From the NCBI RefSeq assembly GCF_037126435.1, contig NZ_CP147020.1, positions 4,787,001 to 4,851,000 of the forward strand: DNA of 64,000 nt, written 5' to 3'. Origin of the DNA: Bernardetia sp. ABR2-2B. Lineage in GTDB: Bacteria > Bacteroidota > Bacteroidia > Cytophagales > Bernardetiaceae. Below the pieces are notes generated by a model. It saw only the letters and a program-made list of their open reading frames with translations, did not search any database and had not been told where the DNA came from. Positions 1 to 64,000 of this stretch are shown here, one piece after another; the first letter of the stretch is position 1, and every line of letters starts with the position of its first letter. Made by a program: the position numbers and the translations under genes.

Positions 1-348
1 AAAAAAATGAGGAAAACGATAAATATATCCAAAACTCAAATCAACATACAAATACTCAATTTCAAATACGATTATAGTAGTAAACCAAATTAGGAAAATA
101 AGAAAGGGAGAAAAAAATATAATCGTTCTTATTACAGCAGAATATAACCAACTCTTTTTATAAAACAGTAATAAAGGAAGAAAAAATACTAAACCTTTTA
201 CGATAAAACCTCCTATTCCGTACAAATAAACACATATAGCACTTTTTCTATCGAAGTTACTGCATATTAAAGTTAGAGCTAACCAATCAAATATTAAACT
301 TAGAAGATAAGTTGAAATGTATAATACTAATGGATTTGTAATTTTCAC
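1..348 (-). CDS. Partial integral membrane protein, unknown function (C-terminus off the window edge)
   Basis: An open frame of 116 codons reads leftward out of the window. The first usable start I see is a GTG at 348, because an in-frame TAA lies a few codons upstream. The translation is very hydrophobic and aromatic, with about three membrane segments separated by short charged turns (for example FFLPLLLFYKK and IIFFSPFLIFLIWF). It is too short and featureless to assign a family. The frame is open to base 1, so the gene continues outside. Hydrophobic codon pattern and absence of stops support it being real; the start is uncertain. Confidence 0.5.
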   Translation of the reverse strand, partial: MKITNPLVLYISTYLLSLIFDWLALTLICSNFDRKSAICVYLYGIGGFIVKGLVFFLPLLLFYKKSWLYSAVIRTIIFFSPFLIFLIWFTTIIVFEIEYLYVDLSFGYIYRFPHFF

Positions 349-479
349 TTCTGTTTTAATTTGTATGATTTAATAATTTCTCCAATAGCAAAAGCCTTTG
401 AATTTTTATCAAACTCTTCTTTTTTTAGACTTTGACAGTCCTTTCATAAGGCTGTCAATAGTTTAAAAACATGTACACT

Positions 480-525
480 AAACTATTGTCAGAATTTTTT
501 GGATTACCAAAAAACTACTAACAAA
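480..525. repeat. Hairpin repeat, copy 1 (second copy at 63384)
   Basis: The run from AAACTATTGTCAGA through GGATTACCAAAAAACTACT is nearly the same as a block at 63384-63429. It folds as TTTTGG-ATTA-CCAAAA inside an outer TTGTCAG/CTGACAA pairing; in this copy the right arm is CTAACAA, which weakens the outer stem. It lies between two leftward genes, just after the stop of the mutase. Confidence 0.6.
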
Positions 526-540
526 GTTTTTAAGTAATCT

Positions 541-2715
541 CTACCCCTCCAAAAGCTCCTCCAAAATTTTCATAGCAGCCTTTGCAATTACAGTTCCTGG
601 ACCAAAAACAGCCGAAACACCTTTTTCATACAAGAAATCATAGTCTTTCGGAGGAATCACACCACCAGCCACAACCATAATATCTTCTCTACCAATCTTT
701 TTGAGTTCTTCTATCAGCGATGGAACGAGCGTTTTGTGTCCAGCAGCAAGCGAAGACGCACCTACAATATGCACATCATTTTCGGCAGCTTGTTTGGCTA
801 CTTCTTGTGGCGTTTGAAAAAGTGGACTTATATCCACATCAAAACCCAAATCTGCAAAACTGGTCGCAATCACTTTCGCACCTCTATCGTGTCCATCTTG
901 TCCCATTTTTGCAATCAAAATACGTGGGCGACGACCTTCAATTTCTGCAAACTCATCAGAGCGTTTTTGAGCTAATTCAAAATCACTATTTTTTGCTGTT
1001 CCGTTTTCTGTTGATTTATCCATTTCATTGGAGTACATTCCTGCAATAAGTTTTGTTTGTGCTTGATAACGACCAAAAACACTTTCCATGGCATCTGAAA
1101 TTTCACCTAAAGTAGCTCTTTCTCGTGCAGCATCTACGGCAAGTTCTAATAAGTTTCCTGTTTTATTTTTGGCTGCATCAGTTAGTTTTTGTAATACAGT
1201 TTTGACTTTTTGCTCGTTTCGCTTTTCTTTTACTTCTTTCAATCTTTTGAGTTGAGATTCTCTAACAGCCACATTATCAACATCTAAAACGTCAATTTCC
1301 ATATTGTCGTCATCTACTTTGTATTTATTCACACCCACAATCGTATCTTTCTGTCCATCTATACGAGCTTGTTTTCGTGCAGCAGCTTCTTCAATTCTAA
1401 GTTTTGGAATACCTGCCTCAATCGCCTTTGTCATTCCTCCTAACGATTCTACTTCTTCAATCAGTTCCCAAGCACGAGTAGCAAGGTCGTAGGTTAAGTT
1501 TTCTACATATTCCGAACCTGCAAAAGGGTCAATCGCTTTTGTAATATCTGTATTATTCTGAATAAATAATTGGGTATTTCGTGCAATACGAGCCGAAAAA
1601 TCCGTCGGAAGTGCGATTGCCTCGTCTAATGAATTAGTATGTAAAGATTGTGTTCCACCAAAAACGGCTGCTAGAGCTTCAATAGTTGTACGAGTTACAT
1701 TATTAAAAGGGTCTTGTTCTGTCAAAGACCAACCTGAAGTCTGGCAATGCGTTCTGAGAGCCATTGATTTCTGATTTTTTGGATTAAATTCTTTGATGAT
1801 ATTCGCCCAAAGCCAACGACCAGCCCGAAGTTTGGCTGTTTCCATAAATGTATTCATTCCAATTCCCCAAAAGAACGACAAACGAGGTGCAAAATTATCA
1901 ATATCTAACCCTACCTCAATTCCTTTTCTGACATATTCCAAACCATCAGCCAACGTGTAAGCAAGTTCAATATCAGCCGTCGCACCTGCTTCTTGCATAT
2001 GATAACCACTAATACTAATAGAATTGAATTTTGGCATTTTATCAGCCGTATAACTAAAAATATCAGCAATAATTCGCATACTTGGTTCTGGTGGATAAAT
2101 ATACGTGTTACGCACCATAAACTCCTTCAAAATATCGTTCTGAATCGTTCCACTTAGCTTTTCTGATGCAACTCCCTGCTCCTCTGCTGCCACAATATAA
2201 AACGCCATAATTGGCAAAACTGCACCATTCATAGTCATCGAAACCGACATTTTATCCAAAGGAATTTTATCAAACAAAATCTTCATATCCTCCACACTAT
2301 CAATCGCTACACCTGCCTTTCCCACATCACCCACCACACGAGCATGGTCAGAATCATAACCTCTGTGTGTTGCAAGGTCAAAAGCTACCGAAAGTCCTTT
2401 TTGTCCTGCTGCCAAATTACGACGGTAAAAAGCATTTGATTCTTCTGCCGTCGAAAAACCTGCATATTGTCTAACTGTCCAAGGACGAACAGCGTACATA
2501 GTCGGATAAGGACCACGCAAAAAAGGAGGTATTCCTGCTTGATAATCCAAATGAGGAAGCTTTTCTGAATCTTCTTTTGTATAAAATGGTTTTACATCAA
2601 TTTTTTCAGGCGTTTCCCACATAGGAAATTCTTTTGGAAGTTCTTGAGTAGTCTGTTCTGCTTTTTTTGCAGCTCTATTTTTGAGGTCTTGAAGTGTAAT
2701 GTTTTTAAAGTCCAT
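541..2715 (-). CDS. mutA: Methylmalonyl-CoA mutase, large (catalytic) subunit
   Basis: This 724-residue protein interconverts methylmalonyl-CoA and succinyl-CoA with adenosylcobalamin in the cytosol, in propionate and odd-chain or branched-chain catabolism. The first ~500 residues are the TIM-barrel substrate domain, with typical segments such as [17 protein letters not shown] and [11 protein letters not shown]. The C-terminal ~130 residues are the B12-binding domain, with the base-off DGHDRG motif near residue 609 (the His ligates cobalt) followed by GASSLAAGH and AGGVIP. Length and domain order match the large subunit. No small subunit gene lies in the window on the upstream side; the neighbour at 3099 is on the other strand. 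The ATG at 2715 begins [12 protein letters not shown], a sensible start. The ends are complete. Confidence 0.96.
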
Positions 2716-3098
2716 ATATTATATTGGCAGTTTTTAGCTGATTTATTGTGCTGAAGCTAGTTTCAAAAATATTCTAATTTTGTTTTTCTTTGAAATTTAT
2801 TTCCTGCTAAGAAGCTATAATTAGGTATTTATAATAGGAATTAAAATTATGTTGTTCAAAGTTTGTTTAACAAATTAGGTTTTCTTATTTTAGTCTATTC
2901 TAATTTTCACTTAAAATTGAAGAAAAAATAGCGATTTAAAAAATTCTGCTCTCTGTATTGTATCTATTTCAAAAATAATCCTTTTTTCGTTAAAAAAATG
3001 ATTGAAAATCCGTATTATTGTGTTAAAATGATAATCAGAGAAAAACTACTCACATACAAATAGCTTTACTCAAGAATTAGTTAAGAATAAATACTCTT
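2716..3098. other. Intergenic region between divergent genes
   Basis: This 383-nt AT-rich gap separates the leftward mutase from the rightward response regulator and should hold both promoters. I see no open frame, no RNA gene and no clear TTG-N19-TAnnTTTG promoter pair. Confidence 0.5.
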
Positions 3099-3530
3099 AT
3101 GCCAAACTCCACTCCAAATACAGAAAAAATAGCTTTAGTCATGCTCGTAGATGACAATGATACAGACAATTTTATTAGCAAACGTATCATCGAACTAACA
3201 GGTTTTGCAAACGAAGTCGTTACCAAAAATTCAGGTAAAAGTGCGCTAGAATACTTAAAAGATAATCAGGATGATGAATCAAAACTTCCAGATTTAATAT
3301 TCTTGGATATTAATATGCCCATCGTTGATGGTTTTATTTTTCTGTATGAATTTGGACAAATGCCAGCATCTATACACAAAAAGTGTCGTATTTCAGTTCT
3401 TTCTAGCTCTGACAACAAGCGTGATATTGATAGAATTGTAGGAAATGAGTATGTAATCAAATTTACTACAAAACCACTTACAGAAGATGCTTTAAGTGCC
3501 GTAAAAGAAGTTTGGCTAAAGCAAAAATAA
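3099..3530 (+). CDS. Single-domain response regulator (CheY-like receiver)
   Basis: This is a stand-alone receiver domain of 143 residues with no output domain, of the Rcp1-like type common in Bacteroidota. The acidic pair D18/D19 (MLVDDND), the phosphoacceptor D70 in LIFLDINMP, the S/T in SVLSSSD and the conserved Lys in TTKPL are all present, so phosphorylation should be possible. It has no adjacent histidine kinase; the next gene (MerC-like) is on the same strand, 127 nt away. It is likely to act as a diffusible phosphate-transfer partner in the cytosol. The partner kinase cannot be named. Confidence 0.9.
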   Translation: MPNSTPNTEKIALVMLVDDNDTDNFISKRIIELTGFANEVVTKNSGKSALEYLKDNQDDESKLPDLIFLDINMPIVDGFIFLYEFGQMPASIHKKCRISVLSSSDNKRDIDRIVGNEYVIKFTTKPLTEDALSAVKEVWLKQK

Positions 3531-3621
3531 TTTTTGAAGAAATATTTCTTCAAAAATTCATTTTTTATAAAACTTTTAATCAATTTATAGCGTTTTGTTT
3601 CTGCAACTGAGTTGCATTTAC

Positions 3622-3629
3622 TATCTTTG
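3622..3629 (+). promoter_or_regulatory. Candidate -7 element (TATCTTTG) for the MerC-like gene
   Basis: TATCTTTG fits the Bacteroidota TAnnTTTG -7 box and lies 28 nt before the chosen ATG. The only upstream TTTTG is about 24 nt away, longer than the usual ~19 spacing, so the -33 box is uncertain. Confidence 0.35.
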
Positions 3630-3657
3630 CACATATCAAAACTGCAATTTCTACGCT

Positions 3658-4245
3658 ATGAACCATTATTCTTTTTCATTTTTCCAAAACTCTAAGAGTA
3701 AAATAAAAAATCTAAACTCTGACTTTATTGGAGCAATGAGTGCATTTCTATGTATTATTCATTGTGCTATTGTTCCTATCTTGATGGGAATCCATTCTTT
3801 TTATTACGCTGGAGATGCGCTTGTTTCACATACAGAACATTCACACAGCCATTCTTCTTTGCATTCGCTTAACTTTTTGGAAGGTTCGCATTGGCATACT
3901 TTAGATTATTTCTTTATTGCCATTACACTAATAGCTGTTTATTTTGCAACTCGTAGAAGTATAGTTTCTTGGGTAAAAACAGGTCTTTGGAGTGCAGCAA
4001 GTCTTTTTGTGATTTCTATCTTGTTAGAAGAGTTTATTGTTGGAATAGAATATTTAGCATATTTTGCTTCTGCGTTACTTATTGTCTTTCATTTTCTAAA
4101 TCAACGTTTGGATAAAAAAGTAGTACCAAAAACAAATAATATAAAAGAAGAGGAACTAAACTTTGAAAGAAACAGTTTTGATAGTGTTACTTTAGAAACC
4201 AAAACCCAATCTAAAAAGTCAAATAGAGTAAGCTGTGCTTGTTAA
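3658..4245 (+). CDS. MerC-domain membrane protein
   Basis: This is a 195-residue inner-membrane protein. Near residue 28 it has FLCIIHCAIVPILMG, the CxxxC/H-type first membrane helix typical of MerC-domain proteins. It continues with a His-rich periplasmic or loop segment (HTEHSHSHSSLHS) and three more hydrophobic helices. The tail is polar and ends in RVSCAC, two further cysteines. MerC relatives transport or bind Hg(II), but in Bacteroidota most are uncharacterised; the His-rich loop and terminal CxC suggest binding of some metal (inference). The frame could start 63 nt earlier at a TTG, but the ATG at 3658 follows a candidate promoter and removes an odd leader. Confidence 0.75.
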   Translation: MNHYSFSFFQNSKSKIKNLNSDFIGAMSAFLCIIHCAIVPILMGIHSFYYAGDALVSHTEHSHSHSSLHSLNFLEGSHWHTLDYFFIAITLIAVYFATRRSIVSWVKTGLWSAASLFVISILLEEFIVGIEYLAYFASALLIVFHFLNQRLDKKVVPKTNNIKEEELNFERNSFDSVTLETKTQSKKSNRVSCAC

Positions 4246-4364
4246 AACAACAGGTCATCAAGAAGATAAAAAAATATCAAAAAAAAGTTTTGCTCTTAAA
4301 CTCTTGAAAGTCAATTGATAAGAAATTAATGTATAATTATTTGAAAAAAAAGTGCATTTAGCTA

Positions 4365-4394
4365 TTGACTATTAAAAAAACAGTAGTATCTTTG
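4365..4394 (+). promoter_or_regulatory. Promoter for the tRNA-Gly/tRNA-Leu unit
   Basis: TTG at 4365-4367 and TATCTTTG at 4387-4394 are 19 nt apart, the standard Bacteroidota -33/-7 arrangement. It lies about 100 nt before tRNA-Gly with no intervening gene. Confidence 0.7.
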
Positions 4395-4501
4395 CATCAC
4401 AATTAAGGGAAAGAAGGTATGATAAATAACTCATTTTGTAAGTTTAAAAGTAAATAATCAAAACGAGTCAAAAGTCAAAAAAAACCTTCGAGTACTGACA
4501 A

Positions 4502-4574
4502 GCGAAAGTAGCTCAGTTGGTAGAGCGCAACCTTGCCAAGGTTGAGGTCGCGAGTTCGAGCCTCGTCTTTCGCT
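4502..4574 (+). tRNA. tRNA-Gly(GCC)
   Basis: It has a complete cloverleaf: acceptor GCGAAAG/CTTTCGC, D-stem GCTC/GAGC, anticodon stem CAACC/GGTTG with loop TTGCCAA (anticodon GCC) and T-loop TTCGAGC. CCA is not encoded. It is followed 124 nt later by tRNA-Leu on the same strand. Confidence 0.97.
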
Positions 4575-4698
4575 CAATTTTTACGGACTTTACATGGAGA
4601 ATTATTTTTCTGTTTTTCATAGAAAAATAAAACTTTAAATAGTCTATAAAAATGAGCGAGTATTTAATCTCTAAAAGTGAAGATTAAATCATTAAATT

Positions 4699-4782
4699 GC
4701 TGGAATGGTGGAACTGGTAGACACGCAGGACTTAAAATCCTGTGCCTTAATCGGCGTGTGGGTTCGATTCCCACTTCTAGCA
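4699..4782 (+). tRNA. tRNA-Leu(TAA)
   Basis: This is a class II tRNA with a long variable arm. Acceptor is GCTGGAA/TTCTAGC, anticodon stem CAGGA/TCCTG with loop CTTAAAA (anticodon TAA), T-arm GTGGG-TTCGATT-CCCAC. CCA is not encoded. Probably cotranscribed with tRNA-Gly. Confidence 0.97.
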
Positions 4783-4799
4783 CAAAAATCGACTAAAAA

Positions 4800-4829
4800 A
4801 GGTATATCTTAATTGATATGCCTTTTTTT
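4800..4829. terminator. Terminator between tRNA-Leu and a convergent gene
   Basis: Stem AGGTATATC / GATATGCCT with a 6-nt loop is followed by seven T. It sits between the rightward tRNAs and the end of a leftward gene, so it may serve both. Confidence 0.75.
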
Positions 4830-4830
4830 G

Positions 4831-5745
4831 TTAGAAAATATACCCTAAAGTCAGATTGATTTCTTTAAAATCTTGTGCTGTTTGTCGATAGGAAATAGCT
4901 GTATTTAGCCTTAGTTTTTTGTAATAAATTGATTTATTTAGATTTGCTTCCCACGCCCAGTAGTCTTGCCAATAAAAGGATTTTGCTGAAATATGTAGTT
5001 TTGCAAACGTTACATATTTTGATAAACCTAAACGAATCCCATAGTTATCTGTTTTATTGTTTTCTATTCCTGTTTTAGAAAATATTTGATGACCTATTCC
5101 ATAAGAAAGAGAAGTTTTTATAAATTTCAAATTGCTACTACTTCCTATAAAATAAGTAGTTATTCTATTTTCTGTTTCTGATTTATTGAAAGTAGTTTGT
5201 TGAAAAATATAATACATATATCGCCCTATTGCATCTGTTCCAAACCCTCCATAAAAATCGGAATTACTTTTAAAGTTGGTACTATATCCTGCTTCTAATA
5301 TAAAGTATTTTCTATTCTCCTGTTCCTTATTTGAGTAGAAACCCTTGCTTATCATAATTCCATAAGGATTATAAAAAATCCCACTCCAATAATTTATATC
5401 TAAAGATCCTTCATAAACAGCAATGGTTTTTGTTGTAAGTATGCAATCCATGTCAGAAAATAAAAAAACTTCGCCCTTTATTGCAAGTATTACAGAAGCC
5501 TTCAACTCTAATGGGGTAATATTATGACGTTCAAAAATTAAAATAGTATTTTCGTCTTTAACTTCAATTATAAATTTTCCATCAATATCTGTTACTGTTC
5601 CTTGTAGAGTATCTTTTACTTTAATTATTATTCCTATCACAGGTTCTCCATAATTATCAATTACTCTACCACTCACACTAATCTGCCCAAAAACAGAATA
5701 ACAAATCAATAAAAGAAAGAGCATAAAAAGTATAGATTTTTTCAT
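4831..5745 (-). CDS. Outer-membrane-type protein with CarboxypepD_reg-like domain, paralog A
   Basis: A 304-residue exported protein. The signal peptide is MKKSILFMLFLLLICYSVFG, followed directly by a CarboxypepD_reg-like beta-sandwich (ISVSGRVID ... GTVTDIDGKFIIEV). The remaining ~200 residues alternate in beta-strand fashion and end in LTLGYIF, an aromatic C-terminal strand typical of outer-membrane barrels. The last ~60 residues (SFYWQDYWAWEANLN onward) are almost the same in the two genes upstream, so the three are a tandem family. The function is unknown; a small barrel or surface protein is inferred. Its regulatory domain is the most diverged of the three. Confidence 0.75.
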   Translation of the reverse strand: MKKSILFMLFLLLICYSVFGQISVSGRVIDNYGEPVIGIIIKVKDTLQGTVTDIDGKFIIEVKDENTILIFERHNITPLELKASVILAIKGEVFLFSDMDCILTTKTIAVYEGSLDINYWSGIFYNPYGIMISKGFYSNKEQENRKYFILEAGYSTNFKSNSDFYGGFGTDAIGRYMYYIFQQTTFNKSETENRITTYFIGSSSNLKFIKTSLSYGIGHQIFSKTGIENNKTDNYGIRLGLSKYVTFAKLHISAKSFYWQDYWAWEANLNKSIYYKKLRLNTAISYRQTAQDFKEINLTLGYIF

Positions 5746-5764
5746 AGTTTTTTTGAGGTGTTGA

Positions 5765-6652
5765 TTAAAATATATATCCTAAAGCTAGATTAACTTCTTT
5801 AAAATCTTGTGTGGTTTGGCGATATGAAATGGCTGTATTTAGTCTTAGCTTTCTGTAATAAAACTCTTTATTTAGATTCGCTTCCCACGCCCAGTAGTCT
5901 TGCCAGTAGAATGATTTTACTGAAAGATTTGCTCTTGCAAAATTTATGTATTTTGATAAACCTGCATTTATTCCAAAATTTTTAGTTTGATTATTTTCTA
6001 TTCCTTTTTTAGAGAATGTTTGATGACCTATTCCGTAGAGAAGTCTAGTTTTAATGAACTTAAAATAGCTATCACTTTCTACTAGATGTGTAGTAATTCT
6101 GTTTCCTATTTCTGATTTGTTGAATGTGGTTTGTTGGAATTTATAGTAAATAGTTCTTTTGAGTATTTCTGTTCCTATTACACCGTAGAAATCTGAATTA
6201 TCTTTGAAATTTGTGCTGTATCCTGTATTAATGTGTAAATAATTTATTGCAGGAACATAATGCCAAGATTTACTAACAGAAACGCCATAAGGATTATAAA
6301 AAAAACCACTCCAGTAACTAATTATTAAAGGTGTGTAATTATGATTCCCAATATAATATTCTACTAGCTCACTTGGCTGTAAAGTAACTTCTTTTGTTAT
6401 CTCTGAAACCTTCACTTCTTTTGTAACATAACCTACAAAACGAAAGGTTAGAATATCATTTTTATTTTCTACAGTAATTTCAAAGTTTCCTTCAATATCA
6501 GTTTGTGTACCTCTGTTTGTTCCCTTGATTTGAACGGTTGCTCCAGGTAAAGCACCATCTTCACTTGTAACAATCCCACTCACAGTAATCTGCCCAAAAA
6601 CAGAATAAGAAATCAATAAAAGTAAGAGCATAAAAAGTATAGATTTTTTCAT
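5765..6652 (-). CDS. Outer-membrane-type protein with CarboxypepD_reg-like domain, paralog B
   Basis: A 295-residue homolog of the neighbours, with a nearly identical signal peptide. It carries the most canonical CarboxypepD_reg-like domain of the set (TVSGIVTSEDGALPGATVQI ... GTQTDIEGNFEITV ... FVGYVTKEV). The rest is strand-rich, ends in LALGYIF, and shares SFYWQDYWAWEANLN and SYRQTTQDFKEVNL with both paralogs. Only 19 nt separate it from the next gene, so the three probably form one leftward operon. The function is unknown. Confidence 0.75.
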   Translation of the reverse strand: MKKSILFMLLLLLISYSVFGQITVSGIVTSEDGALPGATVQIKGTNRGTQTDIEGNFEITVENKNDILTFRFVGYVTKEVKVSEITKEVTLQPSELVEYYIGNHNYTPLIISYWSGFFYNPYGVSVSKSWHYVPAINYLHINTGYSTNFKDNSDFYGVIGTEILKRTIYYKFQQTTFNKSEIGNRITTHLVESDSYFKFIKTRLLYGIGHQTFSKKGIENNQTKNFGINAGLSKYINFARANLSVKSFYWQDYWAWEANLNKEFYYRKLRLNTAISYRQTTQDFKEVNLALGYIF

Positions 6653-6670
6653 AGGTTTTTGAGATTTGGA

Positions 6671-7195
6671 TTAAAATATATAGCCTAAAGTCAGATTGAC
6701 TTCCTTAAAGTCTTGTGTGGTTTGGCGATAGGAAATTGCTGTGTTTAGCCTTAGTTTTTTATAGTAAATTGACTTGTTTAGATTTGCTTCCCACGCCCAG
6801 TAATCTTGCCAGTAGAATGATTTGAAATATAAAAGACCTATGTATTTTATTCGTTTTGCAATTCCTATGTTTGCACCCCAGTTTTTTCTTGTGTTATTTT
6901 CTAATCCTTCTTTCTCAAACTGCTGATTTCCTAATCCGTACATAATGCCAAAATATTTGAATCCAGTACTACTTTCTAGAAGATGTGTAGTTATTTTATT
7001 TTCAGTTTCTACCATAATTTCAAAATTCCCATTGATATCTGTCATTGTTCCTGTTTCTGTCCCTTTTATACCAATACTAGTACCAGGTAAACCACCGTCT
7101 TTTTTATCAATTACTCTCCCACTCACAGTCATCTGCCCAAAAACAGAAGTAGAAAAACACAAAAAAAAGAGCATAAAAAGTATAGATTTTTTCAT
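6671..7195 (-). CDS. Outer-membrane-type paralog C with an internal in-frame deletion
   Basis: This 174-residue protein has the same signal peptide and CarboxypepD_reg-like start as its two paralogs and the same C-terminal strands (ends LTLGYIF). The middle ~110 residues are missing: the regulatory domain runs straight from NFEIMVETEN into KITTHLLESS, which in paralog B is found far downstream (ENKN ... NRITTHLVES). The frame is preserved, so a short protein may still be made. The frame could extend 18 codons upstream from 7195, but MKKSILFML at 7195 matches the paralog starts. It is the first gene of the probable operon. Confidence 0.7.
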   Translation of the reverse strand: MKKSILFMLFFLCFSTSVFGQMTVSGRVIDKKDGGLPGTSIGIKGTETGTMTDINGNFEIMVETENKITTHLLESSTGFKYFGIMYGLGNQQFEKEGLENNTRKNWGANIGIAKRIKYIGLLYFKSFYWQDYWAWEANLNKSIYYKKLRLNTAISYRQTTQDFKEVNLTLGYIF

Positions 7196-7377
7196 GGTTT
7201 TTGGTTTATAATTGTCTGACACTTTGAAGTGTCTTGACAATAAATTCATTAAGATTTATTAAGCATTTTCTTAGATTACGTAACTTTTATCTCAAAACGC
7301 TGCAAAATTATTCCTAAAATGGAATTTTTTTATTACTACTTGGTGTTTTTTGGTAACTTTGTTATTACAAACCATTT

Positions 7378-7457
7378 TGAACCGTCAACGAGGCATAAAG
7401 CCGTCGTTGGGGTAATAAATTCAAATCCTCGTTGAAGGCAACACCTCAACAACGGTT
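7378..7457. repeat. Imperfect inverted repeat in the cysS leader
   Basis: AACCGTCAACGAGG at the left and CCTCAACAACGGTT at the right form an imperfect long inverted repeat; an inner CAACGAGG/CCTCGTTG pairs perfectly. A related block (CCTCATTGACGG ... CTCAACGACGGTTT) lies just after the cysS stop at about 8998-9030. It is a dispersed palindromic repeat, or possibly a leader structure; I cannot identify a T-box. Confidence 0.45.
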
Positions 7458-7478
7458 AATTATATTAATATCGCTTTA

Positions 7479-8990
7479 ATGAATCCTGAAAAAGACCTTT
7501 TACTCTATAATACACTTACTCGCAAACGAGAAAAGTTTGAACCCATAGATGCGCCATTTGTCGGAATGTACGTCTGTGGTCCTACGGTTTATAATGACGT
7601 GCATTTGGGAAACTGTCGTACATTTACATTTTTCGATGTCGTTTATAGATATTTGAGTTATTTGGGATACAAAGTGAGATATGTCCGAAATATTACCGAT
7701 GTAGGTCATTTGACTGGAGATAGCGATGAAGGCGATGATAAGATTTCCAAACAAGCACGATTAGAAAAAATTGAGCCGATGGAAGTTGTTCAGCGTTATA
7801 CCAATGGCTTTCACGATGTGATGTTGGAGTTGGGAAATATTCCCCCAAGCATCGAACCTACTGCAACAGGACATTTGATAGAACAGATTGAGATGGTAAA
7901 ACAAATTCTTAAAAACGGCTTTGCTTATGAGTCTAATGGTTCTGTTTATTTTGATGTAGTGAAGTATAACGAATCCCACAATTACGGAAAACTCTCTGGT
8001 AGAAATATCGAAGAGCAACTAGAAGGACAAGGAACACGCAAACTAGACGGACAAGACGAAAAGAAAAACAGTGTAGATTTTGCTATTTGGAAAAATGCAG
8101 ACCCTTCACACCTTATGCAATGGAACACAGAGTGGGGCAAAGGTTTTCCTGGGTGGCATTTGGAGTGTTCTGTAATGAGTACAAAATATCTTGGAAATGA
8201 GTTTGATATTCACGGTGGAGGAATGGATTTGCAGTTTCCTCATCACGAATGTGAGATTGCACAAGCCGTAGCCACCACAGGAAAAGAGCCTGTAAAGTAT
8301 TGGTTACATTCGAATATGCTGACCATGAACGGAACAAAGATGTCAAAGTCTTTGGGAAACGTAATTATGCCAGAGGAGCTTTTTACAGGAAATTCAGAAC
8401 TTTTGACAGAAGCCTATTCACCTATGGTTTTTCGCTTTTTTATGTTCCAGACGCATTATCGCAGCACAATGGACATTACAGATGATGCGTTGAAAGCTGC
8501 CAAAAAAGGCTATTTTAAACTAATGAACGGAATCAAAAATGCTAAAAGCCTTGAATATCCTGAAACGGTAGAATTAAATGTTAATGAAAAACATGAAAGT
8601 GATATTCAAAAATCGGTAACTTCTGTTTTTAGAGGAATAAATGATGATTTTAATACAGCCAAATCTATTGCAGCTTTGTTTAATCTTGTCAAGAAAATAA
8701 ATATGCTCCACACTGGACAGCTTGAGTTTTCTCAAATCTCAAAGGAATCTTTTGATAAACTGAAAAGTACATTGATTGACTTTACAGAACAGGTTTTGGG
8801 AATAAAAGAAGAGTTGCCACAAGGTGAAAAGATGCTCAAAGAAATGATAGTTACTTTAGTAGAAATGTATAAAGAAGCTAAAGAAGCTAGAAACTATGAA
8901 AAAGTAGATTATTTGAGAAGCAAAGCAAAAGAAATCGGTATTGTTTTCAAAGATATGAAAGACAAGATTGATTGGGCTTATGATGAGTAG
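7479..8990 (+). CDS. cysS: Cysteinyl-tRNA synthetase
   Basis: This 503-residue class I aminoacyl-tRNA synthetase charges tRNA-Cys. It has the HIGH-type motif in GPTVYNDVHLGN (residue ~40), the zinc-ligand region GWHLECSVMS and HGGGMDLQFPHHECE, and KMSKSLGN near residue 287. The C-terminal helical anticodon-binding domain is present (DALKAAKKGY onward). Length is normal. Inserted segments such as GTRKLDGQDEKKNS before DFAIWK are slightly longer than in E. coli. The gene is followed by a strong terminator. Confidence 0.97.
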   Translation: MNPEKDLLLYNTLTRKREKFEPIDAPFVGMYVCGPTVYNDVHLGNCRTFTFFDVVYRYLSYLGYKVRYVRNITDVGHLTGDSDEGDDKISKQARLEKIEPMEVVQRYTNGFHDVMLELGNIPPSIEPTATGHLIEQIEMVKQILKNGFAYESNGSVYFDVVKYNESHNYGKLSGRNIEEQLEGQGTRKLDGQDEKKNSVDFAIWKNADPSHLMQWNTEWGKGFPGWHLECSVMSTKYLGNEFDIHGGGMDLQFPHHECEIAQAVATTGKEPVKYWLHSNMLTMNGTKMSKSLGNVIMPEELFTGNSELLTEAYSPMVFRFFMFQTHYRSTMDITDDALKAAKKGYFKLMNGIKNAKSLEYPETVELNVNEKHESDIQKSVTSVFRGINDDFNTAKSIAALFNLVKKINMLHTGQLEFSQISKESFDKLKSTLIDFTEQVLGIKEELPQGEKMLKEMIVTLVEMYKEAKEARNYEKVDYLRSKAKEIGIVFKDMKDKIDWAYDE

Positions 8991-9042
8991 AATTTAATCC
9001 TCATTGACGGAAACGTCTCAACGACGGTTTAGAGTCCGAATA

Positions 9043-9080
9043 AAAACGGCTTCAAAATATCAATATTTTGAAGCCGTTTT
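9043..9080 (+). terminator. Intrinsic terminator of cysS
   Basis: AAAACGGCTTCAAAATAT and its exact reverse complement are separated by only two bases and end in a T run. It isolates cysS from the RNA array that follows. Confidence 0.85.
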
Positions 9081-9258
9081 TTATGAAAAATAATAAGTTC
9101 GTAGGTTGAAGACTACAAATACATTTTTTAATTTTATTCGTCATCGATAAAAACCTTTTATAGTAGTCAGGTTTTTCTCTTAAAGTGATTTTTTAGGTTT
9201 TACATCCAAAATGAAACTATTTTTATTTTTTAGATGTAGTGTTTCTATAAATTAAAAA

Positions 9259-9367
9259 GGGGCAGTAGCCAAGAGGATAGGCAATAGAAAACGTTATCAT
9301 TATCGCTTCATCGGTCAAATAAAGTTTACTACAATTATTTACACAGGTTCGAATCCTGTCTGCCCCA
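9259..9367 (+). ncRNA. tRNA-like gene T1 with inserted core
   Basis: Acceptor GGGGCAG/CTGCCCC, D-arm GCC/GGC and T-arm ACAGG-TTCGAAT-CCTGT are complete, with discriminator A. Instead of a normal 17-nt anticodon arm there are about 59 nt holding the core in permuted order: block 2 (ending CATTATC) comes first, then GGTCAAAT ... TTTACTAC. The pairing AAAC/GTTT is the weakest of the set. I could not find a deletion that restores an anticodon arm with U33, so T1 may be degenerate or non-decoding. Confidence 0.75.
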
Positions 9368-9414
9368 CAAGTTTTGTGATAAAAAGTTATTACAATTCAA
9401 AAATAAAAAATACT

Positions 9415-9502
9415 AGGTCAATTTAGTCATACTTCTCTATTGGTTGAGGTTTCCCACATGTGGGGAGCTTAGGTTCGAGTCCTGTCTGATTAGAAATTAC
9501 CT
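9415..9502 (+). ncRNA. Core element S1 (loop contains a T-arm-like segment)
   Basis: Block 1 begins AGGTCAATT and ends TACTTCT; block 2 ends GAAATTACCT. The variable arms TAGTCA (9424-9429) and TGATTA (9487-9492) pair over six bases with one G-U. The enclosed ~50-nt loop is the longest of the S elements. It includes a CCCAC-AT-GTGGG hairpin and TTAGGTTCGAGTCCTG, which resembles a tRNA T-arm. A T-rich tract follows. Confidence 0.75.
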
Positions 9503-9520
9503 GTATTTTTTGACTGTATG

Positions 9521-9654
9521 GGGACAGTAGCTCAGTCTGGTAGAGCAACGTATATTTTTATGATTATCGTTGTATTCTTTTTCAGTCGGTCAAATGAAAA
9601 TTACTTCTAAGCTTTGGGTGCCGTGGGTCGCAGGTTCGAATCCTGCCTGTCCCC
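9521..9654 (+). ncRNA. tRNA-Pro(UGG)-like gene T2 interrupted by a 60-nt insert
   Basis: Acceptor is GGGACAG/CTGTCCC, D-stem GCTC/GAGC, T-arm GCAGG-TTCGAAT-CCTGC. Bases 9551-9610 split the 5' strand of the anticodon stem between tRNA positions 29 and 30. Removing them joins ACG to GC, giving stem ACGGC/GCCGT with loop TTTGGGT (anticodon UGG) and a standard 74-nt tRNA. The insert begins TATA and carries block 2 (ATTTTT then ATGATTATC), a 19-nt loop, and block 1 (GGTCAAAT, GAAAAT, TACTTCT). ATTTTT and GAAAAT pair fully (last pair U-G). The discriminator is C, which is unusual for Pro, and a G at -1 could pair with it. Confidence 0.85.
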
Positions 9655-9688
9655 CTTTTTCTAAAAAAATAAGAAATTCAAAATATAA

Positions 9689-9745
9689 AGGTCAAATACG
9701 GCTTACTTCTAAATTCTTTGGTTGAAAACAGTCGTGTGATTACCT
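9689..9745 (+). ncRNA. Core element S2
   Basis: AGGT (9689) pairs with ACCT (9742-9745); CGGCT (9699-9703) pairs with AGTCG (9730-9734), one G-U. The conserved TACTTCT follows the first arm and TGTGATT the second. The 19-nt loop can form a short stem around TTTGGTT, whose middle bases place UGG where an anticodon would sit, the same anticodon as T2 just upstream. A T6 run follows directly. Confidence 0.75.
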
Positions 9746-9761
9746 TTTTTATTAAGAATAA

Positions 9762-9920
9762 CAAGTGGTAACAAATTGGTAGGCATTGGGATTTTAGTTT
9801 GAAAATTATCTTACAAAAAAATTAAACTACCATATTTACTTTTTAGGTCAATTCAAATTTACTACAAAACCCTTATTATAGTACACCCAAATGTCGTAGG
9901 TTCGAATCCTACCCACTTGG
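9762..9920 (+). ncRNA. tRNA-like gene T3 with inserted core
   Basis: Acceptor CAAGTGG/CCACTTG, T-arm GTAGG-TTCGAAT-CCTAC and anticodon stem TTGGG (9786-9790)/CCCAA (9886-9890) are all perfect. The D-arm has GGTA but no canonical stem. Between the anticodon-stem halves lie 95 nt, starting ATTTTAG. If most of that is removed, a loop ATTTTA plus one base would give UUU (Lys), but the exact boundaries are ambiguous. The core pairs as AGTTTG (9796-9801) with CAAATT (9854-9859), and ATC with GGT. Confidence 0.7.
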
Positions 9921-9951
9921 CAAGAAAAGCAGATTTTAAAAATAAAAAAAT

Positions 9952-10023
9952 AGGTCAATCAAAACTTACTTCTTTTCGCTTAAAAGTCGGATTGCAATGC
10001 AATTCATAGTTTTGAGATTACCT
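9952..10023 (+). ncRNA. Core element S3
   Basis: AGGT/ACCT closes the element and AAAACT (9961-9966) pairs perfectly with AGTTTT (10008-10013). TACTTCT and GAGATT are conserved in place. The 34-nt loop contains ATTGC-AAT-GCAAT, a perfect 5-bp hairpin. A T7 run follows directly. Confidence 0.75.
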
Positions 10024-10041
10024 TTTTTTATAAAAAATATC

Positions 10042-10155
10042 TAAGTGGTAGCTCAAATGGTAGAGCACTAGCATTTAATGTATAGATTACCTAAAGGTCA
10101 ATATAGATTTACTTCTCGGCTCTAGGGGTTACAGGTTCGAATCCTGTCCACTTAG
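10042..10155 (+). ncRNA. tRNA-like gene T4 with a 41-nt insert; apparent anticodon UUA
   Basis: Acceptor TAAGTGG/CCACTTA, D-stem GCTC/GAGC, T-arm ACAGG-TTCGAAT-CCTGT. Removing 10081-10121 (starts TATA, like the T2 insert) joins G39 to CTAG and yields stem CTAGC/GCTAG with loop ATTTAAT and a 73-nt cloverleaf. Positions 34-36 would be UUA, which would read UAA stop codons. Here the insert sits on the 3' side of the loop, not the 5' strand as in T2. The core pairing AATGT/AGATT has one mismatch, and ACCT/AGGT is closed by only two bases. Confidence 0.75.
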
Positions 10156-10165
10156 CAAAATATTA

Positions 10166-10210
10166 CTCATTCTTTAGAGTGAGAAAAATATAACGAATAC
10201 TTTAGTATTC
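10166..10210 (+). repeat. Two small hairpins in the T4-S4 spacer
   Basis: ACTC/GAGT around ATTCTTTA and GAATAC-TTTA-GTATTC (10195-10210) form two adjacent hairpins. They make this spacer 77 nt long, whereas the other T-to-S spacers are 31-47 nt. They lack a T run and no core block is present. Confidence 0.5.
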
Positions 10211-10232
10211 AGAAAGAAATAGGTAGAAATAA

Positions 10233-10303
10233 AGGTCAATCAAGACTTACTTCTCCGTAAATAACAACGGTGCTATAAACGCACATTAGTCTTGAGATTA
10301 TCT
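10233..10303 (+). ncRNA. Core element S4
   Basis: AAGACT (10242-10247) pairs perfectly with AGTCTT (10288-10293); AGGT pairs with ATCT (one G-U). TACTTCT and GAGATT are in register. The loop holds two adjoining hairpins, CCGT/ACGG and GTGC-TATAAAC-GCAC, the second with a 7-nt loop like an anticodon arm but without U33. A T5 run follows. Confidence 0.75.
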
Positions 10304-10337
10304 TTTTATTATTTACTGTCTTTCAAAAATAAATTTC

Positions 10338-10412
10338 AGGTCAAATAGGACTTACTTCGTTTGCCGACAGTAGGCAAATCGCTCTTAACGATTACCAGTT
10401 CTATGATTACCT
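10338..10412 (+). ncRNA. Core element S5 (solitary; loop carries an anticodon-arm mimic)
   Basis: AGGACT (10347-10352) pairs with AGTTCT (10397-10402), one G-U pair; AGGT pairs with ACCT. The conserved heptamer reads TACTTCG here. The loop forms TTTGCC-GACAGTA-GGCAAA and then AATCG-CTCTTAA-CGATT (10377-10393). The second hairpin has exactly the 5-bp stem and 7-nt loop of an anticodon arm, with U33 and CUU (Lys) at 34-36. No tRNA-like gene precedes it. It ends 27 nt before the downstream ATG, so it may also influence translation of that gene. Confidence 0.75.
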
Positions 10413-10439
10413 ATTTTTAAATTAAAACAATTATAATTT

Positions 10440-12836
10440 ATGGAAACTATTTTCCCAACAACTACAAAATTCTCTAATCTTTCTGCTGTTGCTGTTCGTA
10501 ACCAAGCCATTTATGTAATGACTGAAATGGCAGAAATTAATGAACAGATTGATACAAAAATTGGAGAAAACAAAAAGCTAAGACAAACAACTTCTGTTTT
10601 GGTGGCTAATTTAGCAAAGCTAGGTTTTGGAGTAGATGAGCAGCTTTTGACTGCGCTAAATAATCTGCCTACCAATTATCAGCTAATGATTGCCGATAAG
10701 TTCAAAACCATAATGGGAGTAAATAAAAACTGGACACCACTTGTAAAAGGTTGGGATGTGCCTACTGGCGAGGATATTACTGACCACTTGATGACTTGGT
10801 TTGTCAATGTATTTATTCCAAAAGGAAATAAAAAAAGAGGTGTAGAGTTAGCTTGTGGACACACAATTCCACCAAATACATTTCCTTTAGAACGCTATAA
10901 TGGCTGTCCGTTTTGTGGAACTCCTTTTGAGTTTGGAGAACTAGAAGATGAGAATTTCGGACAAGGAAGCAAACTCAAAATGCTTTCTCTTTGGACTGAC
11001 AAAGAAGCAAAACAGTATTTTGAAGATTTGTTGGCTTCCAAAACGGCTCTTGATGCTACTCAAATTGATAGCTTGAAAAAAATGATTCAAGCCTACAAAG
11101 AGGAAGGTTTACCAAGTGTAGAAATCAAAATGAAGGAAACGCTAATGGTTGTTATTTCTAATTTGGTAGAATTGGGTAAGGCTGAAAAAGCACAAGTTTA
11201 TTTCAAGTCGCCTGTTGATGTGATGCGTTATTTGTGGTACAAACATACTGGTTTTTTACAGCTTGTAAAGCCAAAAGTAATTGTAGAACGCAAAGCCAAA
11301 AATAACAAACATATTGCAAGCGTAATTTTAAAAGAGTTAGACCAAAGTGCAGCAGCTAGATTAGCAGCAAAAACTGAATTGAAATTAAAATATTCAAGAA
11401 AAGAATGTTTTATGGTGGCCTCTTGGCTCAATAATTTGGAAATGAATGCTGATATAATGTGTGAGGCAATGCACCCAAAACGTGAAATGTGGGTTCGTTT
11501 TATTCGTGCTTTGCGTTTGGCAGAGTATAGCAAAAAAACAGGTTTTGAGAAATTAAAAACCGTTTTGGATAAATTTTATAATGAAGATTATAGAGTTTGG
11601 CAAGGAGAAGTTGATAAATATCGTTTGCGTACAGACGTAAATAAAACGATGCAACTCTTAAAGCAACGTCCTGGACTTTTTGCTAGGTCATTATTTGCCA
11701 ATATGCTTTGGTTTGGAAAAGAGGATGTTTTGGAGGCTTTTTCTGAAATAATTGATAAAGTTCCTGCTCGTCTTGTTTTTACTTTGAATACCTATGCAGA
11801 TTCTTATTTCACAAAAGGTGGAAATCGTGCTGTTAAGCCACTTGGAGGAACAAATAAGCATATTCCTAAAAATCAACTTCTTGCTCTTTATGATGAAGAA
11901 GGCTTGAAAGCTATGAAAGAAGGAATTGAAGAACTATGTATTTTGGCAATGAGAAAGCGTTTTGAAGCTCAAAAAATCAAAGATAAAAATGAGAACAAAA
12001 CAATTTTTATTGACCCAATGCTTTTCAAAGTTCCTGTTTCGATAGGCGATAGAAGCGAAACCGTACAGGATATGCCTTCTGCACTTATGGGGACTCGTTT
12101 TGAGATTGAAGGAGATACGGTTCGTTTGTTTATGCAATGGGGCGAAGGCTTACCTGCACAACATTTGGATATGGATTTGAGCTGTCATGTGGCTTACAAA
12201 CCAAAGGTAGATAATTCTAAAAGAGAATATTCTAATTATGGTACTGCTTATGATATTTGTTCATACAGCAATTTGGTTACAGATGGTTGTAAGCATAGTG
12301 GCGATATTATGAGTATTCCAGATAAAATTGGAACAGCCGAATATATTGATATTGATGTAAAAGAATTGCGCCAAAAGGGAGCAAGGTATGTTACATTTAC
12401 TTGCAATGCCTACTCAAATGGAGAAATTACTCCTAATTTGGTAGTTGGTTGGATGAATAGTAAACACAAAATGACAATTTCAGAAAAAACAGGAGTGGCG
12501 TATGACCCTTCTTGTGTTCAACATCAAGTCCGAATCCAAAGAAATCTCACAAAAGGTCTTGTTTTTGGAGTTTTGGATATTGATGCAAATGAAATTGTTT
12601 GGTTAGAACTCTCATTCCACGGACAAGTAGTAGGACAGCTTGATATAAGAGGAGTAGAAACCCTTTTAGGAAAGCTAGATGCAAAACTTAGCATCGGAAA
12701 TCTATTGCTTTTGAAAGCCGAAGCCCAAGATTTAGAGGTTTTGGAAACAAATGATGAAGAAAATCCTGCTGATGAAGTCTATTCGAAAGAATGGGCAATG
12801 AATACGGCAGCCGTTACCCAATTATTGGTGGATTAA
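10440..12836 (+). CDS. MXAN_6230/SCO0854-like protein with RING-type zinc finger, helical repeats and TerD-like C-terminus
   Basis: This 798-residue cytosolic protein has no signal peptide or membrane segment. Near residues 139-159 is a compact zinc-finger pattern, C139-x-H141 ... C156-x2-C159 (ELACGHTIPPN, NGCPFCGTPF), similar to a bacterial RING/rubredoxin-like knuckle. Residues ~240-500 are helical repeats, including RPGLFARSLFANMLWFGKE and the F-T-K-G segment characteristic of the family I recognise as MXAN_6230/SCO0854. Residues ~600-740 resemble TerD (LDMDLSCHVAY, HSGDIM, EYIDIDVKEL, GVLDID). TerD proteins occur in stress, tellurite and phage or colicin resistance loci. The gene starts 27 nt after the last element of the RNA array on the same strand, so a working partnership with those RNAs is inferred, perhaps as binder or scaffold. 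A biochemical activity is not evident; no RNA ligase or nuclease motif is visible. Confidence 0.75.
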   Translation: METIFPTTTKFSNLSAVAVRNQAIYVMTEMAEINEQIDTKIGENKKLRQTTSVLVANLAKLGFGVDEQLLTALNNLPTNYQLMIADKFKTIMGVNKNWTPLVKGWDVPTGEDITDHLMTWFVNVFIPKGNKKRGVELACGHTIPPNTFPLERYNGCPFCGTPFEFGELEDENFGQGSKLKMLSLWTDKEAKQYFEDLLASKTALDATQIDSLKKMIQAYKEEGLPSVEIKMKETLMVVISNLVELGKAEKAQVYFKSPVDVMRYLWYKHTGFLQLVKPKVIVERKAKNNKHIASVILKELDQSAAARLAAKTELKLKYSRKECFMVASWLNNLEMNADIMCEAMHPKREMWVRFIRALRLAEYSKKTGFEKLKTVLDKFYNEDYRVWQGEVDKYRLRTDVNKTMQLLKQRPGLFARSLFANMLWFGKEDVLEAFSEIIDKVPARLVFTLNTYADSYFTKGGNRAVKPLGGTNKHIPKNQLLALYDEEGLKAMKEGIEELCILAMRKRFEAQKIKDKNENKTIFIDPMLFKVPVSIGDRSETVQDMPSALMGTRFEIEGDTVRLFMQWGEGLPAQHLDMDLSCHVAYKPKVDNSKREYSNYGTAYDICSYSNLVTDGCKHSGDIMSIPDKIGTAEYIDIDVKELRQKGARYVTFTCNAYSNGEITPNLVVGWMNSKHKMTISEKTGVAYDPSCVQHQVRIQRNLTKGLVFGVLDIDANEIVWLELSFHGQVVGQLDIRGVETLLGKLDAKLSIGNLLLLKAEAQDLEVLETNDEENPADEVYSKEWAMNTAAVTQLLVD

Positions 12837-12850
12837 TTTTATACAATTTA

Positions 12851-12880
12851 ACCGACACTTTTCGAAGTGTCGGTTTTTTT
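12851..12880 (+). terminator. Intrinsic terminator of the array/protein unit
   Basis: ACCGACACTT-TTCG-AAGTGTCGGT is a perfect 10-bp stem with a stable UUCG-type tetraloop, followed by a T run. Confidence 0.9.
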
Positions 12881-12903
12881 GGGTGCATAACAAATTGCTA
12901 CAT

Positions 12904-12947
12904 GATGTTGTTGGTATCGCTCACGCTAAAACACCAACAACGGCATT
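12904..12947. repeat. Dispersed hairpin repeat (GTTGTTGGT...ACCAACAAC), copy 1
   Basis: GTTGTTGGT (12907-12915) and ACCAACAAC (12933-12941) flank TCGCTCACGCTAAAAC. Closely similar copies are at 32947-32983 and 44592-44637, and shared flanking words (AACAAATT, GGCATT) show these are one family. Confidence 0.75.
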
Positions 12948-12949
12948 AG

Positions 12950-13345
12950 ATTTTTATTCAAATTCTACGCCGAACGGGGGAAACCATAAAGCAAATACAA
13001 AATATGTTGTTGGGCTTAGTTTGTAACTAAGACCTATCAGTTATATAAATCTTCAGATTTATGTAGTCAAGTAAATACAAAAATACCTACTTAACTTGCA
13101 AGTCTAAGACTTGATGAACTGATAGGTCGTAGTCGCAGACTACGCCCAACACTTGTTTTTTTATTTTTTAGTCTTTGGAAGACTCAGCCGAACGGGGGAC
13201 AACGCCCAACATTCATTTTTTTTGTTTGGCTATTGGAACACTACGACGAACGGAGGTAAATCGTAGTCGCAGACAACGCTTAACAAGTTTATTTTGCAAC
13301 ACTACGAGCAACTGGGGGGGCATTCATAATTCTAACCACTTATTT
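12950..13345. repeat. Non-coding stretch built of dispersed repeats
   Basis: No gene is seen here. It contains at least four variants of CTACGnCGAACGGGGG (about 12966, 13186, 13246, 13304) and several CGTAGTCGCAGACnACGC blocks. A ~90-nt block at 13060-13150 contains GCAAGTCTAAGACTTG. That block recurs in opposite orientation around the insertion sequence at 14243-14285/15733-15760. Confidence 0.6.
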
Positions 13346-13351
13346 GCATTA

Positions 13352-13819
13352 TTAATAGGATATATAGTTTACTAACATGAACTCACAAGGGAGAACCTTT
13401 ATCTTAGAAGTGTCAAATATGAAGTTATTTACTTTATCAATGTTGTCAAGTAGTTCACAATCTAGAAATCCTTCAATGCCCTGTATGATTCTTATGTTAG
13501 AAACGCTTCCATCTGTTTCTATTACCATCGAAATGGAAAACATTACTGGGTTTGGTGGATTACCATGATTCCTAGGTAAAGTAATTCCCTTTAATACGAG
13601 TTTAGCTATTTGCCTATATTTATCTTCATCTTTCAAATAGATGCTATCATCAGTATAAAGAGATACATTTTTCTCAATGCCTTTCACATCAAAATAATCT
13701 ATCTCTCCGTTTTCATTGAATATTTTATAAATGCGTCCACTATTATCATATACTAAAGAATCTTGACAAAATACTGTATTAGACACAAAAACAAAAAGTA
13801 AAAATAGCAAATGTTTCAT
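13352..13819 (-). CDS. Exported TonB-C-like domain protein
   Basis: A 155-residue protein with signal peptide MKHLLFLLFVFVSNTVFC followed by a short polar region. Its C-terminal ~90 residues match the TonB C-terminal fold seen in many small Bacteroidota periplasmic proteins: VMFSISMVIETDGSVSNIRI, a helix ELLDNIDKVNNF, then a final strand CEFMLVNYISY. There is no membrane anchor or proline-rich linker, so it is not a classical TonB and its role is unknown. Cys at the end of the signal sequence could be lipidated, but the lipobox is poor. It sits in a repeat-rich area next to a gene remnant and an insertion sequence. Confidence 0.65.
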   Translation of the reverse strand: MKHLLFLLFVFVSNTVFCQDSLVYDNSGRIYKIFNENGEIDYFDVKGIEKNVSLYTDDSIYLKDEDKYRQIAKLVLKGITLPRNHGNPPNPVMFSISMVIETDGSVSNIRIIQGIEGFLDCELLDNIDKVNNFIFDTSKIKVLPCEFMLVNYISY

Positions 13820-13847
13820 TATTTAATTATTTGGTGAAATACTAAAA

Positions 13848-13955
13848 TTATTCTTTCTCTTTCAACTCGTGTTGAATAGGATTACCATCATTACCATTAA
13901 CATTCATCTCAATATTTCCAGAGCTACTTGAATCAAACTCTTGAACACTTTTAAC
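13848..13955 (-). pseudogene. Remnant: C-terminal fragment of an unknown gene
   Basis: Reading leftward, the frame gives VQEFDSSSSGNIEMNV then NGNDGNPIQHELKEKE and a TAA at 13850-13848. It has normal codon texture. Upstream, at about 13955, the sequence changes abruptly into GC-richer repeat DNA (CCCCCAGCCGTCGCTCGC) that does not look coding, so the 5' part of the gene has been lost. The family is unknown. Confidence 0.45.
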
Positions 13956-14242
13956 TTCCCCCAGCCGTCGCTCGCAAAATGGCTCTCGCTTGGCTCTGCC
14001 GAGTGAGAATTATGTATTCGGCATCCTGCAGTGTATTTGTATTTTTAAACTAGAACAAATCTAAGGTTTTAAAGTTAAAATCAAAAAAGTATGCACATAT
14101 AAAATACTCTGCGTTCTTGTTGGTGTTCCCATTTTAAAAAGTAAAAGAAGCCGTTGTTGTGTCTTTAGTTTCGGCTTGCCGTTACGATGACCAACAACTC
14201 AAACACACTAGTTGTGCGTAGAATGAAAAAAAAGTAGTTAAG

Positions 14243-14285
14243 CGTTGTCTATGACTACGATTTATCAGTATGGTAAGTCTTAGAC
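14243..14285. repeat. Left part of a dispersed repeat split by the insertion sequence
   Basis: AAGCGTTGTCTATGACTACG, TTATCAG and AAGTCTTAGAC match the reverse complement of 13060-13150. The repeat resumes after the IS as TTGCAAGACCAGTAGGTATT at 15733-15752. Confidence 0.7.
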
Positions 14286-15723
14286 CTTATCCTGTCCCAT
14301 AAACTTTTCAATTTTGGCTATTGTTTTGTATTGATTTTATTTGTTTACTATTCTTACCTTCATTTTATGTTATATCAACCTTTGGAACATTGGAGCGAAC
14401 GAGAATTTATGGGTTGTGGTGTTGAAGACTTACGAGAAGCGAAGAGTATTTCGAAGATGGCAGATAAATTATTAGCTACTCCAGAAAACTCTTTCAGTAG
14501 TAGCGTAGGTAATAGCCTACGAAAAGCAGCTTGGCGTATTTTTTCAAAGGAAGAAGTAGATATTAGCTACGGACATTATCGTCAATCTTCTCTTCGTTGT
14601 TCTTCTGAATCTATGGTTTTGGTTCACCAGGATACAACAGATTTGAATTTTGGAGGTCATTTGGCTAGTGAAGGTTTAGGTGACTTAGGAGGTAGTACTG
14701 GCAAGCCTATTCTAGGTCTTTGTGTTCATAGTGCTTTAGTTACTACGGAAGCAGGTATTCCTTTGGGTTTGATTTCACAAAAGATATGGGCGCCTACAGT
14801 GGGCAGTAAAGAAAAAAAAGTAATTCCTCACCTTCCAATAGAAGAAAAAGAAAGTTATCGTTGGTTAGAGGCTCTACAAGATATTAGCCATCGTTTAAAA
14901 GATGTTTCTAAGGTAATTGTAGTTTCTGATAGAGAGAGTGATTTTTATGAATATATTGATGCTACTCGTGGTAGAAATGTGGAGTTGTTATTTAGAGTGC
15001 ATCATTTACGTCGTAGAGTATATGCAAATGGAGAGAAGATAGCTCTAGGGCAAGTTAGTTTTTCATCATTATCAGAGATAGATGTTTTTCTACCTAAGAG
15101 CAAAACTAGAGAAGCTAGAAGAGCTCGTCTTACAATAAGCTGGGGAGATATTATTTGCCCACCTTCGCAAAGGAAAAAGGGATCAGAACATCCTTTATCT
15201 CTTATTATAGCTAAAGAAATGCACCCTCCCAAAGATCAAGAGGCAGTAGAATGGTATCTACTAACCACTCAAAAAATAGTTACCCTTCAACAGGCACTTC
15301 TTTGTATAGAACACTACAAAAAACGTTGGACTATTGAGCGTTGGCATTATGTGCTTAAACAGGGTTTACGAGTAGAAAAACTACAGTTTGATACATTTAC
15401 TTCACTATCTAATGCTATAAGCTTACTCTCCATTGTAGCTTGGCAACTTTATTTGCTCAAAAAACTGGCAGAAGACTATGAAGATATTTCTGCTGATCAA
15501 GTATTGACAAAGATACAACTAGAGGTGTTAGGAAAACAAAGTCAGAAAAAAATACGCTACCTTCAAGAGGCTTTGATACGCATCGCTGTGTTAGGTGGAT
15601 TTACACCATCTAAAAAACAACCTCTACCTGGCGAAATGACAATATGGAAAGGGTATAAGATGCTTAGTTTAATAGTTCAAGGCTATAAACTGGCTAACCC
15701 AAAAAAATATGGGACAGGATAAG
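14286..15723 (+). mobile_element. Complete IS4-family (IS50/Tn5-like) insertion sequence
   Basis: The 1438-bp element has 16-bp perfect terminal inverted repeats, CTTATCCTGTCCCATA at 14286-14301 and its complement at 15708-15723. It is flanked by a 9-bp direct repeat GTCTTAGAC (14277-14285 and 15724-15732), the target-duplication size usual for IS50-type elements. One intact transposase fills it, and the transposase stop codon lies inside the right terminal repeat. The perfect ends and intact gene imply a recent insertion. The target site is itself palindromic, within a dispersed repeat. Confidence 0.92.
14367..15722 (+). CDS. IS4-family transposase
   Basis: This 451-residue DDE transposase has the N-terminal Tn5-like DNA-binding region (LEHWSEREFMGCGVEDLREA), catalytic Asp in VLVHQDTTDLNF, a second Asp in VVSDRESDF, and the signature YKKRWTIERWHYVLK, which matches Y-x2-R-x3-E-x6-K and holds the catalytic Glu. 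A TTG 36 nt upstream could extend it, but the ATG at 14367 gives the expected start. It appears fully functional. Confidence 0.93.
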   Translation: MLYQPLEHWSEREFMGCGVEDLREAKSISKMADKLLATPENSFSSSVGNSLRKAAWRIFSKEEVDISYGHYRQSSLRCSSESMVLVHQDTTDLNFGGHLASEGLGDLGGSTGKPILGLCVHSALVTTEAGIPLGLISQKIWAPTVGSKEKKVIPHLPIEEKESYRWLEALQDISHRLKDVSKVIVVSDRESDFYEYIDATRGRNVELLFRVHHLRRRVYANGEKIALGQVSFSSLSEIDVFLPKSKTREARRARLTISWGDIICPPSQRKKGSEHPLSLIIAKEMHPPKDQEAVEWYLLTTQKIVTLQQALLCIEHYKKRWTIERWHYVLKQGLRVEKLQFDTFTSLSNAISLLSIVAWQLYLLKKLAEDYEDISADQVLTKIQLEVLGKQSQKKIRYLQEALIRIAVLGGFTPSKKQPLPGEMTIWKGYKMLSLIVQGYKLANPKKYGTG

Positions 15724-15829
15724 GTCTTAGACTTGCAAGACCAGTAGGTATTTGTGTGTTTAGAATCCAAATATGCTCTAGCCGTTTTTGGTTTCATCGG
15801 TAAAAATACTGAAAATAGCTTGAAATAAT

Positions 15830-15873
15830 AAAGACCTTTTACATAGCTTTTGCTTTTGTAAAAGGTCTTTTTT
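15830..15873. terminator. Terminator downstream of the 659-residue lipoprotein gene
   Basis: AAAGACCTTTTACA and TGTAAAAGGTCTTT are exact complements around a 13-nt loop, with a T run. Confidence 0.8.
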
Positions 15874-15888
15874 AATAGAGCTTTATAT

Positions 15889-17868
15889 TTATTGATTCAA
15901 ACTAGTTAAAGCCTCTTGCATTTCTTTAAAGCTCACTTCTCTGTACTTTAAATCTATCGGAGTGGTGCTTACTTTAGTTTCTTGGAGAGCCATAAAAATT
16001 TTGTCTTCTTTTTTACGAATCCCAAAAACAGTGATAGGTTCATTTTTTGGAATATTTGGAAATAAATTTTTTCCACCCATAGAACTTCCTTTCATAACTG
16101 AATTAATATTATTGAAAATTACTCTCACAGGTAAAGAAGAATTAACGAGCAAATCTACCTTATCTTGCTTAGGAACGCTATAAAACCTATCACAATTAAT
16201 CCAACCCAAATCACTTACACTCATTACATAAGATTCCAAAGTACCTGCCGAAACATTACCTGCGTTTTTGGCTACAATTTCATTGTTTCTATCTATAATT
16301 TTTTGTCTGTAAGCATCATATCTAGCCTGCATTGTTTCATTTTTCTTTCTCAAAAAATACTCCCTTCTTCTTACCACTTTATAATCTTCTTTAAATGGTT
16401 TGGCTGTTGTTTGTACTATGGCTGTCCAAATTAAGATAGGATTTTTGCGTTTTTTGTAAGAAATAGTATAACTTTCTTCTTCTCCTCTTCGCTGTGTTTT
16501 TTTCCATGTTCTAAACTCATCTTCTCCTTTCTCCAAAACATCTTTCCAAATATCTAAGGACTGAACATAAAAGTTTTTCTTGTCTTGGCTACAACTTCTT
16601 ATAGTAGATAATTGAGTAGTAAAACGAAGTCCTGCGCCAGAATTTACACTACGGGTAAGGTTCGTTTGAGTAAGTGCATTATTTGTTCTGTACAATTCTT
16701 CTACAATTAGTCCTGTACCTTTTTTTCCTAATTCGACAGCTACTTTAATTGTATCATAAACATAACGCTCTTGGTCTTCAAGGCTGGGATAAATTTCTCT
16801 TGAAAAGGTAGAGTAATATTCGATGTAAGTGGTATCCTTTCCTAAACGTTGGTTTCTATTATAATAATAATCGCCACTCTTAAACGTATTTTTACCTGTT
16901 ACTTTTCTATGGTTTACTTTCCTGAAATTAGCTGTATGTTCTTTACTTATTGCTACATCAAGATTTTCAGAAAGAGCCTCAACTGTTTCCAAAACTATTT
17001 CTACATCTCCACATTCACAATCACTTACATTACTTACTTCTTTGTCTATTTGTTCTTTGTTAGATAGAGATATTGTGTGATAAAAATCTCTTTTTGGGGG
17101 AAGTCCTCTTAGTCGTATCTTTTTTCTAGTGTTTGTCCAGCTAGAAGGAGGGTTTGAAGCCAAATTTGCATTGGCAGCATTAGAAGAAGCCAAATAAACA
17201 CTCATTCCATTTTTATTTCTCTTTTTGGTATTAATACTAGGAAGTTCTATATCAATTTCCTTTTTTAGACTGACTTCTTTTCCATCAGAAGTTGCCTTCA
17301 AATGAAGCATCCCACCACTTTCCAAAAAACCATCTTCTGTATTCGTTGTCAGACCAGAAAGCAAGACAGTTGATTTATCATAAAATTCTTTTACCTCAAA
17401 AACAACAGGTTCTGTAATTGGAGAGCCATCTTTAAAATAAAATGAACCTGAATCGATATGAATATACGTTCCTAAATCACAAAAAATATCTCCTTCTCCA
17501 TTATTATTTATCTCAAAAGTTTGAGTTTTGGGCGCAAAACGAGCAAAAAATTCAGATGAATCAGTAGCAGAAAAAACATCTAATTCGTCTTCTGAAAACA
17601 TTGTTTTTTTGTTATCAGCATCAGAAAAATTATTTTCCAAATTTGAAGAACCATTTTCTATCAATGCTGTTCTTTCATCGATAGTTTCCAAGTTCGGACG
17701 AAGTGTGTTGTCTGTTTGCACAGATTTCTCTTCCGTTTTTTCTTCATTAACCTTATCATCAGAACCTGTCTGACAGCTAGAAAAATTAATTAAAATAAAA
17801 GCAAGAAAAACAGAGAAATAGAGCAAATTGATATTTGAAGAGTAGGTTTTTTGAGAATGAATTTTCAT
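15889..17868 (-). CDS. Large lipoprotein of unknown function
   Basis: A 659-residue protein with an N-terminal hydrophobic segment ending INFSSC, a lipobox for attachment to a membrane. An acidic, low-complexity stretch follows (DDKVNEEKTEEKSVQ). The middle has a beta-rich segment (GEGDIFCDLGTYIHIDSGSF ... EPVVFEVKEFYDKS) similar to domains in other Bacteroidota surface lipoproteins, then a helical region (QARYDAYRQKIIDRNNE) and a final LGWINCDRFYSVP motif common to that group. I do not recognise a characterised family. It is followed by a divergent-looking spacer and then a DUF4340-like gene on the same strand. Confidence 0.6.
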   Translation of the reverse strand: MKIHSQKTYSSNINLLYFSVFLAFILINFSSCQTGSDDKVNEEKTEEKSVQTDNTLRPNLETIDERTALIENGSSNLENNFSDADNKKTMFSEDELDVFSATDSSEFFARFAPKTQTFEINNNGEGDIFCDLGTYIHIDSGSFYFKDGSPITEPVVFEVKEFYDKSTVLLSGLTTNTEDGFLESGGMLHLKATSDGKEVSLKKEIDIELPSINTKKRNKNGMSVYLASSNAANANLASNPPSSWTNTRKKIRLRGLPPKRDFYHTISLSNKEQIDKEVSNVSDCECGDVEIVLETVEALSENLDVAISKEHTANFRKVNHRKVTGKNTFKSGDYYYNRNQRLGKDTTYIEYYSTFSREIYPSLEDQERYVYDTIKVAVELGKKGTGLIVEELYRTNNALTQTNLTRSVNSGAGLRFTTQLSTIRSCSQDKKNFYVQSLDIWKDVLEKGEDEFRTWKKTQRRGEEESYTISYKKRKNPILIWTAIVQTTAKPFKEDYKVVRRREYFLRKKNETMQARYDAYRQKIIDRNNEIVAKNAGNVSAGTLESYVMSVSDLGWINCDRFYSVPKQDKVDLLVNSSLPVRVIFNNINSVMKGSSMGGKNLFPNIPKNEPITVFGIRKKEDKIFMALQETKVSTTPIDLKYREVSFKEMQEALTSLNQ

Positions 17869-17996
17869 AGCTAGGTTGATTTTTAGGTAGTTAAGAATAG
17901 AAATATAATTACATATAGAATGTAGTATACTTTTATAAGTAACGCAAAAATCAAAATTTAGTATAAGTTTTTTTCAAAAAACGAAATAAATCAAAA

Positions 17997-18953
17997 TCAT
18001 TCTGTTTTTACGAAATCAGATTTTGTTCTTAAAAGGATATTTGCTAGTTGAGGAGAAAAAAGTAATAACTGATTTTTGAATAAAACAAAATACTTTCCTC
18101 TCGCTGTATAAATTTCTAATTTTTGAGGTTCTTCATTTCTAATATCATTCAATGAAAAAATAGCTGTTGGAGAAAGAGATTTTAAAGAATCTTGAAGGTT
18201 ATCATTTTTGACATACTGCTCTCCCATCACCCCACTAAAATAAGGCAAATACTCATAAATTCTGTTTGTATCAGCTTCTGCTAAACCTCTTATTTTGAAT
18301 GTTTTTCCTGTAAAATCTATTGTAAAACTTTCCTCTTTATTTTGTGGATAATCTACTGAAAGAGAGCGAAATGTATTTGGTGTAGTGGCTAAAAGTGTTC
18401 GGTCTTGCCATTCATATGGACGAATATCAAAAATATCTCTTATTTGTAAATAATAACCAGGAATATAGATAGAATAAGGCGAAGTAGATTCTTGTTGCAT
18501 AGCGTATGTTTCGCCTTCATGCGTACAGACTTTATAATTTCGAATCTGATTATCATTTCTAAAAACTTGTACATCAATTCCGTTTAATAAAAAGCTATTG
18601 ATAACTTCATCTTTTATGCTTTCCGAAACAGGTTTTTTGACTTCAATACGCTGCATAATTGCCCAAAGAGAAGCAATCATTTCTTCATCCACTACAAAAT
18701 CATCATTCATTAGCCAATTGCTAGAATTGATTTGGCTTTGAGAAAGTATTTGTTCTCCCAAAACAAGTTTCGTTATTCCTGTGGTATCTTCCAACGCAAA
18801 TTTTGTTTCACTAATTATAGATTTATCAGAAGATGATTTTTGAGAAGGAATAGTAAAAAAGATAGCTAATAATAAGATGACAGCTAAAAGTGTAAGCAAT
18901 TTTAGTTTTAAAGAAAAACCTGTATTCGAAGTAGATGATGTGTTTCTGCTCAT
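17997..18953 (-). CDS. DUF4340-like membrane-anchored protein
   Basis: A 318-residue protein with one N-terminal membrane helix (LLTLLAVILLLAIFFTI) and an extracytoplasmic rest. Segments such as FALEDTTGITKLVL, NSSNWLMNDDFVVDEEMI and RTLLATTPNTFRSLSVDYP follow the repeated beta-strand pattern of DUF4340 proteins, often found with ABC or gliding-type transport genes. Here there is no such partner. The function is unknown. Confidence 0.55.
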   Translation of the reverse strand: MSRNTSSTSNTGFSLKLKLLTLLAVILLLAIFFTIPSQKSSSDKSIISETKFALEDTTGITKLVLGEQILSQSQINSSNWLMNDDFVVDEEMIASLWAIMQRIEVKKPVSESIKDEVINSFLLNGIDVQVFRNDNQIRNYKVCTHEGETYAMQQESTSPYSIYIPGYYLQIRDIFDIRPYEWQDRTLLATTPNTFRSLSVDYPQNKEESFTIDFTGKTFKIRGLAEADTNRIYEYLPYFSGVMGEQYVKNDNLQDSLKSLSPTAIFSLNDIRNEEPQKLEIYTARGKYFVLFKNQLLLFSPQLANILLRTKSDFVKTE

Positions 18954-19165
18954 GAAAATTAGTATGGATTTGACAGTATTATTTTATAAAAATAGCTCAA
19001 AGAATACACTTGATTTAGTTTACAAATATACATAAAAGACTTTCTAGTCTCTATTTCGTTTCTAATAATTTATTAAACTAACATATATAAGTTGTCTTTA
19101 TAATTAGTTTTGAGCAATTTTGTATTTAATTTAAAAGTAATATTTATTCATTAGCTCAAATCAAT

Positions 19166-20839
19166 ATGAATTTTTCTATAAAAATAGGAAGTATTTTGTC
19201 TTTCCTAGTAGTTTTTATCTCACTACCTTCATTTGCTCAAGAGGAAACAGAAAAAAAGCTAATCAACTCACGCCCAAAGCTAGTTATCGGAATCGTTGTC
19301 GACCAAATGCGTTATGATTATTTGTATCGTTTTTATGACCAATATTCTGAAAATGGCTTCAAAAGGCTTTTGAATGATGGCTTTTCTTGTGAAAACACAC
19401 ATTATAATTACACTCCAACAAATACAGCTCCTGGTCATGCTTCTATTTTTACAGGAGCAACTCCGACCAATCACGGAATAATAAATAACAATTGGTACAG
19501 CAGAACAGAAAATAGGAAGTTTTATTGTGCAGAAGATAAGACAGTAAAAGGTTTAGGAACTCCAAATCCAGATGACAAGCAGGGACAAATGTCGCCTCTT
19601 AACCTCAAAACAAGTACAATTACTGATGAGCTACGATTAGCAACCAATCAGAAAGCAAAAGTAGTGGGTGTTTCTATCAAAGATAGAAGTGCCATTATGC
19701 CAGCAGGACATATTCCAAACGGTGCTTATTGGCATGATGCAAGTTCTGGGAAGATGATTAGCAGCACTTATTATTTTGAAGAATTACCAAAATGGGTAAA
19801 TGACTTTAATGACAAGAAACTACCAGATGCGTATATAAAAAAAGGTTGGGAGTTGCTTTTTCCTTTAGCAAATTATACAGGAAGTTTTGCAGATGAGAAT
19901 AAATATGAAGCAAATCCAACGAAGGAGAAAAAAGCAACTTTCCCTTATTTTATTGAGGAATTTGATGCAGAAAAAAAATACAGGCAGTTTCCTTATACTG
20001 CTCTTGCCAATAGCTTTTTGAAAGATTTTGCTGAAACTGCAATTTTGAGTGAGAAACTAGGAGAAGATGAGATTACTGATTTTCTGACACTTAGTTTTTC
20101 GGCAACTGATTATGTAGGACATCGTTACGGAATTTATTCAGTAGAAGTTCAAGATACTTATTTGAGGTTGGATAGAGAATTAGCTACTTTTTTTGAGTTT
20201 TTGGATAAAAATGTAGGAGAGGGAGAATATACACTTTTCTTGACAGCCGACCACGCAGGTGCGCCTACGCCTTCACATTTGCATGATTTACAGTTTGATG
20301 CTGATTATTTAGAGTGGAAGCCTATGAAAGATAGCTTGAATAACTTTTTAGAAAAAGCGTATGGAGAAGGAGATTTTGTAAGTTATCTCAGCGATCAAGA
20401 TGTATACCTGAATAGAGAATTATTACTTGAAAGAAAAATTTCACTTCAAGAAGTTCAACAAAAGACGAGAGATTTTTTACTTACACAAAAAGGAATTTCT
20501 CAAGCCATTACAGCAACAGAGCTGAGTAAGCAAATTCAGAGAACAGGTTTCATGCAACTTATTCAAAACGGATTTAATCCAAGACTTTCACCTGATGTAG
20601 CTTTTCTTTATCAATCAGGGCATATGGATTCCTATTATAAAAAAGGTGGAACTAATCACGGAACTCCTTATACGTATGACACGCAAGTTCCACTTTTATT
20701 TTTTGGTAAAAATATCAAACAAGGAAACACCTATCGCAGAGTAGAAATTACAGATATTGCTGCTACTTTAGCTTCTCTATTAAAACTCCAACAACCAAGT
20801 GGTTGCATAGGAAATCCTATTGTAGAGATTTTGGAATGA
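19166..20839 (+). CDS. pafA: Secreted alkaline phosphatase, PafA type
   Basis: A 557-residue periplasmic phosphomonoesterase with a signal peptide ending SLPSFAQ. Metal and catalytic motifs of the PafA family are present in order: VVDQMRYDY (metal Asp), TPTNTAPGHASIFTG (Thr nucleophile), SATDYVGHRYG (Asp and His ligands), FLTADHAGAPTP (Asp-His) and GGTNHGTPY (His). PafA releases phosphate from many phosphoesters and is calcium-tolerant in Flavobacterium. It is a stand-alone gene ending in its own terminator at 20881. Confidence 0.9.
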   Translation: MNFSIKIGSILSFLVVFISLPSFAQEETEKKLINSRPKLVIGIVVDQMRYDYLYRFYDQYSENGFKRLLNDGFSCENTHYNYTPTNTAPGHASIFTGATPTNHGIINNNWYSRTENRKFYCAEDKTVKGLGTPNPDDKQGQMSPLNLKTSTITDELRLATNQKAKVVGVSIKDRSAIMPAGHIPNGAYWHDASSGKMISSTYYFEELPKWVNDFNDKKLPDAYIKKGWELLFPLANYTGSFADENKYEANPTKEKKATFPYFIEEFDAEKKYRQFPYTALANSFLKDFAETAILSEKLGEDEITDFLTLSFSATDYVGHRYGIYSVEVQDTYLRLDRELATFFEFLDKNVGEGEYTLFLTADHAGAPTPSHLHDLQFDADYLEWKPMKDSLNNFLEKAYGEGDFVSYLSDQDVYLNRELLLERKISLQEVQQKTRDFLLTQKGISQAITATELSKQIQRTGFMQLIQNGFNPRLSPDVAFLYQSGHMDSYYKKGGTNHGTPYTYDTQVPLLFFGKNIKQGNTYRRVEITDIAATLASLLKLQQPSGCIGNPIVEILE

Positions 20840-20880
20840 CATAAGAGTTAAATAAAAAACAGCAATTATTACAATAGAAG

Positions 20881-20902
20881 AGCAATTTCTGAAAAGGAAT
20901 TG
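20881..20902 (+). terminator. Terminator of pafA
   Basis: AGCAATT and AATTGCT pair around a 10-nt loop and are followed by T5. Confidence 0.7.
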
Positions 20903-21090
20903 CTTTTTGTTTGTAAAAAGGAATAAAAGTGTATTAAAGATGAAGTTTTACCGAATAATATTATGAATATGCCAAAAATTATTCTATTTTTGTTTAGTGG
21001 CTTGTATAATGGTTAGTCTAATTAACCATTAAGTAAGCTTTTAAATTTTATTATTTATTTCACTCAACTCAATTAATTTAAAACAAGTTT

Positions 21091-24000
21091 ATGAATAAAT
21101 TACTACTGCCTATTTGGGGTGTGATTTGGCTTATATTTGCTATTATTAATCCTAATTTTGCTCAACAGAATGGTGTCATTCGCTGTGCAACTATGGAAAA
21201 TGATGCAGTTTTAAGAGCTAATAATCCTAACTTAGGAACATTAGAAGATATGGAGAATTTCTTAGCTCCAATTATAAGAGAAAAGAAAGAAAGCATTCAG
21301 AATGGTACAAATTTACATATTGTAAATGGAGTTTATATTATTCCTGTTGTTGTTCATGTTGTGCATGATGGAGAAGCGATTGGAACAGGAGATAATATTT
21401 CTTATGCTCGTATAGAATCTCAAATAGAAACACTAAATGATGATTTTCGTCGTCGTGCAGGTACAAATGGATTTAATAATGATCCTGTCGGTGCTGATAC
21501 ACAAATTGAATTTCGTTTAGCACAGCGTAAGCCAGATGGTTCTGGGTTTGGTGCAGAAATCGGTGTAAATCGTATTGATAGAAACACTCAAGGTTGGGGT
21601 GCTCCTCCCTATAGCACTGCTTTTATTGATGCTACTATAAAGCCATATACAAGTACAACACAAGGATATGATGGTACTGTATATATGAGTTTTTGGTGTG
21701 TGCCTATTAGTGGGGGTGTTTTAGGGTACGCACAATTTCCTACTACAACACTATCTGGAATGGATTGCAATGCCCAAAGTATTGTTACAGATGGCGTTGT
21801 TCAGACTACAGGTTCAGTAGGTGGAGAAACTGTTCCAAGTACATCAGCTCCTTATAACTTAGGAAGAACAGCTACTCACGAGATTGGACACTGGTTAGGA
21901 CTTCGCCATATTTGGGGCGACGGTGGCTGTGGTGTAGATGATTTTTGTGAAGATACGCCTACTGCTGGTGGCTCTAACTTTGGATGTGCTAATACAACAA
22001 ATTCTTGTACAGACACTCCAGTAGATAGACGTGATATGGTAGAGAACTATATGGATTACTCTGATGATGCTTGTATGAATATCTTTACAAATGACCAAAA
22101 GATTCGTATGCGTACTATTTTAGAAACTACTCGTTTTTCTCTTATTAACTCAGAAGCTGCTATTCCACCAAATGCAGATGATGCGGGTGTATTGGCTGTT
22201 CTTACTCCAATTGGAGATGCTTGTACAGGTACTATTACGCCATCTATTCGTATCAAAAACTATGGTTCTAATACACTTACAAGCCTAACAATAGAGTATG
22301 GAGTAGATGGTTCTTTTTCTGAAACACAAGCTTTTACAGGGTTAAATGTAGCTCCTAATGCTAGTGCAGAACTTACTTTAAACAATATTACAGGAGTTGC
22401 TCTAGGTACTCATACATTTGAAGCTCGTTCTACTCTTCCAAATGGGGTAGCAGATCCTTTTACAGCTTCTGATTTATCAGATTCTGACTTTACCTTAGGA
22501 GATGGAATACTACCAATTGTAGCTGACTTTGAAGGAGCATCATTTCCTCCTACTTCTTGGGAACGCCAAAATCCAGGTAACGACTGTGATTTATGGGTAG
22601 CTGATGCTAGTCCTAATTTGGTGGGTTCAGATGGAGCTCGTACTAAAGCTGGTTTGGTAAGACACCATAGTTATTCAGGTGCAGGACAGGAGGATATTTT
22701 AATTTCTCCTTCTATTGACTTGACTGGTGCAGGTTTGGCAAGTGCAGCTGTAGAGTTTGATGTAGCATACCGTAGAAGAAATGGAACAGTGAGTGAAACA
22801 TTACGTATTGATGTCTCAACAGACTGTGGAGCTACTTGGCAACCAACAGCTATTTATGAAAAAACAGGTGATGCTCTTGCAACAGTAACACCAAGTTCTA
22901 CGGCAGCTTTCTTTCCAACAGCAGCAAGTAACTGGCGTAGAGAAACAGCTTCTTTGAATGCTTATTTAGGGCAAAGTGTTAAAGTTCGTTTTGTAACTGT
23001 AAATGCAAACGGAAACAACCTATGGATAGATAATATCAGAATTTATGATGCTCGTCCAGAAGTTCAGTTTAATACAACGACAAATACTATTACAGAAAAC
23101 TCTGTTACAGGTACAGTTGATTGTAGAGGGTATGAAGATGTGAGTATTCCAGTAGATATTACTCTTGCTCCGCCATCTGATGTTACAGTAAATGTAGCCG
23201 TAACAGCAGGAACGATGACAGCAGGTCAAGATTACGTTCTACAAACTCCAACACTTACTTTTGCTAATGGAGTTACAACATCGCAAGATGTAGTGGTAAG
23301 AGTTTTCAATGATGATGCTTTGGAAGTGGCTGAAAATCTTGAGCTTACTCTTTCTGTAATAGGTGCAGATGCTATTTTAGGTACAAATACAGTTCATACA
23401 CTAACTGTAAATGACAATGATGCTAGTACCCAAACAGTTAATCAAACTTTATTCTCAGAAGATTTTGAAGCACAAACCCTTGGCACTCCTTCTGGAGGTT
23501 GGACAGTAACAAATGCTACAGCAGGAAACAATGTTTGGGTATTTGGCGAGAATGGAGGAATGACAGGTAATAATAGTGCTTATATTACTAATAATACTAC
23601 AAGTCGTCCTTTAGCTTATACAAATAATAGCACTTCAAGAACTCGTTTGGTTTCTCCAGCCATAAATACAGTAGGAAATACTAACCTTCAACTTAGCTTT
23701 GACTTCAAAGTGAGAGGAGAGAATGGAACAACAACTGTTTGGGATTATGGTCGTTTGATGTATTCTACTTCTGCAACAGGGCCTTATACAAGTATTACAG
23801 GACCTGCTGATAATGTAGGTAATGGAACAGTTACTAATGCTGTACCATTTTTTAATCAAACAACTTCTACTGCTTATTCAGTTACCCTTCCTGCTGCTTG
23901 TCAAAACCAAGCTACTTTATATTTAGTTTGGAGATGGGATAATGATGGCTCTGTTGGTAATAACCCTCCATTTACAGTTGATAATATTGTTCTTACAGGA

Positions 24001-26532
24001 GATACTGAAGTAGAATATGCAGTAGAGGATGCAGTAGTGTCTGAACAAATATATTTAGGACCTAATAGTACAGTTTATGTTATTAGTTCTAATAATAAAG
24101 TAATGGCTAAACTAGAAAATAATACAACACATGATTATGGTTGTACTACAGTAGCTATTGATAGAGCAGGTACAGGACAGGTTGCCTATACTGAAGCAGG
24201 TGCTGCAAATGGGCTTACTGAAAAGTCATTATTAATTACGCCTACCAATACATCAACTGAAGATATAGGTGTTACTCTTTATTATACAGATGCAGAAAAA
24301 ACAGGATGGGAAACTGCAACAGGACGCTCTTGGACAGTTAATGCACAGATGCAACGTACTGGAGGAGCAATCAGTAATGTAAATCCTGCAACACCAAATG
24401 CAAATGGTGCTACTAATACTGAACATGCAATTACAACAACTTCTTATTTGACTACTGAACACGCAGTTGCTGCAACTGTAAATAATGGTTTTGGTAATGG
24501 TAATGCATCTGGTGGTTTAGCAATTGGTAATCCTCTTCCATGTAGTATTACAGGAATTACTTCTGTAAGTGAAACAGCTTGTAGTAATGATAGATATACA
24601 GCAACAATCACAGTTACTTATTCTAATCCTGCTGGAAATTTAGTAGTAAATGGACAAACATTTACAACAACTAGTAGCCCACAGACAGTAACTCTTGTAA
24701 ATCTTATTGCTGATGGTAATGATGTAGATGTAACAGCATCTTTTTCTACTGGATGTACTCTTACCTCTACAGCCTTATTTACAGCACCTGCTGCTTGTGG
24801 AACTACAGGTGGTGGAGGCTCTCCTCCAGTAACAGTTGGTGTGCCGACAGGTTTTGTAGCAACTGGCGTTTCTACTTCTCAGATTGATTTAACTTGGGAT
24901 GCTGTTGGTAATGCTACAGGTTATCTTCTTTTTGAAGGAAACACTCTTTTATCAGAAATTACTTCTGGAGCAACTACTACATATGAGCATACAGGTTTAG
25001 AAGCTGATAGCTATCACGCTTATAGATTGTTTGCTTTAAATGGTTCTGTTCGTTCTCCAAGAGCTTCTCAAGCAAATGATGCTACTTTCCCTAATGCTCC
25101 AACTGTTGTTTCTACAACTCCAAGTTGTGGAACAGGTTCTGCTGGTATTGTGCTTAGTGGAAGTGGTGCAGTATTTAACGTTTATACGACCGAAACAGGT
25201 GGAACAGCAGTTGATCAGACAGATGATAACAACTATGAAACACTTACTATTTCTGAAAACACAACATATTATATTAGTATGATTGGTGTTTATGGAAAAG
25301 AAAGTCAGACTCGTACACGAGTAGATGTAGTTGTAAACACGCCATTTGCAGCCACTATTGCAGAGGGTTCTTCTGTTCGTAGCTGTGATGCAAGTGCAAC
25401 TTTGACAGCTAATGAAGTAGCAGGTGCAACTTACGTATGGCTCAAAAACGGAGCTGAAATTGCTGACAGTAATTCAAGTTCTTATACAGTTACTAGTAGT
25501 GGAAGTTACGAAGTACGTATTTCAAGAGAAACTTGTGTAACCACTTCAAGTAGTAGCCGTGTTATTCTTAACTATGCTCCTATTGCCGAAATAGTAAACG
25601 GTACTTTAGTTCGTTTCTGTGATAATGGAACACTTAGAGCTAGAGAAGCTTCTAATGCGACTTATTCTTGGATGCTTGATAATGTAGTTGTAGGTACAGA
25701 GCAGGAAGTTTCTGTTTCTCAATCTGGACAATATACGCTTACAGTTACAGAAGAAGGTTGTACGGCTACTGCTAGTATTGATGTTGAAGTTACTTCTTTA
25801 GCAGCTGTTTCATTTACAGCTTCTGATTCTGTGTTCTGTTCTGGCGACCAAGTAACTCTTACTGCTGATTTAGTAAATGGTGTTACTTATAACTGGAGTA
25901 GAGATGGAAGAGTATTCCGTAGTAATGTAGGAAATACAGTTACAGTCAGCTCAACAGGTGATTATAGTGTTACTGTTTCTCAAAACGGTTGTACAAGTCC
26001 TGCTTCTGCATCAGTAAGCATTGAGCGTTTGAATATTGAAACGACTTATCTTCGTACTACAGAAACAACTCTTTTCTTAGAACCAGCAAATGAATCTACA
26101 GTAATTACAAATGTAGTTTGGTTCTTTAATGGCGAAGAAAGTGGTTTGAGTGGCGAGACAATCACACCAACAGAAGATGGAAACTATTCTGCTCTTTTGA
26201 CCTATTCAACAGGTTGTACTTTCCAAACTCGTACGGTGTCGTTCAGTTTGCCAGTAGTAGTGGTTGGAGAAGAAGAAGAGTTTATCAAAACTCTACGCAT
26301 CTACCCAAATCCTAGTTCAAATGGAATGTTCCAAATTGACTTAGGACAAAATACTGATGCTGTTACTCTTATATTGACTGACCAATTAGGAAGAACATTG
26401 GAAACAATTGCTCTACCTTTAAATACAAACTCTTATCAATTAGATTTGAGTAAATATGCTTCGGCACTTTATACACTTCAATTCAAATCTGAAAAAGGAA
26501 TAGTTACTCGCAAAATTGTTATTGAAAAATAA
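21091..26532 (+). CDS. Secreted multidomain M43-type metalloprotease with type IX sorting domain
   Basis: An 1813-residue secreted protein. Signal peptide at ~1-25, then a pappalysin/cytophagalysin-like M43 catalytic domain with ATHEIGHWLGLRHIWGD (HExxHxxGxxH) near residue 263, followed by a Met-turn region VENYMDYSDDACMN. Then come a CARDB-like segment, a choice-of-anchor J/MAM-like sandwich (~475-650), a Calx-beta domain (~670-775), a second anchor-type domain (~780-970), an FN3-like domain (~1250) and several Ig-like/PKD-like modules. The last ~80 residues (LRIYPNPSSNGMFQIDLG ... TRKIVIEK) are a type A C-terminal sorting domain for type IX secretion. Likely an extracellular or cell-surface protease; the substrate is unknown. 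Confidence 0.88.
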   Translation: MNKLLLPIWGVIWLIFAIINPNFAQQNGVIRCATMENDAVLRANNPNLGTLEDMENFLAPIIREKKESIQNGTNLHIVNGVYIIPVVVHVVHDGEAIGTGDNISYARIESQIETLNDDFRRRAGTNGFNNDPVGADTQIEFRLAQRKPDGSGFGAEIGVNRIDRNTQGWGAPPYSTAFIDATIKPYTSTTQGYDGTVYMSFWCVPISGGVLGYAQFPTTTLSGMDCNAQSIVTDGVVQTTGSVGGETVPSTSAPYNLGRTATHEIGHWLGLRHIWGDGGCGVDDFCEDTPTAGGSNFGCANTTNSCTDTPVDRRDMVENYMDYSDDACMNIFTNDQKIRMRTILETTRFSLINSEAAIPPNADDAGVLAVLTPIGDACTGTITPSIRIKNYGSNTLTSLTIEYGVDGSFSETQAFTGLNVAPNASAELTLNNITGVALGTHTFEARSTLPNGVADPFTASDLSDSDFTLGDGILPIVADFEGASFPPTSWERQNPGNDCDLWVADASPNLVGSDGARTKAGLVRHHSYSGAGQEDILISPSIDLTGAGLASAAVEFDVAYRRRNGTVSETLRIDVSTDCGATWQPTAIYEKTGDALATVTPSSTAAFFPTAASNWRRETASLNAYLGQSVKVRFVTVNANGNNLWIDNIRIYDARPEVQFNTTTNTITENSVTGTVDCRGYEDVSIPVDITLAPPSDVTVNVAVTAGTMTAGQDYVLQTPTLTFANGVTTSQDVVVRVFNDDALEVAENLELTLSVIGADAILGTNTVHTLTVNDNDASTQTVNQTLFSEDFEAQTLGTPSGGWTVTNATAGNNVWVFGENGGMTGNNSAYITNNTTSRPLAYTNNSTSRTRLVSPAINTVGNTNLQLSFDFKVRGENGTTTVWDYGRLMYSTSATGPYTSITGPADNVGNGTVTNAVPFFNQTTSTAYSVTLPAACQNQATLYLVWRWDNDGSVGNNPPFTVDNIVLTGDTEVEYAVEDAVVSEQIYLGPNSTVYVISSNNKVMAKLENNTTHDYGCTTVAIDRAGTGQVAYTEAGAANGLTEKSLLITPTNTSTEDIGVTLYYTDAEKTGWETATGRSWTVNAQMQRTGGAISNVNPATPNANGATNTEHAITTTSYLTTEHAVAATVNNGFGNGNASGGLAIGNPLPCSITGITSVSETACSNDRYTATITVTYSNPAGNLVVNGQTFTTTSSPQTVTLVNLIADGNDVDVTASFSTGCTLTSTALFTAPAACGTTGGGGSPPVTVGVPTGFVATGVSTSQIDLTWDAVGNATGYLLFEGNTLLSEITSGATTTYEHTGLEADSYHAYRLFALNGSVRSPRASQANDATFPNAPTVVSTTPSCGTGSAGIVLSGSGAVFNVYTTETGGTAVDQTDDNNYETLTISENTTYYISMIGVYGKESQTRTRVDVVVNTPFAATIAEGSSVRSCDASATLTANEVAGATYVWLKNGAEIADSNSSSYTVTSSGSYEVRISRETCVTTSSSSRVILNYAPIAEIVNGTLVRFCDNGTLRAREASNATYSWMLDNVVVGTEQEVSVSQSGQYTLTVTEEGCTATASIDVEVTSLAAVSFTASDSVFCSGDQVTLTADLVNGVTYNWSRDGRVFRSNVGNTVTVSSTGDYSVTVSQNGCTSPASASVSIERLNIETTYLRTTETTLFLEPANESTVITNVVWFFNGEESGLSGETITPTEDGNYSALLTYSTGCTFQTRTVSFSLPVVVVGEEEEFIKTLRIYPNPSSNGMFQIDLGQNTDAVTLILTDQLGRTLETIALPLNTNSYQLDLSKYASALYTLQFKSEKGIVTRKIVIEK

Positions 26533-26570
26533 TAGTTTGTAAACTATCTTTTAGATTATAATTAAAAAAA

Positions 26571-26601
26571 AAGCAACCTTAGAAATAGGGTTGCTTTTTT
26601 T
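26571..26601 (+). terminator. Terminator of the M43 protease gene
   Basis: AGCAACC and GGGTTGCT form the stem, with T8 after it. Confidence 0.85.
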
Positions 26602-27219
26602 GTTATGAGTATTTCTTTATTTTCTTCTTCTTTTAGGCTTTCCGAATCTCTTCACTTTTTATACTCTCAAGAAGGGTTGTAGAAAATGAACTAACATTAT
26701 CTATCACTTGTTGGACTTTTTTTTAGTCCAACGAAAGATACTTTGGCAAGATATGTCAAAAACACGAGTTACACTTCAAAAACTAGATTTTCAACCTGCA
26801 CAATCTAGTCCTTTTGTTTCTTCACTAGCTCGTTTTGAAGAAATAACACTTAAAAAAACACAGTCTTTGCATTTTATGCATTTAGATTTAGGATTGCCAA
26901 AGCCATTACTCATTACAAACTAAATTATCTGAACCACGTTTATGACACGTAAGTGAAGCAGAAATCATAGAAAAAGAAAGTTAAAATCAAATAAAAACAA
27001 AATATGGGAAATCACTCGTGAAATTACACTACTAAATTCTTCTGTAATTTTTGATTTTATTCTAAGTCCTTGTTATTAATATAATTGCATAAGCATATAA
27101 AATTTATCTACACTTGATAACCAAACATTTTAATCATCCTCGGTTTTTTTGTCTTATTTTCTCAAAAATATTTCTAGGTGTATTCAAAACAATGCACAAA
27201 ATTTGTAGTTTTATTGACT
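26602..27219. other. Intergenic region, no supported gene
   Basis: 618 nt of AT-rich DNA. A short open frame at 26708-26923 has no recognisable features and atypical texture. No RNA gene or clear promoter box seen. Confidence 0.4.
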
Positions 27220-27783
27220 ATGAAATCTTCTAATCGCTTACTTATTCAAGACAAATATTTTGTACCCTATTTGTCAGAGCAGCAAATGCAACAACGTGTA
27301 CAGGAATTAGGACAGCAAATTGCGACTGATTATGCAGACAAAAAACCTCTTTTGTTATGTATTTTGAATGGTTCTTTTGTTTTTGCAGCTGACTTAGCTC
27401 GTTCGATGGACATAGTTTGTCAGGTTTCTTTTTTGAAATATTCTTCTTATGTAAAAGATAAATCTTCCAATACGGCTAAAGATTTATTAGGAATCCAAGG
27501 ATTAAATGAAGATTTAATAAATCGTCATTTGATTATCGTAGAAGATATTGTCGATACTGGAAATACAATGAATCAACTTCTAAAAGAACTCTCTTCTCAC
27601 AAACCTGCAAGTATAGAAATTGCTACTTGCCTCTTCAAGCCTAGCGCACTTAAATTCAATATTTCTTTAAAATATATTGGTTTTTCTATCCCTAATGACT
27701 TTGTGATTGGTTATGGTTTAGATTATGATGACTATGGACGACATCTGTCTGGGATTTACATTGCAGATGAAAATCAAAACTAG
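27220..27783 (+). CDS. hpt: Hypoxanthine phosphoribosyltransferase
   Basis: A 187-residue cytosolic enzyme of purine salvage: hypoxanthine or guanine plus PRPP gives IMP or GMP. The PRPP-binding motif is IIVEDIVDTGNTMNQL (~residue 105-120). Also present are LLCILNGSFVFAADL near the N-terminus and the C-terminal base-binding PNDFVIGYGLDYDDYGR. A GTG 42 nt upstream could extend the frame, but MKSSNRLLI at 27220 matches family starts. Confidence 0.93.
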   Translation: MKSSNRLLIQDKYFVPYLSEQQMQQRVQELGQQIATDYADKKPLLLCILNGSFVFAADLARSMDIVCQVSFLKYSSYVKDKSSNTAKDLLGIQGLNEDLINRHLIIVEDIVDTGNTMNQLLKELSSHKPASIEIATCLFKPSALKFNISLKYIGFSIPNDFVIGYGLDYDDYGRHLSGIYIADENQN

Positions 27784-27967
27784 TAAAGTAAAAAGGAACT
27801 TTGTTTGTTCTTTTTTCCTTTTATTTTTTTAGTGAGTGTTACAATCAAAATTAATTTTGAGACAGAAAATTTAATCTTTTAAAGAGTTTATATTTCACAA
27901 GTGTGTATGAATTTTATTTATATGATTTCTGTAGCATTCTTTTTTCCACACTAAAATACAAGTTGTC

Positions 27968-28648
27968 ATGACACACACCATGAGATATAAAGACCTCAAA
28001 AAATTGGTTGCAGAAGGAGAAGGCTTGCATATAGAATTTAAACGAAAAGTATATTATCCTCAAAAAATATTGCGTGAAGTAGTAGCTTTTGTAAATACTG
28101 ATGGAGGAAAGTTGTGTATCGGAGTTTCGGATAACGGACTTATTCCAGGATTAAAATATCCTGATGAGGCTATTTATATGATGGAAAAAGCAATGGAAGA
28201 TTTTTGTAAACCTGCCGTTACTTACACAATTTATAGAGTTGCCGTTCCTTACACAAACGGATGCGAAGTAGTTGTTTTTGATTTTGAGCCACATCCAAGA
28301 CGACCTATTTATTTATTGTATAAAAAAAATACACGAGTAGGAAAAGCGTATGTACGGATTGCTGATAAAAGCGCACAAGCAAGTAAAGAAATGCGTAAAA
28401 TTATGAAGGCAAGAGCCAATGAAAAGGATGTTTTGCTACAATACGGACAACACGAAAGAACGCTTTTGCAGTATTTGGGTTCTCATAAACGAATTAATGT
28501 AGAGGAATATGCCAATTTAGTCAATATTTCTCAAGCAGAAGCCTCAACAATATTGGTAAATATGACCCTTGCAAATATCATAGAGGTAAAACCACAAGAA
28601 GGAGGGTACGATTTTTTTGTACACGGAAGAGTTGGTTTTAAAGCTTAG
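27968..28648 (+). CDS. AlbA_2/Schlafen-type ATP-binding or nucleic-acid-binding protein
   Basis: A 226-residue protein whose N-terminal half is an AlbA_2 domain: EGLHIEFKRKVYYPQKILREVVAF, then NTDGGKLCIGVSDNG and GKAYVRIADKSAQAS. The C-terminal ~70 residues look like a winged helix (RTLLQYLGSHKRINVEEYAN, QAEASTILVNM). The combination suggests a regulatory DNA-binding protein; targets are unknown. An alternative ATG four codons in (27980) is possible. Confidence 0.75.
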   Translation: MTHTMRYKDLKKLVAEGEGLHIEFKRKVYYPQKILREVVAFVNTDGGKLCIGVSDNGLIPGLKYPDEAIYMMEKAMEDFCKPAVTYTIYRVAVPYTNGCEVVVFDFEPHPRRPIYLLYKKNTRVGKAYVRIADKSAQASKEMRKIMKARANEKDVLLQYGQHERTLLQYLGSHKRINVEEYANLVNISQAEASTILVNMTLANIIEVKPQEGGYDFFVHGRVGFKA

Positions 28649-28653
28649 AAAAA

Positions 28654-28687
28654 AAACCTATAAGATGTTGAAACTCTTATAGGTTTT
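28654..28687. terminator. Terminator after the AlbA_2 gene
   Basis: AAAACCTATAAGA pairs with TCTTATAGGTTTT. A very similar hairpin occurs at 48320-48353. Confidence 0.7.
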
Positions 28688-28690
28688 GTC

Positions 28691-28811
28691 ATACTACTAG
28701 ATATTTTTCTTTTGACCTCCCCCAGCCCCTCCGAAGGAGGGGAGAAAATACTATTCAAAGTCCCTCCTTCGGAGGGATTTAGGGAGGTCGTTTTTTTTTG
28801 TCTAGTAGTAT
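28691..28811. mobile_element. 121-bp palindromic, MITE-like element
   Basis: ATACTACTAGA at the left and TCTAGTAGTAT at the right are perfect 11-bp terminal complements. Inside, GACCTCCC (28714) pairs with GGGAGGTC, and CCCCTCCGAAGGAGGGG and CCCTCCTTCGGAGGG are two strong GC-rich palindromes, quite unlike the AT-rich surroundings. The right end coincides with the stop codon of the stress-protein gene. Confidence 0.6.
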
Positions 28812-29680
28812 TAATCTTGACGGAAAACAAAAACAGGGATTTCAGAATGATTGGCTACATTTTCTGCAATACTTCCCATCATAAACCTAGAAAAGCCTTT
28901 TCTACCATGTGTTCCTAACATAATCATATCAGCTTTATTTTCTTCTGCAAAAGTTAGGATTCCTTCTTCTTCTGTATAATAGTTAAAAATATTCATTGTA
29001 AAATCTTCTTTTTCCATTTTTAAGTCTTTTGCAAACTCTCGCATTCTTTTTTGAGTAGTAGGAGTAGCTTCAAATGTACTTGGCGTAACAATATTCAATA
29101 GGTGTACCGTACTTCCATAAAGCGTTTTGAAAAGTGGAAAAAGTCGTGCTGCTTCTCCTCCCATTTCTGAAAAATCAGAGGCAAAAACGATATTTCTAGC
29201 ATTAAAATCTCCTTCATCATCTTTGATTACCAAAACAGGACAGTTTGCATTTCTGACTACTTTTTGTGTGTTAGAGCCAATAAATACCTCTCCCAAACCA
29301 GAAGCTCCACTAGAACCCATCACAATCAAATCTACATCAGACTCTTCTACTACGGTATAAATCTGACGGTGTACTCTATCAAAAACTACTTTTTCGATAA
29401 AGGTAATTTTAGGGTATTTTTCTCTTGCTTCACGAAGTTGTCTTTTCGTTTCTTTCATTGCAAACAAGATAGCAGGAATATCATCTTTTCCACTATTTTC
29501 GTGATTTCCGACTGTATCTAAGGCTAGTTGATATTGTGGACGGTCTGTCTCTGGAACATCAATAATATGTAAAAGTGTGATTTTAGAATCAAATTGAGTA
29601 GCAACATCAGCTGCAGCTTCTAAAGCAGCATACGAACGAGGAGAAAAATCAATAGGAACGAGAATATTTTTGAACGACAT
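28811..29680 (-). CDS. Universal stress protein with two UspA domains
   Basis: A 289-residue cytosolic protein made of two tandem UspA domains. The first (NILVPIDFSPRSYAALEAA) ends with the ATP-binding pattern GSSGASGLGEVFIGSNTQKV. The second (NIVFASDFSEMGGEA) ends with GTHGRKGFSRFMMGSIAENV. Both G-x2-G-x9-G-S motifs are intact, so ATP binding is likely in both halves. It is a general stress survival protein; the partner is unknown. Confidence 0.92.
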   Translation of the reverse strand: MSFKNILVPIDFSPRSYAALEAAADVATQFDSKITLLHIIDVPETDRPQYQLALDTVGNHENSGKDDIPAILFAMKETKRQLREAREKYPKITFIEKVVFDRVHRQIYTVVEESDVDLIVMGSSGASGLGEVFIGSNTQKVVRNANCPVLVIKDDEGDFNARNIVFASDFSEMGGEAARLFPLFKTLYGSTVHLLNIVTPSTFEATPTTQKRMREFAKDLKMEKEDFTMNIFNYYTEEEGILTFAEENKADMIMLGTHGRKGFSRFMMGSIAENVANHSEIPVFVFRQD

Positions 29681-29871
29681 AAAGATTAAGTTTGAGTGTA
29701 AATTTAAAAAATCTAAGATAATAAAATATCTGATTGTTTACTTTCTATAACGTAAAATTACTTCTTTAGATACACAAATTCTTATGACTTTTATCTTGTC
29801 TTTTAATGACTTTTGTTAGGTTTTTTGGTCAATACTAAATCAATATCTACCATGTTTTTTCTTTCTGTTTT

Positions 29872-30471
29872 TCAACCAACCTCTTTTTTCCATTCTCTAA
29901 TTATATTCTCAAACGAATCAGAGCTTTTAAAACACTCTAAATCTCTTGGCGAAGTAGTAGCTATTTTATTACAACCAAAACAAATCTTCATAGCAAAAAA
30001 AGGTTTTCCATCTTTAAAGAAAATTACTACTTCTCTGAAAATAGGAATACAACTAATTTGCTCTATTTCTGTACAGTCATTTCTTTCATAGAATAAGGAA
30101 ACAAACTCTTTTATCTCCGTAGAATCTGTAATGGAATATTGTTTTTCATAATGATTGACATATCCTTGGTAATCATCCAAATCAAAATGATAAGAATTGA
30201 GCAAATCATTTACTTTTCGTTGATGCGTTTGAAACTCTAGCCATCTTTGGGATATTATTTTACTCTTCTTTTTCTTTGAAAGTCTTTTTTTTGTTGGATT
30301 AAAAACAAAATTCTTATTCTTTATCATTTTCAGTGTATCCGTAGAAAGAACAACAATAGAATCTACTTCTGATTTGGGAAGATGATTTTACCACACAAAA
30401 ACAGAGTCAGATTGAGCCAAAACCAGATTATTGAAAAATAGAAAAATGAAAATGAATAAGTATTTTTTCAT
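29872..30471 (-). pseudogene. Exported protein gene interrupted by an in-frame TAA at codon 28
   Basis: Starting at the ATG at 30471 the frame encodes a clean signal peptide (MKKYLFIFIFLFFNNLVLAQ) and SDSVFVW. It then hits TAA at 30390-30388 and continues in the same frame without other stops for 172 codons to 29872 (NHLPKSEVDSIVVLSTDTLK, MIKNKNFVF ... IIREWKKEVG). The downstream ORF starting at 30327 alone would lack the signal peptide. The most economical view is one secreted protein of 199 residues inactivated by a nonsense change; a sequencing error or stop readthrough are alternatives. The mature part has two pairs of cysteines (CTEIEQISC, CFGC) and no recognised family. Confidence 0.7.
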
Positions 30472-30585
30472 GATGCGTTGAGTTTTATAAAACTTTGAAA
30501 TTCATTTTTCATAAAACAAAAAGCCTTTCAAAATTAAATATAACTCTGAAAGACCTTTTGCTTAATTTTAATTTTTGAAAAATTT

Positions 30586-31665
30586 CTATTTTATACCTCT
30601 AGCATTCAAAGCTCTGTGATAACGCCTAGCATTTGCTTCGTGTTCTGCGTTTGTTTTGGCAAAAGCATGATAACCAGATAAGTCTTCTTTTGCACAGAAA
30701 AATATATATTCGTGATTTTCAGGTTTCAAAACAGCATTCAGACCAGAAATAGAAGGCAGACGAATTGGAGAAGGAGGTAAACCTACATATTTATAAGTAT
30801 TAAAAGGAGATTCAATTTCTTTATGACGATTCAAAACTCTTTTAATAGTAAAATCATTATGAGCAAAAACAAGAGTTGGGTCAGCTTGAAGTAACATTTC
30901 TCTTTCTAAGCGATTAAGATAAACACCAGCAACACGAGGTTTTTCATCTTTGAAGCGAGTTTCTGCATCTACAATAGAAGCCAAAATAGCAACTTCTTTT
31001 TGAGAAAGTCCTTGTTCTTTGGCTAGTGCTTTTCGCTCATCTGTCCAAAATTTATCATATTCCTTTTTCATTCTCTCAACAACTTCTTCCTTTGAGTCTG
31101 TCCAATACATTTCATACGTATTAGGAATAAACATTGAAATAAAATTGTCTTTATCAAACCCAAACTCTTTTGCCGTACTTTCATCTTGTAAATAATTTGC
31201 AAACTCTGTAGAATCAATTGCCAAATTTGCTGTTATTTTTCCTGCTAGTTCTGGTAAAAAGCGCAAGTTTTCATTGAAAGTAACATTTACAGGAGCTTGA
31301 GCTCCAGAACGAAGCTGACGAACAAAGTCAATGGTATTTGTTTTGGGAGTTAGAATATAACGACCTGCTTTTACATTATCGACGTAGTTCATCCATTTTG
31401 AAAAGACACCAAAAGCGACAGGATGCTGAATCGTACCATCTTGACGCAATTTTTTTGCTAGTTGGTTATAAGTCATTCCTTTTGGAATATATAAAACTTG
31501 CTCTTTTGCTCCTTTCATTGTCAGAACAGAAGGCGTATAAGCCATTTGGTAAATATAAAAACTTGTACCGATAAGAAAGACAGATAAACCTGCAAAAAGT
31601 CCTAAGAAGACTTTGTACTTCATGCTTATTTTGCCTTCAGAATTTTCTTTTTTGGAAGTAGCCAT
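30586..31665 (-). CDS. mltG: Endolytic murein transglycosylase MltG
   Basis: A 359-residue membrane-anchored enzyme that cleaves nascent glycan strands and terminates peptidoglycan chain growth. One N-terminal transmembrane helix (FLGLFAGLSVFLIGTSFYIY), a LysM-like region (YIPKGMTYNQLAKKLRQDG), then the YceG-like catalytic domain with catalytic Glu in LASIVDAETRF and conserved RVAGVYLNRL, LQADPTLVFA and YNTY/GLPPSPI-type motifs. Length normal. Confidence 0.94.
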   Translation of the reverse strand: MATSKKENSEGKISMKYKVFLGLFAGLSVFLIGTSFYIYQMAYTPSVLTMKGAKEQVLYIPKGMTYNQLAKKLRQDGTIQHPVAFGVFSKWMNYVDNVKAGRYILTPKTNTIDFVRQLRSGAQAPVNVTFNENLRFLPELAGKITANLAIDSTEFANYLQDESTAKEFGFDKDNFISMFIPNTYEMYWTDSKEEVVERMKKEYDKFWTDERKALAKEQGLSQKEVAILASIVDAETRFKDEKPRVAGVYLNRLEREMLLQADPTLVFAHNDFTIKRVLNRHKEIESPFNTYKYVGLPPSPIRLPSISGLNAVLKPENHEYIFFCAKEDLSGYHAFAKTNAEHEANARRYHRALNARGIK

Positions 31666-31680
31666 TTTGATATATAATTT

Positions 31681-31720
31681 AGACCCTAAGGGTTTTCAGA
31701 AACCCTTAGGGTCTTTTTTT
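31681..31720. terminator. Strong hairpin terminator
   Basis: AGACCCTAAGGGTTT and AAACCCTTAGGGTCT are exact complements with a 4-nt loop and T7 on the plus side. It separates two leftward genes. Confidence 0.75.
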
Positions 31721-31725
31721 TATAA

Positions 31726-32217
31726 TTATTTTTTAATCTCTGTATTTAAATATCCTTTGCGACGGATAACTGTTTCTACAAACTTGATTTCATTTTCAGA
31801 TTTGAAAATAGTAAAAGGAAAATACAAGAACTCAAATTTTGACATGTAGAGAACAAAAGCATCTTCTCTTTTTTCTACTTTGATAATTTTATCCCATTTT
31901 ATTTCTGAACCTCTTTTTGCATCTACCATCATCATAATACGTTTACTATTGATATCATACGCATATTTGTCAAACAAAGGTTTTGATTTTTCGTGCATTG
32001 TGAGCCCTTTGAACTGAATATACCAAAAAAGAAGGTATAAACCCGATAGCGTAATGGCAACACCTAATCCCCAACCCCACAAACCAAAAGCAAGGAAGAT
32101 AAGGAAGATAGCAGGAGGAATGAACCAAACCCACCACCATTGTTTGAGGGCATTTACAAAAGAAATTTTGACATAAACATCTGGGTCGATTTTATATTTT
32201 TTTGTTTTGACAATCAT
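31726..32217 (-). CDS. YcxB-like membrane protein
   Basis: A 163-residue protein with two adjacent transmembrane helices (WVWFIPPAIFLIFLAFGLW, LGVAITLSGLYLLFWYI). A C-terminal cytosolic beta-rich domain follows, similar to YcxB-like proteins (KRGSEIKWDKIIKVEKREDAFVLYMS then FEFLYFPFTIF). The function is unknown. Confidence 0.6.
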   Translation of the reverse strand: MIVKTKKYKIDPDVYVKISFVNALKQWWWVWFIPPAIFLIFLAFGLWGWGLGVAITLSGLYLLFWYIQFKGLTMHEKSKPLFDKYAYDINSKRIMMMVDAKRGSEIKWDKIIKVEKREDAFVLYMSKFEFLYFPFTIFKSENEIKFVETVIRRKGYLNTEIKK

Positions 32218-32357
32218 AAAAGACGGATTCGTAACGAATTTTTAGTGAATTGAATTACTATTTTAATTTGACTACAAAATTAAGGAAAATAATCTAAATC
32301 AGTTACCAGTTACCAGTAAATAGTAATCAGTTGTTGATAAAATAATATAAAAAACAA

Positions 32358-32383
32358 AACCCATGATTTTTATGTCATGGGTT
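32358..32383. terminator. Hairpin downstream of the Spy-like gene
   Basis: AACCCATGA/TCATGGGTT stem just after the end of a leftward gene. Confidence 0.6.
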
Positions 32384-32389
32384 AAAGTT

Positions 32390-32869
32390 TTAATTATCTT
32401 CATCTTCATCAGGTGGATGATGACCTCCTCGTTTGGAAAGCTCCTTCAATAACATTCTTCTAAATTGTCTTTCTGTTCGGTATAATTCCATTATTTTCTC
32501 TACCGAAACAACGGTTTTAAATTTTTCAAAATAGAGTTTTTCTAGCTCTAATTCTTGTTCACGTAACTCAAATGTCTTTTTGAAAGAAGCTTCTAACTTT
32601 GCCCCTGTTAGTCTCCTTCCTTCTCTTCTATTTTGTTTGAGTTGTTTTTTTATATTTTCCCTTTTAGTAGAATACTCATTATAAATAGGAAAAAATTTGG
32701 CTGCTTCATCAGAAGAAAGATTAAGGTTTTGAGTAATCATTGCCACTCGCATTGCCTTTAATTGTTCACTCATTTCTTCATTACCTCTCCCATTATGTCC
32801 TCGTTGAGCAAAAACAGAAATAGATAAAAAGAAGAATAAAACAAATGAGGTATAAAATTTAGTTTTCAT
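32390..32869 (-). CDS. Periplasmic Spy/CpxP-like helical protein
   Basis: A 159-residue exported protein: signal peptide ending SISVFAQ, then an alpha-helical, Arg/Lys/Glu-rich body (MITQNLNLSSDEAAKFFPIY) and a His/Asp-rich tail (GGHHPPDEDEDN). Proteins of this shape in Bacteroidota commonly accompany ECF sigma/anti-sigma pairs, as here: the sigma and putative anti-sigma genes lie directly upstream on the same strand. A periplasmic stress sensor or chaperone role is inferred. Confidence 0.65.
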   Translation of the reverse strand: MKTKFYTSFVLFFFLSISVFAQRGHNGRGNEEMSEQLKAMRVAMITQNLNLSSDEAAKFFPIYNEYSTKRENIKKQLKQNRREGRRLTGAKLEASFKKTFELREQELELEKLYFEKFKTVVSVEKIMELYRTERQFRRMLLKELSKRGGHHPPDEDEDN

Positions 32870-32915
32870 ATAGGTTATATTATTTTTTTAGGTGGTATTG
32901 AAATTTTTAGTATAG

Positions 32916-33054
32916 AAGTTGTTTAAGAGTAGGTTTTGTACGTTTATTTGTTGGTGTCGCTACGCTAAAACACCAACAAAGGCTGGGTTACTTTTCCATA
33001 GAATTGGGTTTGTAAGTCCAATTCTATGGAAAAAATTACATTCTTAAACAACTT
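32916..33054. mobile_element. 139-bp MITE with 13-bp terminal inverted repeats and 5-bp target duplication
   Basis: Ends AAGTTGTTTAAGA (32916-32928) and TCTTAAACAACTT (33042-33054) are perfect complements. The element is flanked by TATAG on both sides (32911-32915, 33055-33059). Inside is a copy of the dispersed hairpin (TTTGTTGGTGT ... ACACCAACAAA) and another palindrome, TTTCCATAGAATTGG/CCAATTCTATGGAAA. It encodes nothing. It lies between the anti-sigma-like gene and the Spy-like gene, directly after the former's stop. Confidence 0.8.
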
Positions 33055-33059
33055 TATAG

Positions 33060-33557
33060 TTATAGGTATTCTTCTTCTAACATCAAATCTAATGATTCAG
33101 TATCAATAGAATTCAAATCAGATTCTTCAAAGACATTATTAGTTTCTAAAGTAGAGCCTTGTGGAATAAAACTCATTAATTCATTTTCCGAAATATCTTC
33201 ATTCAATAAAAAGTCATTAATCTGCTCTGTTGGTATTTTAGAAAAATCTACTTCTTGCGTTTTGTTATCTAAAGCTACATTTGTTTGCGAATTTATATCT
33301 GATTTTGAAGAAAATGTATAAATTCCTGCTATTGCAATAAACAACAAAAGAAGTGTTGCAGCAATCCCCATAACTTGAGGTTTGACCCAAAATTTATTAT
33401 TTTTTTCTTTTTTTGAATGAATAGAAATCGATTTTGAATCTTGATTTTCTTTCTCTTCTTCTTCTAATTGAGCATAAATTTTACTAGAAATAGTATCAAA
33501 ATGAGCTTCATCAGGAATTTGAAAAGGTTGTTTTTTGGGTATGTCTTCTAATTTCAT
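33060..33557 (-). CDS. Probable anti-sigma factor, single-pass membrane protein
   Basis: A 165-residue protein. N-terminal cytosolic ~75 residues begin MKLEDIPKKQPFQIPDEAHF, a short helix seen at the start of many Bacteroidota anti-sigma-like proteins. One transmembrane helix (VMGIAATLLLLFIAIAGIYTF) and an acidic extracytoplasmic tail (LLNEDISENELMSFIP) follow. It begins 20 nt after the ECF sigma gene stop, so cotranscription and inhibition of that sigma factor are inferred; no zinc-binding anti-sigma motif is visible. Confidence 0.65.
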   Translation of the reverse strand: MKLEDIPKKQPFQIPDEAHFDTISSKIYAQLEEEEKENQDSKSISIHSKKEKNNKFWVKPQVMGIAATLLLLFIAIAGIYTFSSKSDINSQTNVALDNKTQEVDFSKIPTEQINDFLLNEDISENELMSFIPQGSTLETNNVFEESDLNSIDTESLDLMLEEEYL

Positions 33558-33577
33558 AATTATATATTTTATCGTTT

Positions 33578-34165
33578 TTATTGATAATTCTCTTTTAAAT
33601 AGGCTTCAATTTTCTTAGTTGCCAAATGATAAGATGCCTTCAAAGCACCAACAGAAGTATCTACTATTTCTGAAATTTCATCGTATTTCATTTCATCAAA
33701 ATACTTCATATTAAAAACCAAACGCTGTTTGTCAGGTAAAGTCAAAATAGCTTTTTGAAGAATAAGCTGTACTTCATCTCCCGAAAACTGCTCATCACTT
33801 TCTAAATTTTGCATCAGTTCTTCAGATGTTTCATTCATCCTTAAACCATACTTTTTCTTTTTCCTTTCCAAGAAACGAAGTGCTTCATTAGTTGCTATTC
33901 TATAAATCCATGTATAAAGTTTAGCTTCATTTTTAAATTTATCTATGTTTTTCCACACTTTCACAAATGTTTCTTGCAACAAATCATCTGTATCGTCAGC
34001 ATCAATTACCATTTTTCGAAGATGAGAATAAATGGCTCGTCTATGTAATCGCATAATTCCATCAAAGGCAATTGTACGTTCTTTCGAAGCTGTTAGAGGA
34101 TTCTGTAATTGTTGAATCCACTTTTGTTCTTGTTCTATTTGATTGGATTGAACTATTGGAGACAA
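33578..34165 (-). CDS. ECF-type sigma-70 factor
   Basis: A 195-residue RNA polymerase sigma factor of the extracytoplasmic function type. Region 2 includes DADDTDDLLQETFVKVWKNI and the -10 recognition helix KLYTWIYRIATNEALRFLERK. Region 4 includes LPDKQRLVFNMKYFDEMKYDEISEIVDTS and the recognition helix VGALKASYHLATKKIEAYL. The best full-length start is a TTG at 34165, because the first ATG would remove part of region 2. The first gene of the sigma/anti-sigma/Spy-like group. Confidence 0.88.
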   Translation of the reverse strand: MSPIVQSNQIEQEQKWIQQLQNPLTASKERTIAFDGIMRLHRRAIYSHLRKMVIDADDTDDLLQETFVKVWKNIDKFKNEAKLYTWIYRIATNEALRFLERKKKKYGLRMNETSEELMQNLESDEQFSGDEVQLILQKAILTLPDKQRLVFNMKYFDEMKYDEISEIVDTSVGALKASYHLATKKIEAYLKENYQ

Positions 34166-34445
34166 AGAAAGGTAGATTAATTGAGATAAAGTAAATTGAA
34201 AAGACTAAATTGTATGCTGATAAAAGCTCTAATTTATTCTCTTTGCTAATTAGACACAGAAATAACGAAAAGGTTTAATCAGGTCATAAAAAATAAATCT
34301 AAAAAGCTTTTTTGATTAACTTTATTTACCTTTTTTCTCTAGAAATCCATTTTTTAATAAACAAAAATAAAAATAGGCTGTTATATTATTAAGAATTTAA
34401 GACAAATTTATTTTTTTAACTAAACTTTTTAAACTAGAAATTATT

Positions 34446-35075
34446 ATGGCAGAAATTAAAATTGAAAAGAAAGCTCCTATTTTACCTTGGATATTAGGTC
34501 TATTATTACTCTTGCTAGTTGGTGCTGGTGTTTATTTTGGATTTATGGTGGATAAAAAAGCAGACACAGAAGTAGTTGCTTTGGCTGATGAAGTACCTGA
34601 AAATGAAATTCTTCCCGAAGAAACTACAACAGAGGTAACAGCACTTCCAGCAGAAGTAAATACTTTTGTAATGTTTGCTAATGAAGAGAGTAACTATACG
34701 GATGCAGAGATGGATATTCATCACAAATATACAGGTAATGCATTACGTCATATGGGGGATGCTTTAGTTGCTCTTGCTGATAAGAAAGGCATGTCTGAAG
34801 AAATGAATGCACAAGCTTTGCATGATGAACTGGATACAGCAGCAGATGAAATTCAAGAAAACTGGAAGGAAACTGACCACGCAGACCATATCAAAAATGC
34901 TTTTATGAAAGTAAGTGGAGCATTAAACCAACTTGCTGATGGCTCTACAAGTGAGAGCTTAAAAAAAGAAGCAAAAGATATTGACCCAAATACTTTGACA
35001 TTGGAGCAAAAAGCTGATGTAAAAGATTTTATTGACAAAACAGCATCTGTAATGAAGCAATTAGCTATGGAGTAA
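34446..35075 (+). CDS. Membrane-anchored acidic helical protein, unknown function
   Basis: A 209-residue protein with one N-terminal transmembrane helix (ILPWILGLLLLLLVGAGVYFG). An acidic linker and a mostly helical C-terminal domain (YTGNALRHMGDALVALADKK ... LTLEQKADVKDFIDKTASVM) resemble a helical bundle. It is followed 54 nt later by the PRC-barrel gene on the same strand, suggesting a shared unit. No family recognised. Confidence 0.6.
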   Translation: MAEIKIEKKAPILPWILGLLLLLLVGAGVYFGFMVDKKADTEVVALADEVPENEILPEETTTEVTALPAEVNTFVMFANEESNYTDAEMDIHHKYTGNALRHMGDALVALADKKGMSEEMNAQALHDELDTAADEIQENWKETDHADHIKNAFMKVSGALNQLADGSTSESLKKEAKDIDPNTLTLEQKADVKDFIDKTASVMKQLAME

Positions 35076-35129
35076 TATCTTTTAGATAATTCAAATTATT
35101 AATCTCATTTTTTAAACTTTATTTTTATT

Positions 35130-35645
35130 ATGGAACACAAAACAGATAAGACAGAAGACTTTCACGAAGAAATTACATTAGAACGCTTAGAAAATCTTGA
35201 CGACTACAAAGTAGCTGATGGCTATAAAAACGTAGTAGATTGGAAAGTTGTAGCAGACAAAGAATTAAACATAGGTAAAGTAAGAGGACTTGTTGCTTCA
35301 AAAGAACTAGGGAGAGTTCTCTATTTAGATATATTAGTAGAAAAAAGTCTTTGTAGTGATGACGAGAGTAAATTATATATCCTAGTCCCTATTGGTCTTG
35401 CAAAATTCAACACAGATGACAAAACTGTAAGTATTAATTCTATTGATGCTGATACATTTGTAAGCTATCCACGTTATGATGGTTCAGATATTCGCTTAGA
35501 TTATGAACGTTTATTATATGGATATTACTCAAAACATCCAAACATTGAGTTGAAACCTTATATTGGTCGTCAGAAAGCAGATTATGATAACGAAATGTTA
35601 TACGACAAAAAAATAATGCATGGCAGCCCATTAATGGGAATTTAG
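35130..35645 (+). CDS. PRC-barrel domain protein
   Basis: A 171-residue soluble protein. Residues ~25-100 fit a PRC-barrel: YKVADGYKNVVDWKVVADKE, IGKVRGLVASKELGRVLYLD and ILVPIGLAKFNTDDKTVSIN. The C-terminal part (YPRYDGSDIRLDYERLLYGY) is typical of the larger PRC-barrel proteins linked to stress and found with general stress genes. The preceding membrane protein and this gene probably form one operon, ended by a strong terminator. Confidence 0.75.
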   Translation: MEHKTDKTEDFHEEITLERLENLDDYKVADGYKNVVDWKVVADKELNIGKVRGLVASKELGRVLYLDILVEKSLCSDDESKLYILVPIGLAKFNTDDKTVSINSIDADTFVSYPRYDGSDIRLDYERLLYGYYSKHPNIELKPYIGRQKADYDNEMLYDKKIMHGSPLMGI

Positions 35646-35667
35646 ATAGAAAACTCTTAAAAAAGAC

Positions 35668-35705
35668 AAAACCTTATTTCATTTGATTGAAATAAGGTTT
35701 TTTTT
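35668..35705. terminator. Bidirectional terminator
   Basis: AAACCTTATTTC pairs with GAAATAAGGTTT around an 8-nt loop and is followed by T8. It sits between a rightward gene and the end of the leftward prs gene. Confidence 0.85.
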
Positions 35706-35709
35706 ATTT

Positions 35710-36636
35710 TTAAATAAAAAGAGTGCTAATAGACTCTTGGTCGTGAATCTTACGAATTGCTTTTGCAAAAAGTTCAGAAACAGATAATACTTTTATTTTA
35801 TCAGACTTTTCTTTTAATGGAATAGTGTCCATAACAGCAAGTTCTAAAAGAGGAGAGTTATTGATATTTTCATATGCTTTTCCAGACAAAACAGGGTGTG
35901 TGGCAATGGCACGTACCGAAACAGCTCCGTTATCAAGCAATACTTGTGCAGCCTTCGAAATTGTCCCTGCAGTGTCTATAAGGTCATCTACAATAATTAC
36001 ATTTGCACCCTCTACATCTCCAATTACTTGCATAGAAGCAATTTCATTCGCTCTCTTTCGGTGTTTATCACAAACTACCATATCAGCATGAAACTGTGAT
36101 GCATAACTTCTAGCTCTAGCAACTCCCCCAACATCGGGTGAGGCAAAAACTAAGTTTTCAAGTTTCAGAGATTCAATATAAGGAATAAAAATAGCTGTTG
36201 CATAAAGATGATCAACTGGAATATCAAAAAAGCCTTGAATTTGTCCTGCATGTAAATCACATGTCATGATACGAGTTGCTCCAGCAGCAGAAATAAGATT
36301 AGCTACCAGTTTTGCGCCAATAGCTACACGAGGTTTATCTTTTCTGTCTTGACGAGCATATCCAAAATAAGGCATCACAACCGTAACCGAACCAGCAGAA
36401 GCACGTTTTGCTGCATCAATCATCAGCAAAAGTTCCATCAGATTGTCAGCAGGTGGAAAAGTAGATTGAACAATAAAAACATCTGCACCACGAATAGATT
36501 CACTATAATTAGGACAGATTTCTCCATCACTAAAAACTTGAAGATTGTGTTGTCCTAATGGTTTTCCAAAGGAATGTGCAATTTTTTCGGCTAAATAAAG
36601 AGACGCAGATCCAGCAAAGATTTTGACAGAATTCAT
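35710..36636 (-). CDS. prs: Ribose-phosphate pyrophosphokinase
   Basis: A 308-residue cytosolic enzyme making PRPP from ribose-5-phosphate and ATP, the donor for purine, pyrimidine, His, Trp and NAD synthesis and for the Hpt enzyme encoded in this window. Present are FSDGEICPNYSESIRG, the flexible loop VVMPYFGYARQDRKDKPR, MTCDLHAGQIQGFF, VFASPDVGGVARARSYA and the PRPP motif VIIVDDLIDTAGTI. Length normal. Confidence 0.96.
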   Translation of the reverse strand: MNSVKIFAGSASLYLAEKIAHSFGKPLGQHNLQVFSDGEICPNYSESIRGADVFIVQSTFPPADNLMELLLMIDAAKRASAGSVTVVMPYFGYARQDRKDKPRVAIGAKLVANLISAAGATRIMTCDLHAGQIQGFFDIPVDHLYATAIFIPYIESLKLENLVFASPDVGGVARARSYASQFHADMVVCDKHRKRANEIASMQVIGDVEGANVIIVDDLIDTAGTISKAAQVLLDNGAVSVRAIATHPVLSGKAYENINNSPLLELAVMDTIPLKEKSDKIKVLSVSELFAKAIRKIHDQESISTLFI

Positions 36637-36782
36637 AGAAGTAGGAACAAGAAGTATAGAAAAAGATTTGAGACAAAAATAACTACACTAGCTAGTAAAT
36701 TCAAATGAAAAGGGGTTTTATTTTACATTTTTTTGGTAGTTGAAGATTCAATTCTGATTTATTTTAATTTTTATCAAAAAAA

Positions 36783-36809
36783 TAACACCTTCTATCAAAA
36801 AAGGTGTTA
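36783..36809. terminator. Terminator between prs promoter region and DUF6089-like gene
   Basis: TAACACCTT/AAGGTGTTA stem with a 9-nt loop; downstream of the leftward gene at 36840. Confidence 0.65.
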
Positions 36810-36839
36810 CATAACTCTTGCTTCATTCAAATTATTTTT

Positions 36840-37547
36840 TTATCTAAACTCTGTTGGACAAATGACTCTATTAATTGTAAAGCTAATAGAAATTCCTGCA
36901 TAATAATACATATCTTTAGTAAACAGATTTGTCATTTGAAATTTTCCTACACTACTAATATCTTCATTCGTTCCGTCTTGAATCATGCCATCAATAGCAT
37001 CTGTAAAAGTAGGTCTTGCTCCAAACTCAAATCCTAAATTATAACTATGAGCCAACATATATTTTAGTCCGACACCAATAGGCAAACCAATTTCTAAGGC
37101 ATTAGGCTGGTTGTCAAAGTAATTACTATTCACAGCAATATGTGCTACCGACCCACCCAAAAAAACGTAAGGTGAAAGACGATTTAGTTCACTCATAGCT
37201 CTGTAATCTCTGAAGTTATATTCCATTCTTCCTGATACTTCATAGATTGTTGCCACAAATTTGGCTGCTCTTCTTTGAAAAAAAAGATTTTCAGAATCAG
37301 ATTCATCTGCCTTTATTACTCCTACCATTGCACCAAAACGCAAAGCAAAAGAAGGACTAGGATTATAACGAAAGAAAAACTCTCCTGCTGGTCGTACATT
37401 TTTTAATTTATAAGAGGGAGAAATATCTCCTGTATAATTTGCTACTCCTGCTCCAAAACCAAATTCTATATCTTGAGCTTGAGAAGCTACTGAAAGAATT
37501 GAAAATAAAGCAAAGAGAAGAATAAATTTATAATTCATATTTTTCAT
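36840..37547 (-). CDS. DUF6089-like outer-membrane beta-barrel protein
   Basis: A 235-residue exported protein with signal peptide ending SVASQAQ and a short beta-barrel pattern. DIEFGFGAGVANYTGDISPS, NVRPAGEFFFRYNPSPSFAL and ARPTFTDAIDGM fit the DUF6089 group of Bacteroidota outer-membrane proteins. It ends with the strand SFTINRVICPTEFR; that last Cys-Pro-hydrophobic-basic ending recurs in the neighbour (VRCPVRFK). The two genes are paralogs in tandem. Confidence 0.7.
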   Translation of the reverse strand: MKNMNYKFILLFALFSILSVASQAQDIEFGFGAGVANYTGDISPSYKLKNVRPAGEFFFRYNPSPSFALRFGAMVGVIKADESDSENLFFQRRAAKFVATIYEVSGRMEYNFRDYRAMSELNRLSPYVFLGGSVAHIAVNSNYFDNQPNALEIGLPIGVGLKYMLAHSYNLGFEFGARPTFTDAIDGMIQDGTNEDISSVGKFQMTNLFTKDMYYYAGISISFTINRVICPTEFR

Positions 37548-37661
37548 AAAGAAAATTTATTATTGATTAGAACCAAGGTTCTTCAAATAGTTTGACTTTT
37601 TAATTTATTTAATTGACAAATTTACAGCCATTTACTAGAAATATCTAAAAAAGCTCATAAA

Positions 37662-37693
37662 AAAAGTGTACAAGAATAAAATTTTTGTACACC
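37662..37693. terminator. Hairpin after the second DUF6089-like gene
   Basis: AAGTGTACAA/TTGTACAC stem in the spacer between the two barrel genes. Confidence 0.55.
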
Positions 37694-37715
37694 TCTTAGA
37701 AAAAATCTTTTATTT

Positions 37716-38876
37716 TTATTTAAAACGAACAGGACAACGCACTCCATGAGGAGGGATAATATACGTCAAATGAAAACCTGTAAGCATATAAACATCATTA
37801 TCATTTTGGTTTCCACGAATACTTGGTTCTGCCTTGTAAGGATCACTACCAAAACCATTAAAAGTATTGTAACCTACCCCATCAATACCTACATATGAAT
37901 AACGAGAAAGTAATCTAACTAATTCTCCTCTACTCGCCATTTCTGCTAGTATTGCACCTCTATCTCCTTCTAAAGAACGGTCATGAAATGCTTTAGCAAG
38001 TTCGTCATCTCCAAAAACTCCTAAATCAACATAGTTGCGACTAACATCATCTAAATAATCTGTAAGTAAGAAACGGTAAGAGAATTCAAATGCAATATCT
38101 ATGCGATTAGATAATTTTTTACGTATTCCAAATCCAACAGGAATAGCAATCTGTACTTTCGAGTATTTCTTTCCTAAATCTCTTGTAACTGAATCTCCCT
38201 GTATGAGAGCTGTGTAAGAGCCACGTCCTTGTCCTTCCGTACCTAGAGGCTGTAAATCTGTCCATTCGTCTGCTCCCCAATCTGGAGAACCTCCACCAAT
38301 TTTAGTTGTAGGAGCTTTTGCTTTAGGTGCGTGATAAAAAACAGCTAGACCACCCATTACATAAGGTACAAATTGTTTTGGTCTTTGATAAAATTCTTTG
38401 TTCAGAAGTTCGCTACTCATTAAATCCCAACGAAAAGTGGTGTTGAGTTCGAAAATATCATTTCTAAAATGAGCATTACGAATATAACGGAAAAAATCAT
38501 GTCCATCAGTTGGGTCAGCTGTTTCTTCATCAGATGCTAAGATTCTTCCCCAGTTTAGTCCTAAACGAGCCGAAAATTGTGGACGAAATTTTTTCTCAAC
38601 AAATATTCCAATATTTGGACGAGTGAAACGTAAGTCTGTACTCCAAAAATTAGACTTAGGTACAATATCACCAAAATAATTCATTGAATTGACATTTAAG
38701 CCAACACTAACATACTGACGGCGTTTTGTCCACACCCATTGATGATTGTGAGGTCCTCTACGAGGAGTTGTTTTTTTGTAGTAATATTTATTTCCTACTT
38801 GTGCTTGTACTTCTTCAGTTGCTAAGAAAGCGACACCAAGTAAAGTAAATAAGAATGTAAAAAGAATTTTTTTCAT
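37716..38876 (-). CDS. DUF6089-like outer-membrane protein, larger paralog
   Basis: A 386-residue exported protein with signal peptide ending TEEVQAQ. Barrel-type strands include YVSVGLNVNSMNYFGDIVP, FVEKKFRPQFSARLGLNWG and VPYVMGGLAVFYHAPKA, homologous in layout to the gene at 36840. It carries long loop insertions (DWGADEWTDLQPLGTEGQG) that could be surface exposed. It ends in ITHLYIIPPHG-type strand and VRCPVRFK. The function is unknown. Confidence 0.65.
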   Translation of the reverse strand: MKKILFTFLFTLLGVAFLATEEVQAQVGNKYYYKKTTPRRGPHNHQWVWTKRRQYVSVGLNVNSMNYFGDIVPKSNFWSTDLRFTRPNIGIFVEKKFRPQFSARLGLNWGRILASDEETADPTDGHDFFRYIRNAHFRNDIFELNTTFRWDLMSSELLNKEFYQRPKQFVPYVMGGLAVFYHAPKAKAPTTKIGGGSPDWGADEWTDLQPLGTEGQGRGSYTALIQGDSVTRDLGKKYSKVQIAIPVGFGIRKKLSNRIDIAFEFSYRFLLTDYLDDVSRNYVDLGVFGDDELAKAFHDRSLEGDRGAILAEMASRGELVRLLSRYSYVGIDGVGYNTFNGFGSDPYKAEPSIRGNQNDNDVYMLTGFHLTYIIPPHGVRCPVRFK

Positions 38877-39373
38877 AGAAACAAGTTTTTAAAGCAAGCT
38901 ATCAGTTAGTATAAAAGTAAAACTAAATAACAAGACAGATGTATAGAGCAATTTTTAGAGAGTCAAATTTACGGAAGTAGATTAAAGAATCAAATTTCGA
39001 ATAGATATAAACTACTCTAAATCAGTATTCTTTACTTAGACAGTATTTAATTAACTAATTTGGAAAACAATATTGTATTTTCAAAATTTTATCATTGAAA
39101 ACAAGTAAAACTACCTATTAAATAAACTCAAAAAATATCAAAAAATTTTATCTCATTTTTTAAAATCAGTATTTTTTGATAAAAATTTCATAAAAAAGAT
39201 AGTTAAGAATGTTTTTTCAATCAAAAATACACAAAAATTATGCTATCACTTACAAAAAAGAAAAAAATAGGGGTAAATACTGTGTTAAATTCAAAAACTA
39301 AAAAAGAAAATCCCTACCTAAATTATTAAACAATAATTAGATAGGAATTTATTTTAAAAAATGACATTTATAT
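38877..39373. other. AT-rich intergenic region
   Basis: About 500 nt with no open frame of interest. A hairpin near 39309-39345 (TCCCTACCTAA ... TTAGATAGGAA) probably ends the leftward gene at 39374. The start-proximal part should hold the promoter of the 386-residue gene, but I see no exact TAnnTTTG match with a spaced TTG. Confidence 0.4.
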
Positions 39374-39694
39374 TTAGCTCTTCGACATAGAATCTTCCAT
39401 CATTTCATATTGTCCTGTCGTCTTTGCATAGGCTTGTTTTACTTTTTTTACACCTTGCAAAATACTGGCAGCACTAAGACAGACAATAATAGCTGTATTT
39501 AATCTATTATCTTCATTGAAAGCATCTTTTTTTAATATTGCTTGTCCTAAAGCAACAACACCAGTTAGAGATGCAATAGCACCAAAAGCACCTTTATATT
39601 CAGGTTTTTGATGTAATTCTCCAGGTAAAAAACGAATAGCTGTTTCTGCTCCACTTACTGCAGAGGTAATTGTTTTTAGTGTTCTCTTATCCAT
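39374..39694 (-). CDS. Small hydrophobic protein, unknown
   Basis: A 106-residue protein with two moderately hydrophobic helices (GAFGAIASLTGVVALGQAIL, TAIIVCLSAASILQGVKKV) and a polar C-terminus. No family recognised. It is a plausible gene by codon texture and context between leftward genes. Confidence 0.5.
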   Translation of the reverse strand: MDKRTLKTITSAVSGAETAIRFLPGELHQKPEYKGAFGAIASLTGVVALGQAILKKDAFNEDNRLNTAIIVCLSAASILQGVKKVKQAYAKTTGQYEMMEDSMSKS

Positions 39695-39771
39695 AAATTT
39701 AATTTTGAGAAGTTTAAAAAATGTAAATTTTACAATAACTCAACTCCATTTTTCTGAAAATGTTTATTCTT

Positions 39772-40524
39772 TTATCCTAAAATTGTTTCAAAATCATCAT
39801 TATACTCGCTTTTTCTTAAAGAATTAAATGATTCATTTGACTTGAAAAAACTTATTGTGTTGGGCTGTAATTCGACAGCTTCCTCTATCGAAACAAGAGC
39901 TTTCGAAAATTGTCCTAGTTCAGCTTGTACAATAGCTAAACCTACCCATGCCTCCCAAAGAGGAAAACTTTTTCTTTGTTTTGGCAAATCAATTACTTTT
40001 TGATAATAAGTAAGAGCATCTTCATTCTTCTCCAAATCTAATTGTAACTTTGCCATTTCTAATAGTGCATCATCAAAATGAGGATGTATTTTTAGAGCAG
40101 CTTCAAAAGATTCTAGTGCTTTCTCGTTCTCATTTATTTGTCTGAATGCTAAAGCTTTATTCAAATGCGCTCTCTCTGGACGATTCTCAGTCATTCTTAA
40201 AGAAAGAGCAAAATCAAAATAGGAAATAGCTGTTCTTGGCTGTTTCATGTTGAGCATTGCAGTTCCCATATTCAAATAAGTATCTCCCTTTTCAGGTGCA
40301 ATTTGTGAGTAAGCTTTAAAATTATCGAAGGCACTTCTCCAATCTTGAAGCTGCATATAGGTAAGTCCTTTTATATAAAAAGCAGGTGCAAAGTCTGGAC
40401 TTTCTGTAAGAGTAGTTTCTAATTTTTCTAAAGCAATATCGTATTTTCTTGTTTCGTAGGCTTTACAAGCCTCGTTATATGATGCTGGAATTTCTTGTGG
40501 CTGCATAAAATGAATAAAATTCAA
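39772..40524 (-). CDS. Tetratricopeptide-repeat protein
   Basis: A 250-residue soluble protein composed of about six TPR units (FAPAFYIKGLTYMQLQDWRS, GDTYLNMGTAMLNMKQPRTA, HFDDALLEMAKLQLDLEKNE). It has no signal peptide, so is probably cytosolic. A second ATG six codons in (40506, MQPQEIPASY) is equally possible. A protein-interaction scaffold is inferred; partners unknown. Confidence 0.8.
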   Translation of the reverse strand: MNFIHFMQPQEIPASYNEACKAYETRKYDIALEKLETTLTESPDFAPAFYIKGLTYMQLQDWRSAFDNFKAYSQIAPEKGDTYLNMGTAMLNMKQPRTAISYFDFALSLRMTENRPERAHLNKALAFRQINENEKALESFEAALKIHPHFDDALLEMAKLQLDLEKNEDALTYYQKVIDLPKQRKSFPLWEAWVGLAIVQAELGQFSKALVSIEEAVELQPNTISFFKSNESFNSLRKSEYNDDFETILG

Positions 40525-40557
40525 TAAATAATTTCAAATAGTTGGCAAATTTAAGCA

Positions 40558-40590
40558 AAAAAAAGTGGTTTTTATACAAAACCACTTTTT
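40558..40590. terminator. Terminator after lysC
   Basis: AAAAAGTGGTTTT and AAAACCACTTTTT flank a 6-nt loop, between two leftward genes. Confidence 0.75.
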
Positions 40591-40635
40591 AGTTTAAGAC
40601 AAATTATAACTTGTTTTTGTCATAAGATAACATTA

Positions 40636-41913
40636 TTACTTACTAACCACAACTTGAAAAACATCTTCCGAACGTTGTGCAATAAGTGCATTTCCAAGTC
40701 CTGTGAAGTTATTAAGTGTTTCAGTATCATAATTTTTGACTGTAATGAGTTCTAAATTCTCCAAATTATCTAACTCAAAATCATTACTCAAAGATTCTTT
40801 CAAGGAAGCTAATTTTCTATCGTCATTATCCGTACAGACAGAAAAAGAAGTAGCCGAAACTTGTAATAAGTTAATTTTGATATTATAACGATTTAGTTCA
40901 GAGTGAATATAAGCTAGTTGGTTTCGCTCATTGATGGCAGCCAAGTCTTTTGCTTTAAACACAAACATGCTCTGATTTCCTTTTACGATAATTGAAGGAA
41001 TAGAAGGCAGTGTATCTACATTCGCAATTTTTGTTCCCTCTACATCTGCATTCAAAAACGAACGCACATATAAAGAAATGCCTTTTGCAGCTAATGGACG
41101 TATCGTTTTTGGGTGAATAACTGTTGCCCCATAATACGTCATTTCGGCAGCATCAGAATAATTAATCTGCTTGAAAAGGCGAGTGTTTTTAATTCTTTTG
41201 GGGTCTGCGTTCAAGATTCCAGAAACATCTTTCCAAATCGTAACGCCATCTGCTTGTAAACAATAAGCAAAAACAGCAGCCGTAAAATCTGAACCTTCAC
41301 GCCCCAAAGTAGTCGTTTTTCCACCGATTGTTCCCCCAATAAAACCTTGCGTTAGGACAAAACGCTGCTCTAACATAGGCAAAAGTTCGGCTCTAATGAG
41401 TTGTTCCGACCATTCCCAATCTATTTGTCCTTCTCTCCAACGTTCATTAGTCTGTACAAAACGACGAGCATCTACCCACAGACATTTATCATCGTGTTGC
41501 ATTTTGAGATATTCGGAAACAATGGCTGAAGACATAAGCTCTCCAAAACAAATTACTTGGTCGTAATGCTTATCCCAGTTGGGTTCGTCGTCTTTTAGGG
41601 TTGCTGAAAGCTGAAAAATATATTTTTGAAGAATCTTATAAACAATTTTTTCACGCTCTCCATCAAAAAGCTCATCTGCGAGTGCAAGATGATAGTCTTC
41701 AATTTGTTTAAGAATCTGTTTACATTTATCTTCCTGTTTCGATTTGGCTGCCTTAAAAATATCTTCCAAGTGGTTTGTTGTCTTGCCCATAGCAGAAACA
41801 ACAATAACGAGTTTATCTTTTTTGTCAATAAATGAACGTAAAATATTACTTACATTTCTGACAGCAGGGGCATCTTTCACAGACGCACCACCAAATTTGA
41901 ATACATGTAACAT
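40636..41913 (-). CDS. lysC: Aspartate kinase
   Basis: A 425-residue monofunctional enzyme catalysing the first step from aspartate to Lys, Met and Thr. KFGGASV lies at the N-terminus, VIVVSAMGKTTN and FIGGTIGGKTTTLGREGSDFTA (catalytic and substrate residues) follow, then VTIWKDVSGILNADPK. Two C-terminal ACT-like segments (SIIVKGNQSMFVFKAKD, INLLQVSATSFSVCTDNDDRK) suggest allosteric control by an end product. No homoserine dehydrogenase fusion. Confidence 0.93.
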   Translation of the reverse strand: MLHVFKFGGASVKDAPAVRNVSNILRSFIDKKDKLVIVVSAMGKTTNHLEDIFKAAKSKQEDKCKQILKQIEDYHLALADELFDGEREKIVYKILQKYIFQLSATLKDDEPNWDKHYDQVICFGELMSSAIVSEYLKMQHDDKCLWVDARRFVQTNERWREGQIDWEWSEQLIRAELLPMLEQRFVLTQGFIGGTIGGKTTTLGREGSDFTAAVFAYCLQADGVTIWKDVSGILNADPKRIKNTRLFKQINYSDAAEMTYYGATVIHPKTIRPLAAKGISLYVRSFLNADVEGTKIANVDTLPSIPSIIVKGNQSMFVFKAKDLAAINERNQLAYIHSELNRYNIKINLLQVSATSFSVCTDNDDRKLASLKESLSNDFELDNLENLELITVKNYDTETLNNFTGLGNALIAQRSEDVFQVVVSK

Positions 41914-42124
41914 AAATGTACAAACGCTTTTTTGTGGCGTTGATTAAAATTATAAAATAAGAAAAATTGAATTGTTCAAAATGAGCTTTATATGTGTTTT
42001 GAGGTTTTATTCTTTTATAAAAATGAAATGCAAAGTAACAAAGTAGAAAACACTTAGGCAAGTATTTTAAGAAAGTATAGAGAATTGAGTAAATTTAGCT
42101 TTCAACTTTCAAACATCTTCAATT

Positions 42125-42574
42125 ATGAAGCATACAAAAAAAGAATCTTGGGAGAGAATAATTTATAGAACTGATAAATTCGAAAAAGTAAGTTTTATTT
42201 TGCCTACTGTAGAGTGGTTACTTTCTAAAGGGTGTGATGAGCTTTTTTATGCTTCTTTTTCTCATTATGATTTGATTTTAGTTGAAGATTTGAATTGGTG
42301 GAAAAGTAAAAACAACAACACAAAAATTATTTTCAAATTTAATACGGTATTTTCAAGTAGAAATGTACTTACTACAATAGACAATATTAGGAATCAATTT
42401 TCTAAAGAAGAAAAGGAGGAGTTTTTGGAGCTAGAAAAAAGATGTCAAAAACAATTGCTTCGCTTAGCCATAGAAATCCAAACTAAAACAGAACACTATT
42501 CTCATATCACAAAAATCAATGAATACGATGAGTTTGAAATAATTTTGAATAGAATAATGAATAACTTAAATTAA
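42125..42574 (+). CDS. Unknown small soluble protein
   Basis: A 149-residue charged protein without signal or membrane segments (KKESWERIIYRTDKFEKVSF, FSKEEKEEFLELEKRCQKQL). Mixed alpha-beta prediction by eye; no family recognised. Its stop is 2 nt before the next gene's ATG, so the two are cotranscribed and probably work together. Confidence 0.55.
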   Translation: MKHTKKESWERIIYRTDKFEKVSFILPTVEWLLSKGCDELFYASFSHYDLILVEDLNWWKSKNNNTKIIFKFNTVFSSRNVLTTIDNIRNQFSKEEKEEFLELEKRCQKQLLRLAIEIQTKTEHYSHITKINEYDEFEIILNRIMNNLN

Positions 42575-42576
42575 TT

Positions 42577-43005
42577 ATGAATAGGAAAAAAATATTTCTA
42601 TATGTTTTCGCTTTACTATTCCTTGGATTTTCTTTTCTTTCAGATAAATTCTCCGAATATAGAAGTGAAAAAACTCTAAGTAGCATAAAAGGCAAAATCC
42701 AAAAGCAAAACATAGTGTTGCTTTTGGATGGTAAAAGTCTAAGTAAGAACTATAAAAATATGTTTGTAGAAGGTATAATGACGCTTAGAAAGATAGCTTA
42801 TCATCACTCTTCAAGAATAAATAAACGAACTGCTAGTATTATTTCTCAATCAGATACAACTATTCTAAATTTATATCAAGATTCAAAAAGACCAAGAGAA
42901 TTTTGGGTGTATTTGGGAGAAAAGGAGGTGGGAAGAGTTGATATAGAAAACGATTCACTATTAGAAATTTTAGGAGTAGAAAAACCTTATAATAATGAGT
43001 TTTAA
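42577..43005 (+). CDS. Unknown membrane-anchored small protein
   Basis: A 142-residue protein with an N-terminal hydrophobic anchor (IFLYVFALLFLGFSFLSD) and a polar extracytoplasmic part (IVLLLDGKSLSKNYKNMFV, REFWVYLGEKEVGRVDIE). No family recognised. The downstream lpdA gene is 103 nt away and likely separate. Confidence 0.55.
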   Translation: MNRKKIFLYVFALLFLGFSFLSDKFSEYRSEKTLSSIKGKIQKQNIVLLLDGKSLSKNYKNMFVEGIMTLRKIAYHHSSRINKRTASIISQSDTTILNLYQDSKRPREFWVYLGEKEVGRVDIENDSLLEILGVEKPYNNEF

Positions 43006-43108
43006 ATTGTAGAGCTATTAATAAAATACTTAACATTTGAATTACTCATAAAAAGCAGTTAATTTTACATATACATTAATTTCGAATTTTTTTAATCCAT
43101 TTTTATAG

Positions 43109-44521
43109 ATGAAATACGACGTAACAGTTATTGGTTCAGGTCCTGGTGGTTATGTAGCTGCCATTCGTGCAGCACAATTAGGACTCAAAACTGCAATTAT
43201 AGAAAAATATGCTACTTTGGGTGGTACGTGTCTGAATGTAGGCTGTATTCCTTCAAAGGCACTTTTAGATTCTTCAGAGCATTTTCATGCTGCTCAAAAA
43301 AACTTTAAAGAACACGGAATTGATATCAATGAGCCAAAAGTAAATTTTGAGCAGATGATTGAGCGCAAACGTGGTGTAGTTCAAAAAACGTGTGATGGAG
43401 TAGCTTATTTAATGAAGAAAAACAAAATTGATGTTCATCAAGGAGTTGGTTCTTTTATTGATAAAAACAACATCAAAATTACAGCAGAAGATGGCAAAGA
43501 GACAAAAATAGAAACTGATAAAGTTATCATTGCAACAGGCTCAAAACCAACTATTTTTCCTTTCTTTCCTTACGATAAAAAACGTTTTATTACTTCTACA
43601 GAAGCATTGGAATTGAAAGAAGTTCCTAAGAAAATGATTGTTATTGGTGGTGGAGTAATCGGAATGGAACTCGGTTCTGTGTATGCTCGTTTGGGAACGG
43701 AAGTTTCTGTTATTGAGTTTATGCCTTCTATTTTAGGCTCAATGGATAGCACAATGGGCAAAGAATTAGAAAGAGTAAGTAAAAAGTCGCTCAAAATGAA
43801 GTTCTTTTTGCAACACAAAGTAGAAAAAGCAGAATACAAAGGTAAAGACGGAAAAGAAGTAGTCATTACAGCAGTAGATAAAAAAGGAAAAGAAGTAAAG
43901 TTTGAGGCAGATTATTGTCTTCTTGCCGTGGGGCGTAGTGCCTATACAGAAGGTTTAGGGTTAGAAAATATCGGTATCAAAACTGATAAAAGAGGAGCAA
44001 TTGATGTAAACGACCATCTTGAAACAAGCGTAAAAGGTATTTATGCGATTGGTGATGTTGTTCGTGGTGCAATGTTGGCACATAAAGCAGAAGAAGAAGG
44101 TGTTATGGTTGCCGAACTTATGGCAGGACAAAAACCTCATATCAATTATCTTCTAATTCCAGGGGTTGTTTATACGTGGCCAGAAGTGGCAAGTGTAGGT
44201 TATACAGAAGAGCAACTCAAAGAATCAGGCAGAAAATACAAATCAGGCTCATTTCCGTTTATGGCACTTGGAAGAGCAAGAGCTTCAATGGATACTGACG
44301 GACTTGTAAAAGTTTTGGCAGATGAAAAAACTGACGAAATACTTGGGATGCACATCATAGGTGCAAGAGCAGCCGATATGATTGCGACAGCCGTAACTGC
44401 AATGGAATACCGAGCATCAGCCGAAGATATTGCAAGACAAAGCCACGCACACCCAACCTATATGGAAGCTGTAAAAGAAGCGTGTTTGGCAGCTACTGAA
44501 AATCGTGCTATGCATATATAA
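43109..44521 (+). CDS. lpdA: Dihydrolipoyl dehydrogenase (E3)
   Basis: A 470-residue FAD-dependent oxidoreductase that reoxidises dihydrolipoamide of pyruvate and 2-oxoglutarate dehydrogenase complexes and glycine cleavage. FAD motif VIGSGPGGYVAAIRAAQLG, redox disulfide GGTCLNVGCIPSKAL, NAD motif VIGGGVIGMELGSVYARLG, FAD segment GIYAIGDVVRG and C-terminal catalytic His-Glu HAHPTYMEAVKEA are intact. Length normal. Confidence 0.96.
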   Translation: MKYDVTVIGSGPGGYVAAIRAAQLGLKTAIIEKYATLGGTCLNVGCIPSKALLDSSEHFHAAQKNFKEHGIDINEPKVNFEQMIERKRGVVQKTCDGVAYLMKKNKIDVHQGVGSFIDKNNIKITAEDGKETKIETDKVIIATGSKPTIFPFFPYDKKRFITSTEALELKEVPKKMIVIGGGVIGMELGSVYARLGTEVSVIEFMPSILGSMDSTMGKELERVSKKSLKMKFFLQHKVEKAEYKGKDGKEVVITAVDKKGKEVKFEADYCLLAVGRSAYTEGLGLENIGIKTDKRGAIDVNDHLETSVKGIYAIGDVVRGAMLAHKAEEEGVMVAELMAGQKPHINYLLIPGVVYTWPEVASVGYTEEQLKESGRKYKSGSFPFMALGRARASMDTDGLVKVLADEKTDEILGMHIIGARAADMIATAVTAMEYRASAEDIARQSHAHPTYMEAVKEACLAATENRAMHI

Positions 44522-44591
44522 AATAGAATTTGATAGTATAGGGACTATTGAGTGAATAACAAATTAGCTACGCTACTTCTTAGGGGGTTCA

Positions 44592-44637
44592 TGATGTTGT
44601 TGGTTTCGCTTCGCTAAAACACCAACAACGGCATTTT
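44592..44637. repeat. Dispersed hairpin repeat, copy 3
   Basis: GATGTTGTTGGT, TCGCTTCGCTAAAAC and ACCAACAACGGCATT match the copy at 12904-12947. Here the preceding AACAAATTAGCTACGC segment is longer and may represent the fuller repeat. Confidence 0.75.
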
Positions 44638-44718
44638 TTGTTTTTTGAAAAATAAAAAACAGCAATATTTGTAAAAAAAAACGACTATCCTATCAAGTGT
44701 TTAAGTTAAAAACAAAAT

Positions 44719-44745
44719 GAGGCTGACCTTTTCGGACAGCCTCAT
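44719..44745. terminator. Terminator between convergent genes
   Basis: TGAGGCTG/CAGCCTCA stem with an 11-nt loop, between lpdA (rightward) and the leftward gene at 44791. Confidence 0.7.
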
Positions 44746-44790
44746 AATTAAATACATCTTTAAACTTGAACTTGTAAAGCTGTTTTAAGC

Positions 44791-45654
44791 TTATTCTGCA
44801 GCTGTTTCTATTTCTGCTTCTACTTTGGGAGTTGCAATATCTTCTTTACAGTTATCTAACATTGACTGGAACATTCCAATAATATCAGTCAGTTCATTTA
44901 AGAAGAAACGGTGTGGATGAATTTGGATAGTATCACCTTCTAAACGCAAGAAAAGCCACTGCTCTCCTGTTGTTACACAGCCATAAATTGTTGTAATATT
45001 ATTATCTTCACGCTCATTGAAAATATCTGCTGCAATCATTTGAGCGACACATTTTCCTAAACCTAAATCTAAGTTGTTTTTGTAGGCCTGAACAATTGAC
45101 ATAACTGGTGAAGAAATAGAATACGATTCTGCACCCATTGAAAGAATAATATCAGAAGGACCTGCCAAACCTTCACGAGGCTCTACATTAAAATATTCTC
45201 CTGAGTAAATTGTAAATGCACGGTCAGTACGCTTACGAAGCTCCAAAAGAACAGGCATTAAAATAAATTCTGTACGTGCTTTTTCTGTCTTGATTGGCAA
45301 GTCTGCTGTTATCTCCATTGTTTGTTTTAACCAATCACTTGGCTCAATTGGAGTAATGCCTTCGAATAAGTCTTTCTGTACTTCGTTAAGATTAAAACGT
45401 CTTTTTATACGGTCAAAACTGAACTTATTGTAGTTCATAAACTCTCTTTTGTTGTAGCGAGAATAGTTATTATTATGTCCTCCGTTATTGTAATTATTAT
45501 GTCCATTACCAGAACGCTCATTGTGATTAGAATTATGATTTGAGCCTTTATAACCTCCAGAATTATTAGAGGTGCGAGAATTAGAGTATGAGGACTTTTG
45601 ATGTGAATCTTCTTCTTGATTTCTTGAACGATTTGGGTACTTAGGTGTTTTCAT
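44791..45654 (-). CDS. PD-(D/E)XK-fold protein with lost catalytic residues and Asn/Gly/His-rich N-terminus
   Basis: A 287-residue soluble protein. Residues 1-~75 are low complexity (Asn, Gly, Ser, His; for example NHNSNHNERSGNGHNNYNNG). Residues ~95-270 follow a restriction-endonuclease-like family common in cyanobacteria: ARTEFILMPVLLELRKR (E129), GPSDIILS (D168), IVQAYKN (187-193), GLGKCVAQMIAA and TIYGCVTTGEQWLFLRLEG. In that family the third motif is normally VEAKN; here E is Q189 and K is Y191, so cleavage is unlikely unless K192 substitutes. Binding without cutting is inferred. It is a single leftward gene. Confidence 0.65.
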   Translation of the reverse strand: MKTPKYPNRSRNQEEDSHQKSSYSNSRTSNNSGGYKGSNHNSNHNERSGNGHNNYNNGGHNNNYSRYNKREFMNYNKFSFDRIKRRFNLNEVQKDLFEGITPIEPSDWLKQTMEITADLPIKTEKARTEFILMPVLLELRKRTDRAFTIYSGEYFNVEPREGLAGPSDIILSMGAESYSISSPVMSIVQAYKNNLDLGLGKCVAQMIAADIFNEREDNNITTIYGCVTTGEQWLFLRLEGDTIQIHPHRFFLNELTDIIGMFQSMLDNCKEDIATPKVEAEIETAAE

Positions 45655-45896
45655 TATTATTTGTTCGATATAAATACTATTACTATTAAAAGTAAACTAA
45701 ATTAATTAAAATTACTATATATAAAATTAAGCTGATTGCTTCTTCTTCTAACTACGTTTTATTCTTTGTATAGGATTGACAGACTTTCCTTATGTCTCAT
45801 TGATTTTCTTTTTTTTAAATAAAACCTTTTCAAAAATAGTGAAAAATTATATAAAAATAAAAAATATCCCTAATTCACTTAAAAAGAGAGTTTATT

Positions 45897-48179
45897 TTAT
45901 CCTCCTTTGTTCATATCTATTTCACTTTTGGTGTCTTTGAGAGGCTTTTCATTTAGTTTCTTAACGGCTGTTTCTAAAAGCTTTTTGGCATATTCTTGTT
46001 CTTGACTTCCTTTATATTTAGAAACGAAAATATTTAGCTTTTCTACATAAACAGCCAATGATTCTATGTATGAAGAACTCATAATTCGGAGTAGTTCTAT
46101 TTTTGCATTGTAACTATTTTGAGGGTATTCATTCTGAATTTTCTCTAATTTTTCAATTGCTTTTTCATAATTTTTGGCTGAATACAATTCATAACTTTCT
46201 TGATACAAAGTAGTAACAATGGTATCATTTGCAGCTGACTCTTCTAAATAATTGGGATCAGAAATAAGTTTTGCAAAAACAGATTCTGGATATTTTGATT
46301 GTAGTGTTTTTTCATAACTTGCTACATCGCACTTTTCTAATGATTTGTTTTCCAAGCACATCTTACGAAGCAAAAATAATGCTTCTGGAATATTTTTATT
46401 CTTTGGAAAATCTTTAATAAAGCGTTCAAAGGTAGCTCTTGCATTTTCATCTTCTTTGAGTTGATAATGATATACCTTACCTAATTCAAATAAAGCAATT
46501 TCGATTTCTTTCTCTAAAAGTGTAATTTCTTCTTTCGTCGCAGGAACTTCTTTTATTCTTTCCTCTACACCTGCCACAGTTGCATACAGATTTTCTTGGT
46601 CTGTCTTGCTATCTGCCATTGTTTCTGTTGGATTTGCAGTGTTATCAATGGCACTATTTACTTTATTACTTCTTCGCCAATTATCTTCTAACGGACGGTT
46701 TTTCCAAACTCTCACAAACGTATTTTTTCCTTGTCTGACAGCTTGTTCGTTATAAAAATACCAAGTTTGAGCTATATTTGAGTTATTAGCAAATGGATTT
46801 GTAGTTCCTTTATTAACTAAATTTCCATTTTTAGCTGCTTTTTCGGCTGCTGCTATCTCTCTATCAATTTGTGCTTTTTCTTCTGCAATTTGCTTTTCGA
46901 AATATTTCACTAGCTCGTCGTGCGACATTTGCGAAAGATTTATCTTTAAATCTGCTTTCTGTAAAACATCATATTGCTTAAAAAATTGATTTAAAATTTC
47001 TCCTCGTTCAGCAATTTGGTCATAGTTACGCATTTCTTCTGTACTTATAGCAAGTGCAGAATCATAATAGGAGTTTGCCTTTGCATACTCACTTTGAGCA
47101 TAATAAAGTTCACCCATTCTGACATAAGTATATGCCTTTTGTGCTGAATTTTCAGAAGGTTGATTTAGAGACTCTTGTAAAAGACTAATTGCTTCTTCTG
47201 TTTTGCCTCTTTTTTGAGCAAAACCTGCCATTTCATAATAAATTCGGTCTTTATACTCTTCATTTTTTTGATCTTTCAATAGCTTTTCAAAATATTTTTG
47301 AGCTTGTTTTATATCTTCTGCACTCGTACCAGCTACTTGTGAAGCATTTAATTGAGCATTAAAAACCATTTCATATTCTGGGTGAGCTTTTATACTTGCT
47401 TGATAATTTTGATATGATTTTCTATCAAACTTCTTTACATTTATCGTTTTGTCATCAATTCCTTGTTTGGCTTTATTTTGATAAATCTGACCTAAAATAA
47501 AGTGATAACGTGCTTTTTGAGTTTTATTTTTTACATAAGGCAAAGCAAGTTCTAAATAAGCTGCTGTTTTATCAAAATCAGTTATTGTTCTATAATAATG
47601 TGCTGAAACTAAATAAAAATCTCTGATATTTTCTTCTGAAAACTTGTCTCCTTCTTTCGAAATATAATCCATCGTGAAAGAAGCTTGGTCTAAATTTCCA
47701 CTCTCAATAAAGGAACGCATCAGCCAAATAAGTGAAGCATGACGAACATCTAATTCATTGCTGTTTCCATTCAAATACTTAAAAGAATTGATGGCATTTC
47801 TATAATCTACTTGATGCAAACGAGCCTTACCGATAAGCAAATAACTATCGTCTGTCCAATCACTCTCTGGGTGGCGTTGGATAGGAAGCGAAGCCTTTTC
47901 TACTACATAATCCAATTCGCCTTTGAAAGCTCCCATAGAAACGCTGTCTATTGTGGGCAAAACTGCCAAAACATTATTAAAGTCACTTTTTTGTTGAACA
48001 TAAGTATTCTTGTACACTTCATTAAAACGTTCATTTGCCAAAAAATAGGCATTGTAACGAGAAGCTGTATTTCTGTAAAACTGGCAAGAAGTCAAGCCAT
48101 TAAATAAAAAAAATACAGAAATGAGGAATAATATGTTCTTACTTGATATTATCTTTTTTTGAGGAGTTGCTAAATTCAT
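45897..48179 (-). CDS. TPR lipoprotein resembling PorW/SprE of the type IX secretion and gliding machinery
   Basis: A 760-residue protein with lipoprotein signal ending FLFNGLTSC. FYRNTASRYNAYFLANERFN follows, recalling the start of PorW/SprE. The rest is TPR repeats (SALIWLMRSFIESGNLDQAS-type units, KARYHFILGQIYQNKAKQGI, YTYVRMGELYYAQSEYAKAN, ATFERFIKDFPKNKNIPEAL), with a Glu/Lys-rich coiled segment at ~430-460. PorW/SprE links the type IX core to the Por/Spr machinery; the secreted proteins at 21091 and 50471 need such a system. The assignment to PorW/SprE is by architecture and start motif, not by a decisive residue. Confidence 0.7.
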   Translation of the reverse strand: MNLATPQKKIISSKNILFLISVFFLFNGLTSCQFYRNTASRYNAYFLANERFNEVYKNTYVQQKSDFNNVLAVLPTIDSVSMGAFKGELDYVVEKASLPIQRHPESDWTDDSYLLIGKARLHQVDYRNAINSFKYLNGNSNELDVRHASLIWLMRSFIESGNLDQASFTMDYISKEGDKFSEENIRDFYLVSAHYYRTITDFDKTAAYLELALPYVKNKTQKARYHFILGQIYQNKAKQGIDDKTINVKKFDRKSYQNYQASIKAHPEYEMVFNAQLNASQVAGTSAEDIKQAQKYFEKLLKDQKNEEYKDRIYYEMAGFAQKRGKTEEAISLLQESLNQPSENSAQKAYTYVRMGELYYAQSEYAKANSYYDSALAISTEEMRNYDQIAERGEILNQFFKQYDVLQKADLKINLSQMSHDELVKYFEKQIAEEKAQIDREIAAAEKAAKNGNLVNKGTTNPFANNSNIAQTWYFYNEQAVRQGKNTFVRVWKNRPLEDNWRRSNKVNSAIDNTANPTETMADSKTDQENLYATVAGVEERIKEVPATKEEITLLEKEIEIALFELGKVYHYQLKEDENARATFERFIKDFPKNKNIPEALFLLRKMCLENKSLEKCDVASYEKTLQSKYPESVFAKLISDPNYLEESAANDTIVTTLYQESYELYSAKNYEKAIEKLEKIQNEYPQNSYNAKIELLRIMSSSYIESLAVYVEKLNIFVSKYKGSQEQEYAKKLLETAVKKLNEKPLKDTKSEIDMNKGG

Positions 48180-48271
48180 CTATTACTTTAATTATAATTA
48201 CAATTATTTTCTATCAAAATTTGTGTATAGTTTATTTCATTCAATTATTTTTATCCAAATAGAATTTTAAA

Positions 48272-48355
48272 ATTTGTAGGTTAAAGGTTTGCCTTTAACC
48301 TACAAATACAGATATATTTAAACCTATAAGATTTTTGAAAACCTTATAGGTTTGA
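48272..48355. repeat. Two adjacent hairpins downstream of a leftward gene pair
   Basis: ATTTGTAGGTTAAAGG/CCTTTAACCTACAAAT and AAACCTATAAG/CTTATAGGTTT. The second matches the hairpin at 28654. Both are outside coding sequence and may terminate transcription. Confidence 0.55.
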
Positions 48356-48364
48356 AAACTCAAT

Positions 48365-50053
48365 TTATTTCTTAGCCTTCTTTTTTTTCTCTTTTTTTGC
48401 TTGTCCGTTGGTAGCTTTTTTAGGCTCTAACTCTAAGAATGGATATTCATAGCTTGTTGGAGCATTGAAAGTTTCTTTGATAGTACGAGGACTTACCCAA
48501 CGCAACAAATTCAAATAAGAACCTGCTTTATCATTTGTTCCTGATGCTCTTGCACCACCAAATGGCTGCTGCCCAACGACTGCACCTGTTGGTTTATCAT
48601 TGATGTAGAAATTACCTGCTGCATTTTTGAGCTTTTTGGTAGCTAATTCTACGGCTGTACGGTCGTGTGCAAAGATAGAGCCTGTAAGTGCATACGGAGA
48701 AGTTTTGTCTGTAAGCGTAAGAATATCCTCAAAATCATTATCTGGATAAACATAAATCGTCAAGACAGGACCAAAGATTTCTTCACACATCGTAACATAT
48801 TTTGGGTCTTCTACCTTCAAAACAGTTGGTTCAATGAAATAACCCTCTGATTTGTCATGCTTTCCACCTGCAATTACTTTGACATTTTTGTCTTTTTTGG
48901 CTTTATCAATGTAGTTTGCAATCTTATCAAAAGATTTTTCATCAATAACAGCATTTACAAAGTTTCCATATACTTCTGGCGAACCTACCTTAATATCAGA
49001 AAGCATATCTGTCATTCTTTCTTTTACTTCCTTCCAAATAGCTTGAGGAATGTAAGCTCTTGAAGCAGCCGAACATTTTTGCCCTTGGAACTCAAATGCA
49101 CCACGAACAAGCGCAGTAGCTACCTGACCAGCATTAGCTGTATGATGAGCCACTACAAAATCTTTCCCTCCTGTTTCGCCTACAATTCTTGGATAACTTA
49201 CGTATTTATTGATGTTTTTTCCAATTTCTTTCCAAATCGTTTGGAATACGCCTGTACTTCCTGTAAAGTGAATACCTGCAAAATCTTTATGATTGAAAAT
49301 AACGTCGCCTGTTTCAGGACCGTCTGTAAAGATAAGATTAATAACTCCGTCTGGCATTCCTGCTTTTTCGAAGACTTCCATAATTACGTGTGCCGAATAA
49401 ATTTGAGTAAATGCTGGTTTCCAAACTATAACATTTCCCATAAGCGCAGCAGATGCTGGAAGGTTACCTGCAATGGCTGTAAAGTTGAACGGAGTAAGCG
49501 CAAAAACAAATCCTTCTAATGGACGATATTCTAATTTATTCCAAATTCCGTCAGCAGAAACAGGCTGTTTTTCATAAATCTCTTGCATAAAATAGGCATT
49601 AAAACGCAAGAAATCTATAAACTCACAGGCTGCATCAATTTCTGCTTGATAAGCATTTTTAGATTGACCCAAAACAGTTGCTGCATTGATTTTAGCACGA
49701 TATTCTCCAGCAATAAGGTCGGCTGCTTTCAAGAAAATAGTAGCACGATTCGTCCAAGGTAACTCTTCCCAAGCTTCTTTTGCTGCCAATGCTGCACGAA
49801 TTGCTTGTTCTACGTGTCCTTTGTCTCCATAATGAAAATGACCTAATGTGTGTTTGTGGTCATGAGGAGGAGAAAGGCGCATTTTTTCTTCTGTGCGTAC
49901 TTTTTGCCCACCAATTGTCATTGGAATATCCAATTCTTGGCTACGCAATTCTTTTATTGCTTTTTTGAGGGCTTCACGCTCTGGAGAACCTGCACGATAT
50001 TCTAAAACGGGTTCATTGATAGGAAAAGGGATTGAAAAAATGGCATTTTGCAT
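48365..50053 (-). CDS. pruA: L-glutamate gamma-semialdehyde (1-pyrroline-5-carboxylate) dehydrogenase
   Basis: A 562-residue NAD-dependent enzyme completing proline degradation to glutamate. ALDH features: IGGQKVRTEEK near the N-terminus, FALTPFNFTAIAGNLPASAA, GETGGKDFVVAHH (catalytic Glu), FEFQGQKCSAASRAY (catalytic Cys) and PFGGARASGTNDKAG. The C-terminus has a Lys-rich tail (ATNGQAKKEKKKKAKK) not typical of the family. The frame is open 21 codons further upstream, but MQNAIFSIPFPINEP at 50053 is the family start. No proline dehydrogenase is fused or adjacent. Confidence 0.93.
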   Translation of the reverse strand: MQNAIFSIPFPINEPVLEYRAGSPEREALKKAIKELRSQELDIPMTIGGQKVRTEEKMRLSPPHDHKHTLGHFHYGDKGHVEQAIRAALAAKEAWEELPWTNRATIFLKAADLIAGEYRAKINAATVLGQSKNAYQAEIDAACEFIDFLRFNAYFMQEIYEKQPVSADGIWNKLEYRPLEGFVFALTPFNFTAIAGNLPASAALMGNVIVWKPAFTQIYSAHVIMEVFEKAGMPDGVINLIFTDGPETGDVIFNHKDFAGIHFTGSTGVFQTIWKEIGKNINKYVSYPRIVGETGGKDFVVAHHTANAGQVATALVRGAFEFQGQKCSAASRAYIPQAIWKEVKERMTDMLSDIKVGSPEVYGNFVNAVIDEKSFDKIANYIDKAKKDKNVKVIAGGKHDKSEGYFIEPTVLKVEDPKYVTMCEEIFGPVLTIYVYPDNDFEDILTLTDKTSPYALTGSIFAHDRTAVELATKKLKNAAGNFYINDKPTGAVVGQQPFGGARASGTNDKAGSYLNLLRWVSPRTIKETFNAPTSYEYPFLELEPKKATNGQAKKEKKKKAKK

Positions 50054-50470
50054 ATTAAAATGTGCTTTATGTTGTTGTGTGGAATAATTTAAAAATATGA
50101 TAAAGCAAAAATACAAAATGGATTTGAGAATTGGTAATTTTGATTTTTTTGATAGTTCAGAAGTGAGAAAATCAAAACTTATTGATATGTTCTAGTTTTT
50201 TCTTAAAAAAATCAAAAACTTAATAGAAACCACTCTCGTAATAACAAAGTACATTCCAAGAGGTTTTTCAATAAAAAATGTCTTTTTGTATCTTTGTCTC
50301 ACAAAAACAATTACATCACAGTCAGAATCAACATAAAATCAACACTTTACCATTCTATTGAATGCTATTTTCTGCGTATAATTTCTTAGTTTTATATACT
50401 TTAGCTACAAACCTAAGGCTATTCCATTTGACAAATACATACAAAATAATAACAATTGCCATTATATACT
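50054..50470. other. Divergent intergenic region
   Basis: 417 nt between the leftward pruA and the rightward giant gene. It holds a TATCTTTG at 50289-50296 matching the -7 box for rightward transcription; no properly spaced TTG is visible, so it is a candidate only. Small open frames here look accidental. Confidence 0.4.
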
Positions 50471-53400
50471 ATGAGTTTACCTATACTTACCTCTTTAAGA
50501 AAAACATACTTTCTTTCCTGCCTTGTTTTATTGTTTTCGTTATTTATAAATTCTATTTCTGCCCAAAATGAATGGCAATACGTAGGAGTGCCACAGTTTG
50601 CTATTGGTGGAACTGAACCTAATATAGAATTTCGTCCTTCTTTTAATGAACCTTATGTAGCTCATCAAGGAGGAAGCAGTAATGAAGCTAATGTATCAAA
50701 ATACACATCAGCAAGTATTTGGGAAAAAGTAGGCGCACCCAACTTTTCAGGAAACTCTTCCTCTAAACATAGTATAGCTTTTAACTCTGCTGGTGATCCT
50801 TATGTAGTTTATCACCTAACAAGTCTAAGTATCGTAGTGAAACGCTTCACTGGTAGTGCTTGGCTTGATGTAGATGCTGAAGTTTCTTCTGGTAATTTGT
50901 CCTCTCCTAGTATAGCTATTGATCCTGCCACTGGCATACCTTATGTTTCATACATTGATAATGATACGGATGAGTTGCATGTAAGAAGATATAATGGTAC
51001 AACTTGGGTACAAGTCGGTTCTACGACTAATGATGCTCGTTCTTCTAGCATAGCTTTTGGTAGCAGTCCAAACGAACCATACGTAGCTTATATAGATAAT
51101 ACGACAAATACGATAAATGTTAAATCATTTGATGGAAGTAGTTGGATTACTGTGGGTGCTCCTGACTTTTCAAATAGAATATCTATTGGAGATGTAAAAC
51201 TAGCTTTCAATAGTAATAGAGATGAGTTTTATGTTACCTATACAGATTTTGATGCAAGTAACAGAATAAGTGTCATGAACTTTGATGGAAGTAGCTGGAA
51301 TTTTGTTGGTGCTGCTGGGACTGGAGGGACAAATGGGGAAAGTCAAGGTGATATAGATTTTGACCTTTCTAATGGAAATCCCTACATAGCACTAAAAAGC
51401 CCAAGCAACCAACTGAAAGTGAGGTTTTTTGATGGTAGTACGTGGGAAGAAGTGGGTAATGCTACATTACCTTCTGTGAATATTGATGCGCCAAGTATAG
51501 CACTCCATCCCTTTACAAATCAACCTTATGTAGCTTTCAGAGAAGGAGTAATGCTAAGTGTGATGCGTTTTGCTCCTGTATATTATTCTAATGGAGGAGG
51601 TACATGGAATACTCCTACTACATGGTCTCATAACCCTTGTGGAGGAACACAATCTCCTGCTTCCAATTTTCCAACAGGAGATGATAAAGTAGTAATTTGT
51701 GATGGAGATATTGTGAATAGTAATACACCAAATAGTTGTGGAACACTTATCATAGAAGATGGAGAGTGCAACACTACTAGTGACAACTTTACTGTAAATG
51801 GAAATATTACAATAAACAATGCGGGTACTTTCAGACACAATGCTAATTTTCAGCGAATCACATTTAAAGGTTCAATAGTAAATAGTGGTACTTTCACTAC
51901 AGGAGGAACAGGAACATTTCAATTTACTTTTAGAGGAAATATAATCAATAATGGGAATTTTGACTTGCAGAGTTCTTCGCAATCTACTTTTGATACTAAT
52001 CCAGTTGTAATAACTAATAATAATGCAGATATGATTTTTTCGGCAGGAGCTACAAGTGGCTCTTGTAATATCAACTCAAACGTAACAATTACGAATGGTT
52101 TGTCAACAGGTTCGGTTAGGTTATTTGGCAACTCAGGATTAAATATTGCTTCTACTGCTACACTAACAAATAACTATACAAACGGAGAGTTGTGGACAAG
52201 TACCATAAACGGAGTAACAGGAGCTACTTTAGAAAACAATGGAGTAATAAATTATCGTTCTTCACAAACTCCTACGGTTACAAATTTTAATAATAATGTC
52301 GGTTCTACTTTCATATATTCGATAAGTAGTGCTGGAGCAGGAAATGCAAATGTTAGAGCAGGCACATATCATCATATTGAATTTGGCTCATCTGCTGGTA
52401 GCCATCTATTAGGAGACATTGTAGTCAACGGTAATCTTTCTTTTTCTGGTACTACAAGAGTATTGCATTCCAATACTCACAATATAGATATAAAAGGTAA
52501 TTGGAACACACTTAATTTAAATAATTTCAATTCTAGCACAGGAGGAACAGTAACTTTTAGTGGAACTACTCCACAAGCCATAACAGGAGCAACTGACTTC
52601 CATAATTTAGTTATTAATAACACTTTTTTTTTCGACCCTACTGTAACGCTACAGCCAAATTCTCCTGTTGGAGTTAGTAATGACCTTACACTCACAAATG
52701 GTCGGTTAGTTTTGGGGAATAATAACCTATCATACCCAGCAACAGGAAGCATCACTAGAACCAATGGTTGGGTAGAAACAAATAGTACAACAGGTTTTTT
52801 TGTTTTAACCACAAACACAGCACCTTTTACTTTTCCAGTTGGAAGTGCAACTGATTATCAACCACTAGAAATTACTATCTCAGTAAATGGCTCTAGAGTT
52901 CGCTTTGGTACATCTACTATTGCAGTACCAAATAGTGGTATAGGTTCTTGGTTTGTGAGAAATGAAAATCAAGCCTCAGAGATTACACTTATAGACCCAA
53001 AACCTACAGCTAACATTGATGGAACTTCTCAAATTCGCAGATATAACGGAAGTGCTTGGGATGTTTTGGCTACGACATTCTCCACACCTAATTATTCTAC
53101 TACCTCTCCTTTCAATTTTTCAACAGGAGTTATAGAAGAGTTTTCTGTTTTTACGCAACCTTCAGATCCCTTCATCACTACTTGGGTAGCCACAGGAGGA
53201 ACAATTACTATTCCTACAACTGGAACAGGATATAATTATGATATTACTTGGACAAATCTCACAAATGCAGGTGTAAATGAAGGCACTATTACTGCAAGGA
53301 CAGGTAATTATACAATTACAGGGTTAGAAGATGGAAGTACCTACCAAATAGATATTACAGGCGATTTTCCTCATATTTACTTTAATGATACAGGAGACAA

Positions 53401-56400
53401 AGCCAAACTACTTACTATCGAACAATGGGGGGATATAGAGTGGACAAGTATGGAAAGTGCTTTTTATGGGTGTATAAATTTAGAAGTCAATGCAACAGAT
53501 GTTCCTCGCTTAACTAATGTTACTAATTTTTCAAGAATGTTTAGAGGGGCAGAAAATATGATATTACCTTCAGATATTAATGCTTGGGATACGCAAAATG
53601 GCACAACATTTTTTGGAATGTTTTTTAATTGTAAAAAATTTAATTCAGATTTATCTAATTGGAATGTAAGCAGTGGAGCTAATTTTACAAATGTTTTCTC
53701 TGGTGCAATTATTTTTGACCAAAACTTAGGGAATTGGGTTATGAGTAGTGCAACTAACGTAAGTGGTATGCTAGACAATACAGCACTTTCAGTTAATAAT
53801 TATGATGCGACTCTTACAGGATGGTCTTCGCAAACTTTAATTTCTGGAAGAACATTAGGTGCAGTAGGGCTTAACTATTGTAATGCAGTAGTAGAAAGAA
53901 ATATACTTATTAATCCTGCTACTAACAACTGGACTATTACTGGAGATGCTCTAGCTTCTCCTACCTGTTTACCTTCACAACCCATCGGCAACCGAGGTAT
54001 GTATTTTGATGGAGTGAATGATTATGTGGATATGGGAGATGTTCTCAACACTACTTTTGCAGGAGATTTTACCCTTGAGGCTTGGGTAAAGCAAAGTACA
54101 CTAAAGGATAATGTTGTTTTAGCAAAGTGGAGAACGGGTATTGCTAGTGTTTTCAATTTTTCAATCAATTCCGCAGGAAGATTGAGAATACAAAATAATG
54201 TTGGGTCAAATGTTTCTAGTTCTGTGCAGTTAACTGAAATAAATAGATGGTATCATGTAGCAGTTTCTTCAGATAATGCTTCAAACCTCGTTACTTTATA
54301 CGTTAATGGAGTAGTTGTGGGAAGTGGAACACTATCTTTTAATACAGTTTCATCTCAATCTTTATTAGTTGGAACCCGTCTTGATAATACTTCTAGTCCT
54401 GAAAGTGTATTTCATGGACAAATAGACGAAGTAAAAGTATTTTCGGAGGTTCTTGATGAAGGACAAATACAAGCTACAATGGGTAGTTCTGCTACAAATA
54501 CTACTGGTTTAGTAGGTTATTGGGATTTTGAAGATGGAGAGAGTCAAATAGTAGAAGATGTAACTATAAATACAAACGATGGTCAGCTAGGCTCAACAGC
54601 AGTAGGAGATGTGAATGACCCCCTTTGGGCATTACGAGTAAAAAACACCAATGATAGTGGTACAGAAAGCTTTAGGGAAGTAATTACACAAGCTAATGGA
54701 CTGGTTGGAAAAAATCACATTGATTTTAGTATTCCAAATTCTGCTCCTCATACTATTACACTATCTTCTAATCTTGATGATATAAGCGAAAGTGTATTCA
54801 TAGATGGAACTTCACAAGAAGGTTTTACCCCTTACTCTTCTACTGGAATGGTTCAGATAAATGGTGGAGCTACAGCAACAAGATTAACAAGATTTACAGC
54901 AGGTAATGATTCTGAAATTTATGGACTTTGGATAAAGGACTTTATCAGCAATGGTCTGATGATAAATGGGGCAAATAACACAAGAATTGGAGGAATAAAC
55001 AAAGCTAATGTCATTGGAGGTATAGATGATGGAAGTATAAACGGAACAGCCATAGAAGTTTCATCTGGTAGTAATACTGTTATAATGGGAAATAGATTAG
55101 GAACAAACCCTGAAGGAACAGCAAGTGATGCAAATACAGGACATGGTATAAATATTCAAACTCCATCTACAAATGTCGTTATAGGGGGGCAACGTGGAGC
55201 TACTATTGGAGACCAAGGAGAGGGTAATTTGATTTCTGGAAATGAAAGAAGTGGAATCATTCTTTTTAATAATGGACATACAATACAAGGTAATATAATA
55301 GGATTAGATATAAATCAAAATAATCTTATACCAAATGTGCAAAATGGAATTAGTACTTTATGTAGCACCTGTACTACAGCTTCTCCTCTCAATATTATTG
55401 GTGGAGATTTAACAACCAATGAAGGAAATATCATAGGAGGAAACAATGTAGGAATAGAGATTGGCTCTCCAAATACTACTGTCCTTGGAAACTTAATTGG
55501 TTTAAACCAAAATGATATAGCAAAGCCGAATACATTTAATGGGATACAAATCAATAATTATTTTTCCTCTGTTAATCCTAGTGGAATTGCTATAGGTAGC
55601 ACAACTATCGCAGAAAGAAATGTCATCTCAGGTAATGGAGGAATGGGAATACGAGTAACAGGCGCAGAAAATTCTCAAATTTTTGGAAATTACGTAGGAA
55701 CAAATATAGCAGGTATAACAGCAGTTCCAAATACTGGGATAGGTGTTTCTATAGAAAGGGCAAACAATACTCTAGGTGGTGCTACTCCTGCACACGGAAA
55801 TATTATTTCTGGTAATGGAGGTAACGGAGTGGAAGTATCACAAGCTGCAGCCACAGGCAATACCGTCCAAAATAATAAAATAGGTGTAAATGTTATTGGC
55901 AATGCACTAGGAAATACAGGTACAGGACTTCTATTCCAATTTGGAAATATCAACACTGCAATAAATAATGAGATTGCACATAATGGAAGCTTTGGAGTAC
56001 GAGTAGGCTCGTGTGCTGATATTGATATAATAGAAAATCAGATTTATTGTAACTCAGGAGATGGAATAGACTTATTTTTTGGAACTGGTAACAACAACCA
56101 AGCAGCTCCAGTAATCACTGCTGCTGATGTAACTACTGATATAGTAAGTGGTACAGGACTAAACGGTAATGTAATTCATCTATACCGAAATCCAGATCCT
56201 TCTACATGTGGCTCTAGTCCTACCCCTCAAGAGTATTTGGGAACAACTATTGTTGTTAGTGGAGTTTGGTCAATTACCTCATCATTTACATTATTAGCAG
56301 GAGACAGATTAGTAGCTACTCAAACTGATAGTGCAGATGGCACTTCTCCTTTTTCTACAGAATTTATAATTACAGAGATTACACTAGGCACAATCACACC

Positions 56401-59400
56401 TGCCTCCCCCTACTGTGCAGGAGAAACCATTAGCATTCCTTTCACTACTACGGGTACTTTTAATGGTGGAAATACATTTACAGCACAACTATCTGATGCA
56501 AGTGGTAATTTTACTACTCCGACTGCTACACAAGTAGGCACAAGTCCAATTTCTTTGGTTATCCCTAATGGAACAGGTACAGGTACAGGCTACAGAGTAA
56601 GAGTAGTTTCTTCTGATCCAGTAGTAACAAGTGATATATCTGCTGCGATTACTATTAATGCTCGTCCTACAGTTGAGCTTTCTGTAACTTCTAATACAGG
56701 TTCAGAAGCTGATGCTACTGAAATTACGGTAACAGCTACTGCTTCATCTACTGTTGTTGGAGACCAAACTGTAAATCTAGCCGTTACAGGAACAGGAATT
56801 ACGACTGGAGATTATACATTGAGTAGCTCAACAATAACAATCACAGGTGGAACTACAACAGGTTCAGTTACATTTACAGTAGTAGATGATGCGATTACAG
56901 AACCTGATGAAGTAGCTATTCTAACTATCTCTTCTCCCTCTGCTTGTATAGCTTTGGGTACTACAGTTTCTCAAAACATTACTATTACAGATAATGACCA
57001 ACAAGAGATAAATGTACAGGGAGGTTCTCCTTTAACTGATATTGCAGATGGCAGTACAACTCCACTTGTAGCAAATGATACGGATTTTGGTAGTGTAATA
57101 GAATGTGGTACAAATACAATAGTTAAAACATATACTATTCAAAATACAGGTGTAGCAGACTTGAATATTAGTGGAATTACTGTTACAAATCCTTCTGACT
57201 TTACTTTGAGTGGTTTGCCTACTTTTCCTACAATCATAGCTGCTTCAGGAGTACAAACCTTTACAGTTACTTTTGACCCTACTGCCATAGGAAATAGAAC
57301 AGCTATTATAAACATAGCAAATGATGATGCAGATGAAAATCCTTATACTTTTACTATTAGTGGAACTGGACAGGCTGATAATGTTGCACCAGTAGTTCCA
57401 ACTTTAGCAGATGTTACAGCGCAATGTTCTGTTGCTTCCATTCCTGCACCAACAACAAGTGATAATTGTGATGGAACTTTGACAGGAACAACAACACAAA
57501 CATTTCCAATTACAAGTTCTACAACGGTAGTTTGGACGTTTACAGATGTTGCAGGAAATTCTATTACAGCCAATCAAAATGTAATTATTGATGATACAAC
57601 TGACCCAGTAGTTCCAACGCTTACAGATATTACAGCACAATGTTCTGTTGCTTCCATTCCTGCACCAACAACAAGTGATAATTGTGATGGAACTTTGACA
57701 GGAACAACAACACAAACATTTCCAATTACAAGTTCTACAACGGTAGTTTGGACGTTTACAGATGTTGCAGGAAATTCTATTACAGCCAATCAAAATGTAA
57801 TTATTGATGATACAACAGACCCAGTAGTTCCAACGCTTACAGATGTCACAGCGCAATGTTCTGTTGCTTCCATTCCTGCACCAACAACAAGTGATAATTG
57901 TGATGGAACTTTGACAGGAACAACAACACAAACATTTCCAATTACAAGTTCTACAACGGTAGTATGGACGTTTACTGATGCAGCAGGAAATTCTGTTACA
58001 GCCAATCAAAATGTAATTATTGATGATACAACAGACCCAGTAGTTCCAACGCTTACAGATGTTACAGCACAATGTTCTGTTGCTTCCATTCCTGCACCAA
58101 CAACAAGTGATAATTGTGATGGAACTTTGACAGGAACAACAACACAAACATTTCCAATTACAAGTTCTACAACGGTAGTTTGGACGTTTACAGATGTTGC
58201 AGGAAATTCTATTACAGCCAATCAAAATGTAATTATTGATGATACAACAGACCCAGTAGTTCCAACGCTTACAGATGTCACAGCGCAATGTTCTGTTGCT
58301 TCCATTCCTGCACCAACAACAAGTGATAATTGTGATGGAACTTTGACAGGAACAACAACACAAACATTTCCAATTACAAGTTCTACAACGGTAGTATGGA
58401 CGTTTACTGATGCAGCAGGAAATTCTGTTACAGCCAATCAAAATGTAATTATTGATGATACAACAGACCCAGTAGTTCCAACGCTTACAGATGTTACAGC
58501 ACAATGTTCTGTTGCTTCCATTCCTGCACCAACAACAAGTGATAATTGTGATGGAACTTTGACAGGAACAACAACACAAACATTTCCAATTACAACACAA
58601 GGAACGACTATTGTTACGTGGACATTTACAGATGGAAATGGAAACATAGTAACAGCTGACCAAAATGTTATTATTAATGATAACACCGACCCAACCTTAA
58701 ACACACCTCTACAATCTAATGTAACCGTTACACCAAACCAAGGATGTTCTTTTATAAATAGAGTTATAAGCAACTCATATATCAATAATGGTACAGCAAC
58801 CGATAACTGTGGCATTGATAGAATAGAATATGAGCTAACAGGAGCTACAACAGGAACAGTAGCTACTCTAGTAAATCAAGTATTTAATGAAGGAGCAACA
58901 ACGGTAACTTGGAAGGCAATAGATGATAGTGGAAATGAATCTACACCTAGTACATTTACAGTTACAGTAGTAGATAGCAATCAACCTCCTAGGTTATTTG
59001 CTATGCGAGATTTTACGAGAAGAACAGACTTACGAAATTGTTATTATACTAACCGAACGACTGTATTCTCTAATCGCATTCCTGATGGACGTGCCATAGA
59101 TAATTGTGGTGTAGCTTCGTATCGTTATTTATTAAGTGGAGCAACCTTAGGAGATGTATCTTCTTTAGAAGGTATTCGCTTTAACCAAGGAGTTACAGAT
59201 GTAATTTGGACTGCTACAGATAGAAATGGTAATACTTCTGCTCCTAATCAATTCACAATTACCATTATGGATAACCGGAATCCTATTATCAGAGCTCCTC
59301 AAAATATCACAAGGCTTACTAATCTATACGGTTGTACTTCTACTATAGATAGCTTGGATATAGGTACTCCAATAGCTTCGGATAATTGTTTATTTAGGGT

Positions 59401-61885
59401 ATTTAATGATGCTCCAGCAGAATTTCCACTCGGAGAAACAGTTGTTACTTGGACAGCTATAGATTCAGCAGGAAATACAGCAACTGACGAACAAATTGTT
59501 ACTATCGAACAGCAATATTATGTTACTCCTTCTGATTCACTTATTCTAGTAGATATTTATAATGAAATGGGTGGAGCTTCTTGGAACACTTCTTGGGATT
59601 TGAATACACCTGTTTCTACTTGGAATGGCGTCGCTGTAAGTTGTGGAAATGTAGCAGCTCTAAACCTTTCAAGTAATAACCTAACAGGAATACTACCATC
59701 ATCTGTTTTAGATTTAGAAAGAATAACAGAAGGTAATTTTTTACTAAATATTAAAGGAAATAGACTTAATTTCGCATCAGCAGAAAGTTTTGTAGGAAGA
59801 ATTCCGAACTTTATATATTCGCCACAGGCTAAAATATACGCTACTCGTACTGAATCTGTTGGACAAACGGAATCTATCACATTTAGTTCACAAACAGAAG
59901 GAGACTTTAATCTCTATCAATGGTATAAAGACGAAAACGCTATTGCAGGAGCTACAAATTGGGATTATACTATCACAAGTGCTGTTCCATCAGATGCAGG
60001 TGTTTATACGTGTAAAGTAAGTAATACAGTAGCAACCCAGCTTGTTTTAGAGAGAAATCCAATTACCTTAGAAGTAGAAGGCTTTGTAAACTCAACAGAT
60101 TCACTTGCTTTAGTGCAGCTCTTCTTAGGAACAGGAGGACAAACTTCTTGGACAGAAGTTTGGGATTTAACTCAACCTGTCTCAACTTGGAGTGGAGTTA
60201 CTCTTTCTGGAAGTAAAATAACAGAGCTAGATTTATCTTCTCGTAACTTAACAGGTACATTACCTGATGTATTTGACGCAGAACTATTCTCTGAACTTCG
60301 TTATTTGAGTTTCTTTGATAATAAATTAGATGGTCAAATTCCTTCTTCTATTGGAGCTATTACTACGCTAACTTATTTAGATTTAGATAAAAATAATTTT
60401 GAAGGAAGTGTACCTGCTTCGTTAGGAAATCTTACTAATCTTCAAGCATTTTGGTTGTCTAGAAATAATCTTACCTCTTTACCAAATGAAATTGGAAATA
60501 TGAGAAGTTTGAGAACATTTTATCTCAATGAAAACCAGTTTGAAGAGCTTCCTGAAACGATAGGTAATTTAAGCGAACTTTTAATTTTGAATGTGAGTGA
60601 TAACGAGCTAAAGGAACTACCAAATACGATTACGAATTTGACAAAACTAATTGAGTTTTATTCAAATAGAAATTATATTACAAGCGTTCCAACAGAGATA
60701 CAGAGATTAGTTAGTTTGAGAACATTTGAGATAAATACAAATAACCTGTCTTCTTTACCGATTGGCTTTACACAAATTAGTAGTTTAGCCAAGTTTAGAG
60801 TTTCTGAAAACGAATTAGAGTTTGATGATTTATTACCTTATGCAAATCAAAATTATTCTACATTTGAATATGCGCCACAAGCTCCAATTAATGAAGAAGA
60901 AAATATTTTAGCTGTTCTTAATTCATCTCTTACTCTAACTGTAGATACAGAGGGAAGTGGAAATAATTATGAATGGTTTAAGAATGGAAATTCTGTTGAG
61001 ATGAGTCAAGACTTAGTGATAAGTAGAATTAGTAATAGTGATGTAGGAACATATATAGCACAAGTTACCAATTCAAGTTTACCAGGTTTGACTTTACAAC
61101 GTCGTTCTATCCTCTTAAATGTGAAATGTCCAGAAGGATTAAATTTTGAAATTGAAGAACCAGCGCAAACTGTATTTTGTGAATCTCAACCTTTTGGGTT
61201 AAAGCTAGAGGCTATTACTCAATTTACAGATGCTCAAAAAATCAGTTGGAGAAAAGATGGTGTTATTCTGGCGTTTGCCAATGAGCAATCCTATACTGTT
61301 ACGAGTGCAGGTGTATATACAGCCGAAGTTTTGACAGCAAATGGTTGTACGGCACTTTCAAATTCAGTAGAAATTACTGTTCTTCCCCAACCTGAAATCA
61401 GTATTGAGTTGATTAATGAAGAATTACTGACAAGTACGTTGAATAGTCAAGAGCCAGTTACTTATCAATGGTTGAAAGATGGTGTTCCTATTGAAAATGC
61501 TTCGGAAAATACATACACGCCAACAGAAACAGCAGAGTATAGTTTGCTTGTCTTGACAGAAGCAGGTTGTAGTTCGATTTCTGAAACAATTCTTTTTACA
61601 AAAACGATTACAGCAATAGAAGAACCAAAAGAGTTTAGAGATTTAGAGATTTTTCCTAATCCAAACAATGGTAATTTCTTCATAGATTTTGGAACAATAA
61701 CTCAAAACGGAGAACCTACATTTATCTTAATTGATGCAATTGGTAGAAAAATAACACTCAAAACAGAGCGTATTTCTTCTTCTCGTTATAAAATCAAAAC
61801 AAATAATCTTGCAGGTGGAATGTATCATCTACAAATTCAAACAAAAGATGGAATTGCCTTCCGTAAGTTTGTAGTAGAAGAATAA
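50471..61885 (+). CDS. Giant (3804-residue) secreted adhesin-like protein with HYR, LamG, beta-helix, LRR and type IX sorting domains
   Basis: Signal peptide at 1-~33 (CLVLLFSLFINSISAQ). In order: propeller-like repeats (PYVAYIDN..., FDGSSWxxVG) to ~370; beta-strand-rich repeat region with NGNITINNAGTF-type units ~390-850; a BspA/DUF285-type region ~970-1125; a LamG domain ~1175-1370 (MYFDGVNDYVDMGDVLNT); a right-handed beta-helix ~1390-1880 (GNIISGNGGNGVEV); Calx-beta ~2070-2175; an ASH/choice-of-anchor D-like domain ~2180-2300; six near-identical HYR repeats ~2305-2737; further HYR-like units to ~3020; two leucine-rich regions (~3020-3100, ~3205-3460); Ig-like modules; and a sorting domain ~3715-3804 (LEIFPNPNNGNFFIDFG ... 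FRKFVVEE). It is probably exported by type IX secretion and attached at the cell surface, for adhesion or gliding (inference). A TTG 15 nt upstream could add five residues. Confidence 0.9.
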   Translation: MSLPILTSLRKTYFLSCLVLLFSLFINSISAQNEWQYVGVPQFAIGGTEPNIEFRPSFNEPYVAHQGGSSNEANVSKYTSASIWEKVGAPNFSGNSSSKHSIAFNSAGDPYVVYHLTSLSIVVKRFTGSAWLDVDAEVSSGNLSSPSIAIDPATGIPYVSYIDNDTDELHVRRYNGTTWVQVGSTTNDARSSSIAFGSSPNEPYVAYIDNTTNTINVKSFDGSSWITVGAPDFSNRISIGDVKLAFNSNRDEFYVTYTDFDASNRISVMNFDGSSWNFVGAAGTGGTNGESQGDIDFDLSNGNPYIALKSPSNQLKVRFFDGSTWEEVGNATLPSVNIDAPSIALHPFTNQPYVAFREGVMLSVMRFAPVYYSNGGGTWNTPTTWSHNPCGGTQSPASNFPTGDDKVVICDGDIVNSNTPNSCGTLIIEDGECNTTSDNFTVNGNITINNAGTFRHNANFQRITFKGSIVNSGTFTTGGTGTFQFTFRGNIINNGNFDLQSSSQSTFDTNPVVITNNNADMIFSAGATSGSCNINSNVTITNGLSTGSVRLFGNSGLNIASTATLTNNYTNGELWTSTINGVTGATLENNGVINYRSSQTPTVTNFNNNVGSTFIYSISSAGAGNANVRAGTYHHIEFGSSAGSHLLGDIVVNGNLSFSGTTRVLHSNTHNIDIKGNWNTLNLNNFNSSTGGTVTFSGTTPQAITGATDFHNLVINNTFFFDPTVTLQPNSPVGVSNDLTLTNGRLVLGNNNLSYPATGSITRTNGWVETNSTTGFFVLTTNTAPFTFPVGSATDYQPLEITISVNGSRVRFGTSTIAVPNSGIGSWFVRNENQASEITLIDPKPTANIDGTSQIRRYNGSAWDVLATTFSTPNYSTTSPFNFSTGVIEEFSVFTQPSDPFITTWVATGGTITIPTTGTGYNYDITWTNLTNAGVNEGTITARTGNYTITGLEDGSTYQIDITGDFPHIYFNDTGDKAKLLTIEQWGDIEWTSMESAFYGCINLEVNATDVPRLTNVTNFSRMFRGAENMILPSDINAWDTQNGTTFFGMFFNCKKFNSDLSNWNVSSGANFTNVFSGAIIFDQNLGNWVMSSATNVSGMLDNTALSVNNYDATLTGWSSQTLISGRTLGAVGLNYCNAVVERNILINPATNNWTITGDALASPTCLPSQPIGNRGMYFDGVNDYVDMGDVLNTTFAGDFTLEAWVKQSTLKDNVVLAKWRTGIASVFNFSINSAGRLRIQNNVGSNVSSSVQLTEINRWYHVAVSSDNASNLVTLYVNGVVVGSGTLSFNTVSSQSLLVGTRLDNTSSPESVFHGQIDEVKVFSEVLDEGQIQATMGSSATNTTGLVGYWDFEDGESQIVEDVTINTNDGQLGSTAVGDVNDPLWALRVKNTNDSGTESFREVITQANGLVGKNHIDFSIPNSAPHTITLSSNLDDISESVFIDGTSQEGFTPYSSTGMVQINGGATATRLTRFTAGNDSEIYGLWIKDFISNGLMINGANNTRIGGINKANVIGGIDDGSINGTAIEVSSGSNTVIMGNRLGTNPEGTASDANTGHGINIQTPSTNVVIGGQRGATIGDQGEGNLISGNERSGIILFNNGHTIQGNIIGLDINQNNLIPNVQNGISTLCSTCTTASPLNIIGGDLTTNEGNIIGGNNVGIEIGSPNTTVLGNLIGLNQNDIAKPNTFNGIQINNYFSSVNPSGIAIGSTTIAERNVISGNGGMGIRVTGAENSQIFGNYVGTNIAGITAVPNTGIGVSIERANNTLGGATPAHGNIISGNGGNGVEVSQAAATGNTVQNNKIGVNVIGNALGNTGTGLLFQFGNINTAINNEIAHNGSFGVRVGSCADIDIIENQIYCNSGDGIDLFFGTGNNNQAAPVITAADVTTDIVSGTGLNGNVIHLYRNPDPSTCGSSPTPQEYLGTTIVVSGVWSITSSFTLLAGDRLVATQTDSADGTSPFSTEFIITEITLGTITPASPYCAGETISIPFTTTGTFNGGNTFTAQLSDASGNFTTPTATQVGTSPISLVIPNGTGTGTGYRVRVVSSDPVVTSDISAAITINARPTVELSVTSNTGSEADATEITVTATASSTVVGDQTVNLAVTGTGITTGDYTLSSSTITITGGTTTGSVTFTVVDDAITEPDEVAILTISSPSACIALGTTVSQNITITDNDQQEINVQGGSPLTDIADGSTTPLVANDTDFGSVIECGTNTIVKTYTIQNTGVADLNISGITVTNPSDFTLSGLPTFPTIIAASGVQTFTVTFDPTAIGNRTAIINIANDDADENPYTFTISGTGQADNVAPVVPTLADVTAQCSVASIPAPTTSDNCDGTLTGTTTQTFPITSSTTVVWTFTDVAGNSITANQNVIIDDTTDPVVPTLTDITAQCSVASIPAPTTSDNCDGTLTGTTTQTFPITSSTTVVWTFTDVAGNSITANQNVIIDDTTDPVVPTLTDVTAQCSVASIPAPTTSDNCDGTLTGTTTQTFPITSSTTVVWTFTDAAGNSVTANQNVIIDDTTDPVVPTLTDVTAQCSVASIPAPTTSDNCDGTLTGTTTQTFPITSSTTVVWTFTDVAGNSITANQNVIIDDTTDPVVPTLTDVTAQCSVASIPAPTTSDNCDGTLTGTTTQTFPITSSTTVVWTFTDAAGNSVTANQNVIIDDTTDPVVPTLTDVTAQCSVASIPAPTTSDNCDGTLTGTTTQTFPITTQGTTIVTWTFTDGNGNIVTADQNVIINDNTDPTLNTPLQSNVTVTPNQGCSFINRVISNSYINNGTATDNCGIDRIEYELTGATTGTVATLVNQVFNEGATTVTWKAIDDSGNESTPSTFTVTVVDSNQPPRLFAMRDFTRRTDLRNCYYTNRTTVFSNRIPDGRAIDNCGVASYRYLLSGATLGDVSSLEGIRFNQGVTDVIWTATDRNGNTSAPNQFTITIMDNRNPIIRAPQNITRLTNLYGCTSTIDSLDIGTPIASDNCLFRVFNDAPAEFPLGETVVTWTAIDSAGNTATDEQIVTIEQQYYVTPSDSLILVDIYNEMGGASWNTSWDLNTPVSTWNGVAVSCGNVAALNLSSNNLTGILPSSVLDLERITEGNFLLNIKGNRLNFASAESFVGRIPNFIYSPQAKIYATRTESVGQTESITFSSQTEGDFNLYQWYKDENAIAGATNWDYTITSAVPSDAGVYTCKVSNTVATQLVLERNPITLEVEGFVNSTDSLALVQLFLGTGGQTSWTEVWDLTQPVSTWSGVTLSGSKITELDLSSRNLTGTLPDVFDAELFSELRYLSFFDNKLDGQIPSSIGAITTLTYLDLDKNNFEGSVPASLGNLTNLQAFWLSRNNLTSLPNEIGNMRSLRTFYLNENQFEELPETIGNLSELLILNVSDNELKELPNTITNLTKLIEFYSNRNYITSVPTEIQRLVSLRTFEINTNNLSSLPIGFTQISSLAKFRVSENELEFDDLLPYANQNYSTFEYAPQAPINEEENILAVLNSSLTLTVDTEGSGNNYEWFKNGNSVEMSQDLVISRISNSDVGTYIAQVTNSSLPGLTLQRRSILLNVKCPEGLNFEIEEPAQTVFCESQPFGLKLEAITQFTDAQKISWRKDGVILAFANEQSYTVTSAGVYTAEVLTANGCTALSNSVEITVLPQPEISIELINEELLTSTLNSQEPVTYQWLKDGVPIENASENTYTPTETAEYSLLVLTEAGCSSISETILFTKTITAIEEPKEFRDLEIFPNPNNGNFFIDFGTITQNGEPTFILIDAIGRKITLKTERISSSRYKIKTNNLAGGMYHLQIQTKDGIAFRKFVVEE
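57389..58670 (+). repeat. Six tandem 216-bp HYR-coding repeats
   Basis: Each 216-bp unit encodes 72 residues containing AQCSVASIPAPTTSDNCDGT, TQTFPITSSTTVVWTFTD and NQNVIIDDTTDPVVPTLT. Copies start near 57389, 57605, 57821, 58037, 58253 and 58469. Copies alternate: units 3 and 5 share AAGNSV and GTCACAGCGCAATG, units 2 and 4 share VAGNSI, so a 432-bp pair was duplicated as a whole. The sixth copy diverges at its end (TTQGTTIVTWTFTDGNGN). Confidence 0.92.
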
Positions 61886-61910
61886 AAACTAGAGTTGTGA
61901 TTTTTACATA

Positions 61911-61955
61911 AAAAACTTCCCTTTTCTATATAGAATAGAAGAGGGAAGTTTTTAT
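61911..61955 (+). terminator. Terminator of the giant gene
   Basis: AAAAACTTCCC pairs with GGGAAGTTTTT around an AT-rich inner palindrome, followed by T-rich DNA. Confidence 0.8.
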
Positions 61956-62306
61956 TTTTAATTGTCAGTAATAACCTTTCAAGCTAATATTGATTAAAAA
62001 TAGGTCAGTCTCGTTAGAGCAGACCAAAAGTAACTTTCAGATAACACGAACTTGGTATTATACTTTTCGTTTTCTACGCCGTTAGGAATTACATATCAAC
62101 TAGCTGATGGCAAAAATTTATGTAAAGTTCCTACGGAACAATTTGATATTTATTTCTATTTTTTACCAATATAGAGTTCCAATGGAATAAAATACAAAAA
62201 AAATAGCATATAAGTTATTGATATATAATGTGTTAAAAACCTATTTTACGTTAGATAGAGAAAAGTTTTAGAGTATTTCTGATACTTATTTGATACTGAA
62301 TAAAAA
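61956..62306. other. Intergenic region between convergent genes
   Basis: About 350 nt, no open frame. It contains short palindromes (GTTCCTACGGAAC near 62137) and repeated GTTCC/GGAAT words that look like remnants of dispersed repeats, but I could not match them elsewhere in the window. Confidence 0.35.
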
Positions 62307-63284
62307 TCAATAACTCAAAATATCATGCATTCTGACGATTCCTAAACAGTTATTTTCCTTATCAACGACAGGCGCAACATAAATCTGACGCTTCTTATTT
62401 TCCATCACACTCAAAACTTCTGAAAGTCGCATTTGAGGATTTAATGAAATAGGATTTTTAGTCATTATTTCCTCGGCTTTTGCTGTCAATGTATCTGAAT
62501 GAGTGAGAAAACGTCGCACATCTCCATCTGTAATTATTCCTTCTAGTTTATTGTTTTCTGATTCATCCATTGATTTTTCACAAACACAAACAGCACCCAA
62601 ATTATACTTAGTCATCACAATGACAACCTCTTTGAGGGAATTTTGAGCCATAACAATAGGTAGATTTTCTCTACTGTGCATTACGTCAGCAGCCGTTAGT
62701 AAAAGATTTCTTCCAAGCTGACCAGCAGGATGAAAGACAGCAAAATCAGTTTCTTTAAAGTTTCGTGCTTTTATAAGTGCAGCAGCCAACGCATCGCCAA
62801 TGACAAGCGAAACCGTTGTGCTACTCATCGGTGCAAGGTTCAGAGGACAGGCTTCACGCTCAACAGTTGCATCTAAAAGTAAATCTAAGTTTTGAGCAAG
62901 ACGAGTTTCTGTATTGCTAAAAATACCGATTGTTTTTGCGCCTACTTTATGCAGCGTTGGAAGCATTTTCACAAGCTCAATGGTAGTTCCACTTTTAGAA
63001 AGCATAATAACAATATCGCCCTTTGATACCATTCCTAAATCTCCATGAAGAGCTTCCGAAGCATTCAGAAAAACAGAAGGCGTTCCTGTACTTGCGAAAG
63101 TAGCCGAAATTTTGTGAGCAATAATTCCAGATTTGCCTACGCCTGTTACTACTATTTTTCCTTTTGAGGAGAGAATAAGTTCAATAGCTTTGTCAAAGGT
63201 GATAGAAATTTGTTGTTTTGCATTTTGAAGAGCTTCAATTTCTAAATTAAAGACTTCGTTGGCTGAATCTAGGTGGAATTGCAT
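62307..63284 (-). CDS. kdsD: Arabinose-5-phosphate isomerase (KdsD/GutQ type)
   Basis: A 325-residue cytosolic enzyme converting ribulose-5-phosphate to arabinose-5-phosphate for KDO and lipopolysaccharide. N-terminal SIS domain: GKIVVTGVGKSGIIAHKISATFASTG, VFLNASEALHGDLGMV, MLSKSGTTIELVKMLPTL and the PTSST-type LNLAPMSSTTVSLVIGDALA. Two C-terminal CBS domains (LLTAADVMHSRENLPIVMAQ, KAEEIMTKNPISLNPQMRLS). Length and order match the family. Confidence 0.93.
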   Translation of the reverse strand: MQFHLDSANEVFNLEIEALQNAKQQISITFDKAIELILSSKGKIVVTGVGKSGIIAHKISATFASTGTPSVFLNASEALHGDLGMVSKGDIVIMLSKSGTTIELVKMLPTLHKVGAKTIGIFSNTETRLAQNLDLLLDATVEREACPLNLAPMSSTTVSLVIGDALAAALIKARNFKETDFAVFHPAGQLGRNLLLTAADVMHSRENLPIVMAQNSLKEVVIVMTKYNLGAVCVCEKSMDESENNKLEGIITDGDVRRFLTHSDTLTAKAEEIMTKNPISLNPQMRLSEVLSVMENKKRQIYVAPVVDKENNCLGIVRMHDILSY

Positions 63285-63383
63285 TATTACTTTTTTAGGC
63301 TGTTTTTTTCTAACTTTTCATTAGCCAAAAGTAGTAAAAATAGTCTTATGGATTTGATATTTAGAATAGATTTGAAGTTTTTT

Positions 63384-63429
63384 AAACTATTGTCAGAGTT
63401 CTTTTGGATTACCAAAAAACTACTGACAA
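63384..63429. repeat. Hairpin repeat, copy 2 (pair of 480-525)
   Basis: TTGTCAG/CTGACAA outer stem and TTTTGG-ATTA-CCAAAA inner stem are both perfect here. The copy at 480 differs by a few bases. Like it, this copy lies just 3' of a leftward gene. Confidence 0.6.
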
Positions 63430-63444
63430 TTTTTTTATGAAATA

Positions 63445-63711
63445 TTATTGAGAAAGAGAATTATAAATTTTTCTAAGCATCTTGAATGAAAACAATGAAA
63501 TGAGTAAAGGAAATAAGAATAAAACCATGTTTATTCCTACTAAAAAATTAATTCTACTTCTAGTAGATGATTGAAAGCTTACATATTTTTCTAAACTAAA
63601 ATCTCCTAATTGAGAAATCAAAGAATAGAGAAATAAAAATGAAATTACAAAACAAGTTACTGTGATAATTCCCAATAAAAATATTTTCAAAAACAGAATT
63701 GTATCTTTCAT
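63445..63711 (-). CDS. Small membrane protein, unknown
   Basis: An 88-residue protein with two transmembrane helices (FLKIFLLGIITVTCFVISFLF, FLVGINMVLFLFPLLISLF). No family recognised. Its start lies 29 nt after the stop of the phosphatase gene, same strand, so they may be cotranscribed. Confidence 0.5.
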   Translation of the reverse strand: MKDTILFLKIFLLGIITVTCFVISFLFLYSLISQLGDFSLEKYVSFQSSTRSRINFLVGINMVLFLFPLLISLFSFKMLRKIYNSLSQ

Positions 63712-63740
63712 AATTCAACAAAATAAAAATATAATTTATT

Positions 63741-64000
63741 CTAACCAATTCTAAAACCCATCAAAAGAATATCATCAATTTGTTCTTCATTTTTCATCCA
63801 ATCTACTATGGTTTCATCTAGTATTTTATGCTGTTCTTCCATTGGTTTTTGATGAATTTCTTGTAAAAGATTTCTTAGTTTTTTTATCATAAATTTTCTT
63901 CCCTGCACTCCTCCAAATTGGTCTTGATAACCATCTGAAAACATGTAGAAAGTTTTAGGAGCAGTTGAATCATTCAAATCTAAGGTATGTGTTTTGAAAG
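63741..64000 (-). CDS. C-terminus of a PP2C/SpoIIE-type serine phosphatase (partial, runs off the window)
   Basis: The frame is open to the window edge (FKTHTLDLNDSTAPKTFYMF), so the TTG at 63977 is not a real start. FYMFSDGYQDQFGGVQGRKF carries the metal-binding Asp of the SpoIIE/PP2C fold, and DDILLMGFRIG is the conserved end with an Asp pair. In Bacteroidota such domains usually end large sensor proteins (with 7TM or TPR regions) that control anti-sigma pathways; the sensor part lies outside. Confidence 0.8.
   Translation of the reverse strand, partial: FKTHTLDLNDSTAPKTFYMFSDGYQDQFGGVQGRKFMIKKLRNLLQEIHQKPMEEQHKILDETIVDWMKNEEQIDDILLMGFRIG

Follow-up and report, generated by a model that had tools for sequence, protein, structure and literature searches.

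What do nine copies of one RNA-like core, some of them lodged in tRNA-like sequences, do directly upstream of a protein gene in Bernardetia sp. ABR2-2B? The copies lie in the window, by which we mean the whole stretch of 64,000 nucleotides that was analysed. Related arrays occur next to such a gene in many bacteria and at least one phage, often close to RNA-repair genes. Array and protein together look like an RNA-protein machine, so far undescribed, for dealing with damaged tRNAs.

Layout of the array

A first-pass annotation had described nine copies of a two-block motif on one strand, four in tRNA-like genes and five free-standing, which alternate and close on a lone free-standing copy. Pattern search recovered exactly this layout: nine core copies are found at 9290-10412 on the + strand in the order T-S-T-S-T-S-T-S-S, where T denotes the tRNA-like and S the free-standing units (Table 1). 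Matches to the pattern GGTCAA-N8-TACT[T/A]C start at 9313, 9416, 9588, 9690, 9846, 9953, 10096, 10234 and 10339 (all +), and a scan of the 5.4-Mb genome returned 10 matches, nine of them within the array, versus one for a backwards control pattern. The two-block motif is indeed present nine times, but it is half of a paired core and not a complete unit; the strand that pairs with it, N8'-GAUUACC, follows in S units and precedes in T units.

The last element ends at 10412 and the ATG of the 798-residue gene is at 10440, as expected from the 27-nt spacing noted earlier, and the strong terminator reported after the gene corresponds to a palindrome that, by consensus match, is the strongest of three in 9000-13000, where shuffled sequences gave 2.6 of any strength. 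Promoter-like sites around the array were not above shuffles (16 versus 13.6). The gene neighbours in the window are CysRS and a transposase, the latter 1.5 kb past the 798-aa gene, and the RtcB of the host genome is encoded elsewhere, away from the array.

Table 1. Units of the array, the adjoining gene and the palindrome that follows it (window positions)
Feature	Positions	Strand	Description	Evidence
T1	9259-9367	+	tRNA-like, 7-bp acceptor stem and T arm; core 9290-9332 (N8'-CATTATC-loop-GGTCAA-N8-TACTAC) replaces or interrupts anticodon arm	Rfam tRNA 44.7 bits; N8 7/8; acceptor 7/7
S1	9415-9502	+	Core, 51-nt loop, no anticodon arm	N8 8/8
T2	9521-9654	+	tRNA-like; core 9554-9607	Rfam tRNA 46.9 bits; N8 8/8
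S2	9689-9745	+	Core, 20-nt loop, anticodon-arm-like TTC-TTTGGTT-GAA	N8 8/8; loop hairpin scan
T3	9762-9921	+	tRNA-like, under Rfam cut-off; core 9796-9865	ARAGORN with introns allowed; acceptor 7/7; N8 8/8
S3	9952-10023	+	Core, 35-nt loop	N8 8/8
T4	10042-10155	+	tRNA-like; core 10077-10115 (N8'-GATTACC-TAAA-GGTCAA-N8-TACTTC)	Rfam tRNA 50.8 bits; N8 7/8; acceptor 7/7
S4	10233-10303	+	Core, 34-nt loop	N8 8/8; R1 model match E 4.8e-9 (R1 built partly from S4 itself)
S5	10338-10412	+	Core, 38-nt loop; ends 27 nt ahead of gene	N8 8/8; R1 match E 1.6e-8 (S5 absent from R1 sequences)
Protein gene	10440-12836	+	798-aa protein	Domain bounds by eye
Palindrome	12850-12875	+	Intrinsic-terminator-like, 11 pairs, T run, after gene	Consensus match only

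A covarying core in two permutations

The core can be written AGGUCAA-N8-UACUUC ... N8'-GAUUACCU, in which N8 and N8' form a covarying 8-bp helix. Its shape is that of an AGGU/ACCU closing helix, an internal loop, the 8-bp helix of nearly free sequence and then UACUUC, and it occurs as two circular permutations, one a free-standing hairpin (S) and the other an extra arm in the anticodon stem/loop of a tRNA-like body (T). With no pairing condition set, N8 pairing averaged 7.47 of 8 versus 4.2 in shuffled sequences, and four of the 79 copies in that test had just 3-4 pairs. The covariation score was 0.621, versus 0.161 when shuffled and 0.09-0.18 when slid.

Because core copies were picked by GGTCAA-N8-TACT[T/A]C and their partners by.ATTA[C/T]C, part of the letter constancy in alignment A2 is built in. 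From 64 S units this alignment keeps 52, with loops of at most 40 nt, and its percentage paired is biased upward, since units were chosen with at least 7/8 pairs. No.ATTAYC was present within 75 nt downstream in 39 of 118 core copies, many of which are T units. The partner survey covered 141 copies from 41 sources (98 S, 39 T and four unresolved), with partners chosen by pairing and near-duplicate loci possible. The evidence for the core is the free N8 helix together with the loci chosen by protein.

No Rfam family describes the core. Among the 20 Rfam matches at E <= 5 there is no group I or II intron, in agreement with the first-pass annotation. A weak match to permuted tmRNA (18.4 bits, cut-off 47, E 0.92) was attributed to similarity in the T arm and rejected.

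tRNA parts carried by the units

Three of the four T units in the window reach the Rfam tRNA cut-off, with the insert at the anticodon arm; T3 was detected solely by ARAGORN with introns allowed, and plain ARAGORN detected none of the four. An intact anticodon arm is absent from all four, each being interrupted by the core. The acceptor stem is paired 7/7 in 33 T units, which, like a functional tRNA gene, also have D and T arms. Removal of the insert from T2 leaves the arm ACGGC-TTTGGGT-GCCGT (Pro UGG), the last step having been made by eye. The host genome possesses 65 ARAGORN tRNA genes (one with an unclear anticodon), including three for Pro-UGG, and the T units are therefore unneeded for decoding.

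The S loops are more varied. By eye, that of S1 resembles a class-II tRNA elbow with variable arm and T arm (GGTTCGAGTCC), and that of S5 forms two hairpins, the second being ATCG-CTCTTAA-CGAT. Anticodon-like 7-nt hairpins with U33 were found in 48 of 69 S loops versus 17.0 in shuffles (maximum 25 in 200 shuffles), part of the 7-nt loops so counted being T loops; 4-nt and 9-nt loops are enriched too, at levels reached by 0 of 200 shuffles. The other 21 S loops contain no anticodon-like hairpin, among them S3 of the window, where one was looked for. A34 anticodons are seldom used by bacterial tRNAs, and some of the anticodon-like loops have A34 (AGG, ATT), so these may be mere U-turn hairpins.

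The protein and its association with the RNAs

The 798-aa protein consists of an N-terminal domain, a one-zinc RING-like domain in which C139, H141, C156 and C159 are invariant in 39 homologs, a helical domain (186-515) with a net charge of +15, a TerD-like domain (516-735) and an acidic tail. Its earlier description as a TerD-like zinc-finger protein was borne out by a Prok-RING_4 match under the cut-off (E 0.003), which is weak in all 39 homologs, and by a Foldseek match of the C-terminal part to the TerD fold of 3ibz (E 8.8e-4, probability 1.00). The protein also matches NF041916 (RING_SCO0854) with an E of 1.1e-40 and 139.6 bits versus a cut-off of 600 (model 19-721 of 842), and 39 of 39 homologs match this family too. 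A PDB sequence profile search gave nothing at E <= 1, and PADLOC gave weak matches alone, in 1-2 of the 39 family members.

That the RNAs and the protein form one functional unit had been proposed from the window, together with a covariance-model search and an adjacency check, which we ran on 395 genomes of the phylum, the host's own included. All 11 protein-bearing genomes had strong RNA matches directly upstream on the same strand, versus a single marginal match each (E 0.001-0.006, roughly the chance level at E <= 0.01) in three of the 384 genomes without the protein; part of the training set of the model, R1, came from the window and from loci that may belong to the tested genomes. The 11 genomes span just two genera, and as 10 of them belong to one genus they are not independent. 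In a second collection of 42 homolog loci picked by protein alone, 34 have exact core copies. Four of the other eight have merely 2-112 nt of upstream sequence; in the remaining four, a near copy is present in L054 and L055, only a loose one in L058 and none in L066. The core was also looked for in L027, L028 and L029 and not found there, and L046 has an extra copy 2.25 kb past the gene start. The RNA-protein unit is well supported by these two tests.

Distant homologs and gene neighbourhood

The same architecture is seen beside homologs of 23-26% identity from Niallia, Vibrio and phage Weasels2, and more weakly in Deinococcus. In Niallia, Vibrio and Weasels2, core copies are found downstream of the gene; Bacteroidota arrays are upstream of it, on the same strand, a position also predicted by a leader role. 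As background, two of the five minus-strand TACTTC sites in the Weasels2 stretch reach 7 pairs by chance, and so does one unrelated Deinococcus site. One Weasels2 loop contains, by eye, a circularly permuted tRNA. The phage homologs are located among tRNA genes, that of Weasels2 with a tRNA cluster and RtcB and that of RcXuper with a tRNA cluster and a nucleotidyl transferase. LpeD and RcXuper yielded no credible element, their sites with 8 pairs being one on the minus strand each and unrelated in place, and a relative was confirmed in none of three pattern matches on viral contigs. Copies from Variovorax and Streptomyces (UUCCUUCU) resemble the core; they have no clean 8-bp partner and were not counted as members. 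An rtcR gene is found near the Variovorax homolog.

An early hint of RNA repair finds support at part of the loci, in neighbouring RtcB, RlaP and WYL-regulator genes. Among 25 well-flanked loci (3 kb or more upstream and 2 kb or more downstream), RtcB is found in seven, WYL in nine and either in 10, and 15 have neither among their neighbour clusters; RlaP neighbours the gene in L053, L054 and L063.

Possible functions

The reading that we tentatively favour, at a little below an even chance, is an RNA-repair ribonucleoprotein that displays tRNA parts to bait anticodon nucleases. The parts carried are whole tRNA bodies with a core arm in T units and, in S units, an elbow with T arm or hairpins like an anticodon arm. 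Two conserved loops stand at a fixed distance of 8 bp in the core, which may be the handle by which the positively charged helical domain holds the RNA. Displayed anticodon arms would bait tRNA-cleaving nucleases and so absorb or report an attack, while RtcB-type ligases and RlaP mend the real tRNAs; this bait step fits no better than a role as scaffold or in the gating of modification. That the tRNA acceptor stems are intact suggests that separate RNAs are processed from the array, and the T units might let RNase P and RNase Z free the S units between them. A bolder version, which we consider possible with less confidence, is that of a new ribonucleoprotein class in several phyla and phages, whose modular RNAs would share an 8-bp handle in two permutations and each present a tRNA part of their own, a shooting gallery for anticodon nucleases where attacks are absorbed or sensed and damage is handed to RtcB and RlaP.

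It is unlikely that the core is processed rather than displayed, as an intron-like arm whose removal from T units leaves halves to be joined by RtcB, with S as the permuted form yielding circles; such a protein-spliced bacterial tRNA intron would perhaps keep a reserve tRNA hidden from anticodon nucleases. By eye, at least 10 of 33 T units regain a perfect 5+7+5 anticodon arm once the insert is dropped, and the relation of T and S as circular permutations of one core, RtcB in 7/25 neighbourhoods and the permuted tRNA in the Weasels2 loop all fit processing. However, the insert ends differ in length and place, the anticodon loop of L033 is by eye on the 5' side of the insert, many T units give no clean arm, the host genome does not need these tRNAs and no Rfam group I or II match is present. 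A cis-regulatory 5' leader, through which binding of protein or tRNA controls the downstream gene by autoregulation or as a tRNA sensor, would account for the directly upstream, same-strand array of Bacteroidota and for a last S unit that stops 27 nt ahead of the gene, but the downstream copies in Niallia, Vibrio and Weasels2, the further copy in L046 and acceptor stems that suggest separate processed RNAs make it rather improbable.

Y RNA and Ro60 were considered first, because of the plan of a stem and a tRNA-like part, which is shared in RNA-repair loci. The RNA would then be a cofactor that directs a modifying enzyme or RNase, much as Y RNA acts with Rsr and PNPase, and the likeness of the tRNA parts to substrates would be one of appearance only; Rsr-Y RNA-RtcBA operons, and YrlA as a possible competitive nuclease inhibitor, figure in excerpts of PMC7790460. 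We regard such gating as improbable, and membership in the Ro60/Y RNA system itself was rejected: across the 39 homologs 12 Pfam families are matched at E <= 0.1 and TROVE is not one of them, no Ro60 structure is among the best 50 of 1008 Foldseek matches, the Rfam YrlA score is 25.3 bits versus a cut-off of 69 with no Y RNA or YrlA match at gathering, and the units carry many different tRNA parts, not one tRNA-like domain. Two constant internal loops at fixed spacing in two topologies are the usual pattern of small ribozymes, and the core, with its fixed 8-bp spacing, has this pattern; a catalytic core that cleaves or joins itself is nevertheless very unlikely, as the core is strictly tied to one protein family in the tested genomes, which favours a protein-bound element, and no Rfam ribozyme family is matched. 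Decaying tRNA genes with an inserted mobile-element repeat, to which the repeats beside tRNA-like sequences and the transposase past the gene might point, are refuted by N8 covariation and intact acceptor stems across genera and by the core accompanying the protein, which leaves this explanation next to no probability.

Relation to known systems and significance

As described in excerpts of PMC7790460, Rsr (Ro60)-Y RNA/YrlA loci in rtcBA operons resemble the present ones in a small RNA with a stem (protein-binding in Y RNA) and a tRNA-like part, in a gene placed next to that of the protein and, at part of the present loci, in an RNA-repair setting with RtcB and a regulator, which is RNA-sensing in the Rsr loci. 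Unlike Rsr, the window protein has a RING/helical/TerD rather than a TROVE composition, and unlike YrlA, the RNAs are many per array, with different tRNA parts, another core and two permutations. The MXAN_6230/SCO0854 RING family (NF041916) shares a full-length match with RING-like N-terminal and TerD-like C-terminal domains, but the window protein scores far under its cut-off and the family name comes without an RNA partner. Burroughs and Aravind (NAR, 2016) reportedly described a 'novel tRNA-like molecule' that accompanies an SPFH/Band-7 scaffold in RNA-repair systems containing RNA ligases and a nucleotidyltransferase; on that description, the combination of scaffold protein and tRNA-like RNA would be alike and the scaffold family differs. 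Jumbo-phage RNA repair with tRNAs, RtcB and RlaP (PMC7824862, in excerpts) recalls the phage homologs among tRNA genes with RtcB (Weasels2) or nucleotidyl transferase (RcXuper), although these excerpts make no mention of the present protein-RNA pair. A search of open-licence papers found no description of it.

If our reading is true, the locus would represent a bacterial partnership of RNA and protein that is so far undescribed, in which the anatomy is clear, covariation strong and the genomic tie between the two partners close, and a modular, many-RNA counterpart to Ro60-Y RNA in RNA repair. It would provide a function for a TerD/RING family hitherto named by locus tags only, and how a cell or phage copes with anticodon nucleases would become directly testable.

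One RNA core in two circular permutations

The motif GGTCAA-N8-TACT[T/A]C, of which the first-pass annotation had reported nine copies, was found nine times between a CysRS-like gene and the 798-aa ORF, always on the + strand, with one further match in the rest of the 5.38-Mb genome, of which the window is 4787001-4851000. In all five free-standing copies (S1-S5), N8 pairs at 8 of 8 positions with a downstream strand, N8', that lies 20-51 nt away and is followed by [G/A]ATTA[C/T]C, which gives the order GGUCAA-N8-UACUUC-loop-N8'-GAUUACC. In all four copies within tRNA-like genes (T1-T4), the partner strand lies upstream instead (7-8 of 8 pairs), and the order is tRNA 5' part - N8'-GAUUACC-loop-GGUCAA-N8-UACUUC - tRNA 3' part. 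As the partner is downstream in S and upstream in T, the two forms are one core in two circular permutations.

Features of the window at and around the array
Feature	Position	Strand	Remarks
Three tandem paralogs	4831-7249	-	N-terminal ends alike, C-terminal ends alike
CysRS-like gene	7479-8990		5' flank of array
T/S array	9259-10412	+	Order T-S-T-S-T-S-T-S-S
798-aa ORF (RING/TerD gene)	10440-12836		3' flank of array
Long imperfect inverted repeat	12999-13161		Probably a repeat element; matched weakly, on either strand, by miRNA models from plants and animals
Tn5-like DDE transposase gene	14331-15722	+	1.5 kb 3' of RING/TerD gene; Pfam DDE_Tnp_1, E 1.4e-5

Among 79 core copies with a downstream.ATTAYC, chosen without any pairing condition, mean N8 pairing is 7.47 of 8, compared with 4.21 when partners are shuffled (maximum of 1000 shuffles, 4.67). 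The helix is perfect in 57 of the 79, with 43 distinct N8 sequences; except at the last two pairs, N8 is mostly free. When 52 S units are aligned, 91.4% of the cells are paired versus 67.2% in shuffles, double-sided changes occur at 12 of 17 pairs and the covariation score is 0.621, versus 0.161 for shuffled and 0.090-0.178 for slid controls. The constant GGUCAA, UACU.C and AUUA.C of the S alignment were fixed in part by the search pattern, so what proves the structure is the N8 helix, whose sequence is free, together with the closing pairs beyond it. The core looks like two recognition loops kept 8 bp apart.

tRNA parts carried by the T and S units

Acceptor stems with 7 of 7 pairs, together with T arms, are present in 33 of 35 candidate T units; these end mostly in GCAG, ACAG or GTGG, and CCA after N73 is encoded in none of the 33. 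The core is located in the anticodon stem or loop, and when it is removed by eye, at least 10 of the 33 retain a perfect 5+7+5 anticodon arm, with anticodons that vary (Pro, Tyr, His, Gln, Asp and Lys). With 65 tRNA genes identified in the genome by ARAGORN, three of them for Pro-UGG, decoding does not require the T units.

Hairpins whose 7-nt loop has U at position two are found in 48 of 69 S loops, versus 17.0 in dinucleotide shuffles (maximum 25, n = 200), and 39 of the 69 also have a purine at position six, versus 10.1 (maximum 18); some of the counted loops are T loops of elbow-like S units, such as S1. In the S loops, hairpin loops of 5 or 8 nt are not enriched over shuffles and those of 6 nt hardly so (count reached by 16 of 200 shuffles), while 4-nt and 9-nt loops are also enriched (0 of 200). 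As A34 is present in some S-loop "anticodons", these hairpins may mimic a U-turn more loosely. By eye, the closing loop of a T unit encloses a whole S unit with a T-arm loop at L021 (~1071, counted on the reverse complement) and at L041 (~5702).

Association of the core with a RING/TerD protein

The window protein matches the NCBIfam MXAN_6230/SCO0854 RING family over its full length (E 1.1e-40; 139.6 bits, below the cut-off of 600). The family is also matched by 39 of 39 homologs (best E 7.9e-48), and C139, H141, C156 and C159 do not vary among 39 sequences. In its AlphaFold2 model (pLDDT 81.6, pTM 0.83), the middle is helical and the C-terminal part has TerD proteins as best PDB matches (3ibz, E 8.8e-4, probability 1.00; also 2qz7). 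No Ro60 structure is among the best 50 of 1008 fold matches. Net charge is +15 for the helical part, -7 for the TerD part and -8 for the tail.

Homologs are found in 14 of 59 genomes, its own included; with the window's own locus left out, cores are present at 11 of 14 homolog loci of relatives. A further 42 loci, mostly from Bacteroidota, were selected on the protein and nothing else. Exact core copies are present at 34 of them, within 1.6 kb upstream of the protein start with a single copy as exception, and none of the 42 has an exact copy on the opposite strand. R1, a covariance model of S, and the protein were both run against one set of 395 genomes from the phylum, including the window's own. 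The protein is in 11 and R1 matches (E <= 0.01) in 14, including all 11, where the best matches (E 1.1e-12 to 2.4e-9) lie just upstream of the gene on the same strand; the other three have a single match each (E 0.001-0.006), about the chance expectation. The proposal of the first-pass annotation that RNAs and protein form one unit is supported by the co-occurrence test it had named as able to refute it, with adjacent RNA in 11 of 11 protein genomes. These genomes represent only two genera, however, with 10 of them in one, and part of the training set of R1 came from the window.

The core in distant homologs

Homologs from plasmid and phage records are 22-56% identical. Exact cores occur in Hymenobacter (L072) and Segatella (L073), and the core architecture is kept in more distant homologs. 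In a 13.9-kb stretch of Rhodococcus phage Weasels2 (L077), four of six + strand TACTTC sites are located directly 3' of the gene, within 400 nt. They form 7, 8, 8 and 8 of the 8 possible N8 pairs, and their closing helix has [A/G]GG...AA before and GCUC[A/G]CC after; the other two have no partner, and 7 pairs are reached at two of five sites on the opposite strand. In Niallia and in Vibrio alike, both TTCCTTCT sites are located 3' of the gene, each with 8 of 8 pairs. In Deinococcus, the three ATCCTTCT sites 5' of the gene form 7, 8 and 7 pairs; since 7 is also reached at a fourth site, which is within another gene, a count of 7 is weak by itself. The chance of such a best match in random 65% GC sequence is 0.30 for at least 7 pairs and 0.026 for 8 over 57 positions, and is higher for this search, which spanned up to 140 nt. 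Similar words are present in Variovorax and Streptomyces, though without a clean N8 partner.

By eye, the loop of one Weasels2 S-type element (L077, 8091-8197) holds a circularly permuted tRNA in the order anticodon 3' half, T arm, acceptor, acceptor 5' strand and D arm. A Spirochaetia MAG homolog (L052, 815-3067) appears as two ORFs, as if an assembly frameshift or stop had split it.

Gene neighborhoods and proposed function

At the 25 loci flanked by 3 kb or more upstream and 2 kb or more downstream, RtcB is encoded on the same strand at seven (L043, L046, L049, L059, L062, L063 and L067), a divergent WYL/WCX regulator at nine (L038, L044, L046, L049, L059, L062, L063, L067 and L070) and either at 10; Pfam confirmed 7 of 7 RtcB and 8 of 9 regulators, and the L063 regulator call is based on a BLAST cluster. 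RlaP, predicted according to PMC7824862 to restore nucleotides lost on anticodon-loop cleavage, was recognized, outside any systematic search, at L053, L054 and twice at L063. Farther afield, rtcR is near the Variovorax homolog, three small genes off; a tRNA cluster is near that of Weasels2, with RtcB 3 kb on; tRNAs and a nucleotidyl transferase neighbor that of RcXuper; and an RNA ligase gene is 3 kb from that of Vibrio. No repair gene is beside the array in the window, and the RtcB of the genome is ~350 kb away. SPFH/Band-7-like ORFs were seen by eye near two homologs (L046, 10429-11337; L037, 4122-5228).

Scaffold proteins with tRNA-like RNAs are known in RNA repair, as in Y RNAs, and a 2016 survey reportedly covers an SPFH-associated tRNA-like RNA in RNA repair; we therefore place the array as a variant of this general kind. 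At cut-off, tRNA is the only Rfam 15 family in the array, and no description of the pair of core RNA and RING/TerD protein was found in the literature searched. There is a real chance that this system is categorically new.

The analyses establish that a conserved handle carries many tRNA parts, occurs with a single protein family and frequently has RNA-repair genes as neighbors. The array RNAs are probably the RNA parts of an RNA-repair ribonucleoprotein. Its more specific form, with tRNA parts displayed as bait, is put forward tentatively, at slightly less than even chances: the helical domain of the protein would hold the core handle, the displayed anticodon arms would stand in for tRNAs that anticodon nucleases attack, and a repair response of RtcB, RlaP and WYL regulators would be fed either by cleaved baits or by the tRNAs that had been spared. 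Splicing, a ribozyme, a leader and gating of the Y RNA type remain rival explanations. The presence of the RNA-protein system in a phage fits counter-defense.
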